A stretch of 64,000 nucleotides of DNA from Acetivibrio alkalicellulosi (GTDB taxonomy: Bacteria; Bacillota; Clostridia; Acetivibrionales; Acetivibrionaceae): NCBI GenBank assembly GCA_008125075.1, contig VLTH01000001.1, positions 1 to 64,000 of the forward strand, in the 5' to 3' direction. Positions within the stretch are counted from its first letter, which is position 1. Every line of letters starts with the position of its first letter. The translations under genes were made by a program, and so were the position numbers. Below are positions 1-64,000 of the stretch, in pieces. The notes under the pieces were generated by a model. That model was not told where the DNA came from. It searched no databases and saw only the letters and a program-made list of their open reading frames with translations.

Positions 1-885
1 ATTAGATATGTAGTGGATGCAGATATAAAGGATTTCTTTGGGAGCGTAAGTCATGAATGGGTTATAAAGTTTATGGAACATAAGATTTCAGACAAGAATT
101 TTATAAGACTTGTCAAAAGAATTTTAATGACATCGATAAGCGAGAAAGGAACTACAATCCAAAGCACCCAAGGATGCCCGCAGGGAGGACCAGTATCTCC
201 AGTAATATCTAACATATATTTACACTATGTTCTTGATCTGTGGTTTGAAAAAGTAATCAAGAAAGAAACTAAATATGGAAGCCATATAATCCGATATGCG
301 GATGATTACACATGCTGTTTTGAGAGTGAATTCGAAGCTAGGGAATTTCTGAGGATGCTCAAAGAAAGATTGAAGAAATTTAATCTTGAATTGGCAGAGG
401 ACAAAACTAAAATCATAGCATTTGGAAGATTTGCAGAAAGCGATTTAAAGAAAAACGGAAGAGGCAAGCCTCCAACATTTGATTTTCTTGGATTTACACA
501 CTACTGTAGCAGGAGTGCAGATGGAAAAAGGTTTAGAGTGAAAAGGACTACCGCCAAAAAGAAGAAAAGAGCAAGCAAAGAGAAAGTATCAAGATGGATA
601 AAGGAAAATATGCATGAGAGACCTAAATGGCTGGTAAGTGAGTTAAACAGGAAACTTGCTGGTTACTTCAATTATTATGGAGTAACCGACAACGGAAGGC
701 AGATTCAAAAGATGCGTGAATATGTTGTAAGAGTTTTATATAAAGCACTTAAGAAAAGGAGCAACAGGAATAAGCTTACATGGGAAAGTTTTAATAAGAT
801 TATAAAGGGATATAAATTAAAGAAAGCATACACGAAAGTAAATATTTATAATGTTATGAAAACACTTGCTTTAGAGAAACTGTGA
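1..885 (+). CDS. group II intron reverse transcriptase/maturase, 5'-truncated by window edge
   Basis: Multifunctional intron-encoded protein that helps the intron RNA splice and retrotranspose. The frame is open from base 1, so the N-terminus lies outside the window. Visible are an RT palm segment starting VVDADIKDFF, the QGGPVSP motif near residue 60, and the catalytic YADD box (RYADDYT) near residue 95 of the visible part. A basic maturase/domain X region (KRTTAKKKKRASKEKVSRW, then LAGYFNYYGV) follows. The C-terminus ends without a clear HNH endonuclease motif. The intron RNA core follows directly downstream, so the protein and its intron belong together. Assignment to the RT/maturase family is firm; the intron class is not assigned. 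Confidence 0.95.
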   Translation: MRYVVDADIKDFFGSVSHEWVIKFMEHKISDKNFIRLVKRILMTSISEKGTTIQSTQGCPQGGPVSPVISNIYLHYVLDLWFEKVIKKETKYGSHIIRYADDYTCCFESEFEAREFLRMLKERLKKFNLELAEDKTKIIAFGRFAESDLKKNGRGKPPTFDFLGFTHYCSRSADGKRFRVKRTTAKKKKRASKEKVSRWIKENMHERPKWLVSELNRKLAGYFNYYGVTDNGRQIQKMREYVVRVLYKALKKRSNRNKLTWESFNKIIKGYKLKKAYTKVNIYNVMKTLALEKL

Positions 886-895
886 ATGTTCTTTA

Positions 896-973
896 GCGAA
901 GAGCCGAATGTGGGAAAACTACAAGTTCGGTTCTGTGAGGAGTGCGAGGCGGCAACACCTCCGCTTACTTGAC
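896..973 (+). ncRNA. group II intron domains V and VI
   Basis: Bases 901-934 begin GAGCCGAA and end TTCGGTTC, giving the closed hairpin with a GAAA-type loop and the AGC near the 5' side that characterise catalytic domain V. A second hairpin with a GC-rich stem (GGAGTGCGAGGCGG pairing with CCTCCGC) follows at about 936-966, as expected for domain VI carrying the branch-point A. Recognised by pattern, not by a covariance model. Confidence 0.85.
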
Positions 974-2120
974 TGATAATGGAAACCAAATAAAAGTGAC
1001 AGACGATACAGGAGAAACGGTACGAATTTACGATGAGTTAAATAGGGTAATAAGTAAAAATGTACCTAATATAAGTGACGAAGCTGTATACAAATATGAT
1101 ATAATTGTGCTTGACGGAACAGATTACTTAATTGCAGAAATAAGCTTAGACAATAAAGGAAATGAGTCAACAAAAGTATATGATAAGGCAGGGAGGTTGA
1201 GATATGTAATAGATGATGAGCTGGTATCAGGTTCATCAATATACAATGTAAATCCTGAAAAGGTAACAAAATATAGCTATTATGATAATGGAGCAAGAGA
1301 GAGTGTAAGTCACCCACAATTTACTGAAGGATCCAATACATATAGGTATAGGCAATTATATAATTATCGAAATGATGGTTTATTGAATATATTGATTACT
1401 CACAAGATGGAGATAACACCAAACGGTGAAACGGTTAATTTTCAATTAGAGAGATTTCAATACTATTATGATAAAGCAGGAAATCAGACTTCAAAATTTG
1501 AAATTGTAAATGGAGTTGCTAAAGGATGGACATATTTTGAGTATGATGACCTCAATAGATTAAAGAAGGTAATAGAGCCCAATGGAAAAGAAACAGTATA
1601 TACCTTTGATGCAGCAGGGAATAGAAAAACAGAAGCAATAACAGAACAAGGTATTACAACTAATAAAACTTATCACTATAATGATAGAAACTGGCTGACA
1701 GAAATAGAAGTATCAGGAGCAGAGACAATAGAATATAGTTATGATAAAGAAGGAAATCAAATAAGAGTAAGGCAAATAGACGGTGGAATTACAGAGGTTA
1801 TTGCAAAGTATAAATATGATCCATTAAACAGGCTAATAGAAACAGTTACAGATGCAGGTACAGTGACGTTTGCATATAACGGTGAAGGAAGAAGAGTAGA
1901 AAAGAGTACAGGATCAGAGACAACATATTATCTTTATGAGTATGACAAAGTAGTACTTGAGGTAGATGGTAATGAAAATCAGATAGCAAGAAACTTGTAC
2001 GGAATTAATCTATTAATGAGAGATGTTGATGGAGATTCTTACTACTATGTGTATAACGGACATGCTGTGGACTTCAAAAATTCAATCTGGCTAAAATATG
2101 CACTAATGTTTAACAAGTAA
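974..2120 (+). pseudogene. RHS/YD-repeat protein, interrupted by the intron and cut at its 3' end
   Basis: About 360 codons of YD/RHS repeats, for example YYYDKAGNQT, TYFEYDDLNRL, YTFDAAGNRK, YSYDKEGNQI and YKYDPLNRLIE. These are large secreted or surface polymorphic-toxin-type proteins. The repeat region runs to YYYVYNGHA, the point where a full RHS core would continue toward its C-terminal variable (often toxic) domain. Instead the last 18 codons (VDFKN...MFNK) and the stop come from an insertion-sequence end (bases 2066-2123). The 5' exon is beyond the window. It could be restored upstream by splicing, but the 3' end is not native, so no intact effector is encoded. Confidence 0.85.
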
Positions 2121-2123
2121 AGC
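2066..2123 (+). repeat. solo IS-end repeat, copy 1
   Basis: This 58-base stretch, starting TGTGGACTTCAAAAATTC and containing CTGGCTAAAATATGCACTAA, matches the left end of the IS remnant at 2663 and, reversed, its right end at 3136. It is fused in frame to the RHS gene. It looks like a solo terminal repeat left after an element was lost. Confidence 0.75.
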
Positions 2124-2157
2124 TGGAATTCCTTTTAATTTAAAGGATATTCCAGCT
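2121..2157 (+). terminator. hairpin after the RHS fragment
   Basis: AGCTGGAATTCCTTT and AAAGGATATTCCAGCT form a strong hairpin, followed by a T-containing run. It is probably a transcription terminator or part of the mobile-element end it overlaps. Confidence 0.65.
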
Positions 2158-2235
2158 CTTAATTTTCTTAAAAATAAATTTTGGTATAATTATTAAAACT
2201 TAAGAAATCAAATTAATATACTCAAGTTTATTTTT

Positions 2236-2511
2236 TTACTTTCCACCTTTTATAACTTTAATTTCAACTTCCTGTTTTTCAAGTTTACTGGAAAGACCAT
2301 CGACTTTATTTTCTAAAGAAGATACTTTCTCATATGTCTGTTTGTATCCGTCATATAGAGCTTTAATATCAGATTTTATATCATTTTCAAGAATACTTTC
2401 AATCTTTTTCTGCCCGTTCTCAAGGGTATCAAGCCTATCAGCAGTTTCCTTCCTAAACTCTGTAAAATCAGAATACATTTTCGTAAGAAGTTCAAAAGTT
2501 TTATCTTCCAT
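2236..2511 (-). CDS. small coiled-coil protein of unknown function
   Basis: 91 residues, almost wholly charged and helical, with heptad-like spacing (RLDTLENGQKKIESI, then KVSSLENKVDGLSSKLEKQ), so it probably forms a coiled coil. No signal peptide, membrane segment or enzymatic motif is visible. The start ATG is preceded by a good ribosome-binding site (GGAGAGGGG, 6 bases upstream). Similar short coiled-coil proteins are common in clostridia, often near mobile DNA. No function can be assigned from sequence. It lies between two decayed elements and may have arrived with one of them. Confidence 0.7.
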   Translation of the reverse strand: MEDKTFELLTKMYSDFTEFRKETADRLDTLENGQKKIESILENDIKSDIKALYDGYKQTYEKVSSLENKVDGLSSKLEKQEVEIKVIKGGK

Positions 2512-2767
2512 TATTTCTACCCCTCTCCTGCAATTAATAATTATTTTACCATATTTATAATTGAAAAATAAGTGTAAATAAAAAAAATATATTAATTAGA
2601 ATATTTACATTTATACAATTATTCAAAATTATCAAACTACCAATAATAAATATTTTGTAACTTGTAGGTTGCAATAAATCAATCGGGCTAAAATATGCAC
2701 TAATATTTAACAAATCAAGCAAGGGCAACATATAATTTTATACTTTTAAAACAATAATAGCTTAATC

Positions 2768-2813
2768 AAAAACAAGCATTGTGGCAATCTAAACCAAAGT
2801 GCTTGTTTTTTTG
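2768..2813. terminator. hairpin with T tract inside the IS remnant
   Basis: AAACAAGCATT pairs with AAGTGCTTGTTT, with an A-run on one side and a T-run on the other, so it could stop transcription from either side. Confidence 0.6.
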
Positions 2814-2842
2814 CAACAGAAAATAAGCTATTGAAAAAGCTG

Positions 2843-3076
2843 TTAGGCAACTTTTTTGTAGCTGTGATAAAGTCCTCCAAGAATTGGCTTAGAAACAAAT
2901 TTATTATCTTCTACCTTAGTTTCTGGAGGTTTTTCTGATAAAATTGGAGTTTGACAATTAAGTCCTTGATGTGTCCTGACAAGATGATAATAATATTTTA
3001 AATAATTTTTGAGTAAATACTCCAAATGCCTTTGATTAAATGGAATAACATGATTTAATAAAATTGTATGCAGCAC
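2843..3076 (-). pseudogene. transposase (integrase-core) C-terminal fragment
   Basis: 77 residues that match only the tail of integrase-core transposases: the stretch FNQRHLEYLLKNYLKYYYH followed by RTHQGL is the end of the DDE integrase fold, and the closing LGGLYHSYKK resembles the conserved tail seen in IS481-type and related transposases. The frame is closed by a stop just upstream (3089-3091) and the catalytic DDE region is absent, so it is a remnant of an internally deleted element. Confidence 0.8.
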
Positions 3077-3137
3077 ATGCTTTGCTTGCTAAATATTGGA
3101 TCGTGTTTTAGCCAGATTGAATTTTTGCAACCCACAA

Positions 3138-3254
3138 TATTTTGCAGATAGCAAAAACAGTTTTACCACTGACAATAATAATTACAATACTTCTAATAAT
3201 CAAGACAATAACAGTTTTAACCCAATATCGGAAGATGACGATCTCCCATTTTAA
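3138..3254 (+). pseudogene. ssb: ssb C-terminal fragment
   Basis: The frame reads FADSKNSF, an Asn-rich linker, and ends SEDDDLPF followed by TAA. This is the end of the OB-fold (ADSK) plus disordered linker and the acidic tip by which single-stranded-DNA-binding protein recruits partners. The OB-fold body is missing: upstream of base 3137 lies the right end of the IS remnant. The fragment has no start codon of its own and must be non-functional; another ssb is expected elsewhere. Confidence 0.85.
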
Positions 3255-3545
3255 ACTTACAAATTATACTGTTGTACTTCGATTTTATCCTTATCATCTT
3301 TGATAAAAGGATTAAATTCCATAGACCAATAAGATGGCGCATCTTTTTTCAAAAAATTAAAAGTCAAGCTTGACTTTTACAAATATACATGGTAAACTAT
3401 TGATTGCTCCACTTTGTAAGTCTTTTTTTTTTGTGCGAAATAAATTATTATTGTGGAGAAACGATTTAAAGTATATTTCGCTGTATGTTTATTCTTTATG
3501 GCGATTAAACTATATATGTAATAAGAACTTCTGGAGGTGTTGAAA

Positions 3546-3695
3546 ATGAGAGTTAGAATTACATTAGCATGTGGGGAATGTAAACAGAGGAACTATAACT
3601 CAATGAAAAACAAGAAAAATGACCCTGATAGACTTGGAATGAAAAAGTACTGTAGATTCTGCCGTAAGCATACAGATCATAAAGAGACAAAATAA
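3546..3695 (+). CDS. rpmG: 50S ribosomal protein L33
   Basis: 49 residues beginning [17 protein letters not shown]. Two CxxC pairs (CGEC and CRFC) form the zinc ribbon of the Cys-containing L33 form. Structural protein of the large subunit near the E site. The start follows GGAGGTG with 7-base spacing. It heads the classic rpmG-secE-nusG group. Zinc-binding L33 genes are commonly partnered by Cys-free paralogues used under zinc limitation; none is seen here. Confidence 0.97.
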
Positions 3696-3761
3696 AATTA
3701 GATTATTTGTCTTTAAGTAAACTAGATTTTAGAATTAATAATTTAAATGGAGATGTGTAAA

Positions 3762-3983
3762 ATGGCTGAAGAAGTAAAAAACGCAAAAGCACCAGCAGGT
3801 AAAGCACGCTTTGCAAAGTTTTTTAAAGATATAAGAAGTGAACTAAAAAAGGTTATATGGCCTACAAAAAATCAGCTTATAAATAATACTATTACTGTGT
3901 TGATATTGTGCTTGTTAGTAGGTTCCTTTATATGGATATTAGATTTAGGTTTAAATGAGTTGAGAAAACTTATATACTTCTAG
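3762..3983 (+). CDS. secE: preprotein translocase subunit SecE
   Basis: 73 residues, the size of a single-span Gram-positive SecE. A basic cytoplasmic N-terminus is followed by FFKDIRSELKKVIWPTKNQL, the conserved amphipathic helix, and one membrane span (about residues 42-63). It clamps SecY in the SecYEG export channel. An upstream in-frame ATG exists at 3747, but GGAG at 3749-3752 is well placed (9 bases) for the ATG at 3762, which also gives the usual MAEE start. Confidence 0.95.
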   Translation: MAEEVKNAKAPAGKARFAKFFKDIRSELKKVIWPTKNQLINNTITVLILCLLVGSFIWILDLGLNELRKLIYF

Positions 3984-4202
3984 AGCATAAAGAATAAAGT
4001 CCTTGTCGTATATTTTGAGACAAAGCTAATCTTTAAAAAAAGGCTCTTAATATGCCTAGGCTTAGTACAACCTTCTGAGTCTGGATTAGTATGTATGTGA
4101 TAGGGATAATGATTAAGAATCATCCGCTTATAGTTAAAAAGTGGAGCATTCCCATAAAACATTTTAATACCTACAAAACTATAAAGGAGGACTCAGGGCA
4201 AT

Positions 4203-4736
4203 ATGCTCAATAATGAAACACCCGAAAATGGAAAATGGTATGTTGTTCATACCTATTCTGGTTATGAAAATAAAGTTAAGGCTAACCTTGAAAAAATAGT
4301 GGAAAATAGAAATATGCAAGACTATATTATCGACATTGTTGTGCCTATGGAAGAACAAATTGAAATTAAGGATGGCAAGAAAAAAGCAACCTTAAAAAAA
4401 GTTTTTCCTGGTTATGTTCTTGTAAAGATGATAATGTCTGATGAATCTTGGTATATTGTTAGAAACACACGTGGGGTTACTGGTTTTGTTGGCCCAGGTT
4501 CAAAGCCTGTTCCATTATCTGATGATGAAGTCAGAACTATGGGAGTTGAGGAATTTGCACCTGTTCTTGATTATGAACCAGGAGATAATGTAAGGGTAGT
4601 TTCAGGTCCTTTAGAAAACTTTATTGGAATAGTTGAAGAGATCAATATGGAAAAGAAAAAGGTACGGGTTTCAGTGTCCATGTTTGGCAGAGAAACTCCT
4701 GTAGAATTGGAGCTTTTCCAAATTCAAAAAATGTGA
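4203..4736 (+). CDS. nusG: transcription elongation/antitermination factor NusG
   Basis: 177 residues. NGN domain: KWYVVHTYSGYENKVKANLE through FPGYVLVKM and RNTRGVTGFVG. KOW domain near the C-terminus: GDNVRVVSGPLENFIGIVEEI. Binds RNA polymerase and couples it to NusE/ribosome or Rho. Start preceded by AAAGGAGGA at about 4182. A 219-base gap separates it from secE; I see no clear terminator there. Confidence 0.97.
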   Translation: MLNNETPENGKWYVVHTYSGYENKVKANLEKIVENRNMQDYIIDIVVPMEEQIEIKDGKKKATLKKVFPGYVLVKMIMSDESWYIVRNTRGVTGFVGPGSKPVPLSDDEVRTMGVEEFAPVLDYEPGDNVRVVSGPLENFIGIVEEINMEKKKVRVSVSMFGRETPVELELFQIQKM

Positions 4737-4812
4737 GAAAACTATGTCTTCTTAAATGTATATTAAAGAAGAATGGTATATATATTTTTAAATAAATTGG
4801 GAGGTGGATAAT

Positions 4813-5238
4813 GTGGCTAAAAAAATTACTGGCTATATAAAACTTCAAATTCCTGCGGGGAAAGCAACTCCGGCTCCACCGGTTGGACCAGCTTTAGGAC
4901 AGCACGGCGTGAACATAATGGGTTTTTGTAAGGAATTCAATGAAAGAACTTCTAAGGAAGCAGGGCTTATAATCCCTGTAATTATTACAGTTTATGCTGA
5001 CAGATCTTTCACATTCATTACTAAGACACCACCAGCAGCAGTGCTGTTAAAGAAAGCATGTAAAATAGAGAGTGGTTCTGGTGTTCCTCAAAGGGATAAG
5101 GTTGCTAAAATATCAAAAGAAGAATTGAAAAAAATAGCTGAACTTAAAATGCCTGATTTAAATGCTGCAAGCATAGAATCAGCTATGAGCATGATAGCTG
5201 GAACTGCTAGAAGTATGGGAATAGTAGTTGAAGGCTAA
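4813..5238 (+). CDS. rplK: 50S ribosomal protein L11
   Basis: 141 residues. The conserved N-terminal segment runs from [15 protein letters not shown] through [13 protein letters not shown], with the rRNA-binding C-terminal half ending around [13 protein letters not shown]. It lines the GTPase-associated centre. The longer frame starts at GTG 4804, but GGGAGGTGG at about 4799-4807 overlaps it and points to the GTG at 4813, giving the usual (M)AKK start. Probably cotranscribed with rplA. Confidence 0.97.
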
Positions 5239-5322
5239 CTGTTTTTTGAAAACTATAAGATGCAATGAAGTGGGAGGAAACTAGTTTTCCGAATAATATT
5301 ACCACAAAGGAGAGTGTAATTG

Positions 5323-6018
5323 ATGAAAAGAGGAAAGAAATATCAAGATAGTGCTAAAATTGTAGATAAATTAAATCTATATGAACCAAAAGAGGCAATG
5401 GAGTTAACTCAAAAAACAGCAAAAGCTAAATTTGATGAAACTGTTGAAGCTCACATAAGATTAGGTGTTGATTCAAGACACGCAGATCAACAGGTTAGAG
5501 GAGCTGTTGTTCTTCCTCATGGTACAGGTAAAAAGATCAGAGTACTTGTTTTTGCAAAAGGAGAAAAAGCAAAAGAAGCAGAACAAGCTGGAGCTGAACA
5601 TGTTGGTGCAGAAGACCTTATGACAAAAATTCAAAATGATAACTGGTTTGAATTTGATGTTGTAGTAGCTACACCTGACATGATGGGAGTTGTAGGAAGG
5701 CTGGGTAAAGTTCTTGGGCCTAAAGGATTAATGCCAAATCCTAAAGCAGGAACAGTAACAATGGATGTTGGAAAAGCTATTAAAGACATTAAAGCAGGTA
5801 AAATCGAGTATAGGCTTGATAAGACAAATATTATTCACTGTCCTATAGGAAAAGTGTCTTTTGGAACAGAAAAGCTTGTAGACAATTTTCAGGTTTTGAT
5901 GGGTGCAGTAGTTAAAGCAAAACCATCAGCTGCTAAAGGTCAGTATTTAAAAAGTGTTGTTATTTCTTCAACAATGGGACCAGGTATTAAGGTTAACACA
6001 CAAAAGGTTTTAGATTAA
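5323..6018 (+). CDS. rplA: 50S ribosomal protein L1
   Basis: 231 residues starting [16 protein letters not shown], with the L1 signature [20 protein letters not shown] near residues 125-145. It forms the mobile L1 stalk and in many bacteria represses its own rplK-rplA operon. ATG 5323 is preferred over TTG 5320 because AAAGGAGAG lies 8-9 bases upstream. Confidence 0.97.
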
Positions 6019-6107
6019 AAGAGTGATAGTTCGCCGAAATGTAGCGTTCTATGTAGTTAAGGCGATAATTATAAATGATTCTAAGAAAACAATTAAATAG
6101 TATTTAA

Positions 6108-6232
6108 GTGCCATAGACAGCAGGTTATATATATTTTATATGTAAAGTCAATTTGTCTTCCTGCCGAGGTATGTGTTGAATATATAGTATATCAATACCC
6201 TCTGTGTCTTTGTGCATTTGAGGGTTTTTTGA
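6108..6232 (+). promoter_or_regulatory. ribosomal protein L10 leader with attenuator
   Basis: Contains the family hallmarks in order: CCATAGACAGCAGG, a variable arm, CCTGCCGAGGT, then a terminal hairpin CCCTC...GAGGG followed by six T (6198-6230). In Firmicutes this leader binds the L10(L12)4 complex, which then favours the terminator and shuts down rplJ-rplL. Identified by pattern; a covariance search against the L10_leader family would confirm it. Confidence 0.9.
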
Positions 6233-6248
6233 TTGAAGTATTTGAGCA

Positions 6249-6336
6249 AAAGGGCTTTATGCCCAGAACTTTTATTAAAAGTTTTAGAGCAAAGTGAAAG
6301 ACTTAAAAGTGGAAGGGCTTTATGCCCAGAGCTTTT
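6249..6336 (+). repeat. two copies of a GGGC hairpin unit before rplJ
   Basis: AAGGGCTTTATGCCCAGA followed by RCTTTT occurs twice (6250-6273 and 6313-6336), 63 bases apart. Each copy holds the small palindrome GGGCTTTATGCCC. They lie between the L10 attenuator and the rplJ ribosome-binding site, in transcribed leader. Confidence 0.7.
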
Positions 6337-6379
6337 TAATCTTGATATTTGAAGATGTTATTAAGGAGGTGGATTGATA

Positions 6380-6913
6380 GTGGCAAGTGAAAAGATTCTC
6401 CAACAGAAAAAAGAAATTGTTAAAGAGCTTTCAGAAAAAATGAAAGACGCAAAGTCAATTGTCTTTGCTGATTACAGAGGTTTGACAGTTGAGCAGGACA
6501 CTGACCTTAGAAATGCACTTAGAAAAGCTGGTGTTGAATACAAAGTAGTTAAGAATAATTTAACAAAGCTTGCAGCAGATGAAAATGGACTAGGGGAATT
6601 AGAAACATTTTTTAAGGGGCCTACTGCAATGGCTCTTAGTAAAGAAGATGCTGTAGCGCCAGCAAAAGTTTTAGCAGATTATGCAAAAAAATATAAGTTG
6701 CTAGAACTTAAAGTTGGTGTTGTAGAAGGAAAAATATTTGATGCAGATGCTTTGAAAGCAATAGCTGAATTGCCGTCAAAAGAAGAACTTATAGCTAAAG
6801 TTTTAGGTGGTATGAAGTCACCTATAACAGGATTTGTAAATGTACTAAACGGAAATATCAGAGGACTTGTTGTTGCCTTAAATGCAATTGCAGAAAAGAA
6901 AGCAAATGGCTAG
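6380..6913 (+). CDS. rplJ: 50S ribosomal protein L10
   Basis: 177 residues. The N-terminal rRNA-binding globular domain carries IVFADYRGLTVEQDTDLR and YKVVKNNL; the C-terminal helix, which binds L7/L12 dimers, is at about 140-177. GTG 6380 is chosen because AAGGAGGT ends 9 bases before it, whereas the upstream TTG (6374) lies only 3 bases from the site. Expression is likely controlled by the leader at 6108-6232. Confidence 0.97.
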   Translation: MASEKILQQKKEIVKELSEKMKDAKSIVFADYRGLTVEQDTDLRNALRKAGVEYKVVKNNLTKLAADENGLGELETFFKGPTAMALSKEDAVAPAKVLADYAKKYKLLELKVGVVEGKIFDADALKAIAELPSKEELIAKVLGGMKSPITGFVNVLNGNIRGLVVALNAIAEKKANG

Positions 6914-7009
6914 ATGTGGGTTGATATTTAAAAGTAATTAATTATTAATTGCTTAAAAATTTATAGCAAAAGTAAAAAAAAAATTATAATTTTATGGAGG
7001 TATATAAAA

Positions 7010-7387
7010 ATGGCGAGTGAAAAAGTTACAAAAATGATGGAAGATGTTAAGGGTTTGACAGTATTAGAATTAGCGGAATTGGTTAAAGCATTAGAAGAAG
7101 AGTTTGGTGTATCTGCAGCAGCACCAGTAGCAGTAGCAGCAGCACCTGCAGCAGGAGCAGCAGCTGTAGAAGAAAAAACTGAGTTTGATGTTATATTAAA
7201 GAACCCAGGTGGAGAAAAAATCAAGGTTATAAAGGTAGTTAGAGAAGTTACTGGATTAGGACTTAAAGAAGCTAAAGATTTAGTTGACGGAGCACCAAAG
7301 TCAGTTAAAGAAGGAGTTTCAAAAGAAGATGCAGCTTCAATTGAAGCTAAATTCAAAGAAGTTGGAGCAACTGTTGAAATTAAATAA
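7010..7387 (+). CDS. rplL: 50S ribosomal protein L7/L12
   Basis: 125 residues with the three expected parts: N-terminal dimerisation helices (about 1-35), an Ala-rich hinge ([17 protein letters not shown], about 37-53) and the factor-binding C-terminal domain ([20 protein letters not shown] onward). Recruits EF-Tu, EF-G, IF2 and RF3 to the ribosome. Follows rplJ by 96 bases and is closed by a strong terminator. Confidence 0.97.
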
Positions 7388-7398
7388 TTTGACCCAAC

Positions 7399-7440
7399 AA
7401 AAAAAGCTCTTAAATACCTCTGGTATTTAAGAGCTTTTAA
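7399..7440 (+). terminator. rho-independent terminator after rplL
   Basis: AAAGCTCTTAAATACC and GGTATTTAAGAGCTTTT form a long perfect stem with a short CTCT loop, ending in a T-rich run. Confidence 0.92.
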
Positions 7441-7508
7441 TTAATAGTTTTAGAATAAATTGAAAGATTTAATTTAGTATAAAATAGAATAAAAAAATCA
7501 AAAAAAAC

Positions 7509-7537
7509 ATTGACAAGTTGATTTAACTATGCTAGAA
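7509..7537 (+). promoter_or_regulatory. sigma-A promoter for rpoB-rpoC
   Basis: TTGACA at 7509-7514 and TAGAAT at 7532-7537, separated by 17 bases: a near-consensus vegetative promoter. It gives rpoBC its own start behind the rplL terminator. Confidence 0.85.
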
Positions 7538-8095
7538 TCATATACTGCGTGTATTTTCAGTATTTGGTTCTTTTTTAAATGCAAATAGTTGATCAAACCA
7601 ATTAAGAGTTTATTTATACTGAGACAATATGGGAATAAAAGCAGTGTATACAAAAAAACAGCAGTTAAAAGCAATAACTTTGTTAAAAATCAAACTTATT
7701 TAAATAGATTAGAATAAGCAAGGCAATATTTGTTAATAATAATTTTATTGTGAAAAAATGTTTAAAAACTATTAGTTTATGTACATAATAAAATTTGTAT
7801 AACAGGATATAAATAACAACACTATAAAGCTATACAGTAATTCTATAATATAGAGATTCTAATAGGAAAATCATAAATAATATATTATTGCTGTTAAGTA
7901 GCTTTGTATTAATTTATATATTATAAAAGCTAAGATTTTTAAAATGAATACTATTGTTCCTTAGATAACTAACTTTTTATAAGGTATGTATTTAAGGAAA
8001 TGTGGTATGCTTCTTTGTAATTAAGGAAGTGTTAAGGTTTATGCTGGTATATGAGCAGGTACTAAGACTAAAGTCTGATATATGAGGTGATATTT
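7538..8095 (+). other. long AT-rich 5' leader of rpoB
   Basis: About 550 bases between the promoter and the rpoB start, with no convincing gene. Early on, ATACTG (7541) pairs with CAGTAT (7558), followed by TTGGTTCTTTTTT, which could act as an early attenuator. The remainder is very AT-rich and repetitive in composition, and I see no known riboswitch. The length suggests post-initiation control of RNA polymerase synthesis. Confidence 0.45.
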
Positions 8096-11000
8096 ATGGT
8101 ACATCCGGTGAAATTAGGAAAAAATGTCAGAATGAGCTATTCTAAAATTGATGAAGTTGTTGATATGCCAAATCTGATTGAAATTCAGAAAAATTCCTAC
8201 AATCAATTTCTAGATGAAGGTTTAAGAGAAGTTTTTAGAGATGTTTCTCCTATTACCGATTATACAGGGAATTTGATTTTGGAGTTTGTTGACTACTCCT
8301 TAGACGAGAGCCCTAAATATAGTGTAGAGGAATGTAAGGAAAGGGATACTACCTATTCTGCACCTTTAAAAGTGAAAGTTCGTTTAATTAATAAGGAGAC
8401 TGGTGAAGTAAAGGAACAAGAAATATTTATGGGTGATTTTCCTTTAATGACTGAAAACGGTACTTTCATTATTAATGGAGCAGAGAGAGTTATAGTAAGC
8501 CAATTGGTTAGGTCTCCAGGTATTTATTACACAATGAAATATGATAAGACTGGAAAAGAGCTCTATTCAAATACTGTAATTCCAAACAGAGGAGCTTGGC
8601 TTGAATATGAGACTGATTCAAATGACGTTTTATCTGTCAGGATAGATAGAACAAGAAAACTTCCAGTAACAGTTCTTGTAAGAGCATTGGGCTATGGAAC
8701 CGATCTTGAGATTACAGAACTTCTAGGAGAAGATGAAAGGGTTATTGCTACAATACAAAAGGATAGTTCAAAAGCTGAAGATGAAGGTCTTTTAGAAATC
8801 TATAAGAGATTGCGACCCGGTGAACCACCTACAGTTGAAAGCGCTCGCTCATTATTAAACAGCTTATTTTTTGATCCAAAGAGATATGATTTAGCTAAGT
8901 TTGGAAGATTTAAATTTAATAAGAAGCTTTCCTTAACAGGTAGAATATATGGATTTGTATCAGATGAAAATATAGTTGATCCAACAACAGGTGAAATAAT
9001 AGTTTCTGAAGGAGAGACTATTGATAGACAAAAGGCTGAGGTAATTCAAAATTCGGGAATTAATCATGTGTTTCTTAATATTGAAGGCAAAAGAGTTAAA
9101 GTAATTGGAAATGGTATGGTAGATATAAAGGGCTATGTCAATTTTAATCCAAAGGATATTAATATTAATGAGAAAGTAAGACTTAGCGTACTTAATTCAA
9201 TATTAGAAGAAAACAGTGAAGCTGACGATGAAAAACTAAAATCTATCATTAAAGAAAACATAGATGAACTAATTCCAAAATATATAACTGTTGAAGATAT
9301 AATTGCTTCAATTAACTATATAATTAATTTAGATTATGGAGTAGGATATACAGATGATATTGATCACTTAGGAAATAGAAGACTACGTTCTGTAGGTGAA
9401 TTGTTACAAAACCAATTCCGTATTGGGTTGGCAAGAATGGAAAGAGTTGTGAGAGAAAGGATGACAATTCAGGATATAGATATTGTTACGCCTCAAGCGT
9501 TAATAAATATTAGACCTGTAGCTGCTGCTATAAAAGAGTTTTTTGGAAGCAGTCAGTTGTCACAGTTTATGGATCAGACAAACCCATTAGCTGAGCTTAC
9601 CCATAAAAGAAGACTTAGTGCATTAGGACCTGGAGGACTAAGTCGTGAAAGAGCTGGGTTTGAAGTTCGAGACGTTCATCACTCTCACTATGGAAGAATG
9701 TGTCCAATAGAGACTCCAGAAGGACCTAATATAGGTCTTATTGGTTCCCTAAGCACGTATGCCAGAATAAATGAATATGGATTTATTGAGGCTCCTTACA
9801 GGAAGGTAGACAAGGAAAAAATTGTAGTTACAGATGAAATTGTTTATCTAACTGCTGACGAAGAGGATCAATACCTTATTGCCCAGGCTAATGAGCCGTT
9901 AGATGAAGAAGGACACTTTTTAGACAAAAGGGTAATATGTAGATATAAAGAAGAATTTCTTGAAACTGAAAAAAGCAGAATTGACTTTATGGATGTTTCA
10001 CCAAAGCAAATTGTTTCTGTTGCTACATCACTAATACCATTTTTAGAAAATGATGATGCAAACCGTGCTCTTATGGGAGCAAACATGCAACGTCAGGCAG
10101 TACCTCTTATTAAAACAGATTCACCTATAATAGGTACTGGTATTGAGTATAAAGCTGCAAGGGATTCTGGTGTTGTTGTATTAGCTAAGAACTCCGGTGT
10201 AGTTGATAAGGTGAGTGCAAGTCAGATAGTTATAAAGACAAAAGACGGGAAAAAAGATGTCTATAAGCTTTTAAAATATTTGCGTTCAAATCAGGGAACA
10301 TGTATTAATCAAAGACCTATTGTTAAAAAGGGCGAGGAAATTGAAAAAGGCGATGTAATTGCAGATGGCCCTTCAACAGACAAGGGAGAAATTGGATTAG
10401 GTAAAAACATACTCATTGGCTTTATGACATGGGAAGGCTATAATTATGAGGATGCAATATTAATTAGTGAAAAACTTGTAAAAGAAGATGTTTTTACATC
10501 TATTCATATTGAAGAATATGAGGCAGAGGCAAGAGATACAAAGCTTGGACCTGAAGAAATAACAAGAGATATCCCTAATGTTAGTGAAGATTCTTTAAAA
10601 GACTTAGACGAAAGAGGAATAATAAGAATTGGAGCAGAAGTAAGATCAGGGGATATCTTAGTAGGTAAAGTTACTCCAAAGGGAGAAACTGAACTTACAG
10701 CGGAAGAGAGATTATTAAGAGCAATATTTGGTGAGAAAGCAAGAGAAGTAAGGGATACTTCTTTGCGCGTTCCACATGGAGAGTCGGGTATAATTGTTGA
10801 CGTAAAAGTTTTTACCAGAGAAAATGGAGATGAGTTGTCACCTGGTGTAAATCAACTGGTTAGAGTGTATATCGCTCAAAAAAGAAAGATATCAGTTGGA
10901 GATAAAATGGCTGGAAGACACGGTAATAAAGGTGTTATTTCTAGAATATTACCAGAAGAGGATATGCCGTTTCTACCTGATGGAACACCACTTGAAATAG

Positions 11001-11845
11001 TATTAAATCCGCTAGGAGTTCCTTCACGTATGAATATAGGTCAGGTTTTAGAAGTTCACTTGGGATTTGCAGCTAAAGCTTTAGGATGGAAAATTGCAAC
11101 TCCTGTTTTTGACGGAGCAACAGAAGATGACATAATTGAGACACTTAAAAAAGCTGGTCTTGATGAAGACGGTAAAACAGTACTATATGATGGTAGAACA
11201 GGTGAGCCATTTGAAAATAGAGTAACTGTTGGTTATATGTATGTGCTTAAGCTTGCACATTTAGTTGATGATAAAATACATGCACGTTCTACAGGGCCTT
11301 ACTCTCTTGTAACTCAGCAGCCCCTTGGAGGTAAAGCACAGTTCGGTGGACAGAGGTTTGGAGAGATGGAGGTTTGGGCTCTTGAAGCATATGGTGCTGC
11401 ATATACACTTCAAGAAATACTTACAGTTAAATCTGATGATGTAGTGGGAAGAGTTAAAACTTATGAAGCTATAGTAAAAGGAGAAAATGTACCAGAGCCT
11501 GGTATACCTGAATCCTTTAAGGTATTAATAAAAGAGCTTCAGAGTCTTTCACTTGATGTTAAGGTTTATTCGGAAGAGCAAGAAGAAATAGCAATAAAAG
11601 AATCTGTTGAGGATGAACTTGAAGAGCTAAATGTAAACATCGAAGGAAGAGAAGATGAGACTGTATTAAACGAATTTGAAGATATCTCAGAAGAAAGTCT
11701 GGACGATGACTTAGATGGAGATGATTTAGATTTTTCAGACATTGGAGATGGAATAAAGACAGATGACGATATTGATGACAATTTAGATGAAGACTTGTTT
11801 TCTGAAGATGATTTAGATGATAGTTTTGATGAGGATGAATTATAA
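8096..11845 (+). CDS. rpoB: DNA-directed RNA polymerase subunit beta
   Basis: 1249 residues, core enzyme. The rifampicin-binding region is intact near residues 483-545 ([38 protein letters not shown]), as are GMRHGNKG-type motifs ([13 protein letters not shown]) and the C-terminal [23 protein letters not shown] 8096 follows GAGGTGAT. The last 80 or so residues (from about 1169) form a very acidic Asp/Glu-rich, low-complexity tail (for example [15 protein letters not shown]), longer than needed for the conserved fold and probably disordered. Cotranscribed with rpoC, 17 bases downstream. Confidence 0.98.
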
Positions 11846-11862
11846 GGAAAGGAGAAAAGGCC

Positions 11863-14800
11863 GTGTTTGAACTAAATAATTTTGATTCAATGAAAATAGG
11901 TTTGGCTTCTCCAGAAAAAATTAGGGAATGGTCAAGGGGAGAGGTAAAAAAACCTGAGACTATAAATTATAGAACTTTAAAACCCGAAAGAGATGGTCTA
12001 TTTTGTGAAAGAATATTTGGACCACAAAAAGATTGGGAATGCCATTGTGGGAAGTATAAGAGGATAAGGTATAAGGGTATAGTTTGTGACAGATGTGGAG
12101 TTGAAGTTACACGCTCGAAGGTAAGAAGAGAAAGAATGGGGCATATAGAACTGGCAGCACCGGTATCCCATATATGGTATTTTAAAGGAATACCAAGCAG
12201 AATGGGGCTACTGTTGGATATGTCTCCTAGAGCATTAGAAAAGATACTGTATTTTGCTTCTTACGTAGTTATTGATCCAGGCCAGACTCCTTTATCCAAG
12301 AAACAAATATTAACAGAAAAAGAATACAGAGATAGCGTGGAAAAATTTGGTCAAAAGTTTACTGCATCTATGGGTGCAGAAGCAGTTAAGGAGCTTCTTG
12401 CTGAAATTGAACTGGAAAAAATGTCAAAAGATCTTAGAAATGAGCTTGAAGAAACATCAGGTCAAAAGAGAGTAAGAACTATAAAGAGATTAGAGGTTGT
12501 TGAGGCATTTAAACAATCAGGAAATAAGCCTGAGTGGATGATTTTAGATGTAGTTCCTGTAATACCTCCAGAGCTTAGACCAATGGTACAATTAGATGGA
12601 GGTAGATTTGCCACATCAGATTTAAATGACCTCTATAGAAGAGTTATTAACAGAAACAACAGATTAAAAAGATTGCTAGATTTAGGCGCTCCAGACATAA
12701 TTGTAAGAAATGAAAAAAGAATGCTACAAGAAGCTGTAGACGCATTAATTGACAATGGAAGAAGAGGAAGGCCGGTTACCGGTCCTGGAAATAGGCCTCT
12801 TAAGTCCTTGTCTGACATGCTAAAAGGTAAACAGGGGCGTTTCCGTCAAAATCTTTTAGGAAAGCGTGTTGACTATTCAGGCCGTTCAGTTATAGTTGTA
12901 GGTCCTGAACTAAAAATATATCAGTGTGGGCTACCAAAAGAAATGGCTTTAGAGCTGTTTAAGCCCTTTGTTATGAAAAAACTAGTTAATGATGGTTTGG
13001 CACATAATATCAAAAGTGCTAAGAGAATGGTTGAAAGAGTTAAAAATGAGGTATGGGATGTACTAGAAGAAGTAATTAAGGAGCATCCAGTACTTTTAAA
13101 TCGTGCTCCTACCCTTCATAGACTTGGGATACAAGCATTTGAGCCAGTACTTGTAGAAGGTAGAGCATTAAAGCTTCATCCTCTGGTTTGTACTGCTTAT
13201 AATGCAGACTTTGATGGTGACCAGATGGCTGTTCACGTTCCCCTTTCCGCAGAAGCACAAGCAGAAGCAAGATTTTTAATGCTTTCTGCCAACAATCTTT
13301 TAAAACCTCAAGACGGAAAACCAGTTGCCGTTCCAACACAGGATATGGTTTTAGGTAGCTACTATATGACCATTTTACGTGAAGGAGCAAAAGGAGAAGG
13401 AAGGAATTTTATTTCTTCAGAAGAGGCAATAATGGCTTATGATAGTGGCGAAATAGGCCTACATGCAAAAATTAAAGTAAGGGCTAAAAAGATTATTGAT
13501 GGTAATGTTAAAACAAAACTAGTTGAAGCAACAGTTGGAAGACTTATTTTTAATGATATAATTCCTCAGGATTTAGGCTTTGTAGACAGAAGTAACCCTG
13601 AAACTGCATTTGATTATGAAATAAATTTCCTAGTAGGAAAAACAGAACTTCGTAAAATTATTGATAAAAGCATAAAAGTTCACGGAACAACTAAAACGGC
13701 AATTTTACTTGATAATATAAAGTCATTAGGCTTTAAATATTCTACAAAAGGTGCTATTACCATAAGTGTATCTGATATGGTAATACCTGAAGTAAAAGCA
13801 AGACACATAAAAGAGACAGAAGAAAGAATAGAAAAAATTATAAGGCAGTATAAAAGAGGACTGATTTCAGATGAGGAAAGATATAATTCTGTTATATCAG
13901 CATGGACAGAAGCATCTGAAAATATCACACAGGCACTTATAGACAATCTTGACAGATTCAACTCAGTTTATATGATGTCACAGTCAGGAGCAAGAGGTAA
14001 CATCAATCAGATAAAACAGCTTGCAGGTATGAGAGGGCTAATGGCAGATACTCAAGGTAAGACCATAGAAGTTCCAATAAAGGCAAATTTCCGTGAAGGG
14101 TTAAACGTTATGGAGTTTTTCATATCCACTCATGGAGCTAGAAAAGGTCTTGCAGATACAGCACTTAGAACGGCCGATTCAGGTTATCTTACAAGAAGGC
14201 TGGTTGACGTAAGTCAAGATGTTATAGTAAGAGAAGTTGATTGTGGTACAAGAAAAGGTATAGAGGTTTACGATATTAAGGATGGAAATGAAATAATTGA
14301 GGAACTTGATGAAAGATTGGTAGGGAGATATCCATCCTCAAATATCTTACATCCTGATACAGGAGAAATAATTGTTCAAACTGATAAATTGATAGACGAT
14401 GATGACACTAAAAATATTATTAAAGCAGGCATAAAGAAAGTTAAGATAAGATCTGTTTTAACCTGTCACTCGGAGTATGGTGTGTGTGCAAAATGTTATG
14501 GTGCAAACCTGGCAACAGGCGAAGAGTGTAATGTTGGTGAGGCAGTTGGAATTATCGCTGCACAATCCATTGGAGAACCTGGAACCCAGCTTACCATGAG
14601 AACATTCCACACAGGAGGGGTTGCAGGTGATGATATTACTCAAGGTCTTCCTCGTGTAGAAGAATTGTTTGAAGCTAGAAAGCCAAAAGGTCTTGCAATT
14701 ATTTCTGAAATTACAGGAACAGTTAAGATTGTAGAATCAAAGAAAAAAAGAGAAGCAGTTATCACTTCAGATGATGGAGAAGCAAAAAATTATCTTATTC

Positions 14801-15360
14801 CATATGGTTCAAGATTAAAGGTATCTGATGGAGATGCAGTTGTGCCTGGAGATGAGCTTACAGAAGGTTCGGTTAATCCTCATGATATATTGAAAATAAA
14901 AGGTATAATTGGAGTTCAGGCATATCTACTTCAGGAAGTTCAAAGAGTTTATAGACTACAAGGTGTTGATATAAATGATAAACATATTGAGGTTATTGTA
15001 AGGCAAATGCTCAGAAAAATTAAGATTGAAGATGCAGGAGATACAAGTCTTTTACCAGGTAGTCTTGTTGACGTATTTGATTTTGAAGAAGAAAATGCAA
15101 AAGTAGTGGCACAGGGAAACAGGCCTGCAATTGGTAAAAGGACTCTTTTAGGTATTACAAAAGCATCACTTGCTACAGAATCATTCTTGTCAGCTGCTTC
15201 CTTCCAGGAGACAACTAGAGTATTAACTGAAGCTGCAATAAAAGGAAAGGTAGATCCGCTGGTAGGACTCAAAGAAAATGTTATTATTGGTAAACTGATA
15301 CCTGCCGGAACAGGAATGAGTAGATATAAAGATATAAATATAAGTACAGTTATTGAGTAG
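11863..15360 (+). CDS. rpoC: DNA-directed RNA polymerase subunit beta'
   Basis: 1165 residues, GTG start after AGGAAAGGAG. N-terminal zinc site CHCG...CDRC at about 60-78; the catalytic Mg-binding motif [12 protein letters not shown] near 443-454; the second zinc site starting [11 protein letters not shown] near 867; bridge-helix region [18 protein letters not shown] near 710. All catalytic motifs are complete. Short form typical of Firmicutes. Confidence 0.98.
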
Positions 15361-15396
15361 AATTTAGGTGGGAATAATTATTCCCACCTAAAATTT
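15361..15396 (+). terminator. rho-independent terminator after rpoC
   Basis: AATTTAGGTGGGAATA and TATTCCCACCTAAAATT form a near-perfect long stem directly after the rpoC stop codon. Confidence 0.9.
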
Positions 15397-15418
15397 AAGA
15401 AAGAGAATTTTAAATATC

Positions 15419-15448
15419 TTGACAAATTAAGTTTATGGATGATAAAAT
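15419..15448 (+). promoter_or_regulatory. sigma-A promoter for the ybxF-rpsL-rpsG-fusA operon
   Basis: TTGACA at 15419-15424, 18-base spacer, TAAAAT at 15443-15448, just behind the rpoC terminator. Confidence 0.8.
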
Positions 15449-15557
15449 ATTTCAGTGTGCATTTTTCATGTTTATTTTACCTAACTTTTTTTAATTACCT
15501 ATGCACATTAAAATAGATGTAATATTATTAAGCCTGTTTGACAGGGAGGTTAGGGTT

Positions 15558-15800
15558 GTGTTAAACGACTTGAAAAACATTAAAAAATCTGTTGGACTTA
15601 AGCAATCAATAAAATCCCTAGAGAAGGGAATAGTAAATCAAGTTTACATTGCTAAGGATGCAGATGAAAAGGTTGTAAGGAAAATTAAAGAGATGTGTCT
15701 TGAAAAGAACATTCCTGTTATATATATAGACACTATGAAACTGCTTGGAAAAGCTTGTGGAATAGATGTTGGTGCAGCAGTAGTCAGTATCTTTGAGTAG
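15558..15800 (+). CDS. rplGB: L7Ae/YbxF-family ribosomal protein
   Basis: 80 residues, the usual size for the YbxF/RplGB group that binds RNA kink-turns. Conserved features: GLKQSIKSLEKG near the start, VYIAKDAD, and the ending MKLLGKACGIDVGAAVVSI. GTG 15558 is chosen: it has GGGAGGT 7 bases upstream and fits the family start, whereas the open frame extends 19 codons upstream without support. Position between rpoC and rpsL is the standard Firmicute arrangement. Confidence 0.9.
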   Translation: MLNDLKNIKKSVGLKQSIKSLEKGIVNQVYIAKDADEKVVRKIKEMCLEKNIPVIYIDTMKLLGKACGIDVGAAVVSIFE

Positions 15801-15911
15801 CCCATCTTTAATTTATACTTTCATAATTGGTTAACACAAAATATTTAGTAAGAAGGATATTCTGGCATTTGTTTTAGAATAAATTTAAGAGTAATGAAAG
15901 GAGGTGGAGAA

Positions 15912-16340
15912 ATGCCAACATTTAATCAGTTAGTTAGAAAAGGAAGAAAGGTAGTTGAGAAAAAATCTACCGCTCCAGCACTTCAAAAGGGATTTAATTC
16001 TCTAAAGAAGAAAACTACAGATGCAAGCAGTCCTCAGAAGAGAGGTGTTTGTACAGTTGTTAAGACAAGTACTCCTAAAAAACCAAACTCAGCTTTGAGA
16101 AAAGTTGCAAGGGTTCGTCTAACTAATGGTATAGAAGTTTCAGCTTATATTCCAGGTATTGGACATAATCTTCAAGAGCACAGTGTTGTTCTTATAAGAG
16201 GAGGAAGGGTTAAAGACCTTCCAGGTGTTAGGTATCATATTATTCGTGGTACTCTTGATGCTGCAGGTGTGGCTAAAAGAATGCAGGGACGATCAAAATA
16301 TGGTGCTAAAAGACCAAAAGCTGGTGCAGCTAGTAAGTAA
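15912..16340 (+). CDS. rpsL: 30S ribosomal protein S12
   Basis: 142 residues starting [12 protein letters not shown], with the decoding-centre loops [15 protein letters not shown] and [17 protein letters not shown], where streptomycin-resistance mutations map. The start lies just after AAAGGAGGTGG. The wild-type Lys of the KPNS loop is present. Confidence 0.98.
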
Positions 16341-16529
16341 TTTAAAATCATACAAAGTGCATTGCATAATGTATGAAAAAAAGCAAAAGTTAAATACTAA
16401 TAGTGCTTTGTACATTGTTTATATATATTATTTAGCAAGTACGTTGCACTGACGACAGTTAGCATAATTGTGCTAAAGGCTGCGAGTACCGATGATATTT
16501 ATATATCATACTAAAAGGAGGGAAGAAAA

Positions 16530-17000
16530 GTGCCAAGAAAAGGACACATTCCAAAAAGAGATGTTTTGCCAGATCCTATATACAATGATAAGGTTGTAAC
16601 AAAACTTGTAAACAACATTATGCTTGATGGGAAAAAGGGAGTTGCCCAAAAGATTTGTTATGATGCTTTTGGGATAATAAAAGAAAAGACAGGTAAGGAT
16701 CCTCTTGAAGTTTTTGAGGAGGCATTAAACAATATAATGCCTGTTTTAGAAGTAAAAGCACGAAGAGTTGGTGGAGCTACCTATCAGGTTCCTATGGAAG
16801 TACGACCTGAAAGAAGACAGGCTCTAGGTCTAAGATGGTTGGTTAACTATTCAAGACAAAGAGGCGAAAGGACTATGAGGGAAAGGCTTGCCGGTGAAAT
16901 TTTAGATGCAACGAATAATTTAGGCGGTGCATATAAGAAAAAAGAGGACACTCATAAAATGGCTGAAGCAAATAAAGCTTTTGCACATTACAGATGGTAA
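16530..17000 (+). CDS. rpsG: 30S ribosomal protein S7
   Basis: 156 residues, GTG start after AAAGGAGGG. Contains the family signatures [19 protein letters not shown] and [14 protein letters not shown], and ends AFAHYRW. Nucleates assembly of the small-subunit head. The preceding 189-base gap from rpsL holds no gene. Confidence 0.98.
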
Positions 17001-17074
17001 TCTTTACAAAATTTGTGTAAAAACACATTGAAATAATGTGCAGTCTATGTGCTAATTTTGAAAGGAAGGTTAAA

Positions 17075-19153
17075 ATGCCCAGGCAATTTGGTTTGGAAAA
17101 AACAAGAAATATAGGGATAATGGCCCATATAGATGCAGGTAAAACCACTACTACTGAACGTATACTATTCTACACAGGAAGAGTACACAGACTTGGTGAA
17201 GTTCATGAAGGTTCAGCAACTATGGACTGGATGGAGCAGGAACAAGAGAGAGGTATTACCATAACATCTGCTGCAACTACTGCCCAATGGAAGGATACAA
17301 GAATTAATATTATTGATACGCCGGGGCACGTTGATTTTACAGTTGAGGTTGAGAGATCATTAAGGGTTCTTGATGGATCAGTTACTCTTTTTTGCGCAAA
17401 AGGAGGAGTAGAACCTCAATCAGAAACTGTTTGGAGACAAGCTGACAGGTATAATGTACCTCGTATTGCCTATGTTAACAAGATGGATATAATGGGAGCA
17501 GACTTTTATAACTGTCTAAACATGATGAGAGAAAGACTTCAGGCTAATGCAGTTCCAATACAATTACCAATTGGCAGTGAAGATACTTTTGCTGGTATCG
17601 TAGATCTTGTTAAGATGAAATCTTACTTTTTTACAGATGATCTTGGTAAGAATGTTGAGGAAAGAGATATTCCCGACGACATGAAAGAACTTGCTAATGA
17701 GTACAGAGGAAAATTAATTGAAGCGGTATCAGAGCAAGATGAAGAGCTTATGATGAAGTACCTTGAAGGTGAAGAATTAACTGAAGAAGAGATTAAGGTA
17801 GGTATTAGGACAGCTACTATAAAGGTTGCTATGATACCTGTAGCATGTGGTTCTTCATATAAAAACAAGGGAGTTCCTCAGCTTCTTGATGCAGTTATTG
17901 ATTATATGCCTTCACCTCTTGATATACCACCAATAAAAGGTGTTTCTATTGACGGAGATGAAGAAATTGAAAGGCCTGCTAGCGACGAAGAACCTTTTTC
18001 TGCTCTAGCTTTTAAAATTATGACTGATCCTTATGTTGGTAAACTTTGTTTTTTCAGAGTATATTCAGGTAAAATTAACTCAGGTTCATATATTTTAAAT
18101 GCAACAAAAGGAAAAAGGGAAAGACTAGGTAGAATATTGCAAATGCATGCTAATCACAGAGAAGAACTTGACATGGTTTATTCAGGAGACATTGCTGCTG
18201 CTGTTGGGCTTAAGGACACCACTACAGGTGATACTTTATGTCATGAAAACAGTCCAGTAATACTTGAGTCAATGGAATTTCCAGAGCCTGTTATTTCTGT
18301 TGCTATAGAGCCTAAGACAAAAGCAGGGCAGGACAAAATGTCAATTGCTCTACAAAAGTTATCTGAGGAAGATCCAACATTTAGAGCTCATACTGAAGTT
18401 GAAACTGGACAGACAATAATATCAGGAATGGGTGAATTACACCTAGAGATTATTGTTGACAGAATGCTCAGAGAATTTAAAGTTGAGGCTAATGTAGGTA
18501 ATCCACAGGTTGCATACAAGGAAACAATTAGAAATGCTGTTAAGGTAGAAGGAAAGTTTGTAAGACAGTCCGGTGGTAGAGGACAATATGGACACTGTTG
18601 GATTGAGCTTGAGCCTAAAGATCCAGGAACTGGATACGAGTTTGTAAATAAAATAGTTGGAGGTGCTATTCCAAAGGAATATATTCCAGCTATTGATGCA
18701 GGTATTCAGGATGCAATGAATAATGGTATTTTAGGTGGCTATCCTGTTGTAGACATTAAAGTAACTCTTGTTGATGGATCATACCATGAGGTAGACTCAT
18801 CTGAAATGGCATTTAAGGTAGCAGGATCAATGGCTTTAAAAGAAGGTATGAAAAAGGCAAAAGCTGTACTTTTAGAGCCAATAATGAAGGTTAATGTAGT
18901 AGTCCCAGAAGATTATATGGGAGATGTTATGGGAGACCTAAACTCTAGAAGAGGAAGAATTGAAGGAATGGAAGCAAAGCATGGAGCACAGGTTATAACA
19001 GCTAATGTTCCATTAGCTGAAATGTTTGGCTATGCTACAACACTTCGTTCAAGAACACAAGGAAGAGGTACATTCTCAATGCAGATCAGTCATTTTGAGG
19101 AAGTACCTAAAAACATACAAGAATCTGTTATAGGTGGAAAAGTGAGCAAGTAG
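17075..19153 (+). CDS. fusA: elongation factor G
   Basis: 692 residues. The G domain has G1 [14 protein letters not shown]3 DTPGHVDF and G4 NKMD; domain IV carries the [15 protein letters not shown] segment. Drives GTP-dependent translocation. ATG 17075 follows AAAGGAAGG and gives the usual [20 protein letters not shown] start; the frame open from 17036 is not supported. Confidence 0.98.
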
Positions 19154-19267
19154 TTTACCACAGTGATTTAACAGTGAAAATGCAGGAAATATGAATGTAT
19201 TTCCTGCAAATAAATAATTAATAATTAAAAATTCAGTAGTTTACTGAAAAAAGGAGGAGAATTAATA

Positions 19268-20470
19268 ATGGCAAAGGCAAAATTTGAAAGAAGTAAACCC
19301 CATGTTAATATTGGAACAATAGGTCACGTTGACCACGGTAAAACATCATTGACTGCAGCAATAACAAAGGTGTTAGCATTATCAGGTAAGGCAAAATATG
19401 AAGCTTATGATCAAATTGACAAAGCTCCAGAAGAAAGAGAAAGAGGTATTACTATTTCAACTGCACACGTTGAATATGAAACTGATAACAGACACTATGC
19501 ACACGTTGATTGTCCAGGTCATGCCGACTATGTTAAAAACATGATTACTGGAGCAGCACAGATGGACGGTGGAATACTAGTTGTATCAGCTGCTGATGGC
19601 CCAATGCCTCAGACAAGAGAGCATATTTTATTATCACGTCAGGTTGGTGTACCATACATAGTTGTTTTCTTAAACAAATGTGATATGGTTGACGATGAAG
19701 AGTTAATCGAATTAGTTGAAATGGAAGTAAGAGAGTTATTGAGCTCATATGAGTTCCCAGGGGATGACACTCCTATAATTAGAGGATCTGCTCTTGTAGC
19801 ATTAGAATCCTCATCTACAGATCAAAATGCTCCTGAATATAAGCCAATGCTTGATCTAATGGCTCAAGTTGATTCATATATACCAACACCTGAAAGACCA
19901 ATTGACAAACCATTTATTATGCCTGTTGAGGATGTATTTACAATAACAGGACGTGGAACTGTTGCAACTGGTAGGGTTGAAAGAGGACAGCTTAAAGTTG
20001 GTGAAGAAATCGAAATTGTTGGTTTGATGGAAGCTCCTAAAAAGACAGTTGTTACTGGAATAGAAATGTTTAGAAAGCTTCTTGATTCTGCTGTTGCAGG
20101 TGACAATGTAGGTGCTCTTTTAAGAGGTGTTCAAAGAAGTGACATAGAAAGAGGACAGGTATTAGCAAAACCAGGTTCAATTAAACCTCATACACACTTT
20201 GAAGCGCAAGTTTACGTTTTGACAAAAGAAGAAGGTGGAAGACATACTCCTTTCTTCAACAACTACAGACCTCAGTTTTATTTCAGAACTACTGACGTTA
20301 CAGGTGTAGTTGAACTCCCACAGGGCACAGAAATGATTATGCCTGGAGACCATATTACTTTAAAAGTTAAACTTATTACTCCAATTGCGATGGAAGAAGG
20401 ATTAAAGTTCGCTATTCGTGAAGGTGGAAGAACTGTAGGATCTGGAAACTTATCAAAAATTATTGAATAA
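19268..20470 (+). CDS. tuf: elongation factor Tu
   Basis: 400 residues. P-loop GHVDHGKTS, switch [30 protein letters not shown] (G4), and domain III ending [11 protein letters not shown]. Delivers aminoacyl-tRNA. Start follows AAAGGAGGAG. The operon ends with a strong terminator 15 bases beyond the stop. Confidence 0.98.
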
Positions 20471-20484
20471 TATAAGTAATAAAT

Positions 20485-20516
20485 AAAAGAAGGAGCCAAA
20501 AGGCTCCTTCTTTTAT
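20485..20516 (+). terminator. rho-independent terminator after tuf
   Basis: AAGAAGGAGCC and GGCTCCTTCTT form a perfect stem around AAAA, followed by T residues. Confidence 0.93.
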
Positions 20517-20530
20517 TTATCTTATTCTAT

Positions 20531-20581
20531 GAGTCTCCACCTGAAGCATCGATGTTTAGCTTTAGCTAAACGAGTTCACTT
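20531..20581. repeat. 51-base dispersed repeat, copy 1
   Basis: GAGTCTCCACCTGAAGCATC followed by the palindrome GTTTAGCTTTAGCTAAAC and GAGTTCACTT. It matches 42270-42320 at 49 of 51 positions. It overlaps the end of the DUF192 gene and supplies its stop codon. Confidence 0.85.
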
Positions 20582-20919
20582 GAAAATCCAATTTTATCTC
20601 CAACTGTGGTTTGTGTATTTTTAATAGTTCCAACTGGTAGCTCAAGTACAGAATAAGAAGTTTTAATAATCTTAGAACACTTCCAGGGAGTAATATTTTC
20701 AATTGTGTAGACAACAGTTTGTCCTTTGTCAATAAACACAATGTCAAGTGGAAATTTCATAAAAAACATATGAATAGAATTACAGGGAGTTATTAAAAGT
20801 CCTTGTCCTAATGGTAAATATTTTTTAAACATAAGACCTAAAAAGCGCTTAAAAAAAGTATTGGCAACCTTACAGTTACTTGCTAAAATAGTATTTTTGG
20901 AAATATTTTTTACAATCAT
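20566..20919 (-). CDS. DUF192 family protein
   Basis: 117 residues matching DUF192: FLGLMFKKYLPLGQGLLI near the start, then NSIHMFFMKFPLDIVFID, then the ending VLELPVGTI...TTVGDKIGF. Fold known in the family; biochemical role unknown. No signal peptide, unlike many exported DUF192 proteins. Start ATG follows AAAGGATG. The last codons (SSELV) and the TAG lie in the dispersed repeat at 20531-20581, so the native C-terminus may have been replaced, although the conserved core is complete. Confidence 0.85.
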   Translation of the reverse strand: MIVKNISKNTILASNCKVANTFFKRFLGLMFKKYLPLGQGLLITPCNSIHMFFMKFPLDIVFIDKGQTVVYTIENITPWKCSKIIKTSYSVLELPVGTIKNTQTTVGDKIGFSSELV

Positions 20920-21171
20920 ATAAACATCCTTTCTAGAACAACAAAGATAAAAATAACAATTTAAAAAGGTTTAAATTTATATACTACGAAGGTATAATAT
21001 AATAAATAAGATTTTTAAGATATGTCAGACAAAAATAAAGGGCATTCGTATTATAATGTAAATACATAATGTTTATTTATATTTTATCACAATGTATAGG
21101 AATAAAAAATACATTAATACTTAGAATATACTTACATAAACTGTTTTCATTACAAGGGGGGTGACACGCCG

Positions 21172-21726
21172 TTGGAATTACCAGATATTGTTTTAATAGA
21201 AAGATGTATTAAAGGCGAAAGTCATCTATTTGCAGAAATAGTGGAAAGATATAAAAAATTAATATATAATATAATATATAATATGATTAACAATAAAGAT
21301 GAGGTAAATGATATTGCACAGGAGGTTTTTATAAGAATATATAAATCTCTTTCTAGATACAATAAGGAGTATAAGTTTTCAACTTGGGCCGCAAAAATTG
21401 CTACAAATTATTGTTACGATATGTTAAGAAAGAAAAAGTTTGAGTGTATACCTATTGAGGAAGTAAGTAATGTACAAATGGACAATGACTCTCCAGAAGA
21501 TCAATATATAAAAAAGGAGAGACGTGAAAGAATAAATGATGAGCTTATGAATTTACCAGAGAAGTATCGTATACTTATCGTACTCTTTCATAAAAACGGA
21601 CTGTCTTATGAAGAAATGTCACAAGTTTTAGATGAGCCTATGTCAATTATAAAAAATAGGATGTATAGGGCAAGATTAATGTTAAAAGATAAATTATCTT
21701 CCGAAAGAAAGGAAGGGATATTATGA
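21172..21726 (+). CDS. ECF (group 4) RNA polymerase sigma factor
   Basis: 184 residues with region 2 (LFAEIVERYKKLIYNIIYNM, DEVNDIAQEVFIRIYKSL, FSTWAAKIATNYCYDMLRKK) and region 4 (LPEKYRILIVLFHKNGLSYE followed by the helix-turn-helix). SigW-like in architecture. TTG start after AAGGGGGGTGAC. Stop and the next start overlap (ATGA), so it is translationally coupled to a zinc-finger membrane protein that should be its anti-sigma. Regulon unknown; no CGTC-type autoregulatory promoter is obvious upstream. Confidence 0.92.
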   Translation: MELPDIVLIERCIKGESHLFAEIVERYKKLIYNIIYNMINNKDEVNDIAQEVFIRIYKSLSRYNKEYKFSTWAAKIATNYCYDMLRKKKFECIPIEEVSNVQMDNDSPEDQYIKKERRERINDELMNLPEKYRILIVLFHKNGLSYEEMSQVLDEPMSIIKNRMYRARLMLKDKLSSERKEGIL

Positions 21727-22289
21727 GTTGTGAGCCATTTGAAATTTTGATGATGAAACACATGGATGGAGATATTACTGATATAGAATATAAAAAACTA
21801 AAAAAACATATTGATGAGTGCTCTACATGTAAAAATGAATTTGATACATTTGAAAACATATGTTATGAACTAAAGGAACCTTTAATAGATCCTCCATTGG
21901 CTTTTGAAACAGAAGTTATGAAAAAATTGGAAAACTTAAATTTGTATAATAAAAAGCTTAAGGAAAAAAGAATTTTAGCAGCGTATTTTATTTCAAGCAT
22001 GTTGTTTTCAATTTTAGCTATTTGTATAGCTGTAATATATAAAGAACATGTTTATAATTTTATGATATATATAAATATTCCATTAGGTTTTGCTAGTAAT
22101 ATTTATGGTCTATTAGAAAGAATAGCAGTATTTTTTGATATAGCATCAACTTTCATATTTTATTTAAATAGTATTTTTGTTGATATGTTGTACTTGTTAA
22201 TAGGTTTAGTATCAATTATATTTATGTCAAAAATATATGAATCTGCACAAGTGGCTAAAGTAAGAAAAAATTCAAAAAAAACAGTTTAA
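21723..22289 (+). CDS. zinc-finger anti-sigma factor, membrane protein
   Basis: 188 residues. The cytoplasmic N-terminus has the anti-sigma zinc motif Hx3Cx2C (H29, C33, C36 in HIDECSTC). Hydrophobic spans lie at about 85-105, 120-140 and 155-175. Overlaps the sigma gene by 4 bases. Expected to hold the sigma factor at the membrane until a cell-envelope signal triggers release. The extracytoplasmic part is short and gives no clue to the signal. Confidence 0.85.
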   Translation: MSCEPFEILMMKHMDGDITDIEYKKLKKHIDECSTCKNEFDTFENICYELKEPLIDPPLAFETEVMKKLENLNLYNKKLKEKRILAAYFISSMLFSILAICIAVIYKEHVYNFMIYINIPLGFASNIYGLLERIAVFFDIASTFIFYLNSIFVDMLYLLIGLVSIIFMSKIYESAQVAKVRKNSKKTV

Positions 22290-22321
22290 AATTGCTCCTA
22301 TTATTTTTATTTAATATAAAG

Positions 22322-22357
22322 AACTCCATTTTTTATTTATAAAAAATGGAGTTTTTT
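22322..22357 (+). terminator. terminator after the sigma/anti-sigma pair
   Basis: AACTCCATTTTTTAT and ATAAAAAATGGAGTT form a stem, followed by a T run. Confidence 0.88.
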
Positions 22358-22487
22358 ACTAGAATAGTGGTAAATAATGAAAACATTAAAAGCAAAGGGA
22401 CTTGATGCACGTATTTTTTAATTATGAAAATTATACTTGAATATATGTTTTTATATCACTAATAATAAGGAAGCGGAGGTGATTTCT

Positions 22488-22829
22488 TTGACTGATGATA
22501 ATGATAATATTAATAAAATCATTGACGAAAATGACCAGGAAGATCAAAATGATAACAGGCATTTTTTTGAGTTTGGAGAAAATATAAAAAGAAATAATGA
22601 CACTGCTGTAATGGTAGAAAAAAACAGCACTCTTTTTGTTATATTAGGTTGGATATGTGCAGCATTAACTGTCTTTATATCTCCATTGTTTGCAATACCA
22701 GGAGTGGTTTTTGGAGTTATGTTAAACAGGCAAATAAGGGGAAGCGGGAATATACTAATTATAACTAATACAGTACTAGCATTAATTAGTTTTAGTTTTA
22801 ATTTAATTTATATTCTAATGACAAGATAA
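22488..22829 (+). CDS. small membrane protein, DUF4190-like
   Basis: 113 residues from a TTG start that follows GCGGAGGTGAT; the longer open frame (from 22437) lacks a ribosome-binding site. The first 50 residues are highly acidic and polar (TDDNDNINKIIDENDQEDQN) and probably cytosolic. They are followed by two hydrophobic spans (about 50-72 and 88-110) with PGVVFGVMLNRQIRG between. This resembles DUF4190-type two-helix proteins. Function unknown. Monocistronic by layout. Confidence 0.65.
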   Translation: MTDDNDNINKIIDENDQEDQNDNRHFFEFGENIKRNNDTAVMVEKNSTLFVILGWICAALTVFISPLFAIPGVVFGVMLNRQIRGSGNILIITNTVLALISFSFNLIYILMTR

Positions 22830-22872
22830 AGTATATCTTCTCAAAAAGAGTTTTATAATCCTTAAGCTATAA

Positions 22873-22916
22873 GACTTCCATTCAAGAAGTTAATTAAAAA
22901 ACTTCTTGAATGGAAG
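22873..22916. other. long perfect hairpin in the gap before the HPr gene
   Basis: CTTCCATTCAAGAAGTT and AACTTCTTGAATGGAAG pair over about 17 bases with a short A/T loop. No strong T run follows, so it may be a weak or bidirectional terminator or another structured element. Confidence 0.5.
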
Positions 22917-23087
22917 GAATATGTTTTAAGGTTCTACAACATGCTTTACAATGTTTCTTACATGTTTTTCTTCACTTTGAAAAAATGTACCCTACATAAC
23001 TAAAAAATTTATTAAAACTATGGAACTTTTCTAAAAATAATGGTATAAATAAATATAATGAAAAACAATTAGGAGGCTATTGCAGGG

Positions 23088-23357
23088 ATGGTTAAAAAGT
23101 TAATAAAGGTTAATAATGATAAAGGATTAGATTCTAAGCCAGCAGCATTATTTATTCAAAAAGCATCAAATTACAAATCTAGCATATGGTTAGAAAAAAA
23201 TGAGAGAAAAGCAAATGCAAAAAGTTTGTTGGGAATTTTGTCATTGAGTGTAGGTAAAGGAAGTGATGTAGTACTTATTACTGAAGGGGAAGATGAAGTA
23301 GAGGCATCAAATGAGTTGGAACACTATCTTAATTCAAATTTAGGAGAAAGTGTGTAA
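23088..23357 (+). CDS. HPr-like protein lacking the phospho-histidine (Crh-like)
   Basis: 89 residues with the HPr fold signature. The position of the EI-phosphorylated histidine is Asp15 (KGLDSKPAAL instead of GLHARPA), while the HPr-kinase site is kept as Ser46 in NAKSLLGILSLSV. This is the pattern of regulatory HPr homologues such as Bacillus Crh (Gln15, Ser46), which act as CcpA co-effectors after Ser46 phosphorylation and do not carry phosphate to sugars. ATG follows AGGAGGC. It is 6 bases upstream of an Enzyme I-like gene, an unexpected partner for an HPr without His15. Confidence 0.85.
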   Translation: MVKKLIKVNNDKGLDSKPAALFIQKASNYKSSIWLEKNERKANAKSLLGILSLSVGKGSDVVLITEGEDEVEASNELEHYLNSNLGESV

Positions 23358-23363
23358 ATTGCT

Positions 23364-25082
23364 ATGAGTCGAAAAACTTTTATTGGAAAGTCCATATCAA
23401 CAGGCACAGGAATGGGTAATCTTTTTGTTATACAGGATTATGAATTGAATATAAATAATGATATAGTGGAACTATCACAAATTGAAAATGAGATTACTGC
23501 TCTAGAAGTGGCTGTTTGTAAAACTTTTATAGAAATACATGATTTGAAGGACGGATTTAAGGGAATACTAAGCGAGGAAGAAAATCGTATATTTGAGTTT
23601 TACAAGGAAGTACTTGACGATAGAACTTTTTTTGAAGAGATGAGAAACACCATTAAGGAAAAAAGGTATTCTGCTACAAAGGCGATATATACATGTATTC
23701 AAAAATATATTGATGATTTAACACAAAGTAATGATGAATATATTAAACTCCGTATATATGATTTAAATGATATTAGAAAAAGACTTATAAAAAATATGTA
23801 TGATGAGTGTGAAACCAATATTGGTAAAATAAATAGTAATCATATAGCTGTTGTTAAAGAACTTACGCCTATAATTGCTGCAACCCTTAGCAAAAAAAAT
23901 GTAAAAGGAGTAGTGGCACAGGAGGGGGCAGGTTATTATTCCCATGGTTCTATTATTTTAAGAAGCAGTGGAATACCTACGATAGGAGATATATCTTTTG
24001 AAAAACTAGCTAATGAAGAAGACAGTTTTTCAATAATTGATTGCACTTCAAATATTTTAGTTGTTGAACCAGAAGAGTTGGAAGTTTTAAATTACAAATC
24101 AACAATAAACTATCATATTAATAATAAGGAAATAGAAAATCGTGGACCTGTTTCTACAAAAGATGGACATGCAGTAGGTATTCATGCAAATATAAGTAAT
24201 GTAAGGGATTTTAGTATTGCAAAGACCATAAATATTGATGGGATAGGTCTTGTCAGGACGGAAGCGCTGTTTATTAATTACAAAAAAATACCAGATGAAA
24301 AGAGACAATTTCTCATTTACTCTAAAATTGCAAAAGATATGGCAGGAAAACCAGTTGTAATAAGGACAGCCGATGTTGGAGGAGATAAGGTTCCAGAATC
24401 TCTTGGTATAAATTCTGAGTCCTTAAAAAGAAGCTCTAGAGGAATTAAAAGGTCTTTAGAACAAAAGTCTGAGTTTATGATTCAGCTAAAGTCTATTATA
24501 AGGGCAGCTGAATTTGGAGACGTGAGAGTATCTTTTCCTATGGTAAGTAATGTACAGGAGATAAGAGAAGTAAAAGACATTATTAATAAACTAACTGAAG
24601 ATTTGATACTTAATAATAAGGAAGTAAAAAAAATAAAAATTGGTGCCCTTATTGAAACTGCATCAGCAGTTGAACAGTTAGATGAAATACTAAAGGAAGT
24701 TGACTTTATTAGTATTGGAACAAATGATTTACTGCATCAAATATGTAATTATAATAGAAAATGTTCACCTTTAGAAAAAAGAACTTATCTAGAGCCAGAA
24801 CTACTGAGAAAAATAAAGTACTGTATTGATAGAGCTATACATATCAATAAAAAAGTAAGTGTATGTGGAGAAATGGCTGCTGATCTAGAAGCTGCCGTGA
24901 TACTTATTGGAATGGGTGTACATGAATTGAGTTTAAATCCTGTTTCTTGCAGTAACATTAGTAAGTTTATAAGAAGCATTAATTTTAATGAAGCAAAAAA
25001 GCTAGCTAAAGATGTTATAGAATGCTCATCAATTGAGGGTGTTAAAGATATATTGGCACACTGGATGTGTAGCGGGATGTGA
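23364..25082 (+). CDS. ptsI: PTS Enzyme I-like phosphoenolpyruvate-protein phosphotransferase
   Basis: 572 residues, full Enzyme I length. N-terminal HPr-binding/swivel region; phospho-accepting His at about 194 (GYYSHGSIILRSSGIP); PEP-binding barrel with GIGLVRTEALF, RTADVGGDK, SFPMVSN, SIGTNDLLHQ and the catalytic Cys at about 501 (CGEMAAD). All expected catalytic residues are present, so autophosphorylation from PEP seems possible. Sequence around the active His is divergent (YYSH rather than TSH). No EII genes are in the window. Its adjacent HPr lacks His15, so either another HPr receives the phosphate or the pair is regulatory. Confidence 0.85.
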   Translation: MSRKTFIGKSISTGTGMGNLFVIQDYELNINNDIVELSQIENEITALEVAVCKTFIEIHDLKDGFKGILSEEENRIFEFYKEVLDDRTFFEEMRNTIKEKRYSATKAIYTCIQKYIDDLTQSNDEYIKLRIYDLNDIRKRLIKNMYDECETNIGKINSNHIAVVKELTPIIAATLSKKNVKGVVAQEGAGYYSHGSIILRSSGIPTIGDISFEKLANEEDSFSIIDCTSNILVVEPEELEVLNYKSTINYHINNKEIENRGPVSTKDGHAVGIHANISNVRDFSIAKTINIDGIGLVRTEALFINYKKIPDEKRQFLIYSKIAKDMAGKPVVIRTADVGGDKVPESLGINSESLKRSSRGIKRSLEQKSEFMIQLKSIIRAAEFGDVRVSFPMVSNVQEIREVKDIINKLTEDLILNNKEVKKIKIGALIETASAVEQLDEILKEVDFISIGTNDLLHQICNYNRKCSPLEKRTYLEPELLRKIKYCIDRAIHINKKVSVCGEMAADLEAAVILIGMGVHELSLNPVSCSNISKFIRSINFNEAKKLAKDVIECSSIEGVKDILAHWMCSGM

Positions 25083-25086
25083 AAGA

Positions 25087-26940
25087 ATGTTTGACATACA
25101 GGAAGAACTAAAAAAAATGCCTGATAAATCAGGAGTGTATATTATGAAAGATGAAAAGGGAGAAATAATATACATTGGAAAAGCTGTTAATCTAAAAAAC
25201 AGAGTCAGACAGTATTTTGTGTCATATTCAAATCAATTGCCTAAAGTTCAGGCAATGGTTTTACAAATATTTGAGTTTGAATATATAGTAACAGATAATG
25301 AAATTGAAGCATTGATACTTGAATGTAACTTGATAAAAAAGCATAAGCCAAAGTTTAACATCATGCTAAAAGATGACAAAAGTTATCCCTTTATTAAGAT
25401 AACAGTTGAAGAAATCTTTCCAAGAATTGTTGTCACAAGAAAGATTGAAAAAGATGGTTCAAGATATTTTGGACCTTATACAAGTGTAACTGCGGTAAAA
25501 GAAACAGTAGAACTAATAAAGAAAATATTTCCCATAAAATCCTGCTCTAAAGTACTTAAAGGTAATAAATTAAAAGACAGACCATGTCTTAATTATTATA
25601 TTCATCAATGCCTAGGCCCCTGTCAGGGTAATGTTAACAATGAAAAATACAGAGAAGTTATATTTGATATTATTAAATTTTTAGAAGGCAGGCAGGCAGA
25701 TATCATTGATAATTTAGAAAAAGATATGGCACAAGCTTCTCAAAATATGGAATATGAAAAAGCTGCAATAATAAGAGATAAGTTAATTAGTTTAAAACAC
25801 ATATCACAAAAACAAAAAATTGTCAGTAATGATGAAAATGATCAGGATATCATTGGGTTTTCAAAGGATCAAACTGATTCATGTATTCAGATTTTTTTTG
25901 TAAGAGGTGGCAAAGTAATAGGAAGAAAGCACTTTATATTTGAAGGAACATCTCATTTAACAGAAGTGGAATTAATGACTTCCTTTGTAAAGCAATTTTA
26001 TAGCAGCTGCGATTATATTCCAAAAGAAATAATTCTGCAAGTGGATATTGAAGATTATGATACTGTTAGTAAGTGGCTTGAAGAAAAGAAAACCTCAAAA
26101 GTTTACTTGAAGGTTCCCAAAAAAGGAGATAAATTTAGACTGATAGAAATGGTTTATCAAAACGCTGTAATATGTCTTGAAAGATTTAAAGAAAAGGTAA
26201 GAAATGAGACTATATTAGCAAATAAGGGACTTGAAAGACTAAAGGAAGTATTAAAGCTACAGTCTTTACCTCAAAGGATAGAAGCATATGACATTTCAAA
26301 TATGGGTTCATCTGAAATTGTTGCATCAATGGTGGTATTTGAAAATGGGGTGCCTGCAAAAAATCAGTACAGAAGGTTTAAAATAAAGTCAATAAACAGT
26401 GCTAATGACTATGGAAGTATGCAGGAAGTTTTATATAGAAGGTTTACTCGAGGGAAAAAAGAAAAGGATGGGGAAGAAGCAGGAAAAGAGTCCTTTTCTA
26501 GTTTTCCTAATGTTATACTTGTAGATGGTGGGACGGGGCATTTAAATGCAGTTACCAGTATTTTAAATGATATAGATATTAATATACCCATAGCAGGTAT
26601 GGTGAAAGACAGTAATCATAAGACAAGGGGATTAGTATCAGTGACAGGAGAGTATAGTTTGTCAAATGATTTAACTCTACTAAGATTTATAACATCTATA
26701 CAAGATGAAGCACATAGATTTGCATTAGAATATAGTAAAAAGCTTAGGAAAAAAAGATATATTAAGTCTGTTTTAGATGATATAGAAGGAATAGGGCCAA
26801 AGCGCAAAAAAGCCCTTATTAAACATTTTGGTTCAATTAAAAACATTAAGAGTGCCAGTATTGAAGAAATTGCTCAGGTGGAAGGCATCAGTAAAGATTT
26901 GGCTGGCATCATATATGATCACTTTAATAATGGGAGTTAA
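25087..26940 (+). CDS. uvrC: excinuclease ABC subunit C
   Basis: 617 residues. GIY-YIG nuclease domain at the N-terminus (SGVYIMKDEKGEIIYIGKAV), UVR motif for UvrB binding (MEYEKAAIIRDKLISL, near 205-220), RNase H-like endonuclease half (AYDISNMGSSEIVASMVVFE; LVDGGTGHLNA), and C-terminal helix-hairpin-helix (IEGIGPKRKKALIKHFGS). Makes both incisions in nucleotide excision repair. ATG 25087 gives the family start (MFDIQEELKKMPDKSG); the longer frame would overlap the Enzyme I gene. Confidence 0.96.
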   Translation: MFDIQEELKKMPDKSGVYIMKDEKGEIIYIGKAVNLKNRVRQYFVSYSNQLPKVQAMVLQIFEFEYIVTDNEIEALILECNLIKKHKPKFNIMLKDDKSYPFIKITVEEIFPRIVVTRKIEKDGSRYFGPYTSVTAVKETVELIKKIFPIKSCSKVLKGNKLKDRPCLNYYIHQCLGPCQGNVNNEKYREVIFDIIKFLEGRQADIIDNLEKDMAQASQNMEYEKAAIIRDKLISLKHISQKQKIVSNDENDQDIIGFSKDQTDSCIQIFFVRGGKVIGRKHFIFEGTSHLTEVELMTSFVKQFYSSCDYIPKEIILQVDIEDYDTVSKWLEEKKTSKVYLKVPKKGDKFRLIEMVYQNAVICLERFKEKVRNETILANKGLERLKEVLKLQSLPQRIEAYDISNMGSSEIVASMVVFENGVPAKNQYRRFKIKSINSANDYGSMQEVLYRRFTRGKKEKDGEEAGKESFSSFPNVILVDGGTGHLNAVTSILNDIDINIPIAGMVKDSNHKTRGLVSVTGEYSLSNDLTLLRFITSIQDEAHRFALEYSKKLRKKRYIKSVLDDIEGIGPKRKKALIKHFGSIKNIKSASIEEIAQVEGISKDLAGIIYDHFNNGS

Positions 26941-26944
26941 CTAA

Positions 26945-27652
26945 ATGTCAATATTTGCAATTTCAGATTTACATCTTTCACATAGTATTAATAAACCAAT
27001 GGACATTTTTGGTGAGAGATGGTCACATTACATGGAAAAGATTAAATCCAACTGGGAACAAAGTGTTACTGATAAAGATTATGTTTTTATTCCCGGTGAT
27101 ATTTCATGGGCTACTTATTTAGAACAGTCTATAAGTGACTTTAGTTTTATAGAGCAATTACCAGGCAGAAAGATAATTTCAAAAGGTAATCACGATTATT
27201 GGTGGTCAACTATGAATAAGCTTGAAGAATTTTTAGAAAGCAATAATTTTAAGACTATTGACTTTATGCACAATAACAGTTTTAATATAGAGGAATTTAT
27301 CATATGTGGAACAAGAGGCTGGAAATGTCCAGGAGACGATGGTTTTGGTCAGGAAGACAAAAAGATATATGAAAGAGAACTAAAAAGACTTGAGCTCTCA
27401 CTAAAAAGTATAAAAAAAAGCAGTGAAAAAGAAAATATAATAGTGATGATGCATTATCCACCATTTAATTCATCAAAAGAATCAACAGGCTTTGTGGAAA
27501 TAATGGGGGAATATAGTGTGAAAAAATGCTTTTATGGGCATCTTCATGGAAGTGGTTTTAGTATTGCAGTTGAGGGAGAAATTGAGGGAATAGACTTTAA
27601 ACTTGTTTCATCAGATTACTTAAATTTCAATCCTTTTAAAATCACAATGTGA
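26945..27652 (+). CDS. calcineurin-like metallophosphoesterase
   Basis: 235 residues with the five metal-ligand blocks in order: DLHLS (8-12), GDISW, GNHDYWW, MMHYPP and YGHLHG. These mark a dinuclear-metal phosphoesterase. No signal peptide, so cytosolic. It begins 5 bases after uvrC and is probably cotranscribed. Substrate unknown. Confidence 0.85.
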   Translation: MSIFAISDLHLSHSINKPMDIFGERWSHYMEKIKSNWEQSVTDKDYVFIPGDISWATYLEQSISDFSFIEQLPGRKIISKGNHDYWWSTMNKLEEFLESNNFKTIDFMHNNSFNIEEFIICGTRGWKCPGDDGFGQEDKKIYERELKRLELSLKSIKKSSEKENIIVMMHYPPFNSSKESTGFVEIMGEYSVKKCFYGHLHGSGFSIAVEGEIEGIDFKLVSSDYLNFNPFKITM

Positions 27653-27734
27653 TGGTGCAAAGCCGCAAGAATTCAGAACTTATAATTCAGTATTTAGAAT
27701 CACTTTAATTTACAATGTTTTTTTAGCCTTTGTA

Positions 27735-27764
27735 TTGGATTTTCAAAACATATTATGTTATAAT
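27735..27764 (+). promoter_or_regulatory. probable sigma-A promoter for tig
   Basis: TTGGAT at 27735-27740 and TATAAT at 27759-27764, 18-base spacer, 104 bases before the tig start. No CtsR- or CIRCE-type operator was recognised nearby. Confidence 0.6.
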
Positions 27765-27867
27765 GTAATGGCTAATTTAATATTTATTTTGGAATATGTG
27801 TAAATCAAGAATCTTAAAAGAAAGATTAGTATAAACTAAAACTAAATAATGGGAGGAAATGTTTTAA

Positions 27868-29154
27868 ATGAATGTTAAGGTGGATAAGAAGGAAAAAAAT
27901 GTAGTTGAGTTAGAGATTGAAGTTAGTGCTGACAAATTTGAAGAAGGACTAAAAAAGTCATATCAGAAAAATGTAAAAAAATTTAATATACCTGGATTTA
28001 GAAAAGGGAAAGCTCCTAGAAACATTGTTGAAAGATACTTTGGCCCAGAAGTACTTTATGAAGATGCAATAAATATTATTTTTCCAGAAGTTTATGAAGA
28101 AGCTGTTAAAGAAAGCGATATTCACCCTGTAGATAGACCTGAATTGGATGTCAAGCAAATAGGTGACGGCCAAAACTTGGTATTGACAGCTAGTGTAACT
28201 GTCAAACCAGAAGTTTCACTTGGTGAATATAAAAATATTGAAATGGAGAAGGTAGAAATAAATATTACTGATGAAGAAGTAGAAAAAGAGATTCAAACGA
28301 TAGCGGAAAAAAATGCAAGAATGGTAACAGTTGAAGATAGGGGCATAGAAAAAGGTGACACTGCAGATATAGATTTTGAAGGATTTATTGATGGAGTACC
28401 TTTTGAAGGAGGAAAAGGAAGTGGTTTTTCTCTTGAAATAGGTTCAGGTCAGTTTATTCCTGGATTTGAAGATCAGCTCATTGGAGGAAAACCAGGAGAT
28501 GATATAGATGTGACTGTTACTTTTCCAGAGGATTATGGCAAGGAAGATGTGGCAGGAAAGGAAGCTTTATTTAAAGTAATTATAAACGATGTAAAGCTCA
28601 AAGAAATGCCAGAAATAGATGATGAATTTGCAAAGGATGTAAGTGAATTTGATACTTTAGAGGAATATAAGTTAGATATAAAGAAAAAACTTACAGAGGC
28701 AGCTGAAAACAAGGCAAAACACGAGTTTGAAGACAAGTTGATTGAAAAAATAGTTGAAAATACCACTGTTGAAATACCTCAAATTATGGTAGAAAAGCAA
28801 ATGGATATTATGGTTCGAGATTTTGATAGCAAATTAAGATATCAGGGCTATAATATTGAACAATATTTACAGATGGCTCAAGTGGATATTAATACATTTA
28901 AAAGTCAATTTGCAAGTCAAGCAGAAAAAGAAGTTAAAACTCAGCTTGTGCTAGAAAAAATAAGTGAAGAAGAAGATTTTCAGGCATCAGAAGATGAGTA
29001 TGAAGAAGAAATCAAAAGCATTTCCGAAAAATATAAACAGAGTATTGAAGATTTTAAGAAACTTTTAAGAGATGACGATATAGAATATATTAAGAACATA
29101 ATAATTACTAGAAAAACAGTTGAATTTTTGTCTCAAAGTGCAAAGATAATATAA
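27868..29154 (+). CDS. tig: trigger factor
   Basis: 428 residues: N-terminal ribosome-binding domain with the FRKGKAPR signature (GFRKGKAPRNIVERYFG, near 45-62), central FKBP-type prolyl isomerase domain (GDTADIDFEGFIDGVPFEGG...), and a long helical C-terminal chaperone region. First chaperone met by nascent chains. ATG follows GGGAGG. Heads the tig-clpP-clpX cluster. Confidence 0.97.
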   Translation: MNVKVDKKEKNVVELEIEVSADKFEEGLKKSYQKNVKKFNIPGFRKGKAPRNIVERYFGPEVLYEDAINIIFPEVYEEAVKESDIHPVDRPELDVKQIGDGQNLVLTASVTVKPEVSLGEYKNIEMEKVEINITDEEVEKEIQTIAEKNARMVTVEDRGIEKGDTADIDFEGFIDGVPFEGGKGSGFSLEIGSGQFIPGFEDQLIGGKPGDDIDVTVTFPEDYGKEDVAGKEALFKVIINDVKLKEMPEIDDEFAKDVSEFDTLEEYKLDIKKKLTEAAENKAKHEFEDKLIEKIVENTTVEIPQIMVEKQMDIMVRDFDSKLRYQGYNIEQYLQMAQVDINTFKSQFASQAEKEVKTQLVLEKISEEEDFQASEDEYEEEIKSISEKYKQSIEDFKKLLRDDDIEYIKNIIITRKTVEFLSQSAKII

Positions 29155-29217
29155 AAGGTTTAATTACCAGTTTTTTTGGGAAGAAATAATTAGGATTGAT
29201 AATAGGGAGGCGTTATA

Positions 29218-29802
29218 ATGAGTTTAGTACCAATAGTTGTTGAACAGACTAATCGTGGAGAACGTTCATATGATATTTTTTCAAGGCTTTTAAAGGACAG
29301 GATTATTCTTTTAAGTGATGAAGTAAATGATGTAACAGCAAGTTTAGTAGTTGCTCAAATGCTTTTCTTAGAGGCTGAAGATCCAGATAAGGACATACAA
29401 CTATATATAAACAGTCCTGGTGGTTCAGTTACAGCAGGGTTTGCAATATATGACACCATGCAATATGTAAAACCTGACGTTTCAACTATTTGTGTTGGAT
29501 TAGCTGCTAGTATGGGTGCGTTTTTATTAGCTTCAGGAGCAAAGGGAAAAAGATTCGCATTGCCAAACAGTGAAATTATGATTCATCAGCCATTAGGAGG
29601 AGCAAGAGGTCAAGCGACAGATATTAAGATACATGCAGAGTGGATAATCAAAATAAAAAATAAACTAAATAGTATTTTAAGTGAAAAAACAGGTCAACCT
29701 TTAGAAAAAATTGAAAGAGATGTTGAGAGAGATTTCTTCATGTCGGCAGATGAGGCAAAGGTTTATGGAATAGTGGATCAAGTAATGGAAAGAAGAAAAT
29801 AA
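29218..29802 (+). CDS. clpP: ATP-dependent Clp protease proteolytic subunit
   Basis: 194 residues. Catalytic Ser in [19 protein letters not shown], catalytic His in MIHQPLGG, catalytic Asp in the [13 protein letters not shown] segment. Forms the tetradecameric proteolytic chamber used by ClpX. Start after GGGAGGCG. Confidence 0.98.
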
Positions 29803-29815
29803 ATGAGGTGGTAGT

Positions 29816-31114
29816 GTGTCAAGATATGATGAAAAAAAGCAGCTAAAGTGCTCATTCTGCGGAAAGACTCAAGAACAGGTTAAAAGATTGGTTGCAGGGC
29901 CTGGAGTATATATATGTGATGAATGCATTGAACTTTGCTCCGAGATTATAGAGGAAGAGTTTGAAGATGCAAGAGCTGATGCAGAGCTTAATGACATACC
30001 TAGACCGATTGAAATAAGAGAAATATTAGATCAATACGTTATAGGTCAGGAAGCTGCTAAAAAGTCTTTGGCAGTAGCTGTTTATAATCACTATAAGAGG
30101 ATTAATACAGAAGTCAAGGGTTCATCAGATGTAGAACTTCAGAAAAGTAATATTGTTATGTTAGGACCAACAGGTTCAGGTAAAACACTATTAGCACAGA
30201 CTCTTGCTAGAATATTAAATGTTCCTTTTGCTATAGCTGATGCTACCTCTCTTACAGAAGCTGGATATGTAGGTGAAGATGTTGAGAACATTCTTCTTAA
30301 GATTATTCAAGCAGCTGATTATGATATTGAGAGAGCAGAAAAAGGAATCATATATATTGATGAAATTGATAAAATCGCAAGGAAATCTGAAAATCCCTCT
30401 ATAACAAGAGATGTAAGTGGAGAAGGTGTCCAGCAGGCACTTCTTAAAATTCTTGAGGGAACAGTTGCATCGGTTCCACCACAAGGTGGAAGAAAGCATC
30501 CACATCAGGAGTTTATACAAATAGATACTACAAATATATTATTTATTTGTGGAGGAGCTTTTGATGGAATTGAAAAGATTATAGAAAACAGAATTGGTAA
30601 AAAATCAATGGGCTTTGGGGCTAAAATTGAAAGTCCTAAAAAAGCTGATGTTGGTCAAATGTTAAAGGAAATACTACCTCAGGATCTTTTAAAGTATGGA
30701 CTTATTCCAGAGTTTGTTGGAAGACTTCCTGTGCTAGTATCATTGCATTCACTTGATAGAAATGCCCTTGTTCAGATATTAAGTGAGCCTAAAAATTCCC
30801 TTGTCAAACAGTATCAGAAGCTTTTTGATATGGATGATGTTGAGCTTGAATTTGAAAGTGAAGCATTAGAGGGTATTGCAGACAAGGCTATCTCCAGAAA
30901 TACAGGAGCTAGAGGCTTAAGGGCAATACTTGAAGAAATAATGCTGGATGTTATGTATGATATTCCTTCAAGAAACAATGTTGAAAAGTGTATTATAACT
31001 AAAAACAGTGTTGAGAAAAAGGAATCTCCTGAAATAATAATTAATGAAAACAAAAAAGCTTCAAAACGTTCATCAAGTAAAAAATCCCGTGTAAAAAAAG
31101 AATCAGCTTCTTAA
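29816..31114 (+). CDS. clpX: ClpX ATPase subunit
   Basis: 432 residues, GTG start after GAGGTGGTAG, 13 bases from clpP. N-terminal zinc-binding domain ([11 protein letters not shown] ... CDECIELC), Walker A GPTGSGKT, Walker [11 protein letters not shown], sensor and IGF-type ClpP-docking region. Lysine-rich C-terminal tail ([15 protein letters not shown]). Followed by a strong terminator, so clpX closes this operon. Confidence 0.98.
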
Positions 31115-31174
31115 CTTAAGATTGTAATATGACTAGTAATATATTTTATCTTAGGAAGTGAAAAATTTAAATAT

Positions 31175-31217
31175 CCCTAAAACCTTTAAAACAAAAGGTT
31201 TTAGGGTTTTTATTTTT
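31175..31217 (+). terminator. terminator after clpX
   Basis: CCCTAAAACCTTT and AAAGGTTTTAGGG form a perfect stem around the loop AAAACA, followed by TTTTTATTTTT. Confidence 0.95.
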
Positions 31218-31252
31218 ATTTAAATGCAATTGGGAATAAATTTTTTAATTCT

Positions 31253-31282
31253 TTGTCATATTTCAAGAGTTTGGTGCGTCTA
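31253..31282 (+). promoter_or_regulatory. candidate ECF-type autoregulatory promoter
   Basis: CGTCTA at 31277-31282 matches the CGTC class of ECF -10 elements; TTGTCATA at 31253-31260 sits about 17 bases upstream in the -35 position. It lies just before an ECF sigma gene, the expected place for self-activation. The -35 does not match the common AAC core, so this is tentative. Confidence 0.4.
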
Positions 31283-31308
31283 ATAAGTGAAAGGAGTGTG
31301 AGAAATGA

Positions 31309-31836
31309 ATGTTATTTATTTTTACAACAAGTGATAATGATAGTACTAATATTGATTACCTTATTGATAGTTATAGCAAGAGTTTGATGCGTTTATGCTA
31401 CATATACTTAAAAGACTATCATCTTGCAGAAGACGCAGTTCAGGAAACTTTGTTTAAGGCTTATAAGTCATATAAGTACTTTCGAAAAGAAAGCAGTGAA
31501 AAAACATGGATTACAAAAATAGCAATTAACACATGTAAAAGTTATTTGAGAAAATATACAAACAAAGAAATTGTGGATAGCAATTATATTTTATTAGATT
31601 ACGAATCTAGGGATGAGGAAACAAAATTTTACAGGACTGATGAAGCAAAAGATCTTCTTAATGCCATTTATAATCTACCTCAAATATATAAACAGGTAAT
31701 ACTTCTGAAGTGTTATTTAGAACTTAGTATTTCTGAAATATCTAAAATAATAAAGCAAAAAGAAAACACTGTATCAGTAAGGCTAAAAAGGGCAAAAGAA
31801 ATTTTAAAAAAAGAGCTAAAGGAGGAAGTAATATGA
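31309..31836 (+). CDS. ECF (group 4) sigma factor of the serpin module
   Basis: 175 residues. Region 2: SLMRLCYIYLKDYHLAEDAV, QETLFKAYKSYKYFRK, KTWITKIAINTCKSYLRK. Region 4: LPQIYKQVILLKCYLELSIS, EISKIIKQKENTVSVRLKRA. No extra C-terminal domain. ATG 31309 follows AAGGAG; the nearby ATG at 31305 is out of frame and soon stops. Its stop overlaps the start of the membrane serpin (ATGA), the layout normally seen for a sigma factor and its anti-sigma. Sits between clpX and lonB, interrupting a chaperone/protease neighbourhood. Confidence 0.93.
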   Translation: MLFIFTTSDNDSTNIDYLIDSYSKSLMRLCYIYLKDYHLAEDAVQETLFKAYKSYKYFRKESSEKTWITKIAINTCKSYLRKYTNKEIVDSNYILLDYESRDEETKFYRTDEAKDLLNAIYNLPQIYKQVILLKCYLELSISEISKIIKQKENTVSVRLKRAKEILKKELKEEVI

Positions 31837-33185
31837 GTAAAATTCACCAAATTAAAGAAATAATTGATGTGAATCTAGAGTATCTTGACATTTCAATAGA
31901 TACTAAAAGCAGACTAAGAGAAAAAGCAAGAAAAAGGAGAGGGTTTGTAATGAAAAAGTATAGTATTGCTAGCATTGTTGTGATTACAGTTATAGTAGTA
32001 TTACTGACTTCATTCTATAATTCAAAAAATATAAAGATATATGCAAAAGATCTTATGGAGGGAATAATTCCCGAAGAAGTTCAAATCATTAATTTAAGTA
32101 GTGAATTTAATTTAGCTACTTTAGATTTTTCCATTGAACTATTTAAACACGCTTATCAAAAGGATAAAAATAGCCTTGTATCACCTGTATCTGTTTACTT
32201 AGCTTTGGGAATGACAGCTAACGGAGCTGATGGTGAGACTTTGCAGGAGTTTGAAAAATTACTTGGTGGATATAATTTTTCGATTGAGGAACTTAATAGG
32301 CATTATTATACTCTAGCAAAAAGCTTTTCAGACATAGAAAAAGGAAGTGTCAATATTGCAAATTCTGTATGGTACGGGAATGAATTTGACATTAACAAAA
32401 ATTTTTTACAAGTTAATGCAGACTATTATGGAGCAGATGCTTTTAAAGTGGATTTTAATTCTTCCAAAGCTATAAATGGCATAAATAATTGGGTGAAAAA
32501 TAAGACACAAAAAAATATTAATAAAATAGTAGATACAATTGATCCAGATACTATTATGTATCTAATTAACTCTATTTATTTTGAAGCAGAGTGGGAAGAA
32601 AAATATGCTAAAAGAGCTGTTAGAAAGGGAGAGTTTTATATTGACAATAATAACACTATATCAGTAGACTTTATGCATTCGAATGAACTAGAATATTTAA
32701 GAAATGATATAGGAAGTGGTTTTATGAAAAACTATAAAAATGGAAGGTATGGTTTTGTTGCTCTTTTGCCAGATGAGGGCATAAGTATAGATAGTTATGT
32801 CGAGTATTTAACGGCTGAAGTTTTTTTGAGCACATTAAAAAATAGATTAAATGAGGAGATTGGAGTGGCAATTCCAAAATTTAAGAGTGAATATGAAATT
32901 AATCTCGTTGAAACTCTCGAAGAAATGGGATTAAAAAAATGTTTCAGCAGTCAGGCTGATTTTAGTAAAATGGGTGAAAATAATATTTTTTTACAAGAAG
33001 TATTTCATAAAACATTTATTCAAATTGATGAAAATGGCACAAAGGCAAGTGCTGCTACAAAAAATGAAGTATATAAGAGTCTTATTATGGAAGATATTAT
33101 TTTTGATCGACCTTTTGTATATGCCATAATTGACATACAAACAAATCTTCCCTTGTTTATTGGGACAATGATAGATCCATCTTAA
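31833..33185 (+). CDS. membrane-anchored serpin, putative anti-sigma/protease sensor
   Basis: 450 residues. A basic cytosolic N-terminus of about 42 residues (MSKIHQIKEIIDVNLEYLDI ... KARKRR) and one membrane span (about 43-61) are followed by a complete serpin fold (about 90-450) outside the membrane: SLVSPVSVYLALGMTANGA, LINSIYFEAEWEEKY, FVALLPDEG, FDRPFVYAII, PLFIGTMIDP. The reactive-centre hinge is of inhibitory type (E400-N-G-T-K-A-S-A-A-T409), and the loop length to DRPF equals that of alpha-1-antitrypsin, placing P1-P1' at about S416-L417. Coupled by overlap to the ECF sigma gene, so the short cytosolic segment is the likely sigma-binding part. Serpin identity is firm; the anti-sigma role is inferred from layout. 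Confidence 0.85.
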   Translation: MSKIHQIKEIIDVNLEYLDISIDTKSRLREKARKRRGFVMKKYSIASIVVITVIVVLLTSFYNSKNIKIYAKDLMEGIIPEEVQIINLSSEFNLATLDFSIELFKHAYQKDKNSLVSPVSVYLALGMTANGADGETLQEFEKLLGGYNFSIEELNRHYYTLAKSFSDIEKGSVNIANSVWYGNEFDINKNFLQVNADYYGADAFKVDFNSSKAINGINNWVKNKTQKNINKIVDTIDPDTIMYLINSIYFEAEWEEKYAKRAVRKGEFYIDNNNTISVDFMHSNELEYLRNDIGSGFMKNYKNGRYGFVALLPDEGISIDSYVEYLTAEVFLSTLKNRLNEEIGVAIPKFKSEYEINLVETLEEMGLKKCFSSQADFSKMGENNIFLQEVFHKTFIQIDENGTKASAATKNEVYKSLIMEDIIFDRPFVYAIIDIQTNLPLFIGTMIDPS

Positions 33186-33240
33186 ACGATATATTATTTG
33201 ACAATTAGATGAAATGACATAATTTAAATAGAAAAAATAA

Positions 33241-33287
33241 ATATCAAATAGACGTTAATTTGTAATAATTTCACGTCTATTTGATAT
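33241..33287 (+). terminator. hairpin after the serpin gene
   Basis: ATATCAAATAGACGT (33241-33255) pairs perfectly with ACGTCTATTTGATAT (33273-33287), then AAGCTTTTTTAATT. Probable terminator separating the sigma/serpin pair from the downstream secreted genes. Confidence 0.75.
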
Positions 33288-33676
33288 TTAAGCTTTTTTA
33301 ATTATTGTCTCTTATAAAATTAATAATTAAATAATATATTAAAAACTTTGTTTTTACGGGTATTTTAAAAATGAATATAGAAACTTTAGCCCTTACAAAA
33401 AAACTTTATGTTTACAAACTGTAGAAAATTTAAATATAAAATAAAATTAATTAATTTTAATATATATATATATATATAATTGTTATTAAAGTTTAATTAT
33501 TGATTATAAAGTTAAACATAAAGCTACTTATTAATTAAAAATATTATTATTATATATATACATTAATAAGGGGGTGAATTTTTTACATATCAATTGCTAA
33601 TCATAAAAATATAAAAATTTATGATGAAATTCGATTAATTAAAAAGAAGATTACTAAACAAAGGAAAGGTGAAACT
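33288..33676 (+). other. AT-rich gap before the caspase-like gene
   Basis: 390 bases of very AT-rich sequence including an alternating (TA)n run near 33461-33478. No gene is convincing. A ribosome-binding-like AAGGGGGTG at about 33568-33577 is followed only by an 8-codon frame. No promoter with recognisable -35/-10 could be assigned. Confidence 0.4.
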
Positions 33677-34318
33677 ATGAAAAAAATTAGAAAGTATGGT
33701 TTAACGTGTATTTTGATAATTGCTATTGCTTTAACATGGTCGTCAATTGTATTTTCTCAAACAAAGTATGCATCTTGTTATGGTTTTCGATATTCAGCAT
33801 CTGAAAATACAAGACGAGATGCTACTAATGCTGCTAGGTCATATGAAATAGCTGGTTATGTTTCATTTGCAAATCATGATTACCCTGCTAATGTAGCATT
33901 AAGTAATTTAACTACTGATGACATATTCTTTTTTAGCGGTCATGCAAGTAGCGAGTTATTGCAATTCTATAATGGTAGTACTACTTCAAATATGACAAGA
34001 ACACAGGTAGGGAATAGGAACTTAAATAGAATGAGATTAGCTGTTTTGGGAGGTTGTAGAACTGCTAGTGGTACAAATAATATTACAAGAACATTTAACT
34101 TACAAGGTGCTGACTGTTCAATAGGCTGGACGACGACCACTACTTTTATACGTCATAGTTTTTGGCTAGATTATTTTAATTATTATTTAGAGATTGGACA
34201 AACTGTAAATCAAGCTAGACAAAATGCAGATGCTACTTTAGCTCTGATTTTTGGTAGTGATGTTGGAGGAACTAATAATCATAGGATTTATGGTAGTGGT
34301 AGCACAAAAATCAATTAA
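33677..34318 (+). CDS. secreted caspase-fold (CHAT/C25-like) putative cysteine peptidase
   Basis: 213 residues. Signal peptide at 1-28 (MKKIRKYGLTCILIIAIALT, cleavage near VFSQ-TK). The mature part carries the caspase-type dyad: His89 in DIFFFSGHAS at the end of one strand, and Cys127 in LAVLGGCRTA at the end of the next. The following GADCSIGWTT...FWLDYFNYYLEIGQTVNQAR resembles the C-terminal half of CHAT/gingipain-type domains. Start after AAAGGTGAAAC. Small for the family, with no added domain. It lies downstream of the membrane serpin, and serpins are able to inhibit caspase-fold enzymes. The peptidase assignment rests on motif reading. Confidence 0.7.
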   Translation: MKKIRKYGLTCILIIAIALTWSSIVFSQTKYASCYGFRYSASENTRRDATNAARSYEIAGYVSFANHDYPANVALSNLTTDDIFFFSGHASSELLQFYNGSTTSNMTRTQVGNRNLNRMRLAVLGGCRTASGTNNITRTFNLQGADCSIGWTTTTTFIRHSFWLDYFNYYLEIGQTVNQARQNADATLALIFGSDVGGTNNHRIYGSGSTKIN

Positions 34319-34366
34319 GCAGTACTTTGAAGTAAATTTTAAAAAGAAAAGATGAGGTGTCATAAT

Positions 34367-35203
34367 ATGAAAAAACTTAACAAATTATTATCAGTAGTTT
34401 TAGTATTAAGTTTGGCAATGAGTTCTGCTATTTATGTATTTGGAAATAATAATCGTACTAATGATGGAAAAACTAAAGAGAATAATATTGATAAAGAATT
34501 AAATATAACACTTAGAGATGAAAAAAACATTAAGCTAAAATATGATTATTCTTTTGATTTAAATAACTCAAAAGATAAAATACATAAATATAGAGATGAT
34601 AAGAATAATGAAATCTTTGTTAATGAAGACAAAAAAATAACTGGAATAATATACAAAGAAAATGAGTCAAAAAGAAAATCAAGAACTAATTTTGAGCAGC
34701 TTAAAAAAATAGCACAGAAAGAAGTAGAAAATTATGTTGATATTAATGACTATTGCTATGAAACTTATAGGCATCATGAGCAGTTACAAACATATACTTT
34801 TATTTGGACTAAATACATTAACAGTATTAAAACTGTTGACTCTATTCAAGTTACCTTAAGCAGTAATGGTGAATTATTATCAACTATTATGCCCAATGTA
34901 GGACTTTTTAATAGCAACAGTAGAGATAAAATGGAATTATCAAGAAAACATATAAGTGAAGAAGAAGCAGTTAAATTTTTAGAAAAAGTTATTAAAAACA
35001 ACTTTAAAAAACTAAATGATATTAGTCTAAAAAGCTATTCTATTTTAGAAGAAGAACTTTGTTTTGTTGAAAGTGGAGATCTTGTATGGAAGTATTTCAT
35101 TGAATTACAGTACTATGATGAAGAAAATGAAATTGATTTATCTACAGCAAAGTATGTTTTAATTAATGCTATATCAGGAGAAACTTTAGAAATACAGTAT
35201 TAA
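34367..35203 (+). CDS. secreted YcdB/PepSY-like protein
   Basis: 278 residues from ATG 34367, which follows GAGGTG; five upstream codons are in frame but unsupported. Signal peptide at about 1-26 (MKKLNKLLSVVLVLSLAMSS). The mature part has LKKIAQKEVENYV, YTFIWTKYINSIKTVDSIQV (the YcdB/YcdC-type domain motif of aromatic-W-x-R/K), HISEEEAVKFLEKVI and an ending YVLINAISGETLEIQY reminiscent of PepSY repeats. PepSY-type domains are often protease propeptides or inhibitors. Follows the caspase-like gene by 48 bases, so the two are likely cotranscribed and may act together outside the membrane. Confidence 0.65.
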   Translation: MKKLNKLLSVVLVLSLAMSSAIYVFGNNNRTNDGKTKENNIDKELNITLRDEKNIKLKYDYSFDLNNSKDKIHKYRDDKNNEIFVNEDKKITGIIYKENESKRKSRTNFEQLKKIAQKEVENYVDINDYCYETYRHHEQLQTYTFIWTKYINSIKTVDSIQVTLSSNGELLSTIMPNVGLFNSNSRDKMELSRKHISEEEAVKFLEKVIKNNFKKLNDISLKSYSILEEELCFVESGDLVWKYFIELQYYDEENEIDLSTAKYVLINAISGETLEIQY

Positions 35204-35279
35204 ATCACAAAAGCGATAAAAGGTAAATTCAATATTGACATTTGGGAAATTTGAGACTATAGTAGATTAAAAATAACAG

Positions 35280-35327
35280 CTCCTTTTTGGCTAGAATTAT
35301 AAAAAAGCCTAAGAGGAGTTTGTTTTA
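35280..35327 (+). terminator. probable terminator after the secreted gene pair
   Basis: GCTCCTTTTTGGCT pairs imperfectly with AGCCTAAGAGGAG, followed by TTTGTTTT. The remaining gap to lonB (to 35520) shows nothing else that I can support. Confidence 0.55.
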
Positions 35328-35520
35328 TACCAAACCAAGTCATCAATATTAAAATGGATGAATATAAACTTACATTTAACAATTATCATAAAAACAAATA
35401 AATTTTTATATTCTAATATTCTAAGATTAAATTTCTTTTTTACATTGAATAAAAAAAACAATCAAGGCAAATACTATTTTAAAGTAGTGGAATTTAGTTT
35501 TAGTTTAGGGAGGACAAAAA

Positions 35521-37215
35521 ATGCTTACAACTACTCTTTTCATTATACAGTTTTTTTTCTCGATTATAATAGGATTGTATTTTTTAAATTTACTTAAATC
35601 ACAGCAGGGAAACAAAAATGCAATTGAGAAAGAGTCCAAAAAGGAAATGGAAAAGCTAAAAAAGCTAAGAGATATAAAACTAACTGAGCCTTTATCAGAA
35701 AAGACCAGACCATCTTCAATTAAAGACATTGTAGGACAAAGTCAAGGACTTAGGGCTCTAAGAGCTGCTCTATGTGGTCCTAATCCTCAACATGTTTTAA
35801 TTTATGGGCCTCCTGGAGTTGGCAAAACTGCTGCAGCCAGAGTTATTTTAGAAGAAGCAAAAAAGGTTGATATTTCTCCATTTAAAAAGGATGCTAAATT
35901 TGTAGAGATGGATGCTACTACGGTAAGATTTGATGAAAGAGGTATAGCAGATCCATTAATAGGCTCTGTACATGATCCCATTTATCAGGGAGCAGGTGCA
36001 TATGGCGTTGCAGGAGTTCCACAGCCAAAACAAGGTGCAGTTACAAAAGCACATGGTGGAATACTATTTATAGATGAAATAGGAGAACTTCATCCAATAC
36101 AGATGAATAAGCTTTTAAAGGTACTTGAGGATAGAAGAGTATTTTTAGAAAGTGCTTATTATAGTTCTGAAGATAAAAACACTCCTTCACATATACATGA
36201 TATATTTCAAAAGGGTTTACCAGCAGATTTCAGGCTGGTAGGAGCTACAACAAGGACAGCAGATGATATTCCTCCTGCCATAAGATCTAGGTGTGTTGAA
36301 GTATATTTCAGACCTCTTACACAAAGTGAAATACTTGAGATAGCCAGAAATGCCGCTAAAAGAGGTGGATTTGAAATGGAGGAAGCAGGGGATGAAATTA
36401 TAGCTAAATATGCTAAAAACGGAAGAGAAGCTGTAAATATAGTTCAGATTGCAGGTGGTGTAAGTTTAGTTGAGGGAAGAAGTATTATTAAAAGAAAAGA
36501 TATTGAATGGGTAATAGAGTTTGGACATTATAGTCCACGGATAGAAAAAAAGGTATCTAAGGATAAGCAAGTTGGATGCATAAATGGACTAGCGGTATTT
36601 GGTAATAGCACAGGGATGATTGTTGACATTGAAGTATCTGTAATGAAAGCATTAAGTGGCAAGGGAGGCATAAAGATAACAGGTATAATTGAGGAAGAAG
36701 AAATGGATGGCAGAGGACAAAAGCTTAGAAGAACAAGTTCGGCAAAATCATCTGTTGAAAATGTTTTGACTGTATTAAAGAAAATTCTTAACATTGATCC
36801 TAAAGAATATGATATTCATTTAAATTTTCCCGGTGGTATACCAATAGATGGACCTTCAGCAGGAATAGCAATTGCAACTGCAATATATTCTGCAATTAAA
36901 AATATTCCTGTCAGCAGCGAAATAGCAATGACAGGTGAAATTTCAATAAGGGGAAAAGTAAAGCCTGTTGGTGGCGTTGTTGCTAAAGTGGAAGCAGCAA
37001 GAAATGCAGGTATCAAAAAAGTATTGATAGCCAAAGAAAACTATCAGGAAATGTTTGAAAATATTGATGTAGAAGTTATTCCTGTAGAGGATATATTTCA
37101 AGTTATTGATTTGGTGCTTAACGAGACAAAAGAAGAAACTGAAAATATTTCTATTCAAAACAATCCAGTTACCGTGCTAAGTGCAGCAACACAAGGTGAT
37201 GGATCTTATGCCTAA
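35521..37215 (+). CDS. lonB: ATP-dependent protease LonB
   Basis: 564 residues. N-terminal membrane anchor (about 3-22), AAA+ domain with GPPGVGKT and ILFIDEIGEL, and a C-terminal Lon protease domain with catalytic Ser in DGPSAGIA and catalytic Lys in VGGVVAKVEAA. It is the short membrane-linked Lon of Firmicutes, known to act in the forespore in Bacillus. Start after GGGAGG. Normally adjacent to clpX; here separated by the sigma/serpin module. Confidence 0.95.
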   Translation: MLTTTLFIIQFFFSIIIGLYFLNLLKSQQGNKNAIEKESKKEMEKLKKLRDIKLTEPLSEKTRPSSIKDIVGQSQGLRALRAALCGPNPQHVLIYGPPGVGKTAAARVILEEAKKVDISPFKKDAKFVEMDATTVRFDERGIADPLIGSVHDPIYQGAGAYGVAGVPQPKQGAVTKAHGGILFIDEIGELHPIQMNKLLKVLEDRRVFLESAYYSSEDKNTPSHIHDIFQKGLPADFRLVGATTRTADDIPPAIRSRCVEVYFRPLTQSEILEIARNAAKRGGFEMEEAGDEIIAKYAKNGREAVNIVQIAGGVSLVEGRSIIKRKDIEWVIEFGHYSPRIEKKVSKDKQVGCINGLAVFGNSTGMIVDIEVSVMKALSGKGGIKITGIIEEEEMDGRGQKLRRTSSAKSSVENVLTVLKKILNIDPKEYDIHLNFPGGIPIDGPSAGIAIATAIYSAIKNIPVSSEIAMTGEISIRGKVKPVGGVVAKVEAARNAGIKKVLIAKENYQEMFENIDVEVIPVEDIFQVIDLVLNETKEETENISIQNNPVTVLSAATQGDGSYA

Positions 37216-37283
37216 AACAACTTTTAGGAATACAATTTATAGTTAGTGTGTATATTAAAATAGCTAAAATAACTGGGTGGATA

Positions 37284-37330
37284 TGGGTGTATTAATGGAT
37301 GTTTTTCTTAACATTTATTAAATACACCCA
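37284..37330. other. hairpin between lonB and uppP
   Basis: TGGGTGTATT (37284) pairs with AATACACCCA (ending 37330), with partial pairing continuing inward. No clear T tract. Could be a weak terminator for lonB. Confidence 0.45.
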
Positions 37331-37487
37331 AAATAGCTTGGGTGCATATTTTTCTTCACACTAATTAAATGCATATAAAATAGCTTAATAAGGTTTACAA
37401 AAGAGAATATTAATAATATTATAGTAATTGTGTAAAAGTTTTGGCAGTAGATTTTCTTTGCGTATGTTAAAAGGGGAGCTGATTTTT

Positions 37488-38285
37488 GTGAGTATATTTG
37501 AAGCAGTGGTAATAGGTATTGTGCAGGGTCTAACAGAGTTTATACCAGTTAGTAGTTCTGGGCATATTGTACTTTTTAATAAGCTCTTTGGTATTGAAGA
37601 GGGAACAGTTACATTTAGTGTAGCAGTTCATGTGGCAACTCTTATAGCTGTAGTTTCTGTTTTGTGGAGAGACGTTTTTGAAATGATAAAAAAGCCCACC
37701 AGTAAGCTTACCCTGCTGGTAATTGTAGCTACTCTACCACTTGGAATTGTAGGTTTTGTGTTTAAGGAAATTATTAAAGGCTTTTTAGAAACAGGGGTTA
37801 CAGTTGGATTTGGTTTTTTTATAACTGGAACTGTCCTCTGGTATGCAGAATATGCAAATAAAAATAAATCAAAAAATAAAAAGTTTGAAGAGACCAGTTT
37901 CTTTGATGCTATTGTTGTAGGCATAGCTCAGGTAATTGCAATGCTTCCAGCAGTATCCCGTTCAGGTTCAACTATTGGAGGAGCTCTGTTTAGAGGATTA
38001 AACAGAGAGTTTGCTTTAAAATTCTCTTTCTTAATGTCAATACCTGCCATTTTAGGGCCTGCACTTTTAGAAAGTATAGATATAGTTAGAGCAGGGGGAG
38101 AAACCGGAGTAGATATTATGCCATTGATATTTGGAATGATTGCAGCAGGCATATCAGGTTATCTGGCAATTAAATTTATGCTAAAAGTTTTTGCAAAATC
38201 AAGCTTAAGAATTTTTTCCTATTATGTTTATACATTGGGTGTATTTGTTGTAATAGATCAATTGTTTACAAAAAGGTTTTTTTAA
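37488..38285 (+). CDS. uppP: undecaprenyl-diphosphatase
   Basis: 265 residues, polytopic. Both active-site motifs are present: the glutamate-rich stretch GIVQGLTEFIPVSSSGH near the N-terminus and LPAVSRSGSTIGGALFRG near residue 155. Recycles undecaprenyl pyrophosphate for wall synthesis and confers bacitracin tolerance. GTG 37488 follows AAAGGGGAGCTG and gives the family start; the open frame extends 20 codons upstream without support. Confidence 0.95.
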   Translation: MSIFEAVVIGIVQGLTEFIPVSSSGHIVLFNKLFGIEEGTVTFSVAVHVATLIAVVSVLWRDVFEMIKKPTSKLTLLVIVATLPLGIVGFVFKEIIKGFLETGVTVGFGFFITGTVLWYAEYANKNKSKNKKFEETSFFDAIVVGIAQVIAMLPAVSRSGSTIGGALFRGLNREFALKFSFLMSIPAILGPALLESIDIVRAGGETGVDIMPLIFGMIAAGISGYLAIKFMLKVFAKSSLRIFSYYVYTLGVFVVIDQLFTKRFF

Positions 38286-38302
38286 AGCATAAGAATTTAC
38301 AT

Positions 38303-38390
38303 AGGAATGATAAAATATAATTTCCACTACTATTTTAATAGAGCGTTATTTGACGATAAATAGCTTTGTGGAAAGTGGAAGTGATATTTT
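38303..38390. repeat. dispersed palindromic element, copy A
   Basis: Left arm AGGAATGATAAAATATAATT followed by TCCACTACTAT; right arm AGTGGAAGTGATATTTT (38374-38390), which is the reverse complement of 38312-38328 apart from two changes. It lies between uppP and tsaD. Confidence 0.75.
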
Positions 38391-38441
38391 TGACATAACT
38401 TGGTTTATCTGGCGAACTTATATGATAAGTGGGTGTTTTTA

Positions 38442-39461
38442 ATGAAAGATATTATAATTTTAGGTATAGAGACAAGTTGTGATGAGACTTCAGCTTCTGT
38501 AGTTAAAAATGGTCGAGTAGTATTATCTAATGTTATATCATCACAAATAGATCTTCATCAGAAATATGGAGGAGTAGTTCCTGAAATAGCCTCTAGGAAA
38601 CATGTTGAATTAATAATACCTGTTGTTGATGATGCCCTAAAAGGCGCAGGTATTAATTTAGATCAAGTGGATGGTATAGGAGTAACTTATGGGCCAGGTT
38701 TAGTAGGGGCACTTCTTGTGGGGGTATCAGCGGCAAAGGCCCTTGCCTTTACAATGGATAAGCCTCTTATTGGAGTCCATCATATTGAAGGGCATATAGC
38801 AGCTAATTATATAGAGCATATAGATTTAGAGCCTCCTTTTGTATGTCTTATTGTATCTGGAGGCCATAGTCATATTGTCTACGTTGAAGATTATAATAAA
38901 TTTGAAATACTGGGGAAAACTAGAGATGATGCTGCTGGAGAAGCTTTTGACAAGGTTGCACGTACTTTGGGGATGGGGTATCCTGGAGGACCTCTAGTTG
39001 ACAAGGCTGCAAAGCTCGGAAACCCTAATAAAATTAATTTTCCCAGAGTATACTTTGAAAAGGGAAACTTAGACTTTAGTTTTAGTGGTATTAAGACTGC
39101 TGTGTTAAATTATATTAATATAATGGATCAAAAAGGTGAGAGCTATAGAATTGAAGATGTATGTGCAAGTTTTCAGTTTGCTGTAGTTGAGGTGCTGATA
39201 AATAACCTTATGACTGCTGTAAAACTTAAAAAATGTAACAAGGTGGCTTTAGCAGGAGGAGTTGCAGCTAATTCTTGCTTAAGAGAAGCATTGACAGATA
39301 ATGCACAAAAGAATAACTTCAGTGCCTATTATCCAAAACCACTCTTTTGCACAGATAATGCTGCAATGATAGCTAGTTCTGCATACTATCAGTTTATTAA
39401 TGGGTATAACTCTGATCTATATTTAAATGCTATTCCTAGTTTGAAAATAGGAAGCCGATAA
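38442..39461 (+). CDS. tsaD: tRNA N6-adenosine threonylcarbamoyltransferase TsaD
   Basis: 339 residues. [14 protein letters not shown] start, [21 protein letters not shown], the metal-binding HHIEGH motif near 108-115, and [12 protein letters not shown] near the end. Completes t6A37 in ANN-decoding tRNAs with TsaB/E/C. ATG 38442 is chosen over the frame open from 38400 because it gives the family start; the ribosome-binding site is weak (GTGGGTG), so this gene may be modestly translated. Confidence 0.95.
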
Positions 39462-39481
39462 GTAATAATACACACTAGGCC

Positions 39482-39895
39482 TGTGGATAACTTAAAACAA
39501 TTTTTTAAAATATAAAAGTTTATTTTCTAACTAAATTATATGAATTTAACTATAAAAACATCAATAATGAAAGAAAATGTTTTTGATGAATAATAATATA
39601 TCTGTGTTATGTTTATAAAATACATTAAATAGAAAAAAATTCATATAAACATTGGATTTGTATTGAAACCTTAGAGTATCAAGGCTTATAGTTAATCAAT
39701 GTGATTTTTAGTAGCAAAAAAAGTAAATGTTTACGTAAAAAAATTAATAAAATAGGACATAAGTCCTATTAAATTTAGTTAATTAAATGCCGAATACTGT
39801 TGAAATTTGATATGTTGATATTGTGGAAACAATACTTAAATGCAGTTGTTTCAAATGTTTAATACTGTGGATAAAGTTGTGGATATTGTGGATTA
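39482..39895. promoter_or_regulatory. DnaA-box cluster in the gap after tsaD
   Basis: Two perfect DnaA boxes (TGTGGATAA, 39482-39490 and 39866-39874) and near matches TGTGGAAAC (39822), TGTGGATAT (39878) and TGTGGATTA (39887). The last three boxes stand almost back to back. The 510-base gap is AT-rich and has no gene. It also has the palindrome AATAGGACATAAGTCCTATT at about 39752-39771. DnaA binding is inferred from the motif. Confidence 0.65.
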
Positions 39896-39972
39896 ATTTT
39901 AGTACAAACTATTAAAGTACAATTTTTTTTGTAAACATGCATCCGTATAAAAGAAAAGAGGAAGAAAAAAAT

Positions 39973-41307
39973 ATGAAAGTTGCTTCCAAAGAATATTTAA
40001 TAAATATAGTCTATAAGACAAATATATTACCAATTACATCCAATTGTAATACATCATGTGTTTTTTGCAGTCATAAACAGAATCCAGACGGAGTAGAGGT
40101 ATTTAGTACGGGAAATCTTAACTTGAATGACTATATAGAATTAATTGAATATTTGTCTCCAGATAAAAAGATTGTAATAGGAGAATCAGCTACCAGAATA
40201 ATCGAAGGAGAGCCTTTTTTACATAAAGATATACTTCATATTTTAGATATTATAAGAAAAAAATACAAAAAGACAACTATACAAATTACTACTAATGGAA
40301 TCCTTCTAGATGAAGAAATAATTAATACTCTTGTGAAATTAGAAAACATTGAATTAAATATATCTTTAAACTGTATAAATGATGAAAAAAGGAAAAAGAT
40401 ACTAGGTGTAAAAAGAAACCATAATATAAAAAATATATTCTACCTTTTAAAAGATAAAATTAATTACACTGCAAGTGGAGTAATAGTTCCAGATATTATT
40501 GATAAAACTGATATTGAAGATATGGTTGCTTTTTTAAGTTATAATAATGCAAACTCTATAAGATTTTTTATTCAGGGTTGTACTTATAAAGCTACTAATA
40601 CTTTTGACTTTTATGAGGTATATTATAAATTCTCTAGTCTTATAAGCAATTTAAGGTTAAAATATAATATTCCCATAGTTTTAGAACCGTCATTTATAAA
40701 GACCCTTGATTGCAAAGTAGAAGGAGTCATTAAAGATACACCTTCTTTTAGAGCTAGAATTAAAGAAGGAGATTTCATTGAAGAAGTAGATGGTAATAAA
40801 ATAATATCAAGAGTAGATGCATTTAATAAAATATACAAAAAAGAAAACCCAATGATAAGGATTAAAAGAAACAATGCAAGTCACATTATAAAAATTGAAA
40901 AAAGAAAGAATGAATCTTCTGGAATTATTGTTTTGTATGATATTGATCCAGATATAATAATTGATATACATCGACTGATATTAAGGCACAAAGCAAAGAA
41001 TGTACTTTTTATGACATCAGAACTTGCATATGATATTTTTAAATGTTTTTTAGATATTAGTCAGTGTGAATTTAAATATAATGTTTTAAAAGTAAAAAAT
41101 GAATTTTTTGGTGGAACCATTAAATGTGCAGGACTTCTTACTGTAGGCGATGTTATTAAGGCTGGAAAGGAATATATAAACAAAATAAATAAACCCCATT
41201 TAATTATTCTTCCTCCTGTTATGTTTGACTATATGGGTAGAGATTTGCAGGGAAGAAAAATATATGAAATAGAAGAAGAACTAAATGTAAGTGTTGATAT
41301 TCCGTGA
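39973..41307 (+). CDS. radical SAM / PDZ / DUF512 protein
   Basis: 444 residues from ATG 39973 (AGAGGAAG upstream; a further in-frame ATG at 39937 is less likely). Radical SAM CxxxCxxC near residue 30 (CNTSCVFCSH), then a TIM-barrel-like region with IQITTNGILLDEE. A PDZ-like segment (GVIKDTPSFRARIKEGDFIE...KIISRVDAF) lies at about 255-310, and the end (NEFFGGTIKCAGLLTVGDVI, LIILPPVMF) matches DUF512. In common DUF512 proteins the PDZ segment comes first; here the order is radical SAM, PDZ, DUF512. Reaction unknown. Stands alone downstream of the DnaA boxes. Confidence 0.75.
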   Translation: MKVASKEYLINIVYKTNILPITSNCNTSCVFCSHKQNPDGVEVFSTGNLNLNDYIELIEYLSPDKKIVIGESATRIIEGEPFLHKDILHILDIIRKKYKKTTIQITTNGILLDEEIINTLVKLENIELNISLNCINDEKRKKILGVKRNHNIKNIFYLLKDKINYTASGVIVPDIIDKTDIEDMVAFLSYNNANSIRFFIQGCTYKATNTFDFYEVYYKFSSLISNLRLKYNIPIVLEPSFIKTLDCKVEGVIKDTPSFRARIKEGDFIEEVDGNKIISRVDAFNKIYKKENPMIRIKRNNASHIIKIEKRKNESSGIIVLYDIDPDIIIDIHRLILRHKAKNVLFMTSELAYDIFKCFLDISQCEFKYNVLKVKNEFFGGTIKCAGLLTVGDVIKAGKEYINKINKPHLIILPPVMFDYMGRDLQGRKIYEIEEELNVSVDIP

Positions 41308-41314
41308 TATACTA

Positions 41315-41424
41315 TTCTTCTCAAAAAGTTTGCTTTTTTAGCAAACTTTTAAGAAGATATAGTTCCTCTGTTTATCGCAGCGGAACTTAACTACTATGAT
41401 TGCAGCTTCCGCTGCTATATAATA
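41315..41424 (+). repeat. structured dispersed repeat, copy 1
   Basis: Three hairpins in order: AAAAGTTTGC/GCAAACTTTT (41324-41350), AGTTCCTCTG...CAGCGGAACT (41361-41388), and GCAGCTTCCGCTGC (41402-41415). The same string of hairpins recurs at 48347-48494 with changes that keep pairing. Here it lies between convergent genes and may double as a terminator. Confidence 0.75.
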
Positions 41425-41488
41425 AAAAAATAATAGGGAATAAACGTTTTAGGAAGTAAACATATTGCACGCCCCATTAAATCAAAGG

Positions 41489-42184
41489 TTATAAGCCTCC
41501 AGAATACATGGTATAACTGTCTAAAACTTTTACAACATAGTTTTGAGTTTCCTTAAAGGGCGGTATACCATTATACTTTAAAACATTACCTGGACCTGCA
41601 TTATAGGCAGCAAGTGCAAGTTTGATATCACCTTCAAAACTCTTTAGCTGATCTCTTATATACCTTGTACCAGCGTCAATGTTTTGAGAAATATCGAAAG
41701 GATCAGTTACTCCAAGCCAATCTGCAGTACCTGGCATTAACTGCATCAAACCTTGTGCACCTGATCGGGATACTGCTTTAGGATTAAAGCTAGACTCATG
41801 TTTTATAATTGCTCTTATAAGGTTTGCGTCCACACCATGTTTTAAAGAAGCTTTTTGTATGTTTTGATTAATTAATTCCATAAGTTCAGTTCTATCCTCA
41901 GGTATATATGCAGTAGTATTTGAAAGGGAAAGGCGGGCTCTATTTAAGTCAATAGTTCTATCATTTCCCTCTTTGTCAACTGCTTGTGGCAAGTTACTGC
42001 TTACCGTAGGTTTATTAAGCTCAATTAAGTTTATATCAATACTACTATTGTTTTCGTTATTATTTAAGGCTGTGTCCAGTGTGTTTTGAAACACTTTGTC
42101 TGGAACACCCTGTCTATTAATTCTAATAGGAACTCTACTTTGAATTTCATTAAATTTTTGATTAAATATATCACTAACTCTCAT
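41489..42184 (-). CDS. lytic transglycosylase (SLT domain)
   Basis: 231 residues from the ATG that follows AAAGGTGATAAC. The first 110 residues are polar and low in conserved motifs. The C-terminal SLT domain carries the catalytic Glu in [13 protein letters not shown], followed by [13 protein letters not shown] and [13 protein letters not shown]. Cleaves peptidoglycan glycan strands with anhydromuramyl formation. No signal peptide is evident, so it may leave the cell by a non-Sec route or act with an envelope machine. Its natural partners are not in the window. Confidence 0.88.
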
Positions 42185-42202
42185 GTTATCACCTTTTAAC
42201 AT

Positions 42203-42479
42203 TTTATCGTATTCTAAGACTCCATCTTCTATAAGGTGGAGTTCCTCTTATAAATCTTCAGGTGGAGTTGAGTCTCCATCTGAAGCCTCGATGTTTAGCT
42301 TTAGCTAAACGAGTTCACTTAATTCAACTATTCATCTTTTATAAGGTGAAGCTATCTTCAATACTTTAAGTGGATTAGAGTTTAACCAAAAACCTTTATC
42401 TTATCCATTAAACAGTTCAATTAAGTACTATAAAATTTATCGACATTATATAACTTTAACATTATAGTTATAAGCAAAA
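42203..42479. other. repeat-rich gap with hairpins
   Basis: Contains CTTCAGGTGGAG (42257) facing CTCCATCTGAAG (42274), a nearby CTCCATCTTCTATAAGGTGGAG palindrome, and the 51-base repeat at 42270-42320. CATCTTTTATAAGGTGAAGC echoes the same theme further on. No gene. Likely the end of a vanished small mobile element. Confidence 0.5.
42270..42320. repeat. 51-base dispersed repeat, copy 2
   Basis: GAGTCTCCATCTGAAGCCTC followed by the palindrome GTTTAGCTTTAGCTAAAC and GAGTTCACTT. It differs from the copy at 20531-20581 at 2 of 51 bases. Confidence 0.85.
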
Positions 42480-42797
42480 TTAAGATACTTCTTTTTTTGA
42501 ACGTTTAACAAATTTAGAACATGCCTTCTTTGTTTTACCGTCATATTTCCTAACAGTGAAAAGCTGGCAAATACCCATAGATTTATCTTCTATATTTTTA
42601 GTATCAAACATAATAAAATTATCACAGTTTTCGCAGGTGTTTATGTTTCTTTTAATAGACTTTAGAGCAGGCATATATCTATGGTTAGAACATACATAAT
42701 CAGAAGATACTACTCCTTTTTCAATGCATAATATATCGGTATTTATGTTAATTTGTGTTCCTTTTAAGCAATTACTGCAAGTTCTTTTTACACGCAA
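42480..42797 (-). CDS. small cysteine-rich protein of unknown function
   Basis: 105 residues from TTG 42797, which has GGGAGGAG 6 bases upstream; the open frame continues 14 codons further with no good ribosome-binding site. Cysteines occur in pairs suited to metal binding: CSNC near the start, C...YVCSNH in the middle, CENC near residue 57, and single Cys further on. No membrane span. It could be a zinc or Fe-S protein. No family recognised. Confidence 0.6.
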   Translation of the reverse strand: MRVKRTCSNCLKGTQININTDILCIEKGVVSSDYVCSNHRYMPALKSIKRNINTCENCDNFIMFDTKNIEDKSMGICQLFTVRKYDGKTKKACSKFVKRSKKEVS

Positions 42798-42988
42798 ACT
42801 GTTCTCCTCCCAACAAGTAAAACTACATTTTGTTTTCAATCCCTTTCTTTTTTATATTATAACACTATAACCTTAAGCGTGGAAGGATGTGGGAAATAAT
42901 ATTTCACATTTTCATTTTAAAAAATGATTAATTAATGTATAATATATAAATATCGTTGTTTTACTAAATAATCTTTAAGGAGTGTGTC

Positions 42989-43453
42989 ATGAAAAAACCA
43001 ATAATTCACAGAAAAAGGTATATACCAGATGAAACTATTGATATAACAGGTGATGAGCTTGTTTTAAGGAACGATGAATTATTAATAACAAAATGGAAGC
43101 CCATCAGAGAACGTAAGGATATTTCCAGAGGTATATCCTATACATTCTTAAAAGAGGGATATAAAATAAGTAAATTTTTTGGTCCCGATGGAAATTTTAT
43201 ATATTGGTACTGTGATATTATTGATGTTAAGTATGATAAAAGCAAGGATTTATACACTTTAGTGGATTTACTTTTAGATGTTAAGATAATGCCTGAAGGA
43301 AATGTTCAGGTTTTAGATGCAGATGAACTTTCATTGGCACTTGAAAAAGATATTATTACAAAAAGTGAAGTTTGTATGTCCTTAAAGGTTTTGGATAAAA
43401 TATTAAAAATGAACTATGAAGGGCAATTTCCACCTGAAATATGTAGAGAATAG
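42989..43453 (+). CDS. DUF402 domain protein
   Basis: 154 residues. The central segment has KFFGPDGNFIYWYCDIIDV, then LYTLVDLLLDVKIMPEGNVQVLDADEL, the signature of DUF402. Some members are nucleoside di/triphosphate phosphatases and others are RNase-E-associated; the role here is not determined. ATG follows AAGGAGTG. Followed closely by the PHP-domain gene, possibly as one transcript. Confidence 0.85.
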   Translation: MKKPIIHRKRYIPDETIDITGDELVLRNDELLITKWKPIRERKDISRGISYTFLKEGYKISKFFGPDGNFIYWYCDIIDVKYDKSKDLYTLVDLLLDVKIMPEGNVQVLDADELSLALEKDIITKSEVCMSLKVLDKILKMNYEGQFPPEICRE

Positions 43454-43500
43454 ACAGTTCTAAAAGCAATTTTAGAATAAATTTAGGAGAAATAAATTAT

Positions 43501-44349
43501 ATGGACAGATTTATTGACTTACATACCCATTCTACTGCCTCTGATGGAACTATGACGCCAGCAGAAGTAGTGAGGCATGGAAAAGAAATAGGGCTTTGTG
43601 CAATGGCCTTAACTGATCATGATACTATTGACGGAATTGAAGAAGCTTTACAAGAGGCTAAGAGAATAAAATTTGATGTTATTGCCGGGGTTGAAATTAG
43701 TGTTGATTATAGTAAGCAATATGAAATGCACTTGTTGGGATATTTTTTTGATGGAAAGCATATAAACATAAGTGGTCTACTATCAAAACTTACAGATAGC
43801 AGAAATGAAAGAAACCCTATTATGATTAAAAAGCTTAATGAATTAGGATTTGATATAACTTTAGAAGAGGTAAAAGAAGAGGCAAAGGGAAAAGTAATAG
43901 CAAGGCCTCATATTGCAAGTGTTATGCTCAAAAAAGGATATATTAATAGTATTCGGGAAGCTTTTGATAAATATATTTCCAGTGGTAAGCCTGCTTATGT
44001 AAAAAAAGAAAAACTCAAACCCCAAGAGGCTATAAAAGAAATTTTAAAAAGTGGTGGAATACCTGTTTTGGCGCACCCTATATATTTAGGACTAGATTTT
44101 CATAAACTTGATGATCTATTGTATAATTTAAAAAAGGCAGGAATTATAGGCATAGAGGCATATTATTCTGACAATTCAAAAGATGACACCGGAAATCTTT
44201 TAAGACTATGCATAAAACATGGATTAATACCAACCGGAGGAAGTGATTTTCACGGTGATTTTAAGCCTGATATAAAACTTGGCATTGGTAAAGGGGACTT
44301 ACATGTTCCTTATGAATCTTTAGAAAAAATGAAAAAATTAATGAATTGA
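43501..44349 (+). CDS. PHP-domain phosphoesterase
   Basis: 282 residues with the PHP metal ligands: DLHTHSTASDG (HxH) at 6-16, LTDHDTIDG near 38, GVEIS near 62, and the late PVLAHP and GGSDFHG. The architecture matches the YciV/RNase AM type acting on 3',5'-nucleoside bisphosphates or 5'-ends of RNA. Cytosolic, with a complete metal site. Followed 12 bases later by a CPBP protease gene. Confidence 0.88.
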   Translation: MDRFIDLHTHSTASDGTMTPAEVVRHGKEIGLCAMALTDHDTIDGIEEALQEAKRIKFDVIAGVEISVDYSKQYEMHLLGYFFDGKHINISGLLSKLTDSRNERNPIMIKKLNELGFDITLEEVKEEAKGKVIARPHIASVMLKKGYINSIREAFDKYISSGKPAYVKKEKLKPQEAIKEILKSGGIPVLAHPIYLGLDFHKLDDLLYNLKKAGIIGIEAYYSDNSKDDTGNLLRLCIKHGLIPTGGSDFHGDFKPDIKLGIGKGDLHVPYESLEKMKKLMN

Positions 44350-44361
44350 AGGTGATGTACT

Positions 44362-45219
44362 ATGGGGAATAAATTTAAAATGACAGCATATATTTTTACC
44401 TATTTGCTTGTTTTTTTGGGAGTTCAGGTGTTAACAGGTGTCATTTTAGCTTTAGGCTATATTGGTATCTCAGTACTAGCATTAATTATGTCCGGAGAAA
44501 ACATAAGTGACATTAATATGATTCAATTTGAAGAAGACATTTTTAGATATATTACTGAGCAAATTAATGTTAGTTTAATAATTTCATTTGTCATTAGTTT
44601 AGTTATTTATTATTTTATTTTTAAGATTAGAAAAATAAACATACTTAAAGCTAGTGGGTTTTCAAAAATTAGAGTTTCAAACATTCCTATACTTGTAATA
44701 CTGGCTATATCTATGAATATAGTGGTAAGCTTTATTTTATCAATAGCAATGAAATACATGCCTTATAATCAGACCTTTGCTAAATATCAAGAAATGATGG
44801 AGGAGTTATTTAAAGGAGGTAATACATACTTATTATTAATAAGTATTGGAATACTAGCTCCTTTGTTAGAGGAAATTGTTTTTAGAGGGCTTATTTTTAG
44901 TGAATTGAGAAAGAATACAAATATTATCATCACTATTTTAATCCAGGCACTTTTATTTGGAATAGTTCATTTAAATCCTGTTCAAAGTACATATGCATTT
45001 TTTCTTGGAATATTTTTAGGATTTCTGTATGTATGGACAAAGTCAATCTGGGCACCTGTAATTGTTCATATAGTATTTAATTCATTTTCTGTTATATCTA
45101 CAAGATTACCAGAAGTAAGTACATTAAGTATACCAATTCTTGTAGCAGCATTTGTTTTTTCTATTATAGGTACAATATTAATTATTTTAAACAGGGAAAA
45201 AGCTGTTCAGGTGGAGTAG
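44362..45219 (+). CDS. CPBP-family intramembrane metalloprotease
   Basis: 285 residues with about eight membrane spans. The three CPBP (Abi/Rce1) motifs are present: EEIVFRGL (EExxxR, near 169-176), FGIVHLN and the late HIVFN. Related bacterial proteins cleave membrane anti-sigma factors or process bacteriocins; the substrate here is unknown. ATG follows AAGGTGATG. Probably cotranscribed with the PHP gene. Confidence 0.9.
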   Translation: MGNKFKMTAYIFTYLLVFLGVQVLTGVILALGYIGISVLALIMSGENISDINMIQFEEDIFRYITEQINVSLIISFVISLVIYYFIFKIRKINILKASGFSKIRVSNIPILVILAISMNIVVSFILSIAMKYMPYNQTFAKYQEMMEELFKGGNTYLLLISIGILAPLLEEIVFRGLIFSELRKNTNIIITILIQALLFGIVHLNPVQSTYAFFLGIFLGFLYVWTKSIWAPVIVHIVFNSFSVISTRLPEVSTLSIPILVAAFVFSIIGTILIILNREKAVQVE

Positions 45220-45267
45220 ATTTCGTCTAACTTAACATACCTGATTTACTTAAAAAAACTCATGTTA

Positions 45268-45303
45268 AAACTCTGCTTATTTTAAATGGCAGAGTTTTTT
45301 TAG
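45268..45303 (+). terminator. terminator after the CPBP gene
   Basis: AAACTCTGC pairs with GCAGAGTTT across a 12-base loop, followed by TTTTT. Confidence 0.88.
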
Positions 45304-45397
45304 GGTGCATATTTTTAAAGTGAATAAAAATATTGACTAAATATACACGTTTTATATTTCACCACTTTTTATATAAAAATAAAAAGATTATATTTAC

Positions 45398-45439
45398 CAC
45401 ACTAAAAAAACATCCAGTACTAGAATATTAAGTATAGGG
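45398..45439 (+). promoter_or_regulatory. conserved upstream motif shared by the two dockerin genes, copy 1
   Basis: CACACTAAAAAAA and, 8 bases on, TACTAGAATATTAAGTATAGGG. The same arrangement stands at 48244-48286. TAGAAT could be a -10 element, but no TTGACA-like -35 is present, so an alternative sigma factor or activator is possible. Confidence 0.45.
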
Positions 45440-45481
45440 TTAATTATTTATAAGGTGGTGGCAATGTGAAAAATACCATTG

Positions 45482-45522
45482 GCATATTTATCAATTCATC
45501 TTAGAAATATAGATAAATATGC
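45482..45522 (+). other. inverted repeat in the leader of the first dockerin gene
   Basis: GCATATTTATC (45482-45492) pairs perfectly with GATAAATATGC (45512-45522). Confidence 0.5.
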
Positions 45523-45549
45523 TATGATATCTGTGTTAACGTATTTTTA

Positions 45550-45643
45550 GGCATCGTTTAAAAATAACTTCCTCTAAGTTTTCACTTCCAACGCTTTCAT
45601 TACCACACGCGTTACGCGAAAAAGAGGAAGTAATTCTTTAGCC
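45550..45643 (+). other. GC-richer structured segment upstream of the first dockerin gene
   Basis: ACTTCCTCT (45567-45575) pairs with AGAGGAAGT (45623-45631), enclosing CGCGTTACGCG (45608-45618); the flanking GGC and GCC may extend the stem. Base composition is clearly less AT-rich than the surroundings. No riboswitch family I know fits. It could be a regulatory RNA leader or a DNA-level repeat. Confidence 0.45.
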
Positions 45644-45767
45644 GAGCCTTAGAACAAAAAACAAATTCCATACAGTATAACCTATTAATTTAAAAAATCT
45701 TAGATACTTAGATATTGTAGATTTTCTGGTACAAGTTGTATGGGTAGAGAAAATGGGAGGGTAATGT

Positions 45768-48008
45768 ATGTGTAAAAAGTTTTTTATTATGGCATTATTG
45801 GTAATGCTGATTTTAAGTACGTGTAATATGGTTTTTGGTAATACGCCTTTATATGGAGACTTAAATGGAGATGGAAGAATAGATTCAACAGATATAATTT
45901 TAATGAATCGCCATGTATTAGGAGTAAGTACTCTTAGCAATACTACCGTTGCTGATTTAAATGGAGATGGACAAATTAACTCAACTGATTATGTGCTTTT
46001 AAGAAGATATATACTTGAAATAATAAGTGTATTTCCAGTTCAAAATATGAATCCAATTACACCTTCAGAAGGGCAAATTAATTTAGGCTCTACAATAACC
46101 TATTCAGGATCAGGTATAAGAGTTGATGGATCAGTTGTTACAATTACATCAGGGGGTGAATTCACAATAAGTGGAACACTATCTAATGGTATGATAAAAG
46201 TAGAAACCAGACAGGAAGTAAGATTAAACCTAAATGGTGCTAGTGTAACCAATTCAAATGGTCCTGCAATTTACATAAAAGATGCATCAAAAGCATATAT
46301 CACATTGGCAAATGGAACAACTAATAATTTAACAGATGGAAGCAATTACACAAATATAAGTGAAGGAGAGAAAATAGAAGGAACACTTTCTAGCAATGCT
46401 TCATTAGAGATAGGCGGAAATGGGACATTGAATGTGAGGGGTAATTATGATCATGGTATCATAAGTTATAAAGATTTACATATAAAAAGCGGGAATATTG
46501 TTGTTACAGGAGCTGTGACAGATGGTATTCATGCAAAGGATTTACTTGAAGTATCAGGTGGCAGCGTAAAGGTTACTGCTAGTTCAGATGGATTTGACAG
46601 TAAGGGAAATATAAGAATTACAGGAGGAACTCTTGATATAAAAGCAGGAAAGCATGGTATGACAGCTAATAATAATATAGATATTGGTGATGGAAACGTT
46701 ACAGTAGAAGCTGAAAGAGATGCAATTACTGCAGATGGGAATATATCAATAGATAAGGGTAGCTTTGAATTTACTGTAGGAAGGGATGGAATAACTGCAG
46801 GTGGTAACGAAAATCCTGGATGTAATATAACAATAAATAATGGTCAATTTAGAATTAGATCTGGTTCAGATGGAATTGACGCGTCAGGCAATGTATTAAT
46901 AAAGGATGGAAATATTTCTATAGCAGCTGATAATGATGGTATAAAAGGAGAAGACATAAGAATAGATGGTGGAGTTATAGATATTACAAGAGCTCTAGCA
47001 GAAGGAATAGACTGTAAAAGAAACTTAATTATTAATGATGGTAGAATAAGCATTGTATCGACTTTAGATGCTATTGATGCTTCAAACAGTATTGTTATTA
47101 ATGGAGGTAGTTTTAATTTAAGATCTGCTGAGCAAGATGGTATTGATTCTAGTGGAACATTGACAATTACAGGTGGAACTTTTACAATCAACGCAGGTAA
47201 AGATGGTATAAAAGTAGATGGAAACATTAGAATTGACGATGGTACATTTAACATCACTGCTAAATCTGACGGTATTGAAACTGATAGGGCTATAGAAATT
47301 AATGGTGGGGATTTTACCATATCAGTAGACGATGAAGGAATACGTGCCATAATGGATGTTGTAATTAAAGGTGGAAAATTTAACATCACAAGGTCATATG
47401 AAGGTATTGAAAGTGATAGCGCTGCAGTTATAATACATGATGGAGAGTTTACAATAGTAGCAAGAGATGATGGAATAAGTGCTCAGACTAATGTAACTAT
47501 AAATGGAGGAAATATTCATATTACAGCTGATCACGATGGAATTGACTCAAATGGAACAGTGAATATAAATGGTGGTTATATATATCTTGTTGGTGGAGGA
47601 TTTCCAGAGGGTAGTGTTGATTGCGACTCTAATACATTTTCTATAACAGGAGGAACACTAATTGGAATGGCTGCAAATACAAGTCCAATAACTGAATCGG
47701 TTACTACCCAGCCTGTTTTAGTCCTTGGTGGTGCAAGAGCAAACTCTGTAATTAGTATTAGAACAGGTAACACAGAAGTTCTTAACTTAAGGGTTCCAAG
47801 AACTCATGATACATTATTATTTTCATCACCAGAGCTTAGATTACACACAACATATACTATGTATGTAGATGGAAATCAAACAAGGACATTTACTACCAAC
47901 TCAATTGTTACTGTTGCTGGAGGAACTATTTTTGATCCATTTGGCGGCGGTGGCTGGCCTGGATGGCCTGGAGGACCTGGAGGAGGATGGCCAGGTTGGG
48001 GATGGTAG
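45768..48008 (+). CDS. secreted dockerin-bearing beta-helix carbohydrate-binding protein (Cthe_2159-like)
   Basis: 746 residues. Signal peptide at about 1-24 (MCKKFFIMALLVMLILSTCN). Two dockerin-type calcium repeats at about 30-48 (GDLNGDGRIDSTDIILMNRH) and 62-82 (ADLNGDGQINSTDYVLLRRY). The remainder is a long parallel beta-helix made of repeats such as DGIDASGNVLIKDGNIS, the DUF4353/Cthe_2159 type known to bind cellulose and acidic sugars. A C-terminal domain follows (about 610-720) and then a Gly/Trp/Pro tail (GGGGWPGWPGGPGGGWPGWG). The dockerin should plug the protein into a cohesin scaffold. Paralogue of the next gene. Confidence 0.85.
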   Translation: MCKKFFIMALLVMLILSTCNMVFGNTPLYGDLNGDGRIDSTDIILMNRHVLGVSTLSNTTVADLNGDGQINSTDYVLLRRYILEIISVFPVQNMNPITPSEGQINLGSTITYSGSGIRVDGSVVTITSGGEFTISGTLSNGMIKVETRQEVRLNLNGASVTNSNGPAIYIKDASKAYITLANGTTNNLTDGSNYTNISEGEKIEGTLSSNASLEIGGNGTLNVRGNYDHGIISYKDLHIKSGNIVVTGAVTDGIHAKDLLEVSGGSVKVTASSDGFDSKGNIRITGGTLDIKAGKHGMTANNNIDIGDGNVTVEAERDAITADGNISIDKGSFEFTVGRDGITAGGNENPGCNITINNGQFRIRSGSDGIDASGNVLIKDGNISIAADNDGIKGEDIRIDGGVIDITRALAEGIDCKRNLIINDGRISIVSTLDAIDASNSIVINGGSFNLRSAEQDGIDSSGTLTITGGTFTINAGKDGIKVDGNIRIDDGTFNITAKSDGIETDRAIEINGGDFTISVDDEGIRAIMDVVIKGGKFNITRSYEGIESDSAAVIIHDGEFTIVARDDGISAQTNVTINGGNIHITADHDGIDSNGTVNINGGYIYLVGGGFPEGSVDCDSNTFSITGGTLIGMAANTSPITESVTTQPVLVLGGARANSVISIRTGNTEVLNLRVPRTHDTLLFSSPELRLHTTYTMYVDGNQTRTFTTNSIVTVAGGTIFDPFGGGGWPGWPGGPGGGWPGWGW

Positions 48009-48050
48009 ATAAATTATATTTATGCCTTTTCTCCTTACAATAAATTATAA

Positions 48051-48130
48051 TTAGGAAGACTGAAAGTATAACTTCCACTACTATACAATACATGGATAAA
48101 AGTGGAGGGTTGTATTTCAGACATTCCTTA
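48051..48130. repeat. dispersed palindromic element, copy B (most complete)
   Basis: Left arm TTAGGAAGACTGAAAGTATA then ACTTCCACT; right arm AGTGGAGGGTTGTATTTCAG then ACATTCCTTA. The arms pair over nearly 29 bases with a 21-base centre, so the unit is about 80 bases. Confidence 0.8.
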
Positions 48131-48162
48131 ACAGTCTTTTAAATAAAGGCTGTTTTTTTTTA
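48130..48162 (+). terminator. terminator after the first dockerin gene
   Basis: AACAGTCTTTA-type stem with TAAAGGCTGTT, followed by a run of eight or more T. Confidence 0.8.
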
Positions 48163-48243
48163 GATCTATTAGGATAAAGGGCAGGACTAAAAAGCGAAAG
48201 ACAAACAAATTTTACACTTATTAAATAATATATATGCTAAATG

Positions 48244-48286
48244 ATACACTAAAAAATAGATCTGTGTTAGAATATTAAGTGTAGGA
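48244..48286 (+). promoter_or_regulatory. conserved upstream motif shared by the two dockerin genes, copy 2
   Basis: ATACACTAAAAAATAGATC then GTGTTAGAATATTAAGTGTAGG, aligned with 45398-45439. It lies about 245 bases ahead of the second dockerin gene. Confidence 0.45.
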
Positions 48287-48346
48287 AGGTATAATTTTAT
48301 ATCTATCCTATTATAATTAATACATTTGCAGCGCTATTATATAATA

Positions 48347-48494
48347 ATCTTCTCAAAAGTTTGTTTTAAGCAAACTTTATACAGCAAATCTTATAGGGTA
48401 AGGTTTATAAGATGCTTTTGGAGAAGATATAGTTCCTCTGTTTATCCTAGTGGGGCTTACTATTTTGATTGCAACTTCTGTTGCGATATAAAAA
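48347..48494 (+). repeat. structured dispersed repeat, copy 2
   Basis: Outer stem ATCTTCTC (48347) with GAGAAGAT (48421) encloses AAAGTTTG/CAAACTTT and an extra arm ATCTTATA/TATAAGAT. Then come AGTTCCTCTG...TAGTGGGGCT and GCAACTTCTGTTGC. It matches 41315-41424, but with an insertion and paired substitutions. It lies in the presumed leader of the second dockerin gene. Confidence 0.75.
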
Positions 48495-48530
48495 TTTTGT
48501 GGTGCAAAGTAATCGGGGAGGAAAAAATCT

Positions 48531-50468
48531 ATGTGTAAAAAGTTTTTTTTAGTGGTACTTTTGACAGTTATTATTACCTGTACTTTTCAGACAACTTTTG
48601 GAAATACTCCATCATATGGAGACTTAAACGGTGATGGCAAGATAAACACAATCGATCTAGTTATGATGAATCGTCATATTCTGGAAATTCAAGCTCTTGA
48701 AGATACTGTAGTAGCAGACCTAAATGGCGACGGAAAAGTAAACTCAATAGATTATGTACTTTTAAGAAGATATATACTTGAAATTATATCAGTGTTTCCA
48801 GTGGAAAACATGACTCCTTCAATTGATGGTGAAATAAATCTAGGATCAACAATAACCTATTCTGGTGAAGGTATTCATGTAGATGGTTCAGTTGTTACAA
48901 TATCCTCAGGAGGAGACTTTTTAGTAAGTGGAACTTTAGCTAATGGAATGATATATGTTAATGCAAAAGACGACGTTACATTGCATCTTAATAATGCAAA
49001 TATAACTAATTTAACTGGACCTGCAATTTATTTTGACAATGGAAATAAAGCTACTATTGTATTATCTGATGGCACAATTAACAGCTTAACAGATGGAAAC
49101 AGTAATATATATGATACTGAGGAGGTCAGTGTTGAAGGTGCTCTGACTAGTAATGTGGCTTTAGAGATAAAAGGGAATGGGACTTTAAATGTTACTGGTA
49201 ATTATGATCATGGTGTTATAAGTTATACTGATTTATCAATAAGCAGTGGAAATATTTTTATTTTAGATGCTGTGACAGACGGAATACATGCAAAGGATTT
49301 AATAAAATTAACTGGTGGAAATATTAAAATTAACGCTAAATCAGACGGAATTGACAGCAAGGGAGACATTTATATTGATGGAAGTGTTTTAGATATAACA
49401 GCAGGAAAACATGCTATAACAGTAAATGATAATATATCAATAAATGATGGAGACATTACAATTGCTGCAGAAAGAGATGGAATTAACGCAGGCAAAAATG
49501 TAACAATTTATGACGGTAATATAAATATAATCGCAGGCGAAGAAGGAATAGATAGCAAAGGAGATTTAACTATACTCTGTGACATAAGCATAGTTTCAGT
49601 TGAAGATTGTTTTGATATTTCTGGCAATGTTGTGATTAATGGAGGAGTTCTAAACTTAAAATCTACAAGAACTGATGCAATTGATTCAAATAAATCAATA
49701 ACAATTTCAGGAGGAGTCTTTGAGCTAGATGCAGGAAAACACGGTATCACAGCAGATGAAAATATTACTATTAGTGGTGGACAATTTAATATTAAAGCTG
49801 TAAGAGATGGAATTGATGCAGAACTTGACATATTAATAAGAGATGGTTTCTATACAATAGATGCAGGAAGGGATGCCATTACTGCTAATGGAAATTTAAC
49901 AGTAGAGAATGGTGAGTTTACTCTTAATGCAAAATCCGACGGATTTGACATTAGTGGAGATATTCTAATTGAAAACGGAGAATACTACATATACGCTGAT
50001 AATGATGGTATTAAAGGTAAGGATATAACAATAAATGAAGGAGCAATAGAAATTACAGTTTATTCAGAAGGTATAGACTGTAAAGGAAATCTAATTATAA
50101 ATGATGGGCTTATAAGCGTATTTTCAAGTTCAGATTCTATTTTTGCTACTGACAGTATAGTAATTAATGGAGGTACTTTTAATTTAATATCAGTGAAGGA
50201 AGATACAATAGATTCAAGTGGATCACTTACCATTAATGATGGTGAATTCTTATTATCATCAGGTGGTAAACATGGCATAAATGTAAACGATAGCATAACT
50301 ATAAAGGGTGGAATTTACAATATCACAGCTATTGGATATGGAATTAACTGTGATGGATACATTTTAATTGAAAATGGAAATTTTACCATTGATTCAGAGT
50401 TAGAAAATGTATTTGCCGGAACAGAGTTAATAGTTGGCGATGGTGTAGTAGGTATTACAGGTAATTAA
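48531..50468 (+). CDS. secreted dockerin-bearing beta-helix protein, shorter paralogue
   Basis: 645 residues. Signal peptide at about 1-24 (MCKKFFLVVLLTVIITCTFQ), dockerin-type repeats GDLNGDGKINTIDLVMMNRH and ADLNGDGKVNSIDYVLLRRY at about 30-82, then beta-helix repeats of the Cthe_2159/DUF4353 type (for example DGIDSKGDIYIDGSVLDITA). ATG after GGGGAGG. It stops inside the helix (GDGVVGITGN) and lacks the C-terminal domain and Gly/Trp tail of the upstream paralogue. The pair looks like a tandem duplication, upstream motif included. Confidence 0.85.
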   Translation: MCKKFFLVVLLTVIITCTFQTTFGNTPSYGDLNGDGKINTIDLVMMNRHILEIQALEDTVVADLNGDGKVNSIDYVLLRRYILEIISVFPVENMTPSIDGEINLGSTITYSGEGIHVDGSVVTISSGGDFLVSGTLANGMIYVNAKDDVTLHLNNANITNLTGPAIYFDNGNKATIVLSDGTINSLTDGNSNIYDTEEVSVEGALTSNVALEIKGNGTLNVTGNYDHGVISYTDLSISSGNIFILDAVTDGIHAKDLIKLTGGNIKINAKSDGIDSKGDIYIDGSVLDITAGKHAITVNDNISINDGDITIAAERDGINAGKNVTIYDGNINIIAGEEGIDSKGDLTILCDISIVSVEDCFDISGNVVINGGVLNLKSTRTDAIDSNKSITISGGVFELDAGKHGITADENITISGGQFNIKAVRDGIDAELDILIRDGFYTIDAGRDAITANGNLTVENGEFTLNAKSDGFDISGDILIENGEYYIYADNDGIKGKDITINEGAIEITVYSEGIDCKGNLIINDGLISVFSSSDSIFATDSIVINGGTFNLISVKEDTIDSSGSLTINDGEFLLSSGGKHGINVNDSITIKGGIYNITAIGYGINCDGYILIENGNFTIDSELENVFAGTELIVGDGVVGITGN

Positions 50469-50497
50469 TTTTACCGTTCTTTTTTCCTTAAAATAAT

Positions 50498-50532
50498 AAA
50501 AGTGAGAGGGCATTTAGCCCTCTCACTTTTAT
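50498..50532. terminator. bidirectional terminator between dockerin gene and ATPase operon
   Basis: AAAAGTGAGAGGGC and GCCCTCTCACTTTT form a perfect stem around ATTTA, with T runs on both strands. It serves the two convergent transcripts. Confidence 0.93.
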
Positions 50533-50642
50533 GTATAGATTTCTATTCTCAAAATACTTTTCAGAATAGAACCTTTGATTTTATGCGAATTATGTTTTCA
50601 TCCTATGTTGGTGAGCTTTTTGCTCATGAATGTCTATTTTGT

Positions 50643-51257
50643 TTAAAGCATATTCTTTTTTATTGAATGAAGTCTTGAAAAATCTTCCCGCTCTTTTTCT
50701 TCTAGATATTTTTCCATAAAGCTTACCAAATTTTCATATCGGGGTATCATTATTGTCTTTAGAGCATTTGCTCGTTTTTGAGTTTTTTTAATGTGATTTG
50801 CCAATCTGTAAAGAGAGTTTTCTACTTGAGCTAGTTCAATAGCCAGTTTTTTCGCACTATTAAACCTTTCAAAAGTTAAATCTAAAGAATAATTGGTTCG
50901 ATAAAAACTATAATTTGCATCTGGATTGGTTGAAGAAGCTTTTACTAAAGGTACCTCTACACCCATTATACTCCTGTATTTAACGCTTACACTGTCTTCT
51001 TCCGATATTGCATATCCTACTTGCTCAATAGTACTTATTCCAGAAGAGATGTTTGTCATTTGAAGAGCCTTGTAGGCCTCTTCAAAAACCATGTTCATTT
51101 CTTCCCGTAGTTTTTCAGCACGTTTTGATAATGCAATCATTTCTGTAAATAATATATTTCTTTTTTTATCTAAAAGTTCATATCCCACTCTTGACATTCT
51201 TAAATTAGAACGTGCACTAATAAGGTTTCCCTTTGAAGGAAAAGTTGAAACATCCAT
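50643..51257 (-). CDS. ntpD: V-type ATPase subunit D
   Basis: 204 residues, mostly helical. N-terminal FPSKGNLISARSNLRMSRVGYELLDKKRNIL is the family signature; the C-terminal half is the second long helix of the coiled-coil rotor shaft. Couples ATP turnover in A3B3 to rotation of the K ring. ATG after AAAGGAG. Last gene of the operon, closed by the terminator at 50498-50532. Confidence 0.95.
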   Translation of the reverse strand: MDVSTFPSKGNLISARSNLRMSRVGYELLDKKRNILFTEMIALSKRAEKLREEMNMVFEEAYKALQMTNISSGISTIEQVGYAISEEDSVSVKYRSIMGVEVPLVKASSTNPDANYSFYRTNYSLDLTFERFNSAKKLAIELAQVENSLYRLANHIKKTQKRANALKTIMIPRYENLVSFMEKYLEEKEREDFSRLHSIKKNML

Positions 51258-51278
51258 ATATCAAAACTCCTTTAAATA

Positions 51279-52655
51279 CTATTTATCAGGATAGTATTTG
51301 TCAAGTATCTTAGTATCTATTCTGTCAAGCTCTTCTTTGGGTAAAATACCAAGTATTTTCCAACCGGTGTTTAATGTTTGCTCCATGGTCCTATCTTCAT
51401 CAATACCTTGAGATACAAATTCTTTTTCAAAAGATCTTCCAAACTCCATATATAGTTTGTCAATATTATTTAGTTCATCTTCTCCAATTACTGAAGATAA
51501 AGAGCGTACCTCCTGAACTTTTGAGTAAGATGCAAATAATTGTCTGGCACAAGCCCCATGATCTTCACGTGTTATACCTTTACCAGTTCCGTCTTTAACC
51601 AGCCTTGAAAGTGAAGGTAGTATATTAATAGGAGGATAGATACCCTTTTGATGCAAATTTCTGTCAAGAACAATTTGTCCTTCTGTAATGTATCCTGTAA
51701 GGTCAGGAATAGGGTGTGTTATATCGTCACTTGGCATTGTTAGTATTGGTATCTGTGTTATAGAACCATTTTTCTCTTTTACCATACCTGCCCGTTCATA
51801 AATTGAAGTAAGGTCACTGTACATATATCCAGGAAACCCCTTTCTACTTGGGATTTCACCTCGTGATGAAGATAGTTCTCTTAAAGCTTCGCAGTATGCA
51901 CTCATGTCGGTTAGTATAACCAGAACATGCATTTCAAGCTCATATGCCATATATTCAGCAGCCGTCAGAGCACATCTTGGAGTAATAATCCTTTCTGTAG
52001 TCGGATCATTAGAGAGATTAACAAACATAACAACCTTTTGCATAACACCGCTTTGCTCAAAACTATTCTTAAAAGTTTCAGCCACTTCATAGCTTACTCC
52101 CATTGCAGCAAATACAATCGCAAAATTAGACTCATTTTCTGAAGGTAATTTTGCCTGACGAACTATTTGTTCTGTTAGAGCATCGTGGGGAAGCCCATTT
52201 CCAGAAAATATGGGAAGCTTTTGACCTCTTATAAGTGTAGTAAGACCATCTATTGAAGATATACCTGTATTAATATAGTTTCTTGGATATTTACGAGACA
52301 CAGGGTTTATTGGTTTTCCATTAATGTCCCATCTAACATGAGGATATACATCTCCTAAATTGTCTTTTGGGCGACCCACACCATCAAAAACTCTTCCAAG
52401 TATTTCTTTTGACAGTGGAAGTTCTAAAGGATGGCCAAGAAATCGAGTTTTTGTATTATCAAGAGATAAATTTTGAGTACCTTCAAAAACCTGTACAATT
52501 GTGTGTTCTTCAGATATCTCTACAACTTTTCCAAGGCGCATATCACATCCATCAACTTGTATTTCCACCAATTCATCATAGGCTACACCACTTATTCCTT
52601 CAAGGATAATAAGTGGCCCTGTAATACCTTTTAGTCCTATATATTCTAATTGCAT
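51279..52655 (-). CDS. ntpB: V-type ATPase subunit B
   Basis: 458 residues. Non-catalytic nucleotide-binding-fold subunit: [32 protein letters not shown] (degenerate P-loop), [10 protein letters not shown], and [24 protein letters not shown] 52655 has AAAGGAG about 9 bases upstream; the TTG two codons earlier is too close to it. Confidence 0.97.
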
Positions 52656-52744
52656 AAACAACTACTCCTTTTTAAAGCATTTAATAAATTTGAAGAAAAA
52701 TATTCCAGAAATTTAAATTTTGCGGTCTAGGGTCAGTAAATACC

Positions 52745-54541
52745 CTACTTATTATAATTTATTAAAAGCTGGTCTAGTTTGCCGCCAGTTGTTTTCTTTA
52801 AATCATCAAATTTTTCAGGTTCATCATTTCCAATAGTATATTTTACCTTAACAATATCTTCAAAAACTCCTGTTTCCTTAATAAATGAAATAGGAAGTTC
52901 ATTTTTTAAAAGCTCTAGGCATTTATCATAAATAAAAAGAATTAATTCCATCATAAGAAATTGCTTTTTCAATGGAACAAAGGTATCTATTGAATGAAAA
53001 GCATCCTGTTGCAAAAAGCTAAGTCTTATAAGCCGTCCTATTTCAAGTATGAGTTTTTGATTGTCAGGAAGTATGTCTCCTCCAACTAATTTTACAATTT
53101 CCTTATATCCGCTTTCTTCTTGAAGGATTTTTAGCAACTCATTACGATAATCAATAAAAGAAGGATTTACATTTTCCTTGTACCAGTTTGAAAGAGGATT
53201 TATATATTCACTATAACTAGTTAGCCAGTCTATAGCAGGATAATGCCTTGAATAGGCAAGGTTTCTATCAAGCCCCCAAAAACACCTAATAAACCGTTTT
53301 GTATTTTGGGTTACAGGCTCTGAAAAATCTCCACTTTGTGGGGATACAGCACCAATTATGGATATTGAACCAGTTGTGTTATTTAAATTAATTGTTCTTC
53401 CTGCACGGCCATAAAACTCCGATAGTCTAGAAGACAGATAAGCAGGGAATCCCTCTTCAGCGGGCATTTCTTCAAGTCTACCAGAGATTTCTCTAAGTGC
53501 TTCTGCCCACCTTGAAGTGGAGTCCACCATTATTGCAACATCATAACCCATATCCCTGTAATACTCTGCCATAGTAACACCTGTGTAAATTGATGCTTCT
53601 CTTGCAGCAACAGGCATATCTGAGGTGTTTGCAATAAGTACAGTGCGTTCCATCAGTGATTTTCCGCTTCTAGGGTCAATAAGCTTAGGAAACTCCTCTA
53701 AAACCTCAGTCATTTCGTTTCCGCGTTCACCACATCCAATATAAAAGATTATGTCAGCATCGGACCATTTTGCAAGCTGATGCTGAGTCATGGTTTTACC
53801 TGTACCAAAGCTTCCTGGGATAGCAGCAGTTCCTCCTTTGGCCATTGGGAAAAAAGCATCTATTACTCTTTGACCTGTAATTAGAGGTCTATCAATTAGG
53901 AGTCTTTTATTATAGGGACGAGGTTGTCTAACAGTCCATTCCTGAACCATGGTAAGGTCATGTGTACCATTCTTTGAAGTTACCCCAATCAATTTGTCCA
54001 GTATTGTGTAATGGCCATCAGATACTATATCAGTTACTTTTCCTTCAATGCCATAGGGTATCATAACTTTATGCATAATAAGAGATGTCTCCTGCACTTT
54101 TGCAAAAACCATGCCAGAAGTTACAATATCACCAGGTTTTACAGTAATTTGTACATTCCATCTTTTATTTTCACTAAGAGGGTTAATGTTTATACCTCTT
54201 TCTATAAAGAAACCAAACTTTTCAGATGCAGTACCAAGAGGTCTTTGAATACCGTCAAATATGTTTCCAATTATACCTGGAGCAAGTTTTAAGGAAAGAG
54301 GTTTTCCTGTAGATACTACAGGCTCTCCAGGATAAAGACCTGTAGTAACCTCATGCACTTGTATTGTTGCATAGTTGTTTTTAAGCTCAATTACTTCGCC
54401 TATAAGCTTTTCCTTTCCAACCAAAACAACTTCACGCATTTTAAAAGAAACATTACCTGCTGCTTTTATTACAGGTCCATTAATACTAAATATATAACCT
54501 TGATTTTGATTTTCAACTTTTAACAAACCTACGTCACCCAC
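52745..54541 (-). CDS. ntpA: V-type ATPase catalytic subunit A
   Basis: 598 residues. Walker A GSFGTGKT, YIGCGERGNEMTEVL, the A-type bulge domain (about 110-200), and EEGFPAYLSSRLSEFYGRAG. All catalytic elements are present. GTG start one base after the subunit E stop, with a poor ribosome-binding site, so translation probably depends on coupling. Confidence 0.97.
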   Translation of the reverse strand: MGDVGLLKVENQNQGYIFSINGPVIKAAGNVSFKMREVVLVGKEKLIGEVIELKNNYATIQVHEVTTGLYPGEPVVSTGKPLSLKLAPGIIGNIFDGIQRPLGTASEKFGFFIERGININPLSENKRWNVQITVKPGDIVTSGMVFAKVQETSLIMHKVMIPYGIEGKVTDIVSDGHYTILDKLIGVTSKNGTHDLTMVQEWTVRQPRPYNKRLLIDRPLITGQRVIDAFFPMAKGGTAAIPGSFGTGKTMTQHQLAKWSDADIIFYIGCGERGNEMTEVLEEFPKLIDPRSGKSLMERTVLIANTSDMPVAAREASIYTGVTMAEYYRDMGYDVAIMVDSTSRWAEALREISGRLEEMPAEEGFPAYLSSRLSEFYGRAGRTINLNNTTGSISIIGAVSPQSGDFSEPVTQNTKRFIRCFWGLDRNLAYSRHYPAIDWLTSYSEYINPLSNWYKENVNPSFIDYRNELLKILQEESGYKEIVKLVGGDILPDNQKLILEIGRLIRLSFLQQDAFHSIDTFVPLKKQFLMMELILFIYDKCLELLKNELPISFIKETGVFEDIVKVKYTIGNDEPEKFDDLKKTTGGKLDQLLINYNK

Positions 54542-54542
54542 T

Positions 54543-55139
54543 TTAGTCTATTCTAAGACAACTTATTTCAAAAAAACTATCCATAGATTGTTTAAGTTTT
54601 TTAGATATTGTGTTATCAATGATAGTATTTTTTGTTTTGTTTAAAACTCTGCATCCCCCTATGATTTCATCACTTGCTTCTTCAAATAAAATTTTAGAAG
54701 GTAGTTTATCTTTATTATTTGTAATTAAATCTATATCTTTTTTGCATAGATATACAATCAACTCACCTTCTCCTGCAAGCTTGCAGGAATTAGTTATTGA
54801 GTTTATAAGGTAGTCAATATAATCGCTACTGTTAATAAATTCATTAATTTTGAGATCTACTTCATCAAATACTATTTTTTTTATTTGCTCTCTTGTTTTT
54901 GCAAGAAGCTGTCTACCTTCTGAAAATGACTTTGCTATAATGTCATTTTTTTCATTTTCAATGGCTTTAAGAATTTTTGATAATTGTTCTTGTGACTCCA
55001 TGTGAAACTCTTCTCGTTTTTGCCTCATTAGAGTTTCCTTATCTTCTTTCATTTTTTGCAATATCTCATCCCTCTTTTTAGTAGCTTCCTCAAGAGCGAT
55101 TTTGCTAAAATATTCTAATTTTTCATTTATAGTACTCAA
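54543..55139 (-). CDS. ntpE: V-type ATPase subunit E
   Basis: 198 residues. Long N-terminal helix rich in charged residues (KLEYFSKIALEEATKKRDEI, KREEFHMESQEQLSK) and a small C-terminal globular part ending ...GGCRVLNKTKNTIIDNTISK. Half of the peripheral stalk, paired with the G/H subunit. TTG start after GAGGTGATG. Confidence 0.9.
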   Translation of the reverse strand: MSTINEKLEYFSKIALEEATKKRDEILQKMKEDKETLMRQKREEFHMESQEQLSKILKAIENEKNDIIAKSFSEGRQLLAKTREQIKKIVFDEVDLKINEFINSSDYIDYLINSITNSCKLAGEGELIVYLCKKDIDLITNNKDKLPSKILFEEASDEIIGGCRVLNKTKNTIIDNTISKKLKQSMDSFFEISCLRID

Positions 55140-55166
55140 ATAACATCACCTCAAAATCTTTGTATA

Positions 55167-55469
55167 TTACAAGCCTATGGACTCCTCAATATACTTCATC
55201 ACTGAATTAGAACCTCTGCTTGTTCCATGCCTGTCAGGTATTTCTACAATAAGTGGATACTTTATGTTTAGTCGAATATTCATAATATAGTCAGGTATAA
55301 TATCAACTAATTTTTCAGTAATAAGTACTATTTGTATTTCCTTATCATTTATAACACTTTCAAATGCCTCTAATATTTCGTTTTTTTCATGTACCACAAC
55401 ACCTTTAATTCCTGCCAATCTCATACCAGTAAGAGTGTCAATATTATCGCTGATTAAAAACGTTTTCAA
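55167..55469 (-). CDS. ntpG: V-type ATPase subunit F
   Basis: 100 residues with the F-subunit pattern: SDNIDTLTGMRLAGIKGVVV, then IQIVLITEKLVDIIPDYI and a C-terminal PLIVEIPDR. Rotor protein bound to subunit D. TTG start six bases from the K stop; the overlapping AGGAAAG is the likely ribosome-binding site. Confidence 0.9.
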   Translation of the reverse strand: MKTFLISDNIDTLTGMRLAGIKGVVVHEKNEILEAFESVINDKEIQIVLITEKLVDIIPDYIMNIRLNIKYPLIVEIPDRHGTSRGSNSVMKYIEESIGL

Positions 55470-55475
55470 AGTAAA

Positions 55476-55907
55476 TCACAGCTTTCCTAAAATTAATATT
55501 GAAATAATTAACCCATAAATTGCAATACCTTCTGAAAGGCCTACAAATATAAGAGTTTTTCCAAGCAGATTAGAATCTTCACTAATAGCTCCTAGTGCTG
55601 CAGAGCTTGATATAGCAACGGCAATTCCAGCTCCAATAGCAGCAAGGCCTGTTGAAAGTGCGGCAGCAATAAGGCCAAGGCCGTTTACATCTTGAGGTGA
55701 AGCTGTTTGACCACCCTGTGCAAAAACAGGCATATGTCCGAAGTAAATTAATGTTGTTGCAAATATCAAAAGGCCAAATACAGCGACAACATTAATACCT
55801 AATATCTTTTTTGCATTCTTGCCAGATATGCCTTTTTTGATCTGGTATATTCCCAAACCTATCATTAACAACACCATAAAAACAGTAATTCCTAAAATAA
55901 ATTCCAC
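55476..55907 (-). CDS. ntpK: V-type ATPase membrane rotor subunit K (c)
   Basis: 143 residues, four hydrophobic spans. The second hairpin (about 75-140) is the c-ring hairpin: LGLIAAALSTGLAAIGAGIA, SEDSNLLGKTLIFVGLSEGIAIYGLII, with the ion-carrying Glu in GLSEGIA. The first hairpin has no acidic residue, as in many clostridial K subunits. Coupling ion (H+ or Na+) cannot be settled from the motif. GTG start after AGGAGGGG. Confidence 0.93.
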   Translation of the reverse strand: MEFILGITVFMVLLMIGLGIYQIKKGISGKNAKKILGINVVAVFGLLIFATTLIYFGHMPVFAQGGQTASPQDVNGLGLIAAALSTGLAAIGAGIAVAISSSAALGAISEDSNLLGKTLIFVGLSEGIAIYGLIISILILGKL

Positions 55908-55929
55908 TATTAACCCCTCCTAAATTTCT

Positions 55930-57837
55930 TTATAGTATATTTTCATTTTTTAATGGTTGATAAACTCTGCCGCCGCCTGTAAAAAATCTGCCAAACAATT
56001 CATAGTACTCAAGCCTTAAGGCCTGGATACCAACTATTAGTCCTTCAAGTGCTATAATAAGTATATTTCCTAGTATGATTTCTATAATACTTCCAACACC
56101 CTGTGTCATACCTGCAAGCATTAGTACTGCTAGAAAAAGACCTGCGTGGTTTAAGGCAAAAGCGCTCAATCTGATAAAAGATATAGTATTACTTATAAAG
56201 GACATAACAGTTTCAAATAATTCAAAAAAAGTCTCAACAAAGAATCCACTTTTATTTTGAGGAAGAAGGCTTCTTTTGTGAATATAGTTTTCTACAGGTT
56301 CTTTAAGGAATATAGCAATTAAAGGCAAAAGCAGGCATAATACTATAAATCCAATTGAAATAAAAACCTTGCCAGTATTGAAAAAGTACAATACAAATGC
56401 TATTACCAGCCAGTAAAAAACAAATCCTGCAAGTCCGTTTTTATCAAATAAAACCCTGGTCAAGTTCTTTGACTTAATGCCGTTTATGATATTTAAAATC
56501 ATTGAGGACGACATAAACAAAACCCCTACAACAACGCCAAAAACAAGCAGTTGGTCAGTGTTTTCCATAGGTGCTGCCCATAGAGGGTGGATCCAGTGTT
56601 CAAATCCAAAAACACTTCCATACACAAAACCAAAGAGGATTGAGGAAAGTCCCGCACCAATTATAACACCACCAAGAGGTAATTTTTTCTTTAACAGTAT
56701 AAACCCAAGTAAAAAGAGCACAAGGCCCTGTCCAACATCACCAAACATTATGCCAAACATAATAAAGTATGTTATAGCAACAAATGTAGTGGGATCAATT
56801 TCATTGTATGAAGGTAACCCATACATTTTTACTAATGATTCAAATGGCCTAAAAATACTATTGTTTTTTAATTCTGTAGGAGGTTTTGCATTATTAACTA
56901 TATCTGGATCCTCTACAATAAAGCTTATATTACTATAACCTTCAAATATAGGAGTCAATGCATCTAATTCCTTTTTAGGGATCCATCCTAATATATAAAA
57001 TGAGTCCTTAGTTTGAGCTACATATTTTTTTATTTCACAAAGCTTATTTAAGTTTTGAAAAGAATTATAAATGTGAAAGGCTTTTGAAGTATTTTCACTT
57101 ATAAAAAGATTGATAGCTTTGTTAGTTTCTTCAAGTTCTTTTTCAAGAGAAATTATTTCAGACTTCAACTCAGCTAAAACCTCAGAAGGAGTGCCTTTAA
57201 AATCCCCTGAAATCCTTGTGCGTTCAAAATACAGTGATGAAAATATACCATCTAATTTTTCTCCGTACATCTGAGGTGCAAAATATATAATCCAAACAGA
57301 ATCTTTATCGCTAGATACAGGAATTACGATACACTCTAAATCTTCTAAATACAATTGCAACTGACTATAGCTTTTTTTTGGCATTTTACCAAAACGGAAC
57401 TTAAAAAACTCAAAGTTAAAAAATCTATCTAATTGCACATCAATATTTGATAATAACTCAAGCTGCTTTTTTACATGAGAGTTTTCATCTAACTGCTTTT
57501 CAAGCTGTATTTTTTTTGAAGTAAGGTTTTCAAATTCACTTTCTAACATATCCAATTGATCAAATACATCCTGAGTAGGCATTATTTTTTTATCTTTATT
57601 TTCATTACCAGCATCTAAGGGATTAAGACCCATAGACTCTAAAAGAGTTGAGCACCTTTTTACTAAAACACAGTGAGAATTATCATCACTATAAGGTGAT
57701 AGTCCCTTAATGCCTTCTAGAATTCCAAGAGCATACTCAAGCTGCATACCACTATTAACGATATAGTTTGAGACAAAGTCTTCAAATTGATCTTTAGGTC
57801 CTACTATATTTATAAATTTCATTTTTAGTATAGACAT
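55930..57837 (-). CDS. ntpI: V-type ATPase subunit I (a)
   Basis: 635 residues. Cytosolic N-terminal half (about 1-320) with coiled-coil arms (EFENLTSKKIQLEKQLDEN), then about seven membrane spans with FVAITYFIMFGIMFGDVGQG and TISFIRLSAFALNHAGLF, the Arg-bearing ion-path helix. Stator channel for the coupling ion. ATG after GAGGTG. Confidence 0.95.
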   Translation of the reverse strand: MSILKMKFINIVGPKDQFEDFVSNYIVNSGMQLEYALGILEGIKGLSPYSDDNSHCVLVKRCSTLLESMGLNPLDAGNENKDKKIMPTQDVFDQLDMLESEFENLTSKKIQLEKQLDENSHVKKQLELLSNIDVQLDRFFNFEFFKFRFGKMPKKSYSQLQLYLEDLECIVIPVSSDKDSVWIIYFAPQMYGEKLDGIFSSLYFERTRISGDFKGTPSEVLAELKSEIISLEKELEETNKAINLFISENTSKAFHIYNSFQNLNKLCEIKKYVAQTKDSFYILGWIPKKELDALTPIFEGYSNISFIVEDPDIVNNAKPPTELKNNSIFRPFESLVKMYGLPSYNEIDPTTFVAITYFIMFGIMFGDVGQGLVLFLLGFILLKKKLPLGGVIIGAGLSSILFGFVYGSVFGFEHWIHPLWAAPMENTDQLLVFGVVVGVLFMSSSMILNIINGIKSKNLTRVLFDKNGLAGFVFYWLVIAFVLYFFNTGKVFISIGFIVLCLLLPLIAIFLKEPVENYIHKRSLLPQNKSGFFVETFFELFETVMSFISNTISFIRLSAFALNHAGLFLAVLMLAGMTQGVGSIIEIILGNILIIALEGLIVGIQALRLEYYELFGRFFTGGGRVYQPLKNENIL

Positions 57838-57869
57838 AATTTCACCTCACATTCTGCTTTATCTTAACG

Positions 57870-58922
57870 CTAATGACCTATAACAAATGTTTTTATTTCA
57901 TCTTTAGGAAGGCTGTATCTTATGCCTTCAATAACTGTTATTATGTTTTTTATGTCCAGTTCCTTTAAGTGAAGGTATGCCATAACAGTTCTAAAACTAT
58001 AGTTTCCACTTAAAAGATGTCTTTTATATATCTTATATACGTAAAACATATAATTAGTTTCCCACATTTGCTCTTCATCAGGTATTAATATTTTTTTATA
58101 CTTTGTTTTAGATGCTAATTCCTTAAATTCCTCTATATTTCTGCTTGATGCAAGATCAATAAGCTGTCTTTTACTTAAATTGTGCCACTGAGGGATTACA
58201 TGATTTAGAATAACTTCTTTTGGCAGGTTAAAAAACTTTTTACATCTATATATCCAAAATATATTAAGTATATCTATTTCAACACCAAAGTAATCGGCAA
58301 TATTTTTTTTGTCTTTTCCTGAAAGGTACTTATCTTTAGCGTCCAATATCATTTTAAAAAAGTATAAGTCCAAATCCATTTCCATATCAAATAACCTTTG
58401 CCTGTCTTTTTTATAAGCAAAGGGGGCTAGTACATTGTAATATTCAGTACCTTTTAGATTTTCAATAAATTCAGTCACACTTTGGGAAAGCATAAGCTTA
58501 TCCGCATCTAAGTCACTATACTTTTTAAGAAAAACTAACGACTCTGCCAAAAGGTTTTTTGACTGATCTGTAGATAGAACTCTTAAGATAATTTTTAGGT
58601 CTTCAATTTCGTAACGTAGAAATGAAGTTTCTAAGAATACTTTTGTTTTTCCCCCTAAAAACTTTAAAAGCTTGGCATAATCATTTTGCAGAGAAGTTTT
58701 TAAAAGATTTTCCAGTTCCCCTCTGTGAACTATATTTTCATTTATATCTGATAACAAAGTTCTGTAACCAGTATTGTTTTTCAAGTAAGCAGCTACGTCG
58801 TGTACTGTTTTTTTTCCTATTATCACGTCATAATCATTGGCAGATAAAAGTTTTCCATGAAGAGACCTAGTTTTTGAGCTTACTGATGCATATTTAAAGG
58901 AAGAGATAAGCACTAACGTCAC
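57870..58922 (-). CDS. ntpC: V-type ATPase subunit C (d)
   Basis: 350 residues, helical, of the V-ATPase C/d family: KTRSLHGKLLSANDYDVIIG start, YEIEDLKIILRVL near 105, IDILNIFWIYRCKKFF near 215. Funnel-shaped connector between the rotor shaft and the K ring. GTG start overlaps the stop of the preceding gene. Confidence 0.92.
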   Translation of the reverse strand: MTLVLISSFKYASVSSKTRSLHGKLLSANDYDVIIGKKTVHDVAAYLKNNTGYRTLLSDINENIVHRGELENLLKTSLQNDYAKLLKFLGGKTKVFLETSFLRYEIEDLKIILRVLSTDQSKNLLAESLVFLKKYSDLDADKLMLSQSVTEFIENLKGTEYYNVLAPFAYKKDRQRLFDMEMDLDLYFFKMILDAKDKYLSGKDKKNIADYFGVEIDILNIFWIYRCKKFFNLPKEVILNHVIPQWHNLSKRQLIDLASSRNIEEFKELASKTKYKKILIPDEEQMWETNYMFYVYKIYKRHLLSGNYSFRTVMAYLHLKELDIKNIITVIEGIRYSLPKDEIKTFVIGH

Positions 58923-59233
58923 TCTCCTAATATGTTTCCAACAATAAGCTTAACCCATTTGTCTTTGTTGGAATCTAATGATTTATTAAGGTTTGCAACC
59001 TTGACTCTGGTATCACGGGAAAATTTTTTAGCCTGTACACGAGCCATTCTCAAATTATCTTCTCTGACTTTTTCAACTTTCTGCATTACTGAAGAAAATA
59101 TTCGGTCTCTTTCTTTTTTTATCTCATCTTCAATTTGTTCCTTAGAACGATATTCACAGTGTTGAAGAGCTTCGTTTACAATATTTTGAGCCCTATATTC
59201 AATTTCAATTATTTTTTCAATTACATTATCCAT
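58919..59233 (-). CDS. V-type ATPase subunit G/H (peripheral stalk)
   Basis: 104 residues, almost entirely one long charged helix with FSSVMQKVEKVREDNLRMAR-type heptads; it pairs with subunit E in the stalk. ATG 59233 follows TGGAGAA; six upstream codons are in frame without support. First gene of the nine-gene operon. A possible promoter on the minus strand (TTGATT, 17 bases, TATATT) lies at about 59275-59305. Confidence 0.85.
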   Translation of the reverse strand: MDNVIEKIIEIEYRAQNIVNEALQHCEYRSKEQIEDEIKKERDRIFSSVMQKVEKVREDNLRMARVQAKKFSRDTRVKVANLNKSLDSNKDKWVKLIVGNILGE

Positions 59234-59357
59234 AATTATTCTCCAACGCATATTTCATAAAAAACAACATAAATTCAATATATCACAGTAGAATTATGAA
59301 ATCAATAGTTCTAGAAGGCTGTCAAAAAAAAAATTATATTTTATGTAACTTCAATTT

Positions 59358-59413
59358 AGGAATGCTGAAAATATAACTTCCACTACTATTTAAGACAAAA
59401 ACCCATTCCTTAT
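59358..59413. repeat. dispersed palindromic element, copy C (partial)
   Basis: AGGAATGCTGAAAATATAAC then TTCCACTACTATTT (59358-59391), close to copy B's left arm; CATTCCTTA about 15 bases on may be the remnant of the right arm. It sits between the divergent ATPase operon and the nitrilase gene. Confidence 0.7.
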
Positions 59414-59468
59414 TATGTATTGTAATATGATATAATTATTAATATAAATTTTAGGAGGAGAGTATATA

Positions 59469-60275
59469 ATGGCTGAATTTTACAAGGTTGCTTGCGTTCA
59501 AATGGATTGTATTCCTTGTGATATAGAAGAAAATTTAGAAAAGGCAGGGACATATTTGATTGAAGCAAAAAAGCAAGGTGCTAAGTTGGTTGTATTACCA
59601 GAGCTTTTTAATATTGGATATAATTTAGAGGAATTTAAAAAGTTAAATAATTATAGTGCATTAAAAACTATAGAATTTTTATCAAAAATGTCAAAGGAAT
59701 TGGGTATTTATATAGTAGCAGGTTTGGCAGAATCACTTCAAGATGGCCTATATAACTCTGCTTATGTTTTTGATAACCTTGGAGAAGTGATATGCAAGTA
59801 CAATAAGATGAATTTGTTTCCATTAAGTGATGAAAGAAAGATATTTATTGAAGGCAATAAAATAGCTACTTTTTCTTTTGGAGATTTTAAAGCAGGCATA
59901 TTAATTTGTTATGACATAAGATTTCCAGAGGTAACTATAAAATACTTTGAAGAAAATTGTAATGTTTTAATTGTATTATCAGCTTTTCCATTTCCAAGAC
60001 TGGATCATTGGAGGACATTGTTGAGGGCTAGGGCAATTGAAGGGCAATCATATATTATTGCATCTAATAGGGTTGGGAATGATGGTGAATTATGCTTTTT
60101 AGGCAATTCAAGAATTATTGATCCATGGGGAACAGATAAAGCAATTTTGAATGAATCAGAAGAAGGAATTATAATACACCAAATTGAGTATAAGAATATA
60201 GCTGAAGTAAGAAGTAAGATGAGATGTTTTGAAAATAAATCTAAATTAATTGATTATTTAAGAAGTACCAATTAA
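59469..60275 (+). CDS. carbon-nitrogen hydrolase (nitrilase superfamily, omega-amidase-like)
   Basis: 268 residues with the Glu-Lys-Cys triad: Glu in VVLPELFNIGY (near 45), Lys in YNKMNLFPLSDE (near 114) and Cys in ILICYDIRFPE (near 150). Hydrolyses small amides, for example alpha-keto acid amides; substrate not determined. Cytosolic. ATG after AGGAGGAG, own transcription unit closed by a strong terminator. Confidence 0.92.
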   Translation: MAEFYKVACVQMDCIPCDIEENLEKAGTYLIEAKKQGAKLVVLPELFNIGYNLEEFKKLNNYSALKTIEFLSKMSKELGIYIVAGLAESLQDGLYNSAYVFDNLGEVICKYNKMNLFPLSDERKIFIEGNKIATFSFGDFKAGILICYDIRFPEVTIKYFEENCNVLIVLSAFPFPRLDHWRTLLRARAIEGQSYIIASNRVGNDGELCFLGNSRIIDPWGTDKAILNESEEGIIIHQIEYKNIAEVRSKMRCFENKSKLIDYLRSTN

Positions 60276-60283
60276 AAATAAAC

Positions 60284-60317
60284 AAAAGGTCGGGACTCCT
60301 ATGCCCCGACCTTTTTA
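60284..60317. terminator. bidirectional terminator after the nitrilase gene
   Basis: AAAAGGTCGGG and CCCGACCTTTT form a perfect stem, with T runs on both strands; it serves the convergent genes on either side. Confidence 0.93.
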
Positions 60318-60337
60318 TTTGAAAATCAAAGTATATA

Positions 60338-62218
60338 CTAGATCTCGAGAGAATCCCAAATTTTTTCAAGTAGCTCAATGTTGTATTTGCTTTTTCTCAT
60401 AATAGATACTTCAAAAGTTATAATGTATGTTTTGTTATTTTTGTTTAATATATATCCCCATTCAATAAAATAACTATCTTCTTTTTTGCTTACATAGTAT
60501 TTTTTTGCACGTGTTCCCTTAACATTAACATCTTCAATATAATCAATAGTATAACCATAATCTTTTTCAAATCCCTTAATCATATCATTGATTTCATTAT
60601 AATCCATTTGATCAATTATATCCATTGAAAACCACATTGAGAGAGTATCATCATAATAATAAACATCATCAGCATCATTGGAATAAGAACTTTTTTCCCA
60701 TGTTGATGGGATTTGAAACGACCAGCCCAGTTTGTCATTTTTTATTGTTCTATATGTATGAGTGGTTTGTATAGTGTTTGGATCAATAATTAAACCTAGT
60801 TCTTCAAAGTTTGGTTCATCTACCTTAAAAGAGTATAGCATATCAAGTACTTTTTCCCTTTTGTTTTCATCATTGTATGTTTCATCAGTTAATAAGGCTC
60901 CGAATGTATATTTGTAATTATCACCTTTTAAATAAAAGTCAAATCCATAATATACTTCATCGTGAAGTTTGACAGTAGAAGGAGCAACTATTACATCGCT
61001 ACCATGAAGTTCAATATTTTCTACTTCATGGTATTTGATTATATCGGTGTTATAGTTCTTTTCTGAATACTCAAGATTTTGATTAAAAATGTCTTGAAGA
61101 GTCATACCTTTTTCATATGAATACATGCTAATAAAAACATAATTGCCATCAGTATCAACAAACTGTACTCTATTTTCTGTGTCATCATCTTTGCGTTCTA
61201 CCCAGTCTGCTATTACATCTAAAGAGTACCCGAATTTTTTATCAGTATAGTGCCTAAATCCATCTTCTGTAACGTCAGAAAGGTCTTCTATATTGCCATC
61301 GTCAACAAAGGACAAATCAAAGGAGTCTAGAATCCTTTGAATTTCTCTGTTGTTTCTGTAAAAATCATATTCAGAAACTAAACTGAGATGAAATATGTTA
61401 TCTTCCCTTATGTAAAAGCGCTCTTCAAAGCACAAATCTTTGTCTCTGTATACTACCTTAACATATTCTTTTTTATCAGAACTTATTTTGCCTTGATCTA
61501 TAAGAATATAATCCTTAGACTTATTTATTAAATTTGTAAATATAGTATCTAAGGTGACATCATCCCTTTTTATGAAAGTATTCATAAAAAAAGTATAATT
61601 ATAATCTTCATCTACAATATAATTAAAAGTTCCATTAAAGTTTCTGTAGTCAAGTTTTAAATTTTTAGGAAAATCAATAGACCAATTGTGATAACTATCG
61701 CCAATTCTGCCTTTATCACTTCTTTTTAAAATTAAACTAAAGTCTTTAATACTGTTGGGATTTACAGATTCTTTTATTACTTTTATTTGTTTTGTTTCAT
61801 GATCATAGTGTACGTCAGCACCAAAATTTTCAGTTATAAACCTAAGTGGTACCATTGTTCTGTCATTAATAATTCTTGGAGCTTCTAACAATTCTATTTC
61901 ATAACCATCAACAATAGCTTTTTTATTGTCTATGTAGAGTTTTATTATAACCTGGCTATAATCAAGGGTAACACAGCGTGTATTTCCATCCCAGTCTACT
62001 TTTGCACCAAATGCTTCAGTAATTACTCTGACAGGTACAAGAGTTACTCCGTTTATAACAACAGGTTTTTCAACTTTAAGATTATTACCGTTGATAGAAA
62101 GAGTATCATCTCCTACTCTAAAAGAAATCTCAATTGAAGTGCCTTCATTTGCTAACGCAAGATTAGATGATAACATCAAGCTTAAAATTACTAATAAGAT
62201 AATTAATAGTTTTTTCAA
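60338..62218 (-). CDS. secreted protein with copper-amine-oxidase-type N-terminal domain
   Basis: 626 residues. Signal peptide at about 1-23 (MKKLLIILLVILSLMLSSNL). The copper amine oxidase N-terminal (stalk) domain spans about 35-150, with its two motifs NGVTLVPVRVITEAFGAKVDWD and NDRTMVPLRFITENFGADVHYD. It is common in Firmicute surface proteins and not itself enzymatic. The rest contains three related segments of about 150 residues (each around a W-x-x-D/Q-x-P or W-V-E-R start, such as NWSIDFPKNLKLDY, LDVIADWVERKDD, WSFQIPSTWEKSS), perhaps PsbP/DUF1795-like repeats. Function unknown. Downstream of an HtrA-type gene by 26 bases, so probably one operon. Confidence 0.75.
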   Translation of the reverse strand: MKKLLIILLVILSLMLSSNLALANEGTSIEISFRVGDDTLSINGNNLKVEKPVVINGVTLVPVRVITEAFGAKVDWDGNTRCVTLDYSQVIIKLYIDNKKAIVDGYEIELLEAPRIINDRTMVPLRFITENFGADVHYDHETKQIKVIKESVNPNSIKDFSLILKRSDKGRIGDSYHNWSIDFPKNLKLDYRNFNGTFNYIVDEDYNYTFFMNTFIKRDDVTLDTIFTNLINKSKDYILIDQGKISSDKKEYVKVVYRDKDLCFEERFYIREDNIFHLSLVSEYDFYRNNREIQRILDSFDLSFVDDGNIEDLSDVTEDGFRHYTDKKFGYSLDVIADWVERKDDDTENRVQFVDTDGNYVFISMYSYEKGMTLQDIFNQNLEYSEKNYNTDIIKYHEVENIELHGSDVIVAPSTVKLHDEVYYGFDFYLKGDNYKYTFGALLTDETYNDENKREKVLDMLYSFKVDEPNFEELGLIIDPNTIQTTHTYRTIKNDKLGWSFQIPSTWEKSSYSNDADDVYYYDDTLSMWFSMDIIDQMDYNEINDMIKGFEKDYGYTIDYIEDVNVKGTRAKKYYVSKKEDSYFIEWGYILNKNNKTYIITFEVSIMRKSKYNIELLEKIWDSLEI

Positions 62219-62244
62219 AATAACTCCTCCTTATATTTTTAATA

Positions 62245-63393
62245 CTATCCCAAAACTACAATAACATCTAATATAATACCTCCTCGTCGTATTTTTATAG
62301 TTATTTTGTCACTTGGAATATACTTTTTCATTTCTTCATTATAATCTACCAAAGTATTTATACTTGAGCCATTTATAGAAATTATAACATCCTCTTCTAA
62401 AAGCCCATGATCCATAGCAGCAGAACCTTCTCTTACACGTGATATGGTAAGTCCACTATTTGTAGGAAGCCCAACTTTTGCTGCCCAATCTTCTTCTAGT
62501 TCTACTCCAAGTGTTGGTCTTCTAACAACCCCATATTTTTTAAAGTGTTCTAAAACATACTTTACAGTTCCAATAGGAATGGAAAACCCAAGACCTTCAA
62601 TATTTGAACCTGAATACTTATTTGAATTTATTCCTATAACTTCACCCTTTAAATTTATAAGGGGGCCGCCGCTATTACCAGGGTTTATTGCAGCATCTGT
62701 TTGAATTAATCTATAGGAACTATTTATGCTTCTGTTAACACCACTTATAATTCCAAGAGACGCAGAATTTCTTAAAGAAAATGATACTGGAGTACCTATT
62801 GCAATAACAGTTTTTCCAATTATAATATCTTCTTCTTTTCCTAATTTAGCAGGTTTCAAATCTTGCTTATTGATTTTTATTACTGCTAAATCCGTCTCTA
62901 TATCAATATTAATTAAGTTAGCTTCAAAGCCTTCCCCACTAGACAGTATAACTACAATTCTTTCCATGTCTGCTACAACATGAGCATTTGTTAATATTTC
63001 TCCTTTAGAACTTATAACAACGCCTGTGCCATGAACAATATTATCAGTATATCTGCTTTCCAAATTAGAGCCTCTTTTTAAAGTGCCAATTATTCCTACT
63101 ACTGAAGGGCTTGCATCCTTTATTATTTCAGGAATCAAATTGTCATCTGAAGACAGATGATTAATATTAACTACTCTATTTTTGTCATCCCATTCAACAT
63201 TAGCACCTAGAGCTTCAGAAATTGCTCTTACAGGTAGATAAGTTCTGTCATTTATTAAGTGAACAGGTTCATTAATTTCATTTCCATTAACATATATTTT
63301 TATTCTTGAGTTACTAAAAGTATTAATAGAAAAGAACATAAAGAACAGTAAAAGGTGAACTAAAACAAGATAGGCAATGAATTTTTTTCTCAC
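62245..63393 (-). CDS. membrane/secreted HtrA-type serine protease with stalk-domain N-terminus
   Basis: 382 residues from GTG 63393, about 9 bases after AAGGGGAG (the TTG three codons earlier is too close). Hydrophobic N-terminal span or signal (about 5-27), half of a copper-amine-oxidase-type domain (NDRTYLPVRAISEALGANVEWD, about 45-70), trypsin-like domain with His in LTNAHVV, Asp in TDLAVIKI and Ser in NPGNSGGPL, and one PDZ domain (about 285-382). Complete catalytic triad. Role: extracytoplasmic protein quality control or regulation. The stalk domain may target it to the wall, like its operon neighbour. Confidence 0.9.
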   Translation of the reverse strand: MRKKFIAYLVLVHLLLFFMFFSINTFSNSRIKIYVNGNEINEPVHLINDRTYLPVRAISEALGANVEWDDKNRVVNINHLSSDDNLIPEIIKDASPSVVGIIGTLKRGSNLESRYTDNIVHGTGVVISSKGEILTNAHVVADMERIVVILSSGEGFEANLINIDIETDLAVIKINKQDLKPAKLGKEEDIIIGKTVIAIGTPVSFSLRNSASLGIISGVNRSINSSYRLIQTDAAINPGNSGGPLINLKGEVIGINSNKYSGSNIEGLGFSIPIGTVKYVLEHFKKYGVVRRPTLGVELEEDWAAKVGLPTNSGLTISRVREGSAAMDHGLLEEDVIISINGSSINTLVDYNEEMKKYIPSDKITIKIRRGGIILDVIVVLG

Positions 63394-63402
63394 AATAATC
63401 AA

Positions 63403-63629
63403 CTCCCCTTAAATAATTTATTTAATTCTTATATTGAAAATTACCTTAGCCATCTTAGTAACCATGTTTAGGATTTGCCGAAAATACAACTTCCACTACA
63501 GTATATTCAGAATAGCACTTATAAACAATTAAATTAAGAATTTCTAATTTAATTAATATTATATTCAATAAATTAGAAGATTGCAATAATTTTTTGCCAT
63601 GGATTATTTTGGGTTATTTTTTCAAGGCC
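63403..63629. other. gap between the HtrA gene and smpB promoter
   Basis: AT-rich; apart from the partial dispersed element at 63467-63500 nothing else is supported. Confidence 0.4.
63467..63500. repeat. dispersed palindromic element, copy D (left arm only)
   Basis: TTTAGGATTTGCCGAAAATA then CAACTTCCACTAC, aligned with the left arms at 38303, 48051 and 59355. Confidence 0.65.
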
Positions 63630-63657
63630 TTGACATACAAAGTTAAAATGATATAAT
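63630..63657 (+). promoter_or_regulatory. sigma-A promoter for smpB
   Basis: TTGACA at 63630-63635, 16-base spacer, TATAAT at 63652-63657. A small hairpin (CCTTTCC...GGAAGG) follows at about 63683-63700 in the leader. Confidence 0.8.
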
Positions 63658-63743
63658 AAATAATTGTAAGCATATAAAAACACCTTTCCAACAGGAAGGG
63701 TTATTTTTATCAGAATAACTTAATGTGACAGGCGGTTTGTAGT

Positions 63744-64000
63744 ATGTCAAAGGAAGCAAAAAAGACTATAGCACAAAATAAAAAAGCCCGGCAAGAGTAC
63801 TTTATTGAACAGACATTAGAAGCAGGAATTGTTTTGTCAGGAACTGAAGTAAAGTCTGTAAGAGCCGGCAAGGTTAACTTAAAGGATAGCTATGCCATTA
63901 TTAAAAGTGGTGAAGTGTTTATAAATGGCATGCATGTTAGTCCCTATGAGCAGGGTAATATATTTAATAAAGATCCTTTAAGGGACAGGAAACTTCTTTT
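63744..64000 (+). CDS. smpB: SsrA-binding protein SmpB, 3'-truncated by window edge
   Basis: 86 codons visible, starting [20 protein letters not shown], then [40 protein letters not shown] and the start of the [10 protein letters not shown] segment. This is the OB-fold body of SmpB, which delivers tmRNA to stalled ribosomes. The C-terminal tail is beyond the window. The ribosome-binding site is weak (AGGCGG). The ssrA gene would often lie downstream, outside the window. Confidence 0.95.

What the first reader, a model, noticed from the sequence alone, without database searches (positions are those of the whole stretch)
31253..35203. ECF sigma factor coupled to a membrane-anchored serpin, followed by secreted caspase-like and YcdB-like proteins
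Seen: an ECF sigma gene overlaps (ATGA) a gene encoding a short cytosolic segment, one membrane span and a full extracytoplasmic serpin. Two secreted-protein genes follow, one with a caspase-type His/Cys dyad. Established: ECF genes are usually coupled to membrane anti-sigma factors whose outer domain senses the signal, and serpins form irreversible complexes with serine and some cysteine proteases. Inferred: the serpin is the sensor domain of an anti-sigma factor. A protease attacking the reactive loop would trap itself, change or remove the serpin, and release the sigma factor. The caspase-like protein may be the target, the trigger or a regulated product. I know of no described anti-sigma with a serpin sensor.
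Basis: partly seen in the sequence, partly recalled or inferred. Interest (0 to 1): 0.9.

Follow-up and report, generated by a model that had tools for sequence, protein, structure and literature searches.

The report
Anti-sigma factor with a serpin sensor
A cellulosome-type clostridium carries, twice, a gene pair in which a gene-expression switch appears to be held at the membrane by a protein whose outer part is a spring-loaded protease inhibitor, so the cell may sense proteases by the very inhibitor that they use up.

Summary
An ECF sigma gene (31309-31836) overlaps by ATGA a gene (31833-33185) for a 43-residue cytosolic segment, one membrane span and a complete serpin. The central inference gains independent support: the cytosolic segment is homologous to the N-terminal domain of the proteins encoded next to related ECF genes, in which no serpin was found (profile E 1.5e-4 and 8.5e-4; 0 of 200 shuffles as good). 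The whole pair occurs a second time in the genome, with shared ECF-type promoter elements. No other full-length pair appeared in searches of 58 order, 391 class and 398 phylum genomes (overlapping sets, capped). However, 9 of 132 other serpins lie behind an ECF gene, seven as ECF, one-span protein, serpin, against 0 of 138 in the downstream control; a close tengpin homologue is one. Here anti-sigma domain and serpin are one protein, and its membrane-proximal stretch is the tengpin-type tail known to hold that serpin native. The caspase-like gene and its neighbour look like a separate cassette. Sigma binding and protease triggering are untested. It would work like RsiV, with a serpin in place of the lysozyme receptor.

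The parts
31254..31280 (+). predicted autoregulatory ECF-type promoter, TGTCATATTTC ... CGTC
   Evidence: TGTCATATTTC and TGCGTCTAAT are identical upstream of the C3 paralogue while the sequence around has diverged; prediction only
31309..31836 (+). ECF sigma factor, 175 aa, regions 2 and 4
   Evidence: Pfam; TIGR02937 over cut-off
31833..33185 (+). membrane-anchored serpin, predicted anti-sigma factor, 450 aa
31833..31961 (+). residues 1-43, predicted cytosolic sigma-binding domain
   Evidence: homologous to N-termini of partners of related ECFs
31962..32018 (+). residues 44-62, membrane span
   Evidence: hydropathy; helix 46-62 in the model, at low confidence
32031..32111 (+). residues 67-93, holding the tengpin-type N-terminal tail, directly after the membrane span
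   Evidence: residue 71 onward aligned with 2pee residue 3 onward and with lipoprotein serpins
32118..33179 (+). residues 96-449, serpin domain
   Evidence: PF00079; best fold match tengpin 2pee, E 6.3e-42
33030..33104 (+). residues 400-424, hinge and reactive centre loop (hinge GTKASAAT; P1 uncertain, K415 or S416)
   Evidence: alignments; 42% identical to the paralogue against 57% over the protein; residues 405-419 disordered in the model
33238..33290 (+). inverted repeat with 24-base arms, then TTTTTT: likely terminator of the pair
   Evidence: -24.3 kcal/mol over 33225-33310; not listed by the terminator scan
33677..34318 (+). exported caspase-like protein: NOT judged part of the system
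   Evidence: separate cassette
34352..35203 (+). exported 283-aa protein: NOT judged part of the system
   Evidence: follows the caspase-like gene at L287 and L289 too

Best explanation
The 450-residue protein is the anti-sigma factor of the ECF sigma factor encoded just before it. Shown by sequence: its first 43 residues are homologous to the N-terminal domain of proteins encoded next to related ECF genes; one span is predicted to cross the membrane; the outer part is a tengpin-like serpin with an inhibitory-type hinge. Inferred: in the resting state residues 1-43 hold sigma, and the native serpin, with its tail docked, shields the membrane-proximal stalk. When a protease attacks the reactive loop, the serpin snaps into its loop-inserted form (and may trap the protease), the tail comes loose, and the stalk becomes open to a first cut. 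An RseP-type protease then cuts the span, sigma is freed and transcribes the pair from the CGTC-type promoter. Because the sensor is a single-use inhibitor, its consumption is the signal and its resynthesis the response. The two copies, with different loops, would sense different proteases.
For: N-terminal domain: a profile from the partners of the four most identical ECF homologues outside this genome (L132, L147, L148, L149; 46-54%) finds the two serpin N-termini at E 1.5e-4 and 8.5e-4 among 461 background N-termini; the first protein that is not an ECF partner scores 0.17. With 13 partners E is 1.1e-3 and 1.8e-3. hhalign 31.8 against at most 21.6 in 200 column shuffles (four partners), 33.7 against 15.2 (13 partners). 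Second copy of the whole pair with the same overlap, shared promoter elements, dN/dS 0.19 for the ECF and 0.29 for the serpin gene. An ECF-profile hit upstream on the same strand for 12 of 135 serpins, 0 upstream on the other strand, 0 of 138 downstream (Fisher 1.7e-4). Tail homologous to tengpin's, reported to bind the serpin body and hold the native state (PMC8233489, PMC12702362, passages). M50 site-2 protease homologue in the genome, E 6.7e-52. RseP then ClpXP act on RsgI anti-sigma factors of C. thermocellum (PMC12203970, abstract). RsiV both senses and inhibits lysozyme (PMC5014341, passages).
Against: No full-length pair outside this genome in 58 order, 391 class and 398 phylum genomes (in the last two at most four candidates a genome were scored), and none between clpX and lonB in 4 of 4 congeners. 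Nothing tests sigma binding, inhibition, site-1 cleavage or tail release. The cytosolic segment is the least constrained part by dN/dS between the copies (0.58 over 43 codons). The ECF frame of the paralogue lacks a standard start: GTG behind the ribosome site meets TAA at codon 4, and the frame is open from an ATT. With the first set of ten partners the profile hit alone was weak (E 0.48 and 1.5). The promoter pattern finds no regulon (2 hits, 4 in the reversed control). The fold match does not tell native from latent: latent tengpin 2pef ranks third.
Confidence: 0.6

Rival explanations
1. The membrane serpin is an effector only: a protease inhibitor made under ECF control. Its cytosolic stretch is an inherited anchor, and sigma is controlled by something else or by its own level.
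For: In other genomes the serpin is a separate exported protein behind an ECF gene and a one-span protein. Membrane serpins of another type have no ECF beside them in the fetched stretches (L037-L040).
Against: No other anti-sigma candidate lies between or directly beside the two genes in either pair, and the cytosolic segment is homologous to ECF partners.
Confidence: 0.15
2. It is an anti-sigma factor, but the serpin acts as a cleavable bait: any cut in the loop or stalk destabilises it, with no trapping and no need for loop insertion.
For: Regulated proteolysis of anti-sigma factors commonly starts with an outer cut (general knowledge). The reactive loop is disordered in the model.
Against: The hinge (GTKASAAT) keeps the small residues of inhibitory serpins (the rule is recalled). 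Tail docking and the native, loop-out state are linked in tengpin (passages).
Confidence: 0.17
3. It is an anti-sigma factor in which the serpin fold has become a non-inhibitory receptor for another ligand (peptide, metabolite or cell-wall part).
For: Non-inhibitory serpins exist, such as thyroxine-binding globulin, seen among the fold matches.
Against: The hinge is of inhibitory type in the window copy and nearly so in the C3 copy (one leucine in the small-residue run).
Confidence: 0.08

Closest known systems
SigV-RsiV (B. subtilis, ECF30; lysozyme receptor)
   Same: ECF plus membrane anti-sigma factor whose outer domain binds an enzyme, senses it and inhibits it (PMC5014341 passages); a segment after the span guards the first cut (PMC6066255 passages). 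Partners of ECFs related to ours match DUF4179, the domain of RsiV, weakly (L148 E 1.8e-5; L149 E 8.5e-5).
   Different: Outer domain is a serpin and the expected signal a protease; no DUF4179 match in the serpin proteins themselves; covalent, single-use chemistry expected.
SerRK-SerU of Bifidobacterium breve
   Same: Described as an autoregulatory loop in which the serpin takes part in its own control when proteolysis exceeds inhibition (review PMC7822027, passages).
   Different: Two-component system and a separate serpin; here the serpin would be the anti-sigma factor itself.
SigI-RsgI biomass sensors of Clostridium thermocellum and Acetivibrio
   Same: Membrane anti-sigma factors with exchangeable outer domains in cellulosome producers (PMC3413522 passages); RseP then ClpXP (PMC12203970 abstract).
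   Different: The sigma factors are of the SigI kind and the sensors bind polysaccharides; this genome has an RsgI-type protein too (L097, RsgI_M E 2e-26).
Tengpin and cellulosomal serpins
   Same: Serpin domain nearest to tengpin among solved structures, tail included; the four other serpins of this genome are one lipoprotein and three with dockerin-like repeats, by eye.
   Different: Those lack the cytosolic domain and the ECF overlap. A close tengpin homologue lies behind a separate ECF gene and one-span protein (L251).

Membership tests
ECF anti-sigma factors without zinc finger | Gene directly behind and coupled to an ECF gene | tested here: met
   4-base overlap in both copies
ECF anti-sigma factors without zinc finger | N-terminal cytosolic domain homologous to that of other ECF partners | tested here: met
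ECF anti-sigma factors without zinc finger | One membrane span, N-terminus inside | tested here: met
   hydropathy, K/R-rich stretch before the span; prediction only
ECF anti-sigma factors without zinc finger | Binds and silences the sigma factor | not testable with these tools
   no complex prediction or bench test was possible
DUF4179 / RsiV family | Match to PF13786 | tested here: not met
   no match at E up to 1 for either serpin protein; partners of related ECFs match weakly, below cut-off (L148 1.8e-5; L149 8.5e-5; L132 0.15)
Zinc-binding anti-sigma factors (ZAS) | His/Cys zinc motif in the N-terminal domain | tested here: not met
   no Cys in residues 1-43
Inhibitory serpins | Complete serpin domain | tested here: met
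   PF00079, profile positions 3-370 of 370
Inhibitory serpins | Hinge of small residues and an exposed loop | tested here: met
   GTKASAAT; loop disordered in the model; the hinge rule is recalled
Inhibitory serpins | Covalent trapping of a protease | not testable with these tools
   bench assay needed
Caspase-like peptidases (gene 33677-34318) | Caspase fold with His/Cys dyad | tested here: inconclusive
   dyad kept by eye in homologues; Pfam below cut-off; model pLDDT 32
YcdB-like (gene 34352-35203) | Match to a described family | tested here: not met
   no Pfam family at E up to 1

The most novel reading that the evidence does not exclude
A spring-loaded, one-shot receptor. The serpin's irreversible change of shape is the signalling step: loop insertion frees the tengpin-type tail, which here is the stalk of the anti-sigma factor. 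The cell thus counts attacking proteases by the loss of a suicide inhibitor that also disarms them, and each loss orders its own replacement. Two copies with different loops form a two-channel protease sensor. It arose by fusing into one protein the anti-sigma and serpin functions that some other genomes of the phylum encode as neighbours in ECF operons.
Probability: 0.35. Interest if true: 0.9.

Novelty: new variant of a known kind. Interest (0 to 1): 0.77.

Why it matters
If true, it would be a first example, as far as the searches here go, of a serpin acting as the sensor of an anti-sigma factor, and of an irreversible conformational change used directly as a transmembrane signal in bacteria. 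It would give bacterial serpins a signalling use and a ready genetic assay. The ECF, one-span protein, serpin operons seen in other families would give a testable account of how some bacterial serpin genes are controlled.

Tried and rejected
Caspase-like and 283-residue genes as part of the system: rejected; a two-gene cassette seen at L287 and L289 without ECF or serpin in the fetched flanks, a hairpin between, and the C3 copy of the pair is followed by a different gene. Against a strict cassette: at L290 and L288 no homologue of the 283-residue protein was found in the fetched stretch. The structure model of the caspase-like protein was useless.

Full-length pairs elsewhere: not found. In one search the match in G057 starts at query position 10 and that in G041 at position 7, but both read through stops; G026 starts at 8 with none, and is a membrane serpin with no ECF found upstream (L038). 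The other rows listed start at position 22 or later; one search did not list all its rows. One search used only two peptide patterns and gave 13 loci, none with an ECF hit.

L211 looked like a second ECF plus membrane-serpin pair (ATGA overlap). Its first protein is an XRE-type helix-turn-helix joined to sigma region 4, without region 2, so it is in the 12 of 135 but not in the 9 of 132.

First profile of the anti-sigma domain (ten partners from the order): weak by itself (E 0.48 and 1.5), clear against shuffles (27.2 against at most 14.9, 300 shuffles). The profile was remade after more identical ECF homologues were found. Of the 16 ECF homologues outside this genome, 13 partners were used in the largest set; left out were L135 (near copy of L134), L142 (its partner aligned poorly; E 1.3) and L144 (no clear partner).

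The count of ECF genes near serpins was prompted by seven cases seen among 109 serpins; one search enlarged that sample and is not independent of it. Three of the 35 sequences in the ECF profile came from loci with a serpin (L108, L151, L155), apart from the own pairs.

Regulon search with the promoter pattern: no signal (the C3 copy has a spacer one base shorter and falls outside that pattern). The C3 paralogue's ECF reading frame was left as it is.
Full report
WHAT IS THERE. The window carries an ECF sigma gene at 31309-31836 and, overlapping it by ATGA, a gene at 31833-33185. Pfam gives sigma region 2 (E 1.1e-15) and region 4 (E 3.4e-10) in the first and a complete serpin (PF00079, E 2.1e-94, residues 96-449) in the second. 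The second protein starts with 43 polar residues rich in lysine and arginine, then a hydrophobic stretch at 44-62, and has no lipobox. A 24-base inverted repeat and a T run follow the stop (33238-33290; -24.3 kcal/mol over 33225-33310), though the terminator scan does not list it. The next gene starts 491 bases after the serpin stop.

THE GENOME. G000 has 5.3 Mb in three contigs and six serpins. Four are ordinary: one lipoprotein and three with dockerin-like repeats, recognised by eye. The other two are the window protein and a copy on C3, which also overlaps by 4 bases an ECF gene whose product is 73% identical. The two serpin proteins are 57% identical. Between the copies dS is about 1; dN/dS is 0.19 for the ECF and 0.29 for the serpin gene. 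Identity is lowest over the reactive loop (42%, dN 0.58), about as low in the span (43%), and 69% just after the loop. By dN/dS the cytosolic segment is the least constrained part (0.58 over 43 codons; dS there is low). Both copies look maintained and their loops differ. The ECF frame of the C3 copy lacks a standard start codon: the GTG behind the ribosome site runs into TAA, and the frame is open from an ATT. It may use a rare start, be shifted, or reflect an assembly error. I did not resolve this.

PROMOTER. Upstream of both pairs TGTCATATTTC and TGCGTCTAAT are identical, with a spacing that differs by one base, in otherwise diverged sequence. CGTC is the kind of -10 element that many ECF factors use (general knowledge). 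The pattern search in the genome gave 2 hits against 4 in the reversed control, so no regulon follows from it.

IS IT AN ANTI-SIGMA FACTOR? I took ECF homologues from the order (58 genomes, 13 loci outside this genome) and the class (391 genomes, three more) and read the genes next to them. The four most identical (L147, L132, L148, L149; 46-54%) each overlap a gene for a one-span protein with a short N-terminal segment and a different outer part; no serpin was found there, and two match DUF4179 below cut-off (L148; L149). A profile of these four N-termini, searched against 461 background N-termini plus the two serpin ones, ranks the serpin N-termini at E 1.5e-4 and 8.5e-4, among other ECF partners; the first protein that is not an ECF partner comes at 0.17. 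With 13 partners E is 1.1e-3 and 1.8e-3. Profile comparison gives 31.8 against at most 21.6 in 200 column shuffles, and 33.7 against 15.2 with 13 partners. An earlier profile of ten partners gave only E 0.48 and 1.5, but 27.2 against at most 14.9 in 300 shuffles. The segment itself is no match to DUF4179 and has no zinc motif. I conclude that it is a sigma-binding domain by homology. Binding itself is untested.

SERPINS AND ECF GENES ELSEWHERE. In a first look at 109 distinct serpins, seven outside this genome had an ECF hit upstream. I then fetched up to about 3.5 kb on either side of serpins in 120 regions, taken best first, and scanned these with 20 further stretches and the window: 157 distinct serpin ORFs of 250 residues or more. 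Of 135 with at least 2 kb upstream, 12 have an ECF-profile hit within 2 kb on the same strand (13 hits, as L247 has two); none has one upstream on the other strand; of 138 with 2 kb downstream, none has one on either strand. Fisher p is 1.7e-4 for 12 of 135 against 0 of 138, and 1.4e-3 after dropping the two own pairs and L211 (9 of 132). In seven (L169, L172, L189, L191, L192, L194, L251) the order is ECF, a one-span protein, serpin; the serpin has a lipobox, by eye, in all of these but L169. L216 has one more gene between; in L247 the ECF is truncated and no such protein was seen. The serpin of L251 is a close homologue of tengpin (E 2.9e-219 over the whole 2pee chain), and the protein between matches DUF4367. 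The cases outside this genome fall in eight families of the genome tables, L211 included. A link between ECF signalling and serpins thus recurs, and only in this genome did I find anti-sigma domain and serpin in one chain behind a full ECF gene. The sample is of best matches, not random, and 123 of 135 serpins have no ECF hit upstream.

HOW IT WAS BUILT. The alignment shows the join: where the lipoprotein serpins have signal peptide and lipobox, this protein has the anti-sigma segment and span; right after it comes the same stretch (IYAKDLMEGI here, QAANLMEGI in L251). A loose form of that motif occurs in the first 110 residues of 45 of 157 serpins against 8.4 expected from shuffles. In tengpin this N-terminal tail binds a hydrophobic patch on the body and stabilises the native state (PMC8233489 passages); without it the protein goes latent (PMC12702362 passages). 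The AlphaFold model (mean pLDDT 79.8) has a serpin body with residues 405-419 of the loop disordered, residues 81-90 at pLDDT 86, 71-80 at 61, and the cytosolic part and span at low confidence. The best Foldseek match is native tengpin, 387 columns, but the latent form ranks third, so the match does not tell the states apart. Docking of the tail was not measured.

MECHANISM. The best reading joins three known pieces: an enzyme-sensing anti-sigma factor that also inhibits the enzyme (RsiV, PMC5014341 passages), whose segment after the span guards the first cut (PMC6066255 passages); a serpin whose tail is docked in the native state; and RseP plus ClpXP acting on membrane anti-sigma factors in a cellulosome producer (PMC12203970 abstract). 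A site-2 protease homologue is present here, as in all 14 control genomes. Protease attack on the loop would flip the serpin, free the tail and open the stalk to cleavage; sigma would then remake both proteins. A comparable loop is described for B. breve: papain raises serpin transcription in one strain, and in another a SerU-dependent autoregulatory loop runs through the two-component system SerRK (review PMC7822027, passages). Cellulosomal serpins were suggested to inhibit subtilisin-like proteases (review PMC12484212, passages), so the cell's own or competitors' subtilisins are plausible triggers; this is inference.

WHAT DOES NOT BELONG. The caspase-like gene has two homologues on C2, one in G002 and a weak one in G005. 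At L287 and L289 it is again followed by a homologue of the 283-residue gene (phmmer E 1.2e-101 and 7.2e-96); none of the four loci has an ECF or serpin hit in its fetched stretch. It looks like a separate cassette that lies next to the pair. In four of four congeners the space between clpX and lonB lacks the pair; one of them has a broken ECF frame and a zinc-finger-type protein there.

NOVELTY. Searches of the held open papers for serpin with anti-sigma factor and ECF (1 paper), serpin with sigma factor, operon, protease inhibitor and Firmicutes, serpin with extracytoplasmic function and serpin with anti-sigma list no title or abstract start on such a protein; I saw passages of four of them and only the listing of the rest. 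The serpin phylogeny PMC8233489 does class some prokaryotic serpins as membrane-anchored (passages), so anchoring as such is not new. Subscription papers and databases of domain architectures were not searched. I rate it a new variant of a known kind: an ECF anti-sigma factor with an outer domain not described before as far as found.

Noticed in passing
L211 1938-4006: An XRE-type helix-turn-helix protein joined to sigma region 4 overlaps by ATGA a 524-residue membrane-anchored serpin: an independent analogue without a full sigma factor.
   Followed up: partly
L251 1786-4783 and L247 3521-5402: A close tengpin homologue lies behind an ECF gene and a DUF4367 protein; in a relative the ECF is truncated and no such protein was seen between.
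   Followed up: partly
L096 1-2043: In the same genome an ECF gene adjoins a gene for a protein with a Cys-bearing N-terminus, a hydrophobic span and a GH5 cellulase domain (PF00150 E 1.7e-13): a possible ECF-linked polysaccharide sensor.
   Followed up: no
L036 6381-7208: The C3 copy of the pair is followed after 36 bases by a 275-residue exported protein with a C-terminal hydrophobic span, a candidate output of that copy.
   Followed up: no
L006 685-764: The ECF frame of the C3 copy has no standard start codon near its ribosome site; open from an ATT.
   Followed up: partly
L037 5744-7129, L038 4528-5916, L039 2477-3901, L040 2458-3798: Another type of membrane serpin with a short cytosolic N-terminus and a stretch like YPKAYAFDD after the span, with no ECF found beside it.
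   Followed up: no
L294 489-1359: In a congener a zinc-finger-type anti-sigma gene and an ECF frame split in two ORFs lie behind clpX, where the window has the serpin pair.
   Followed up: no
L089, L090: Two near-identical ECF genes 1.3 kb apart beside a transposase-like ORF, the second followed by a DUF4179 protein (E 2.5e-9); a stretch nearby is masked.
   Followed up: no
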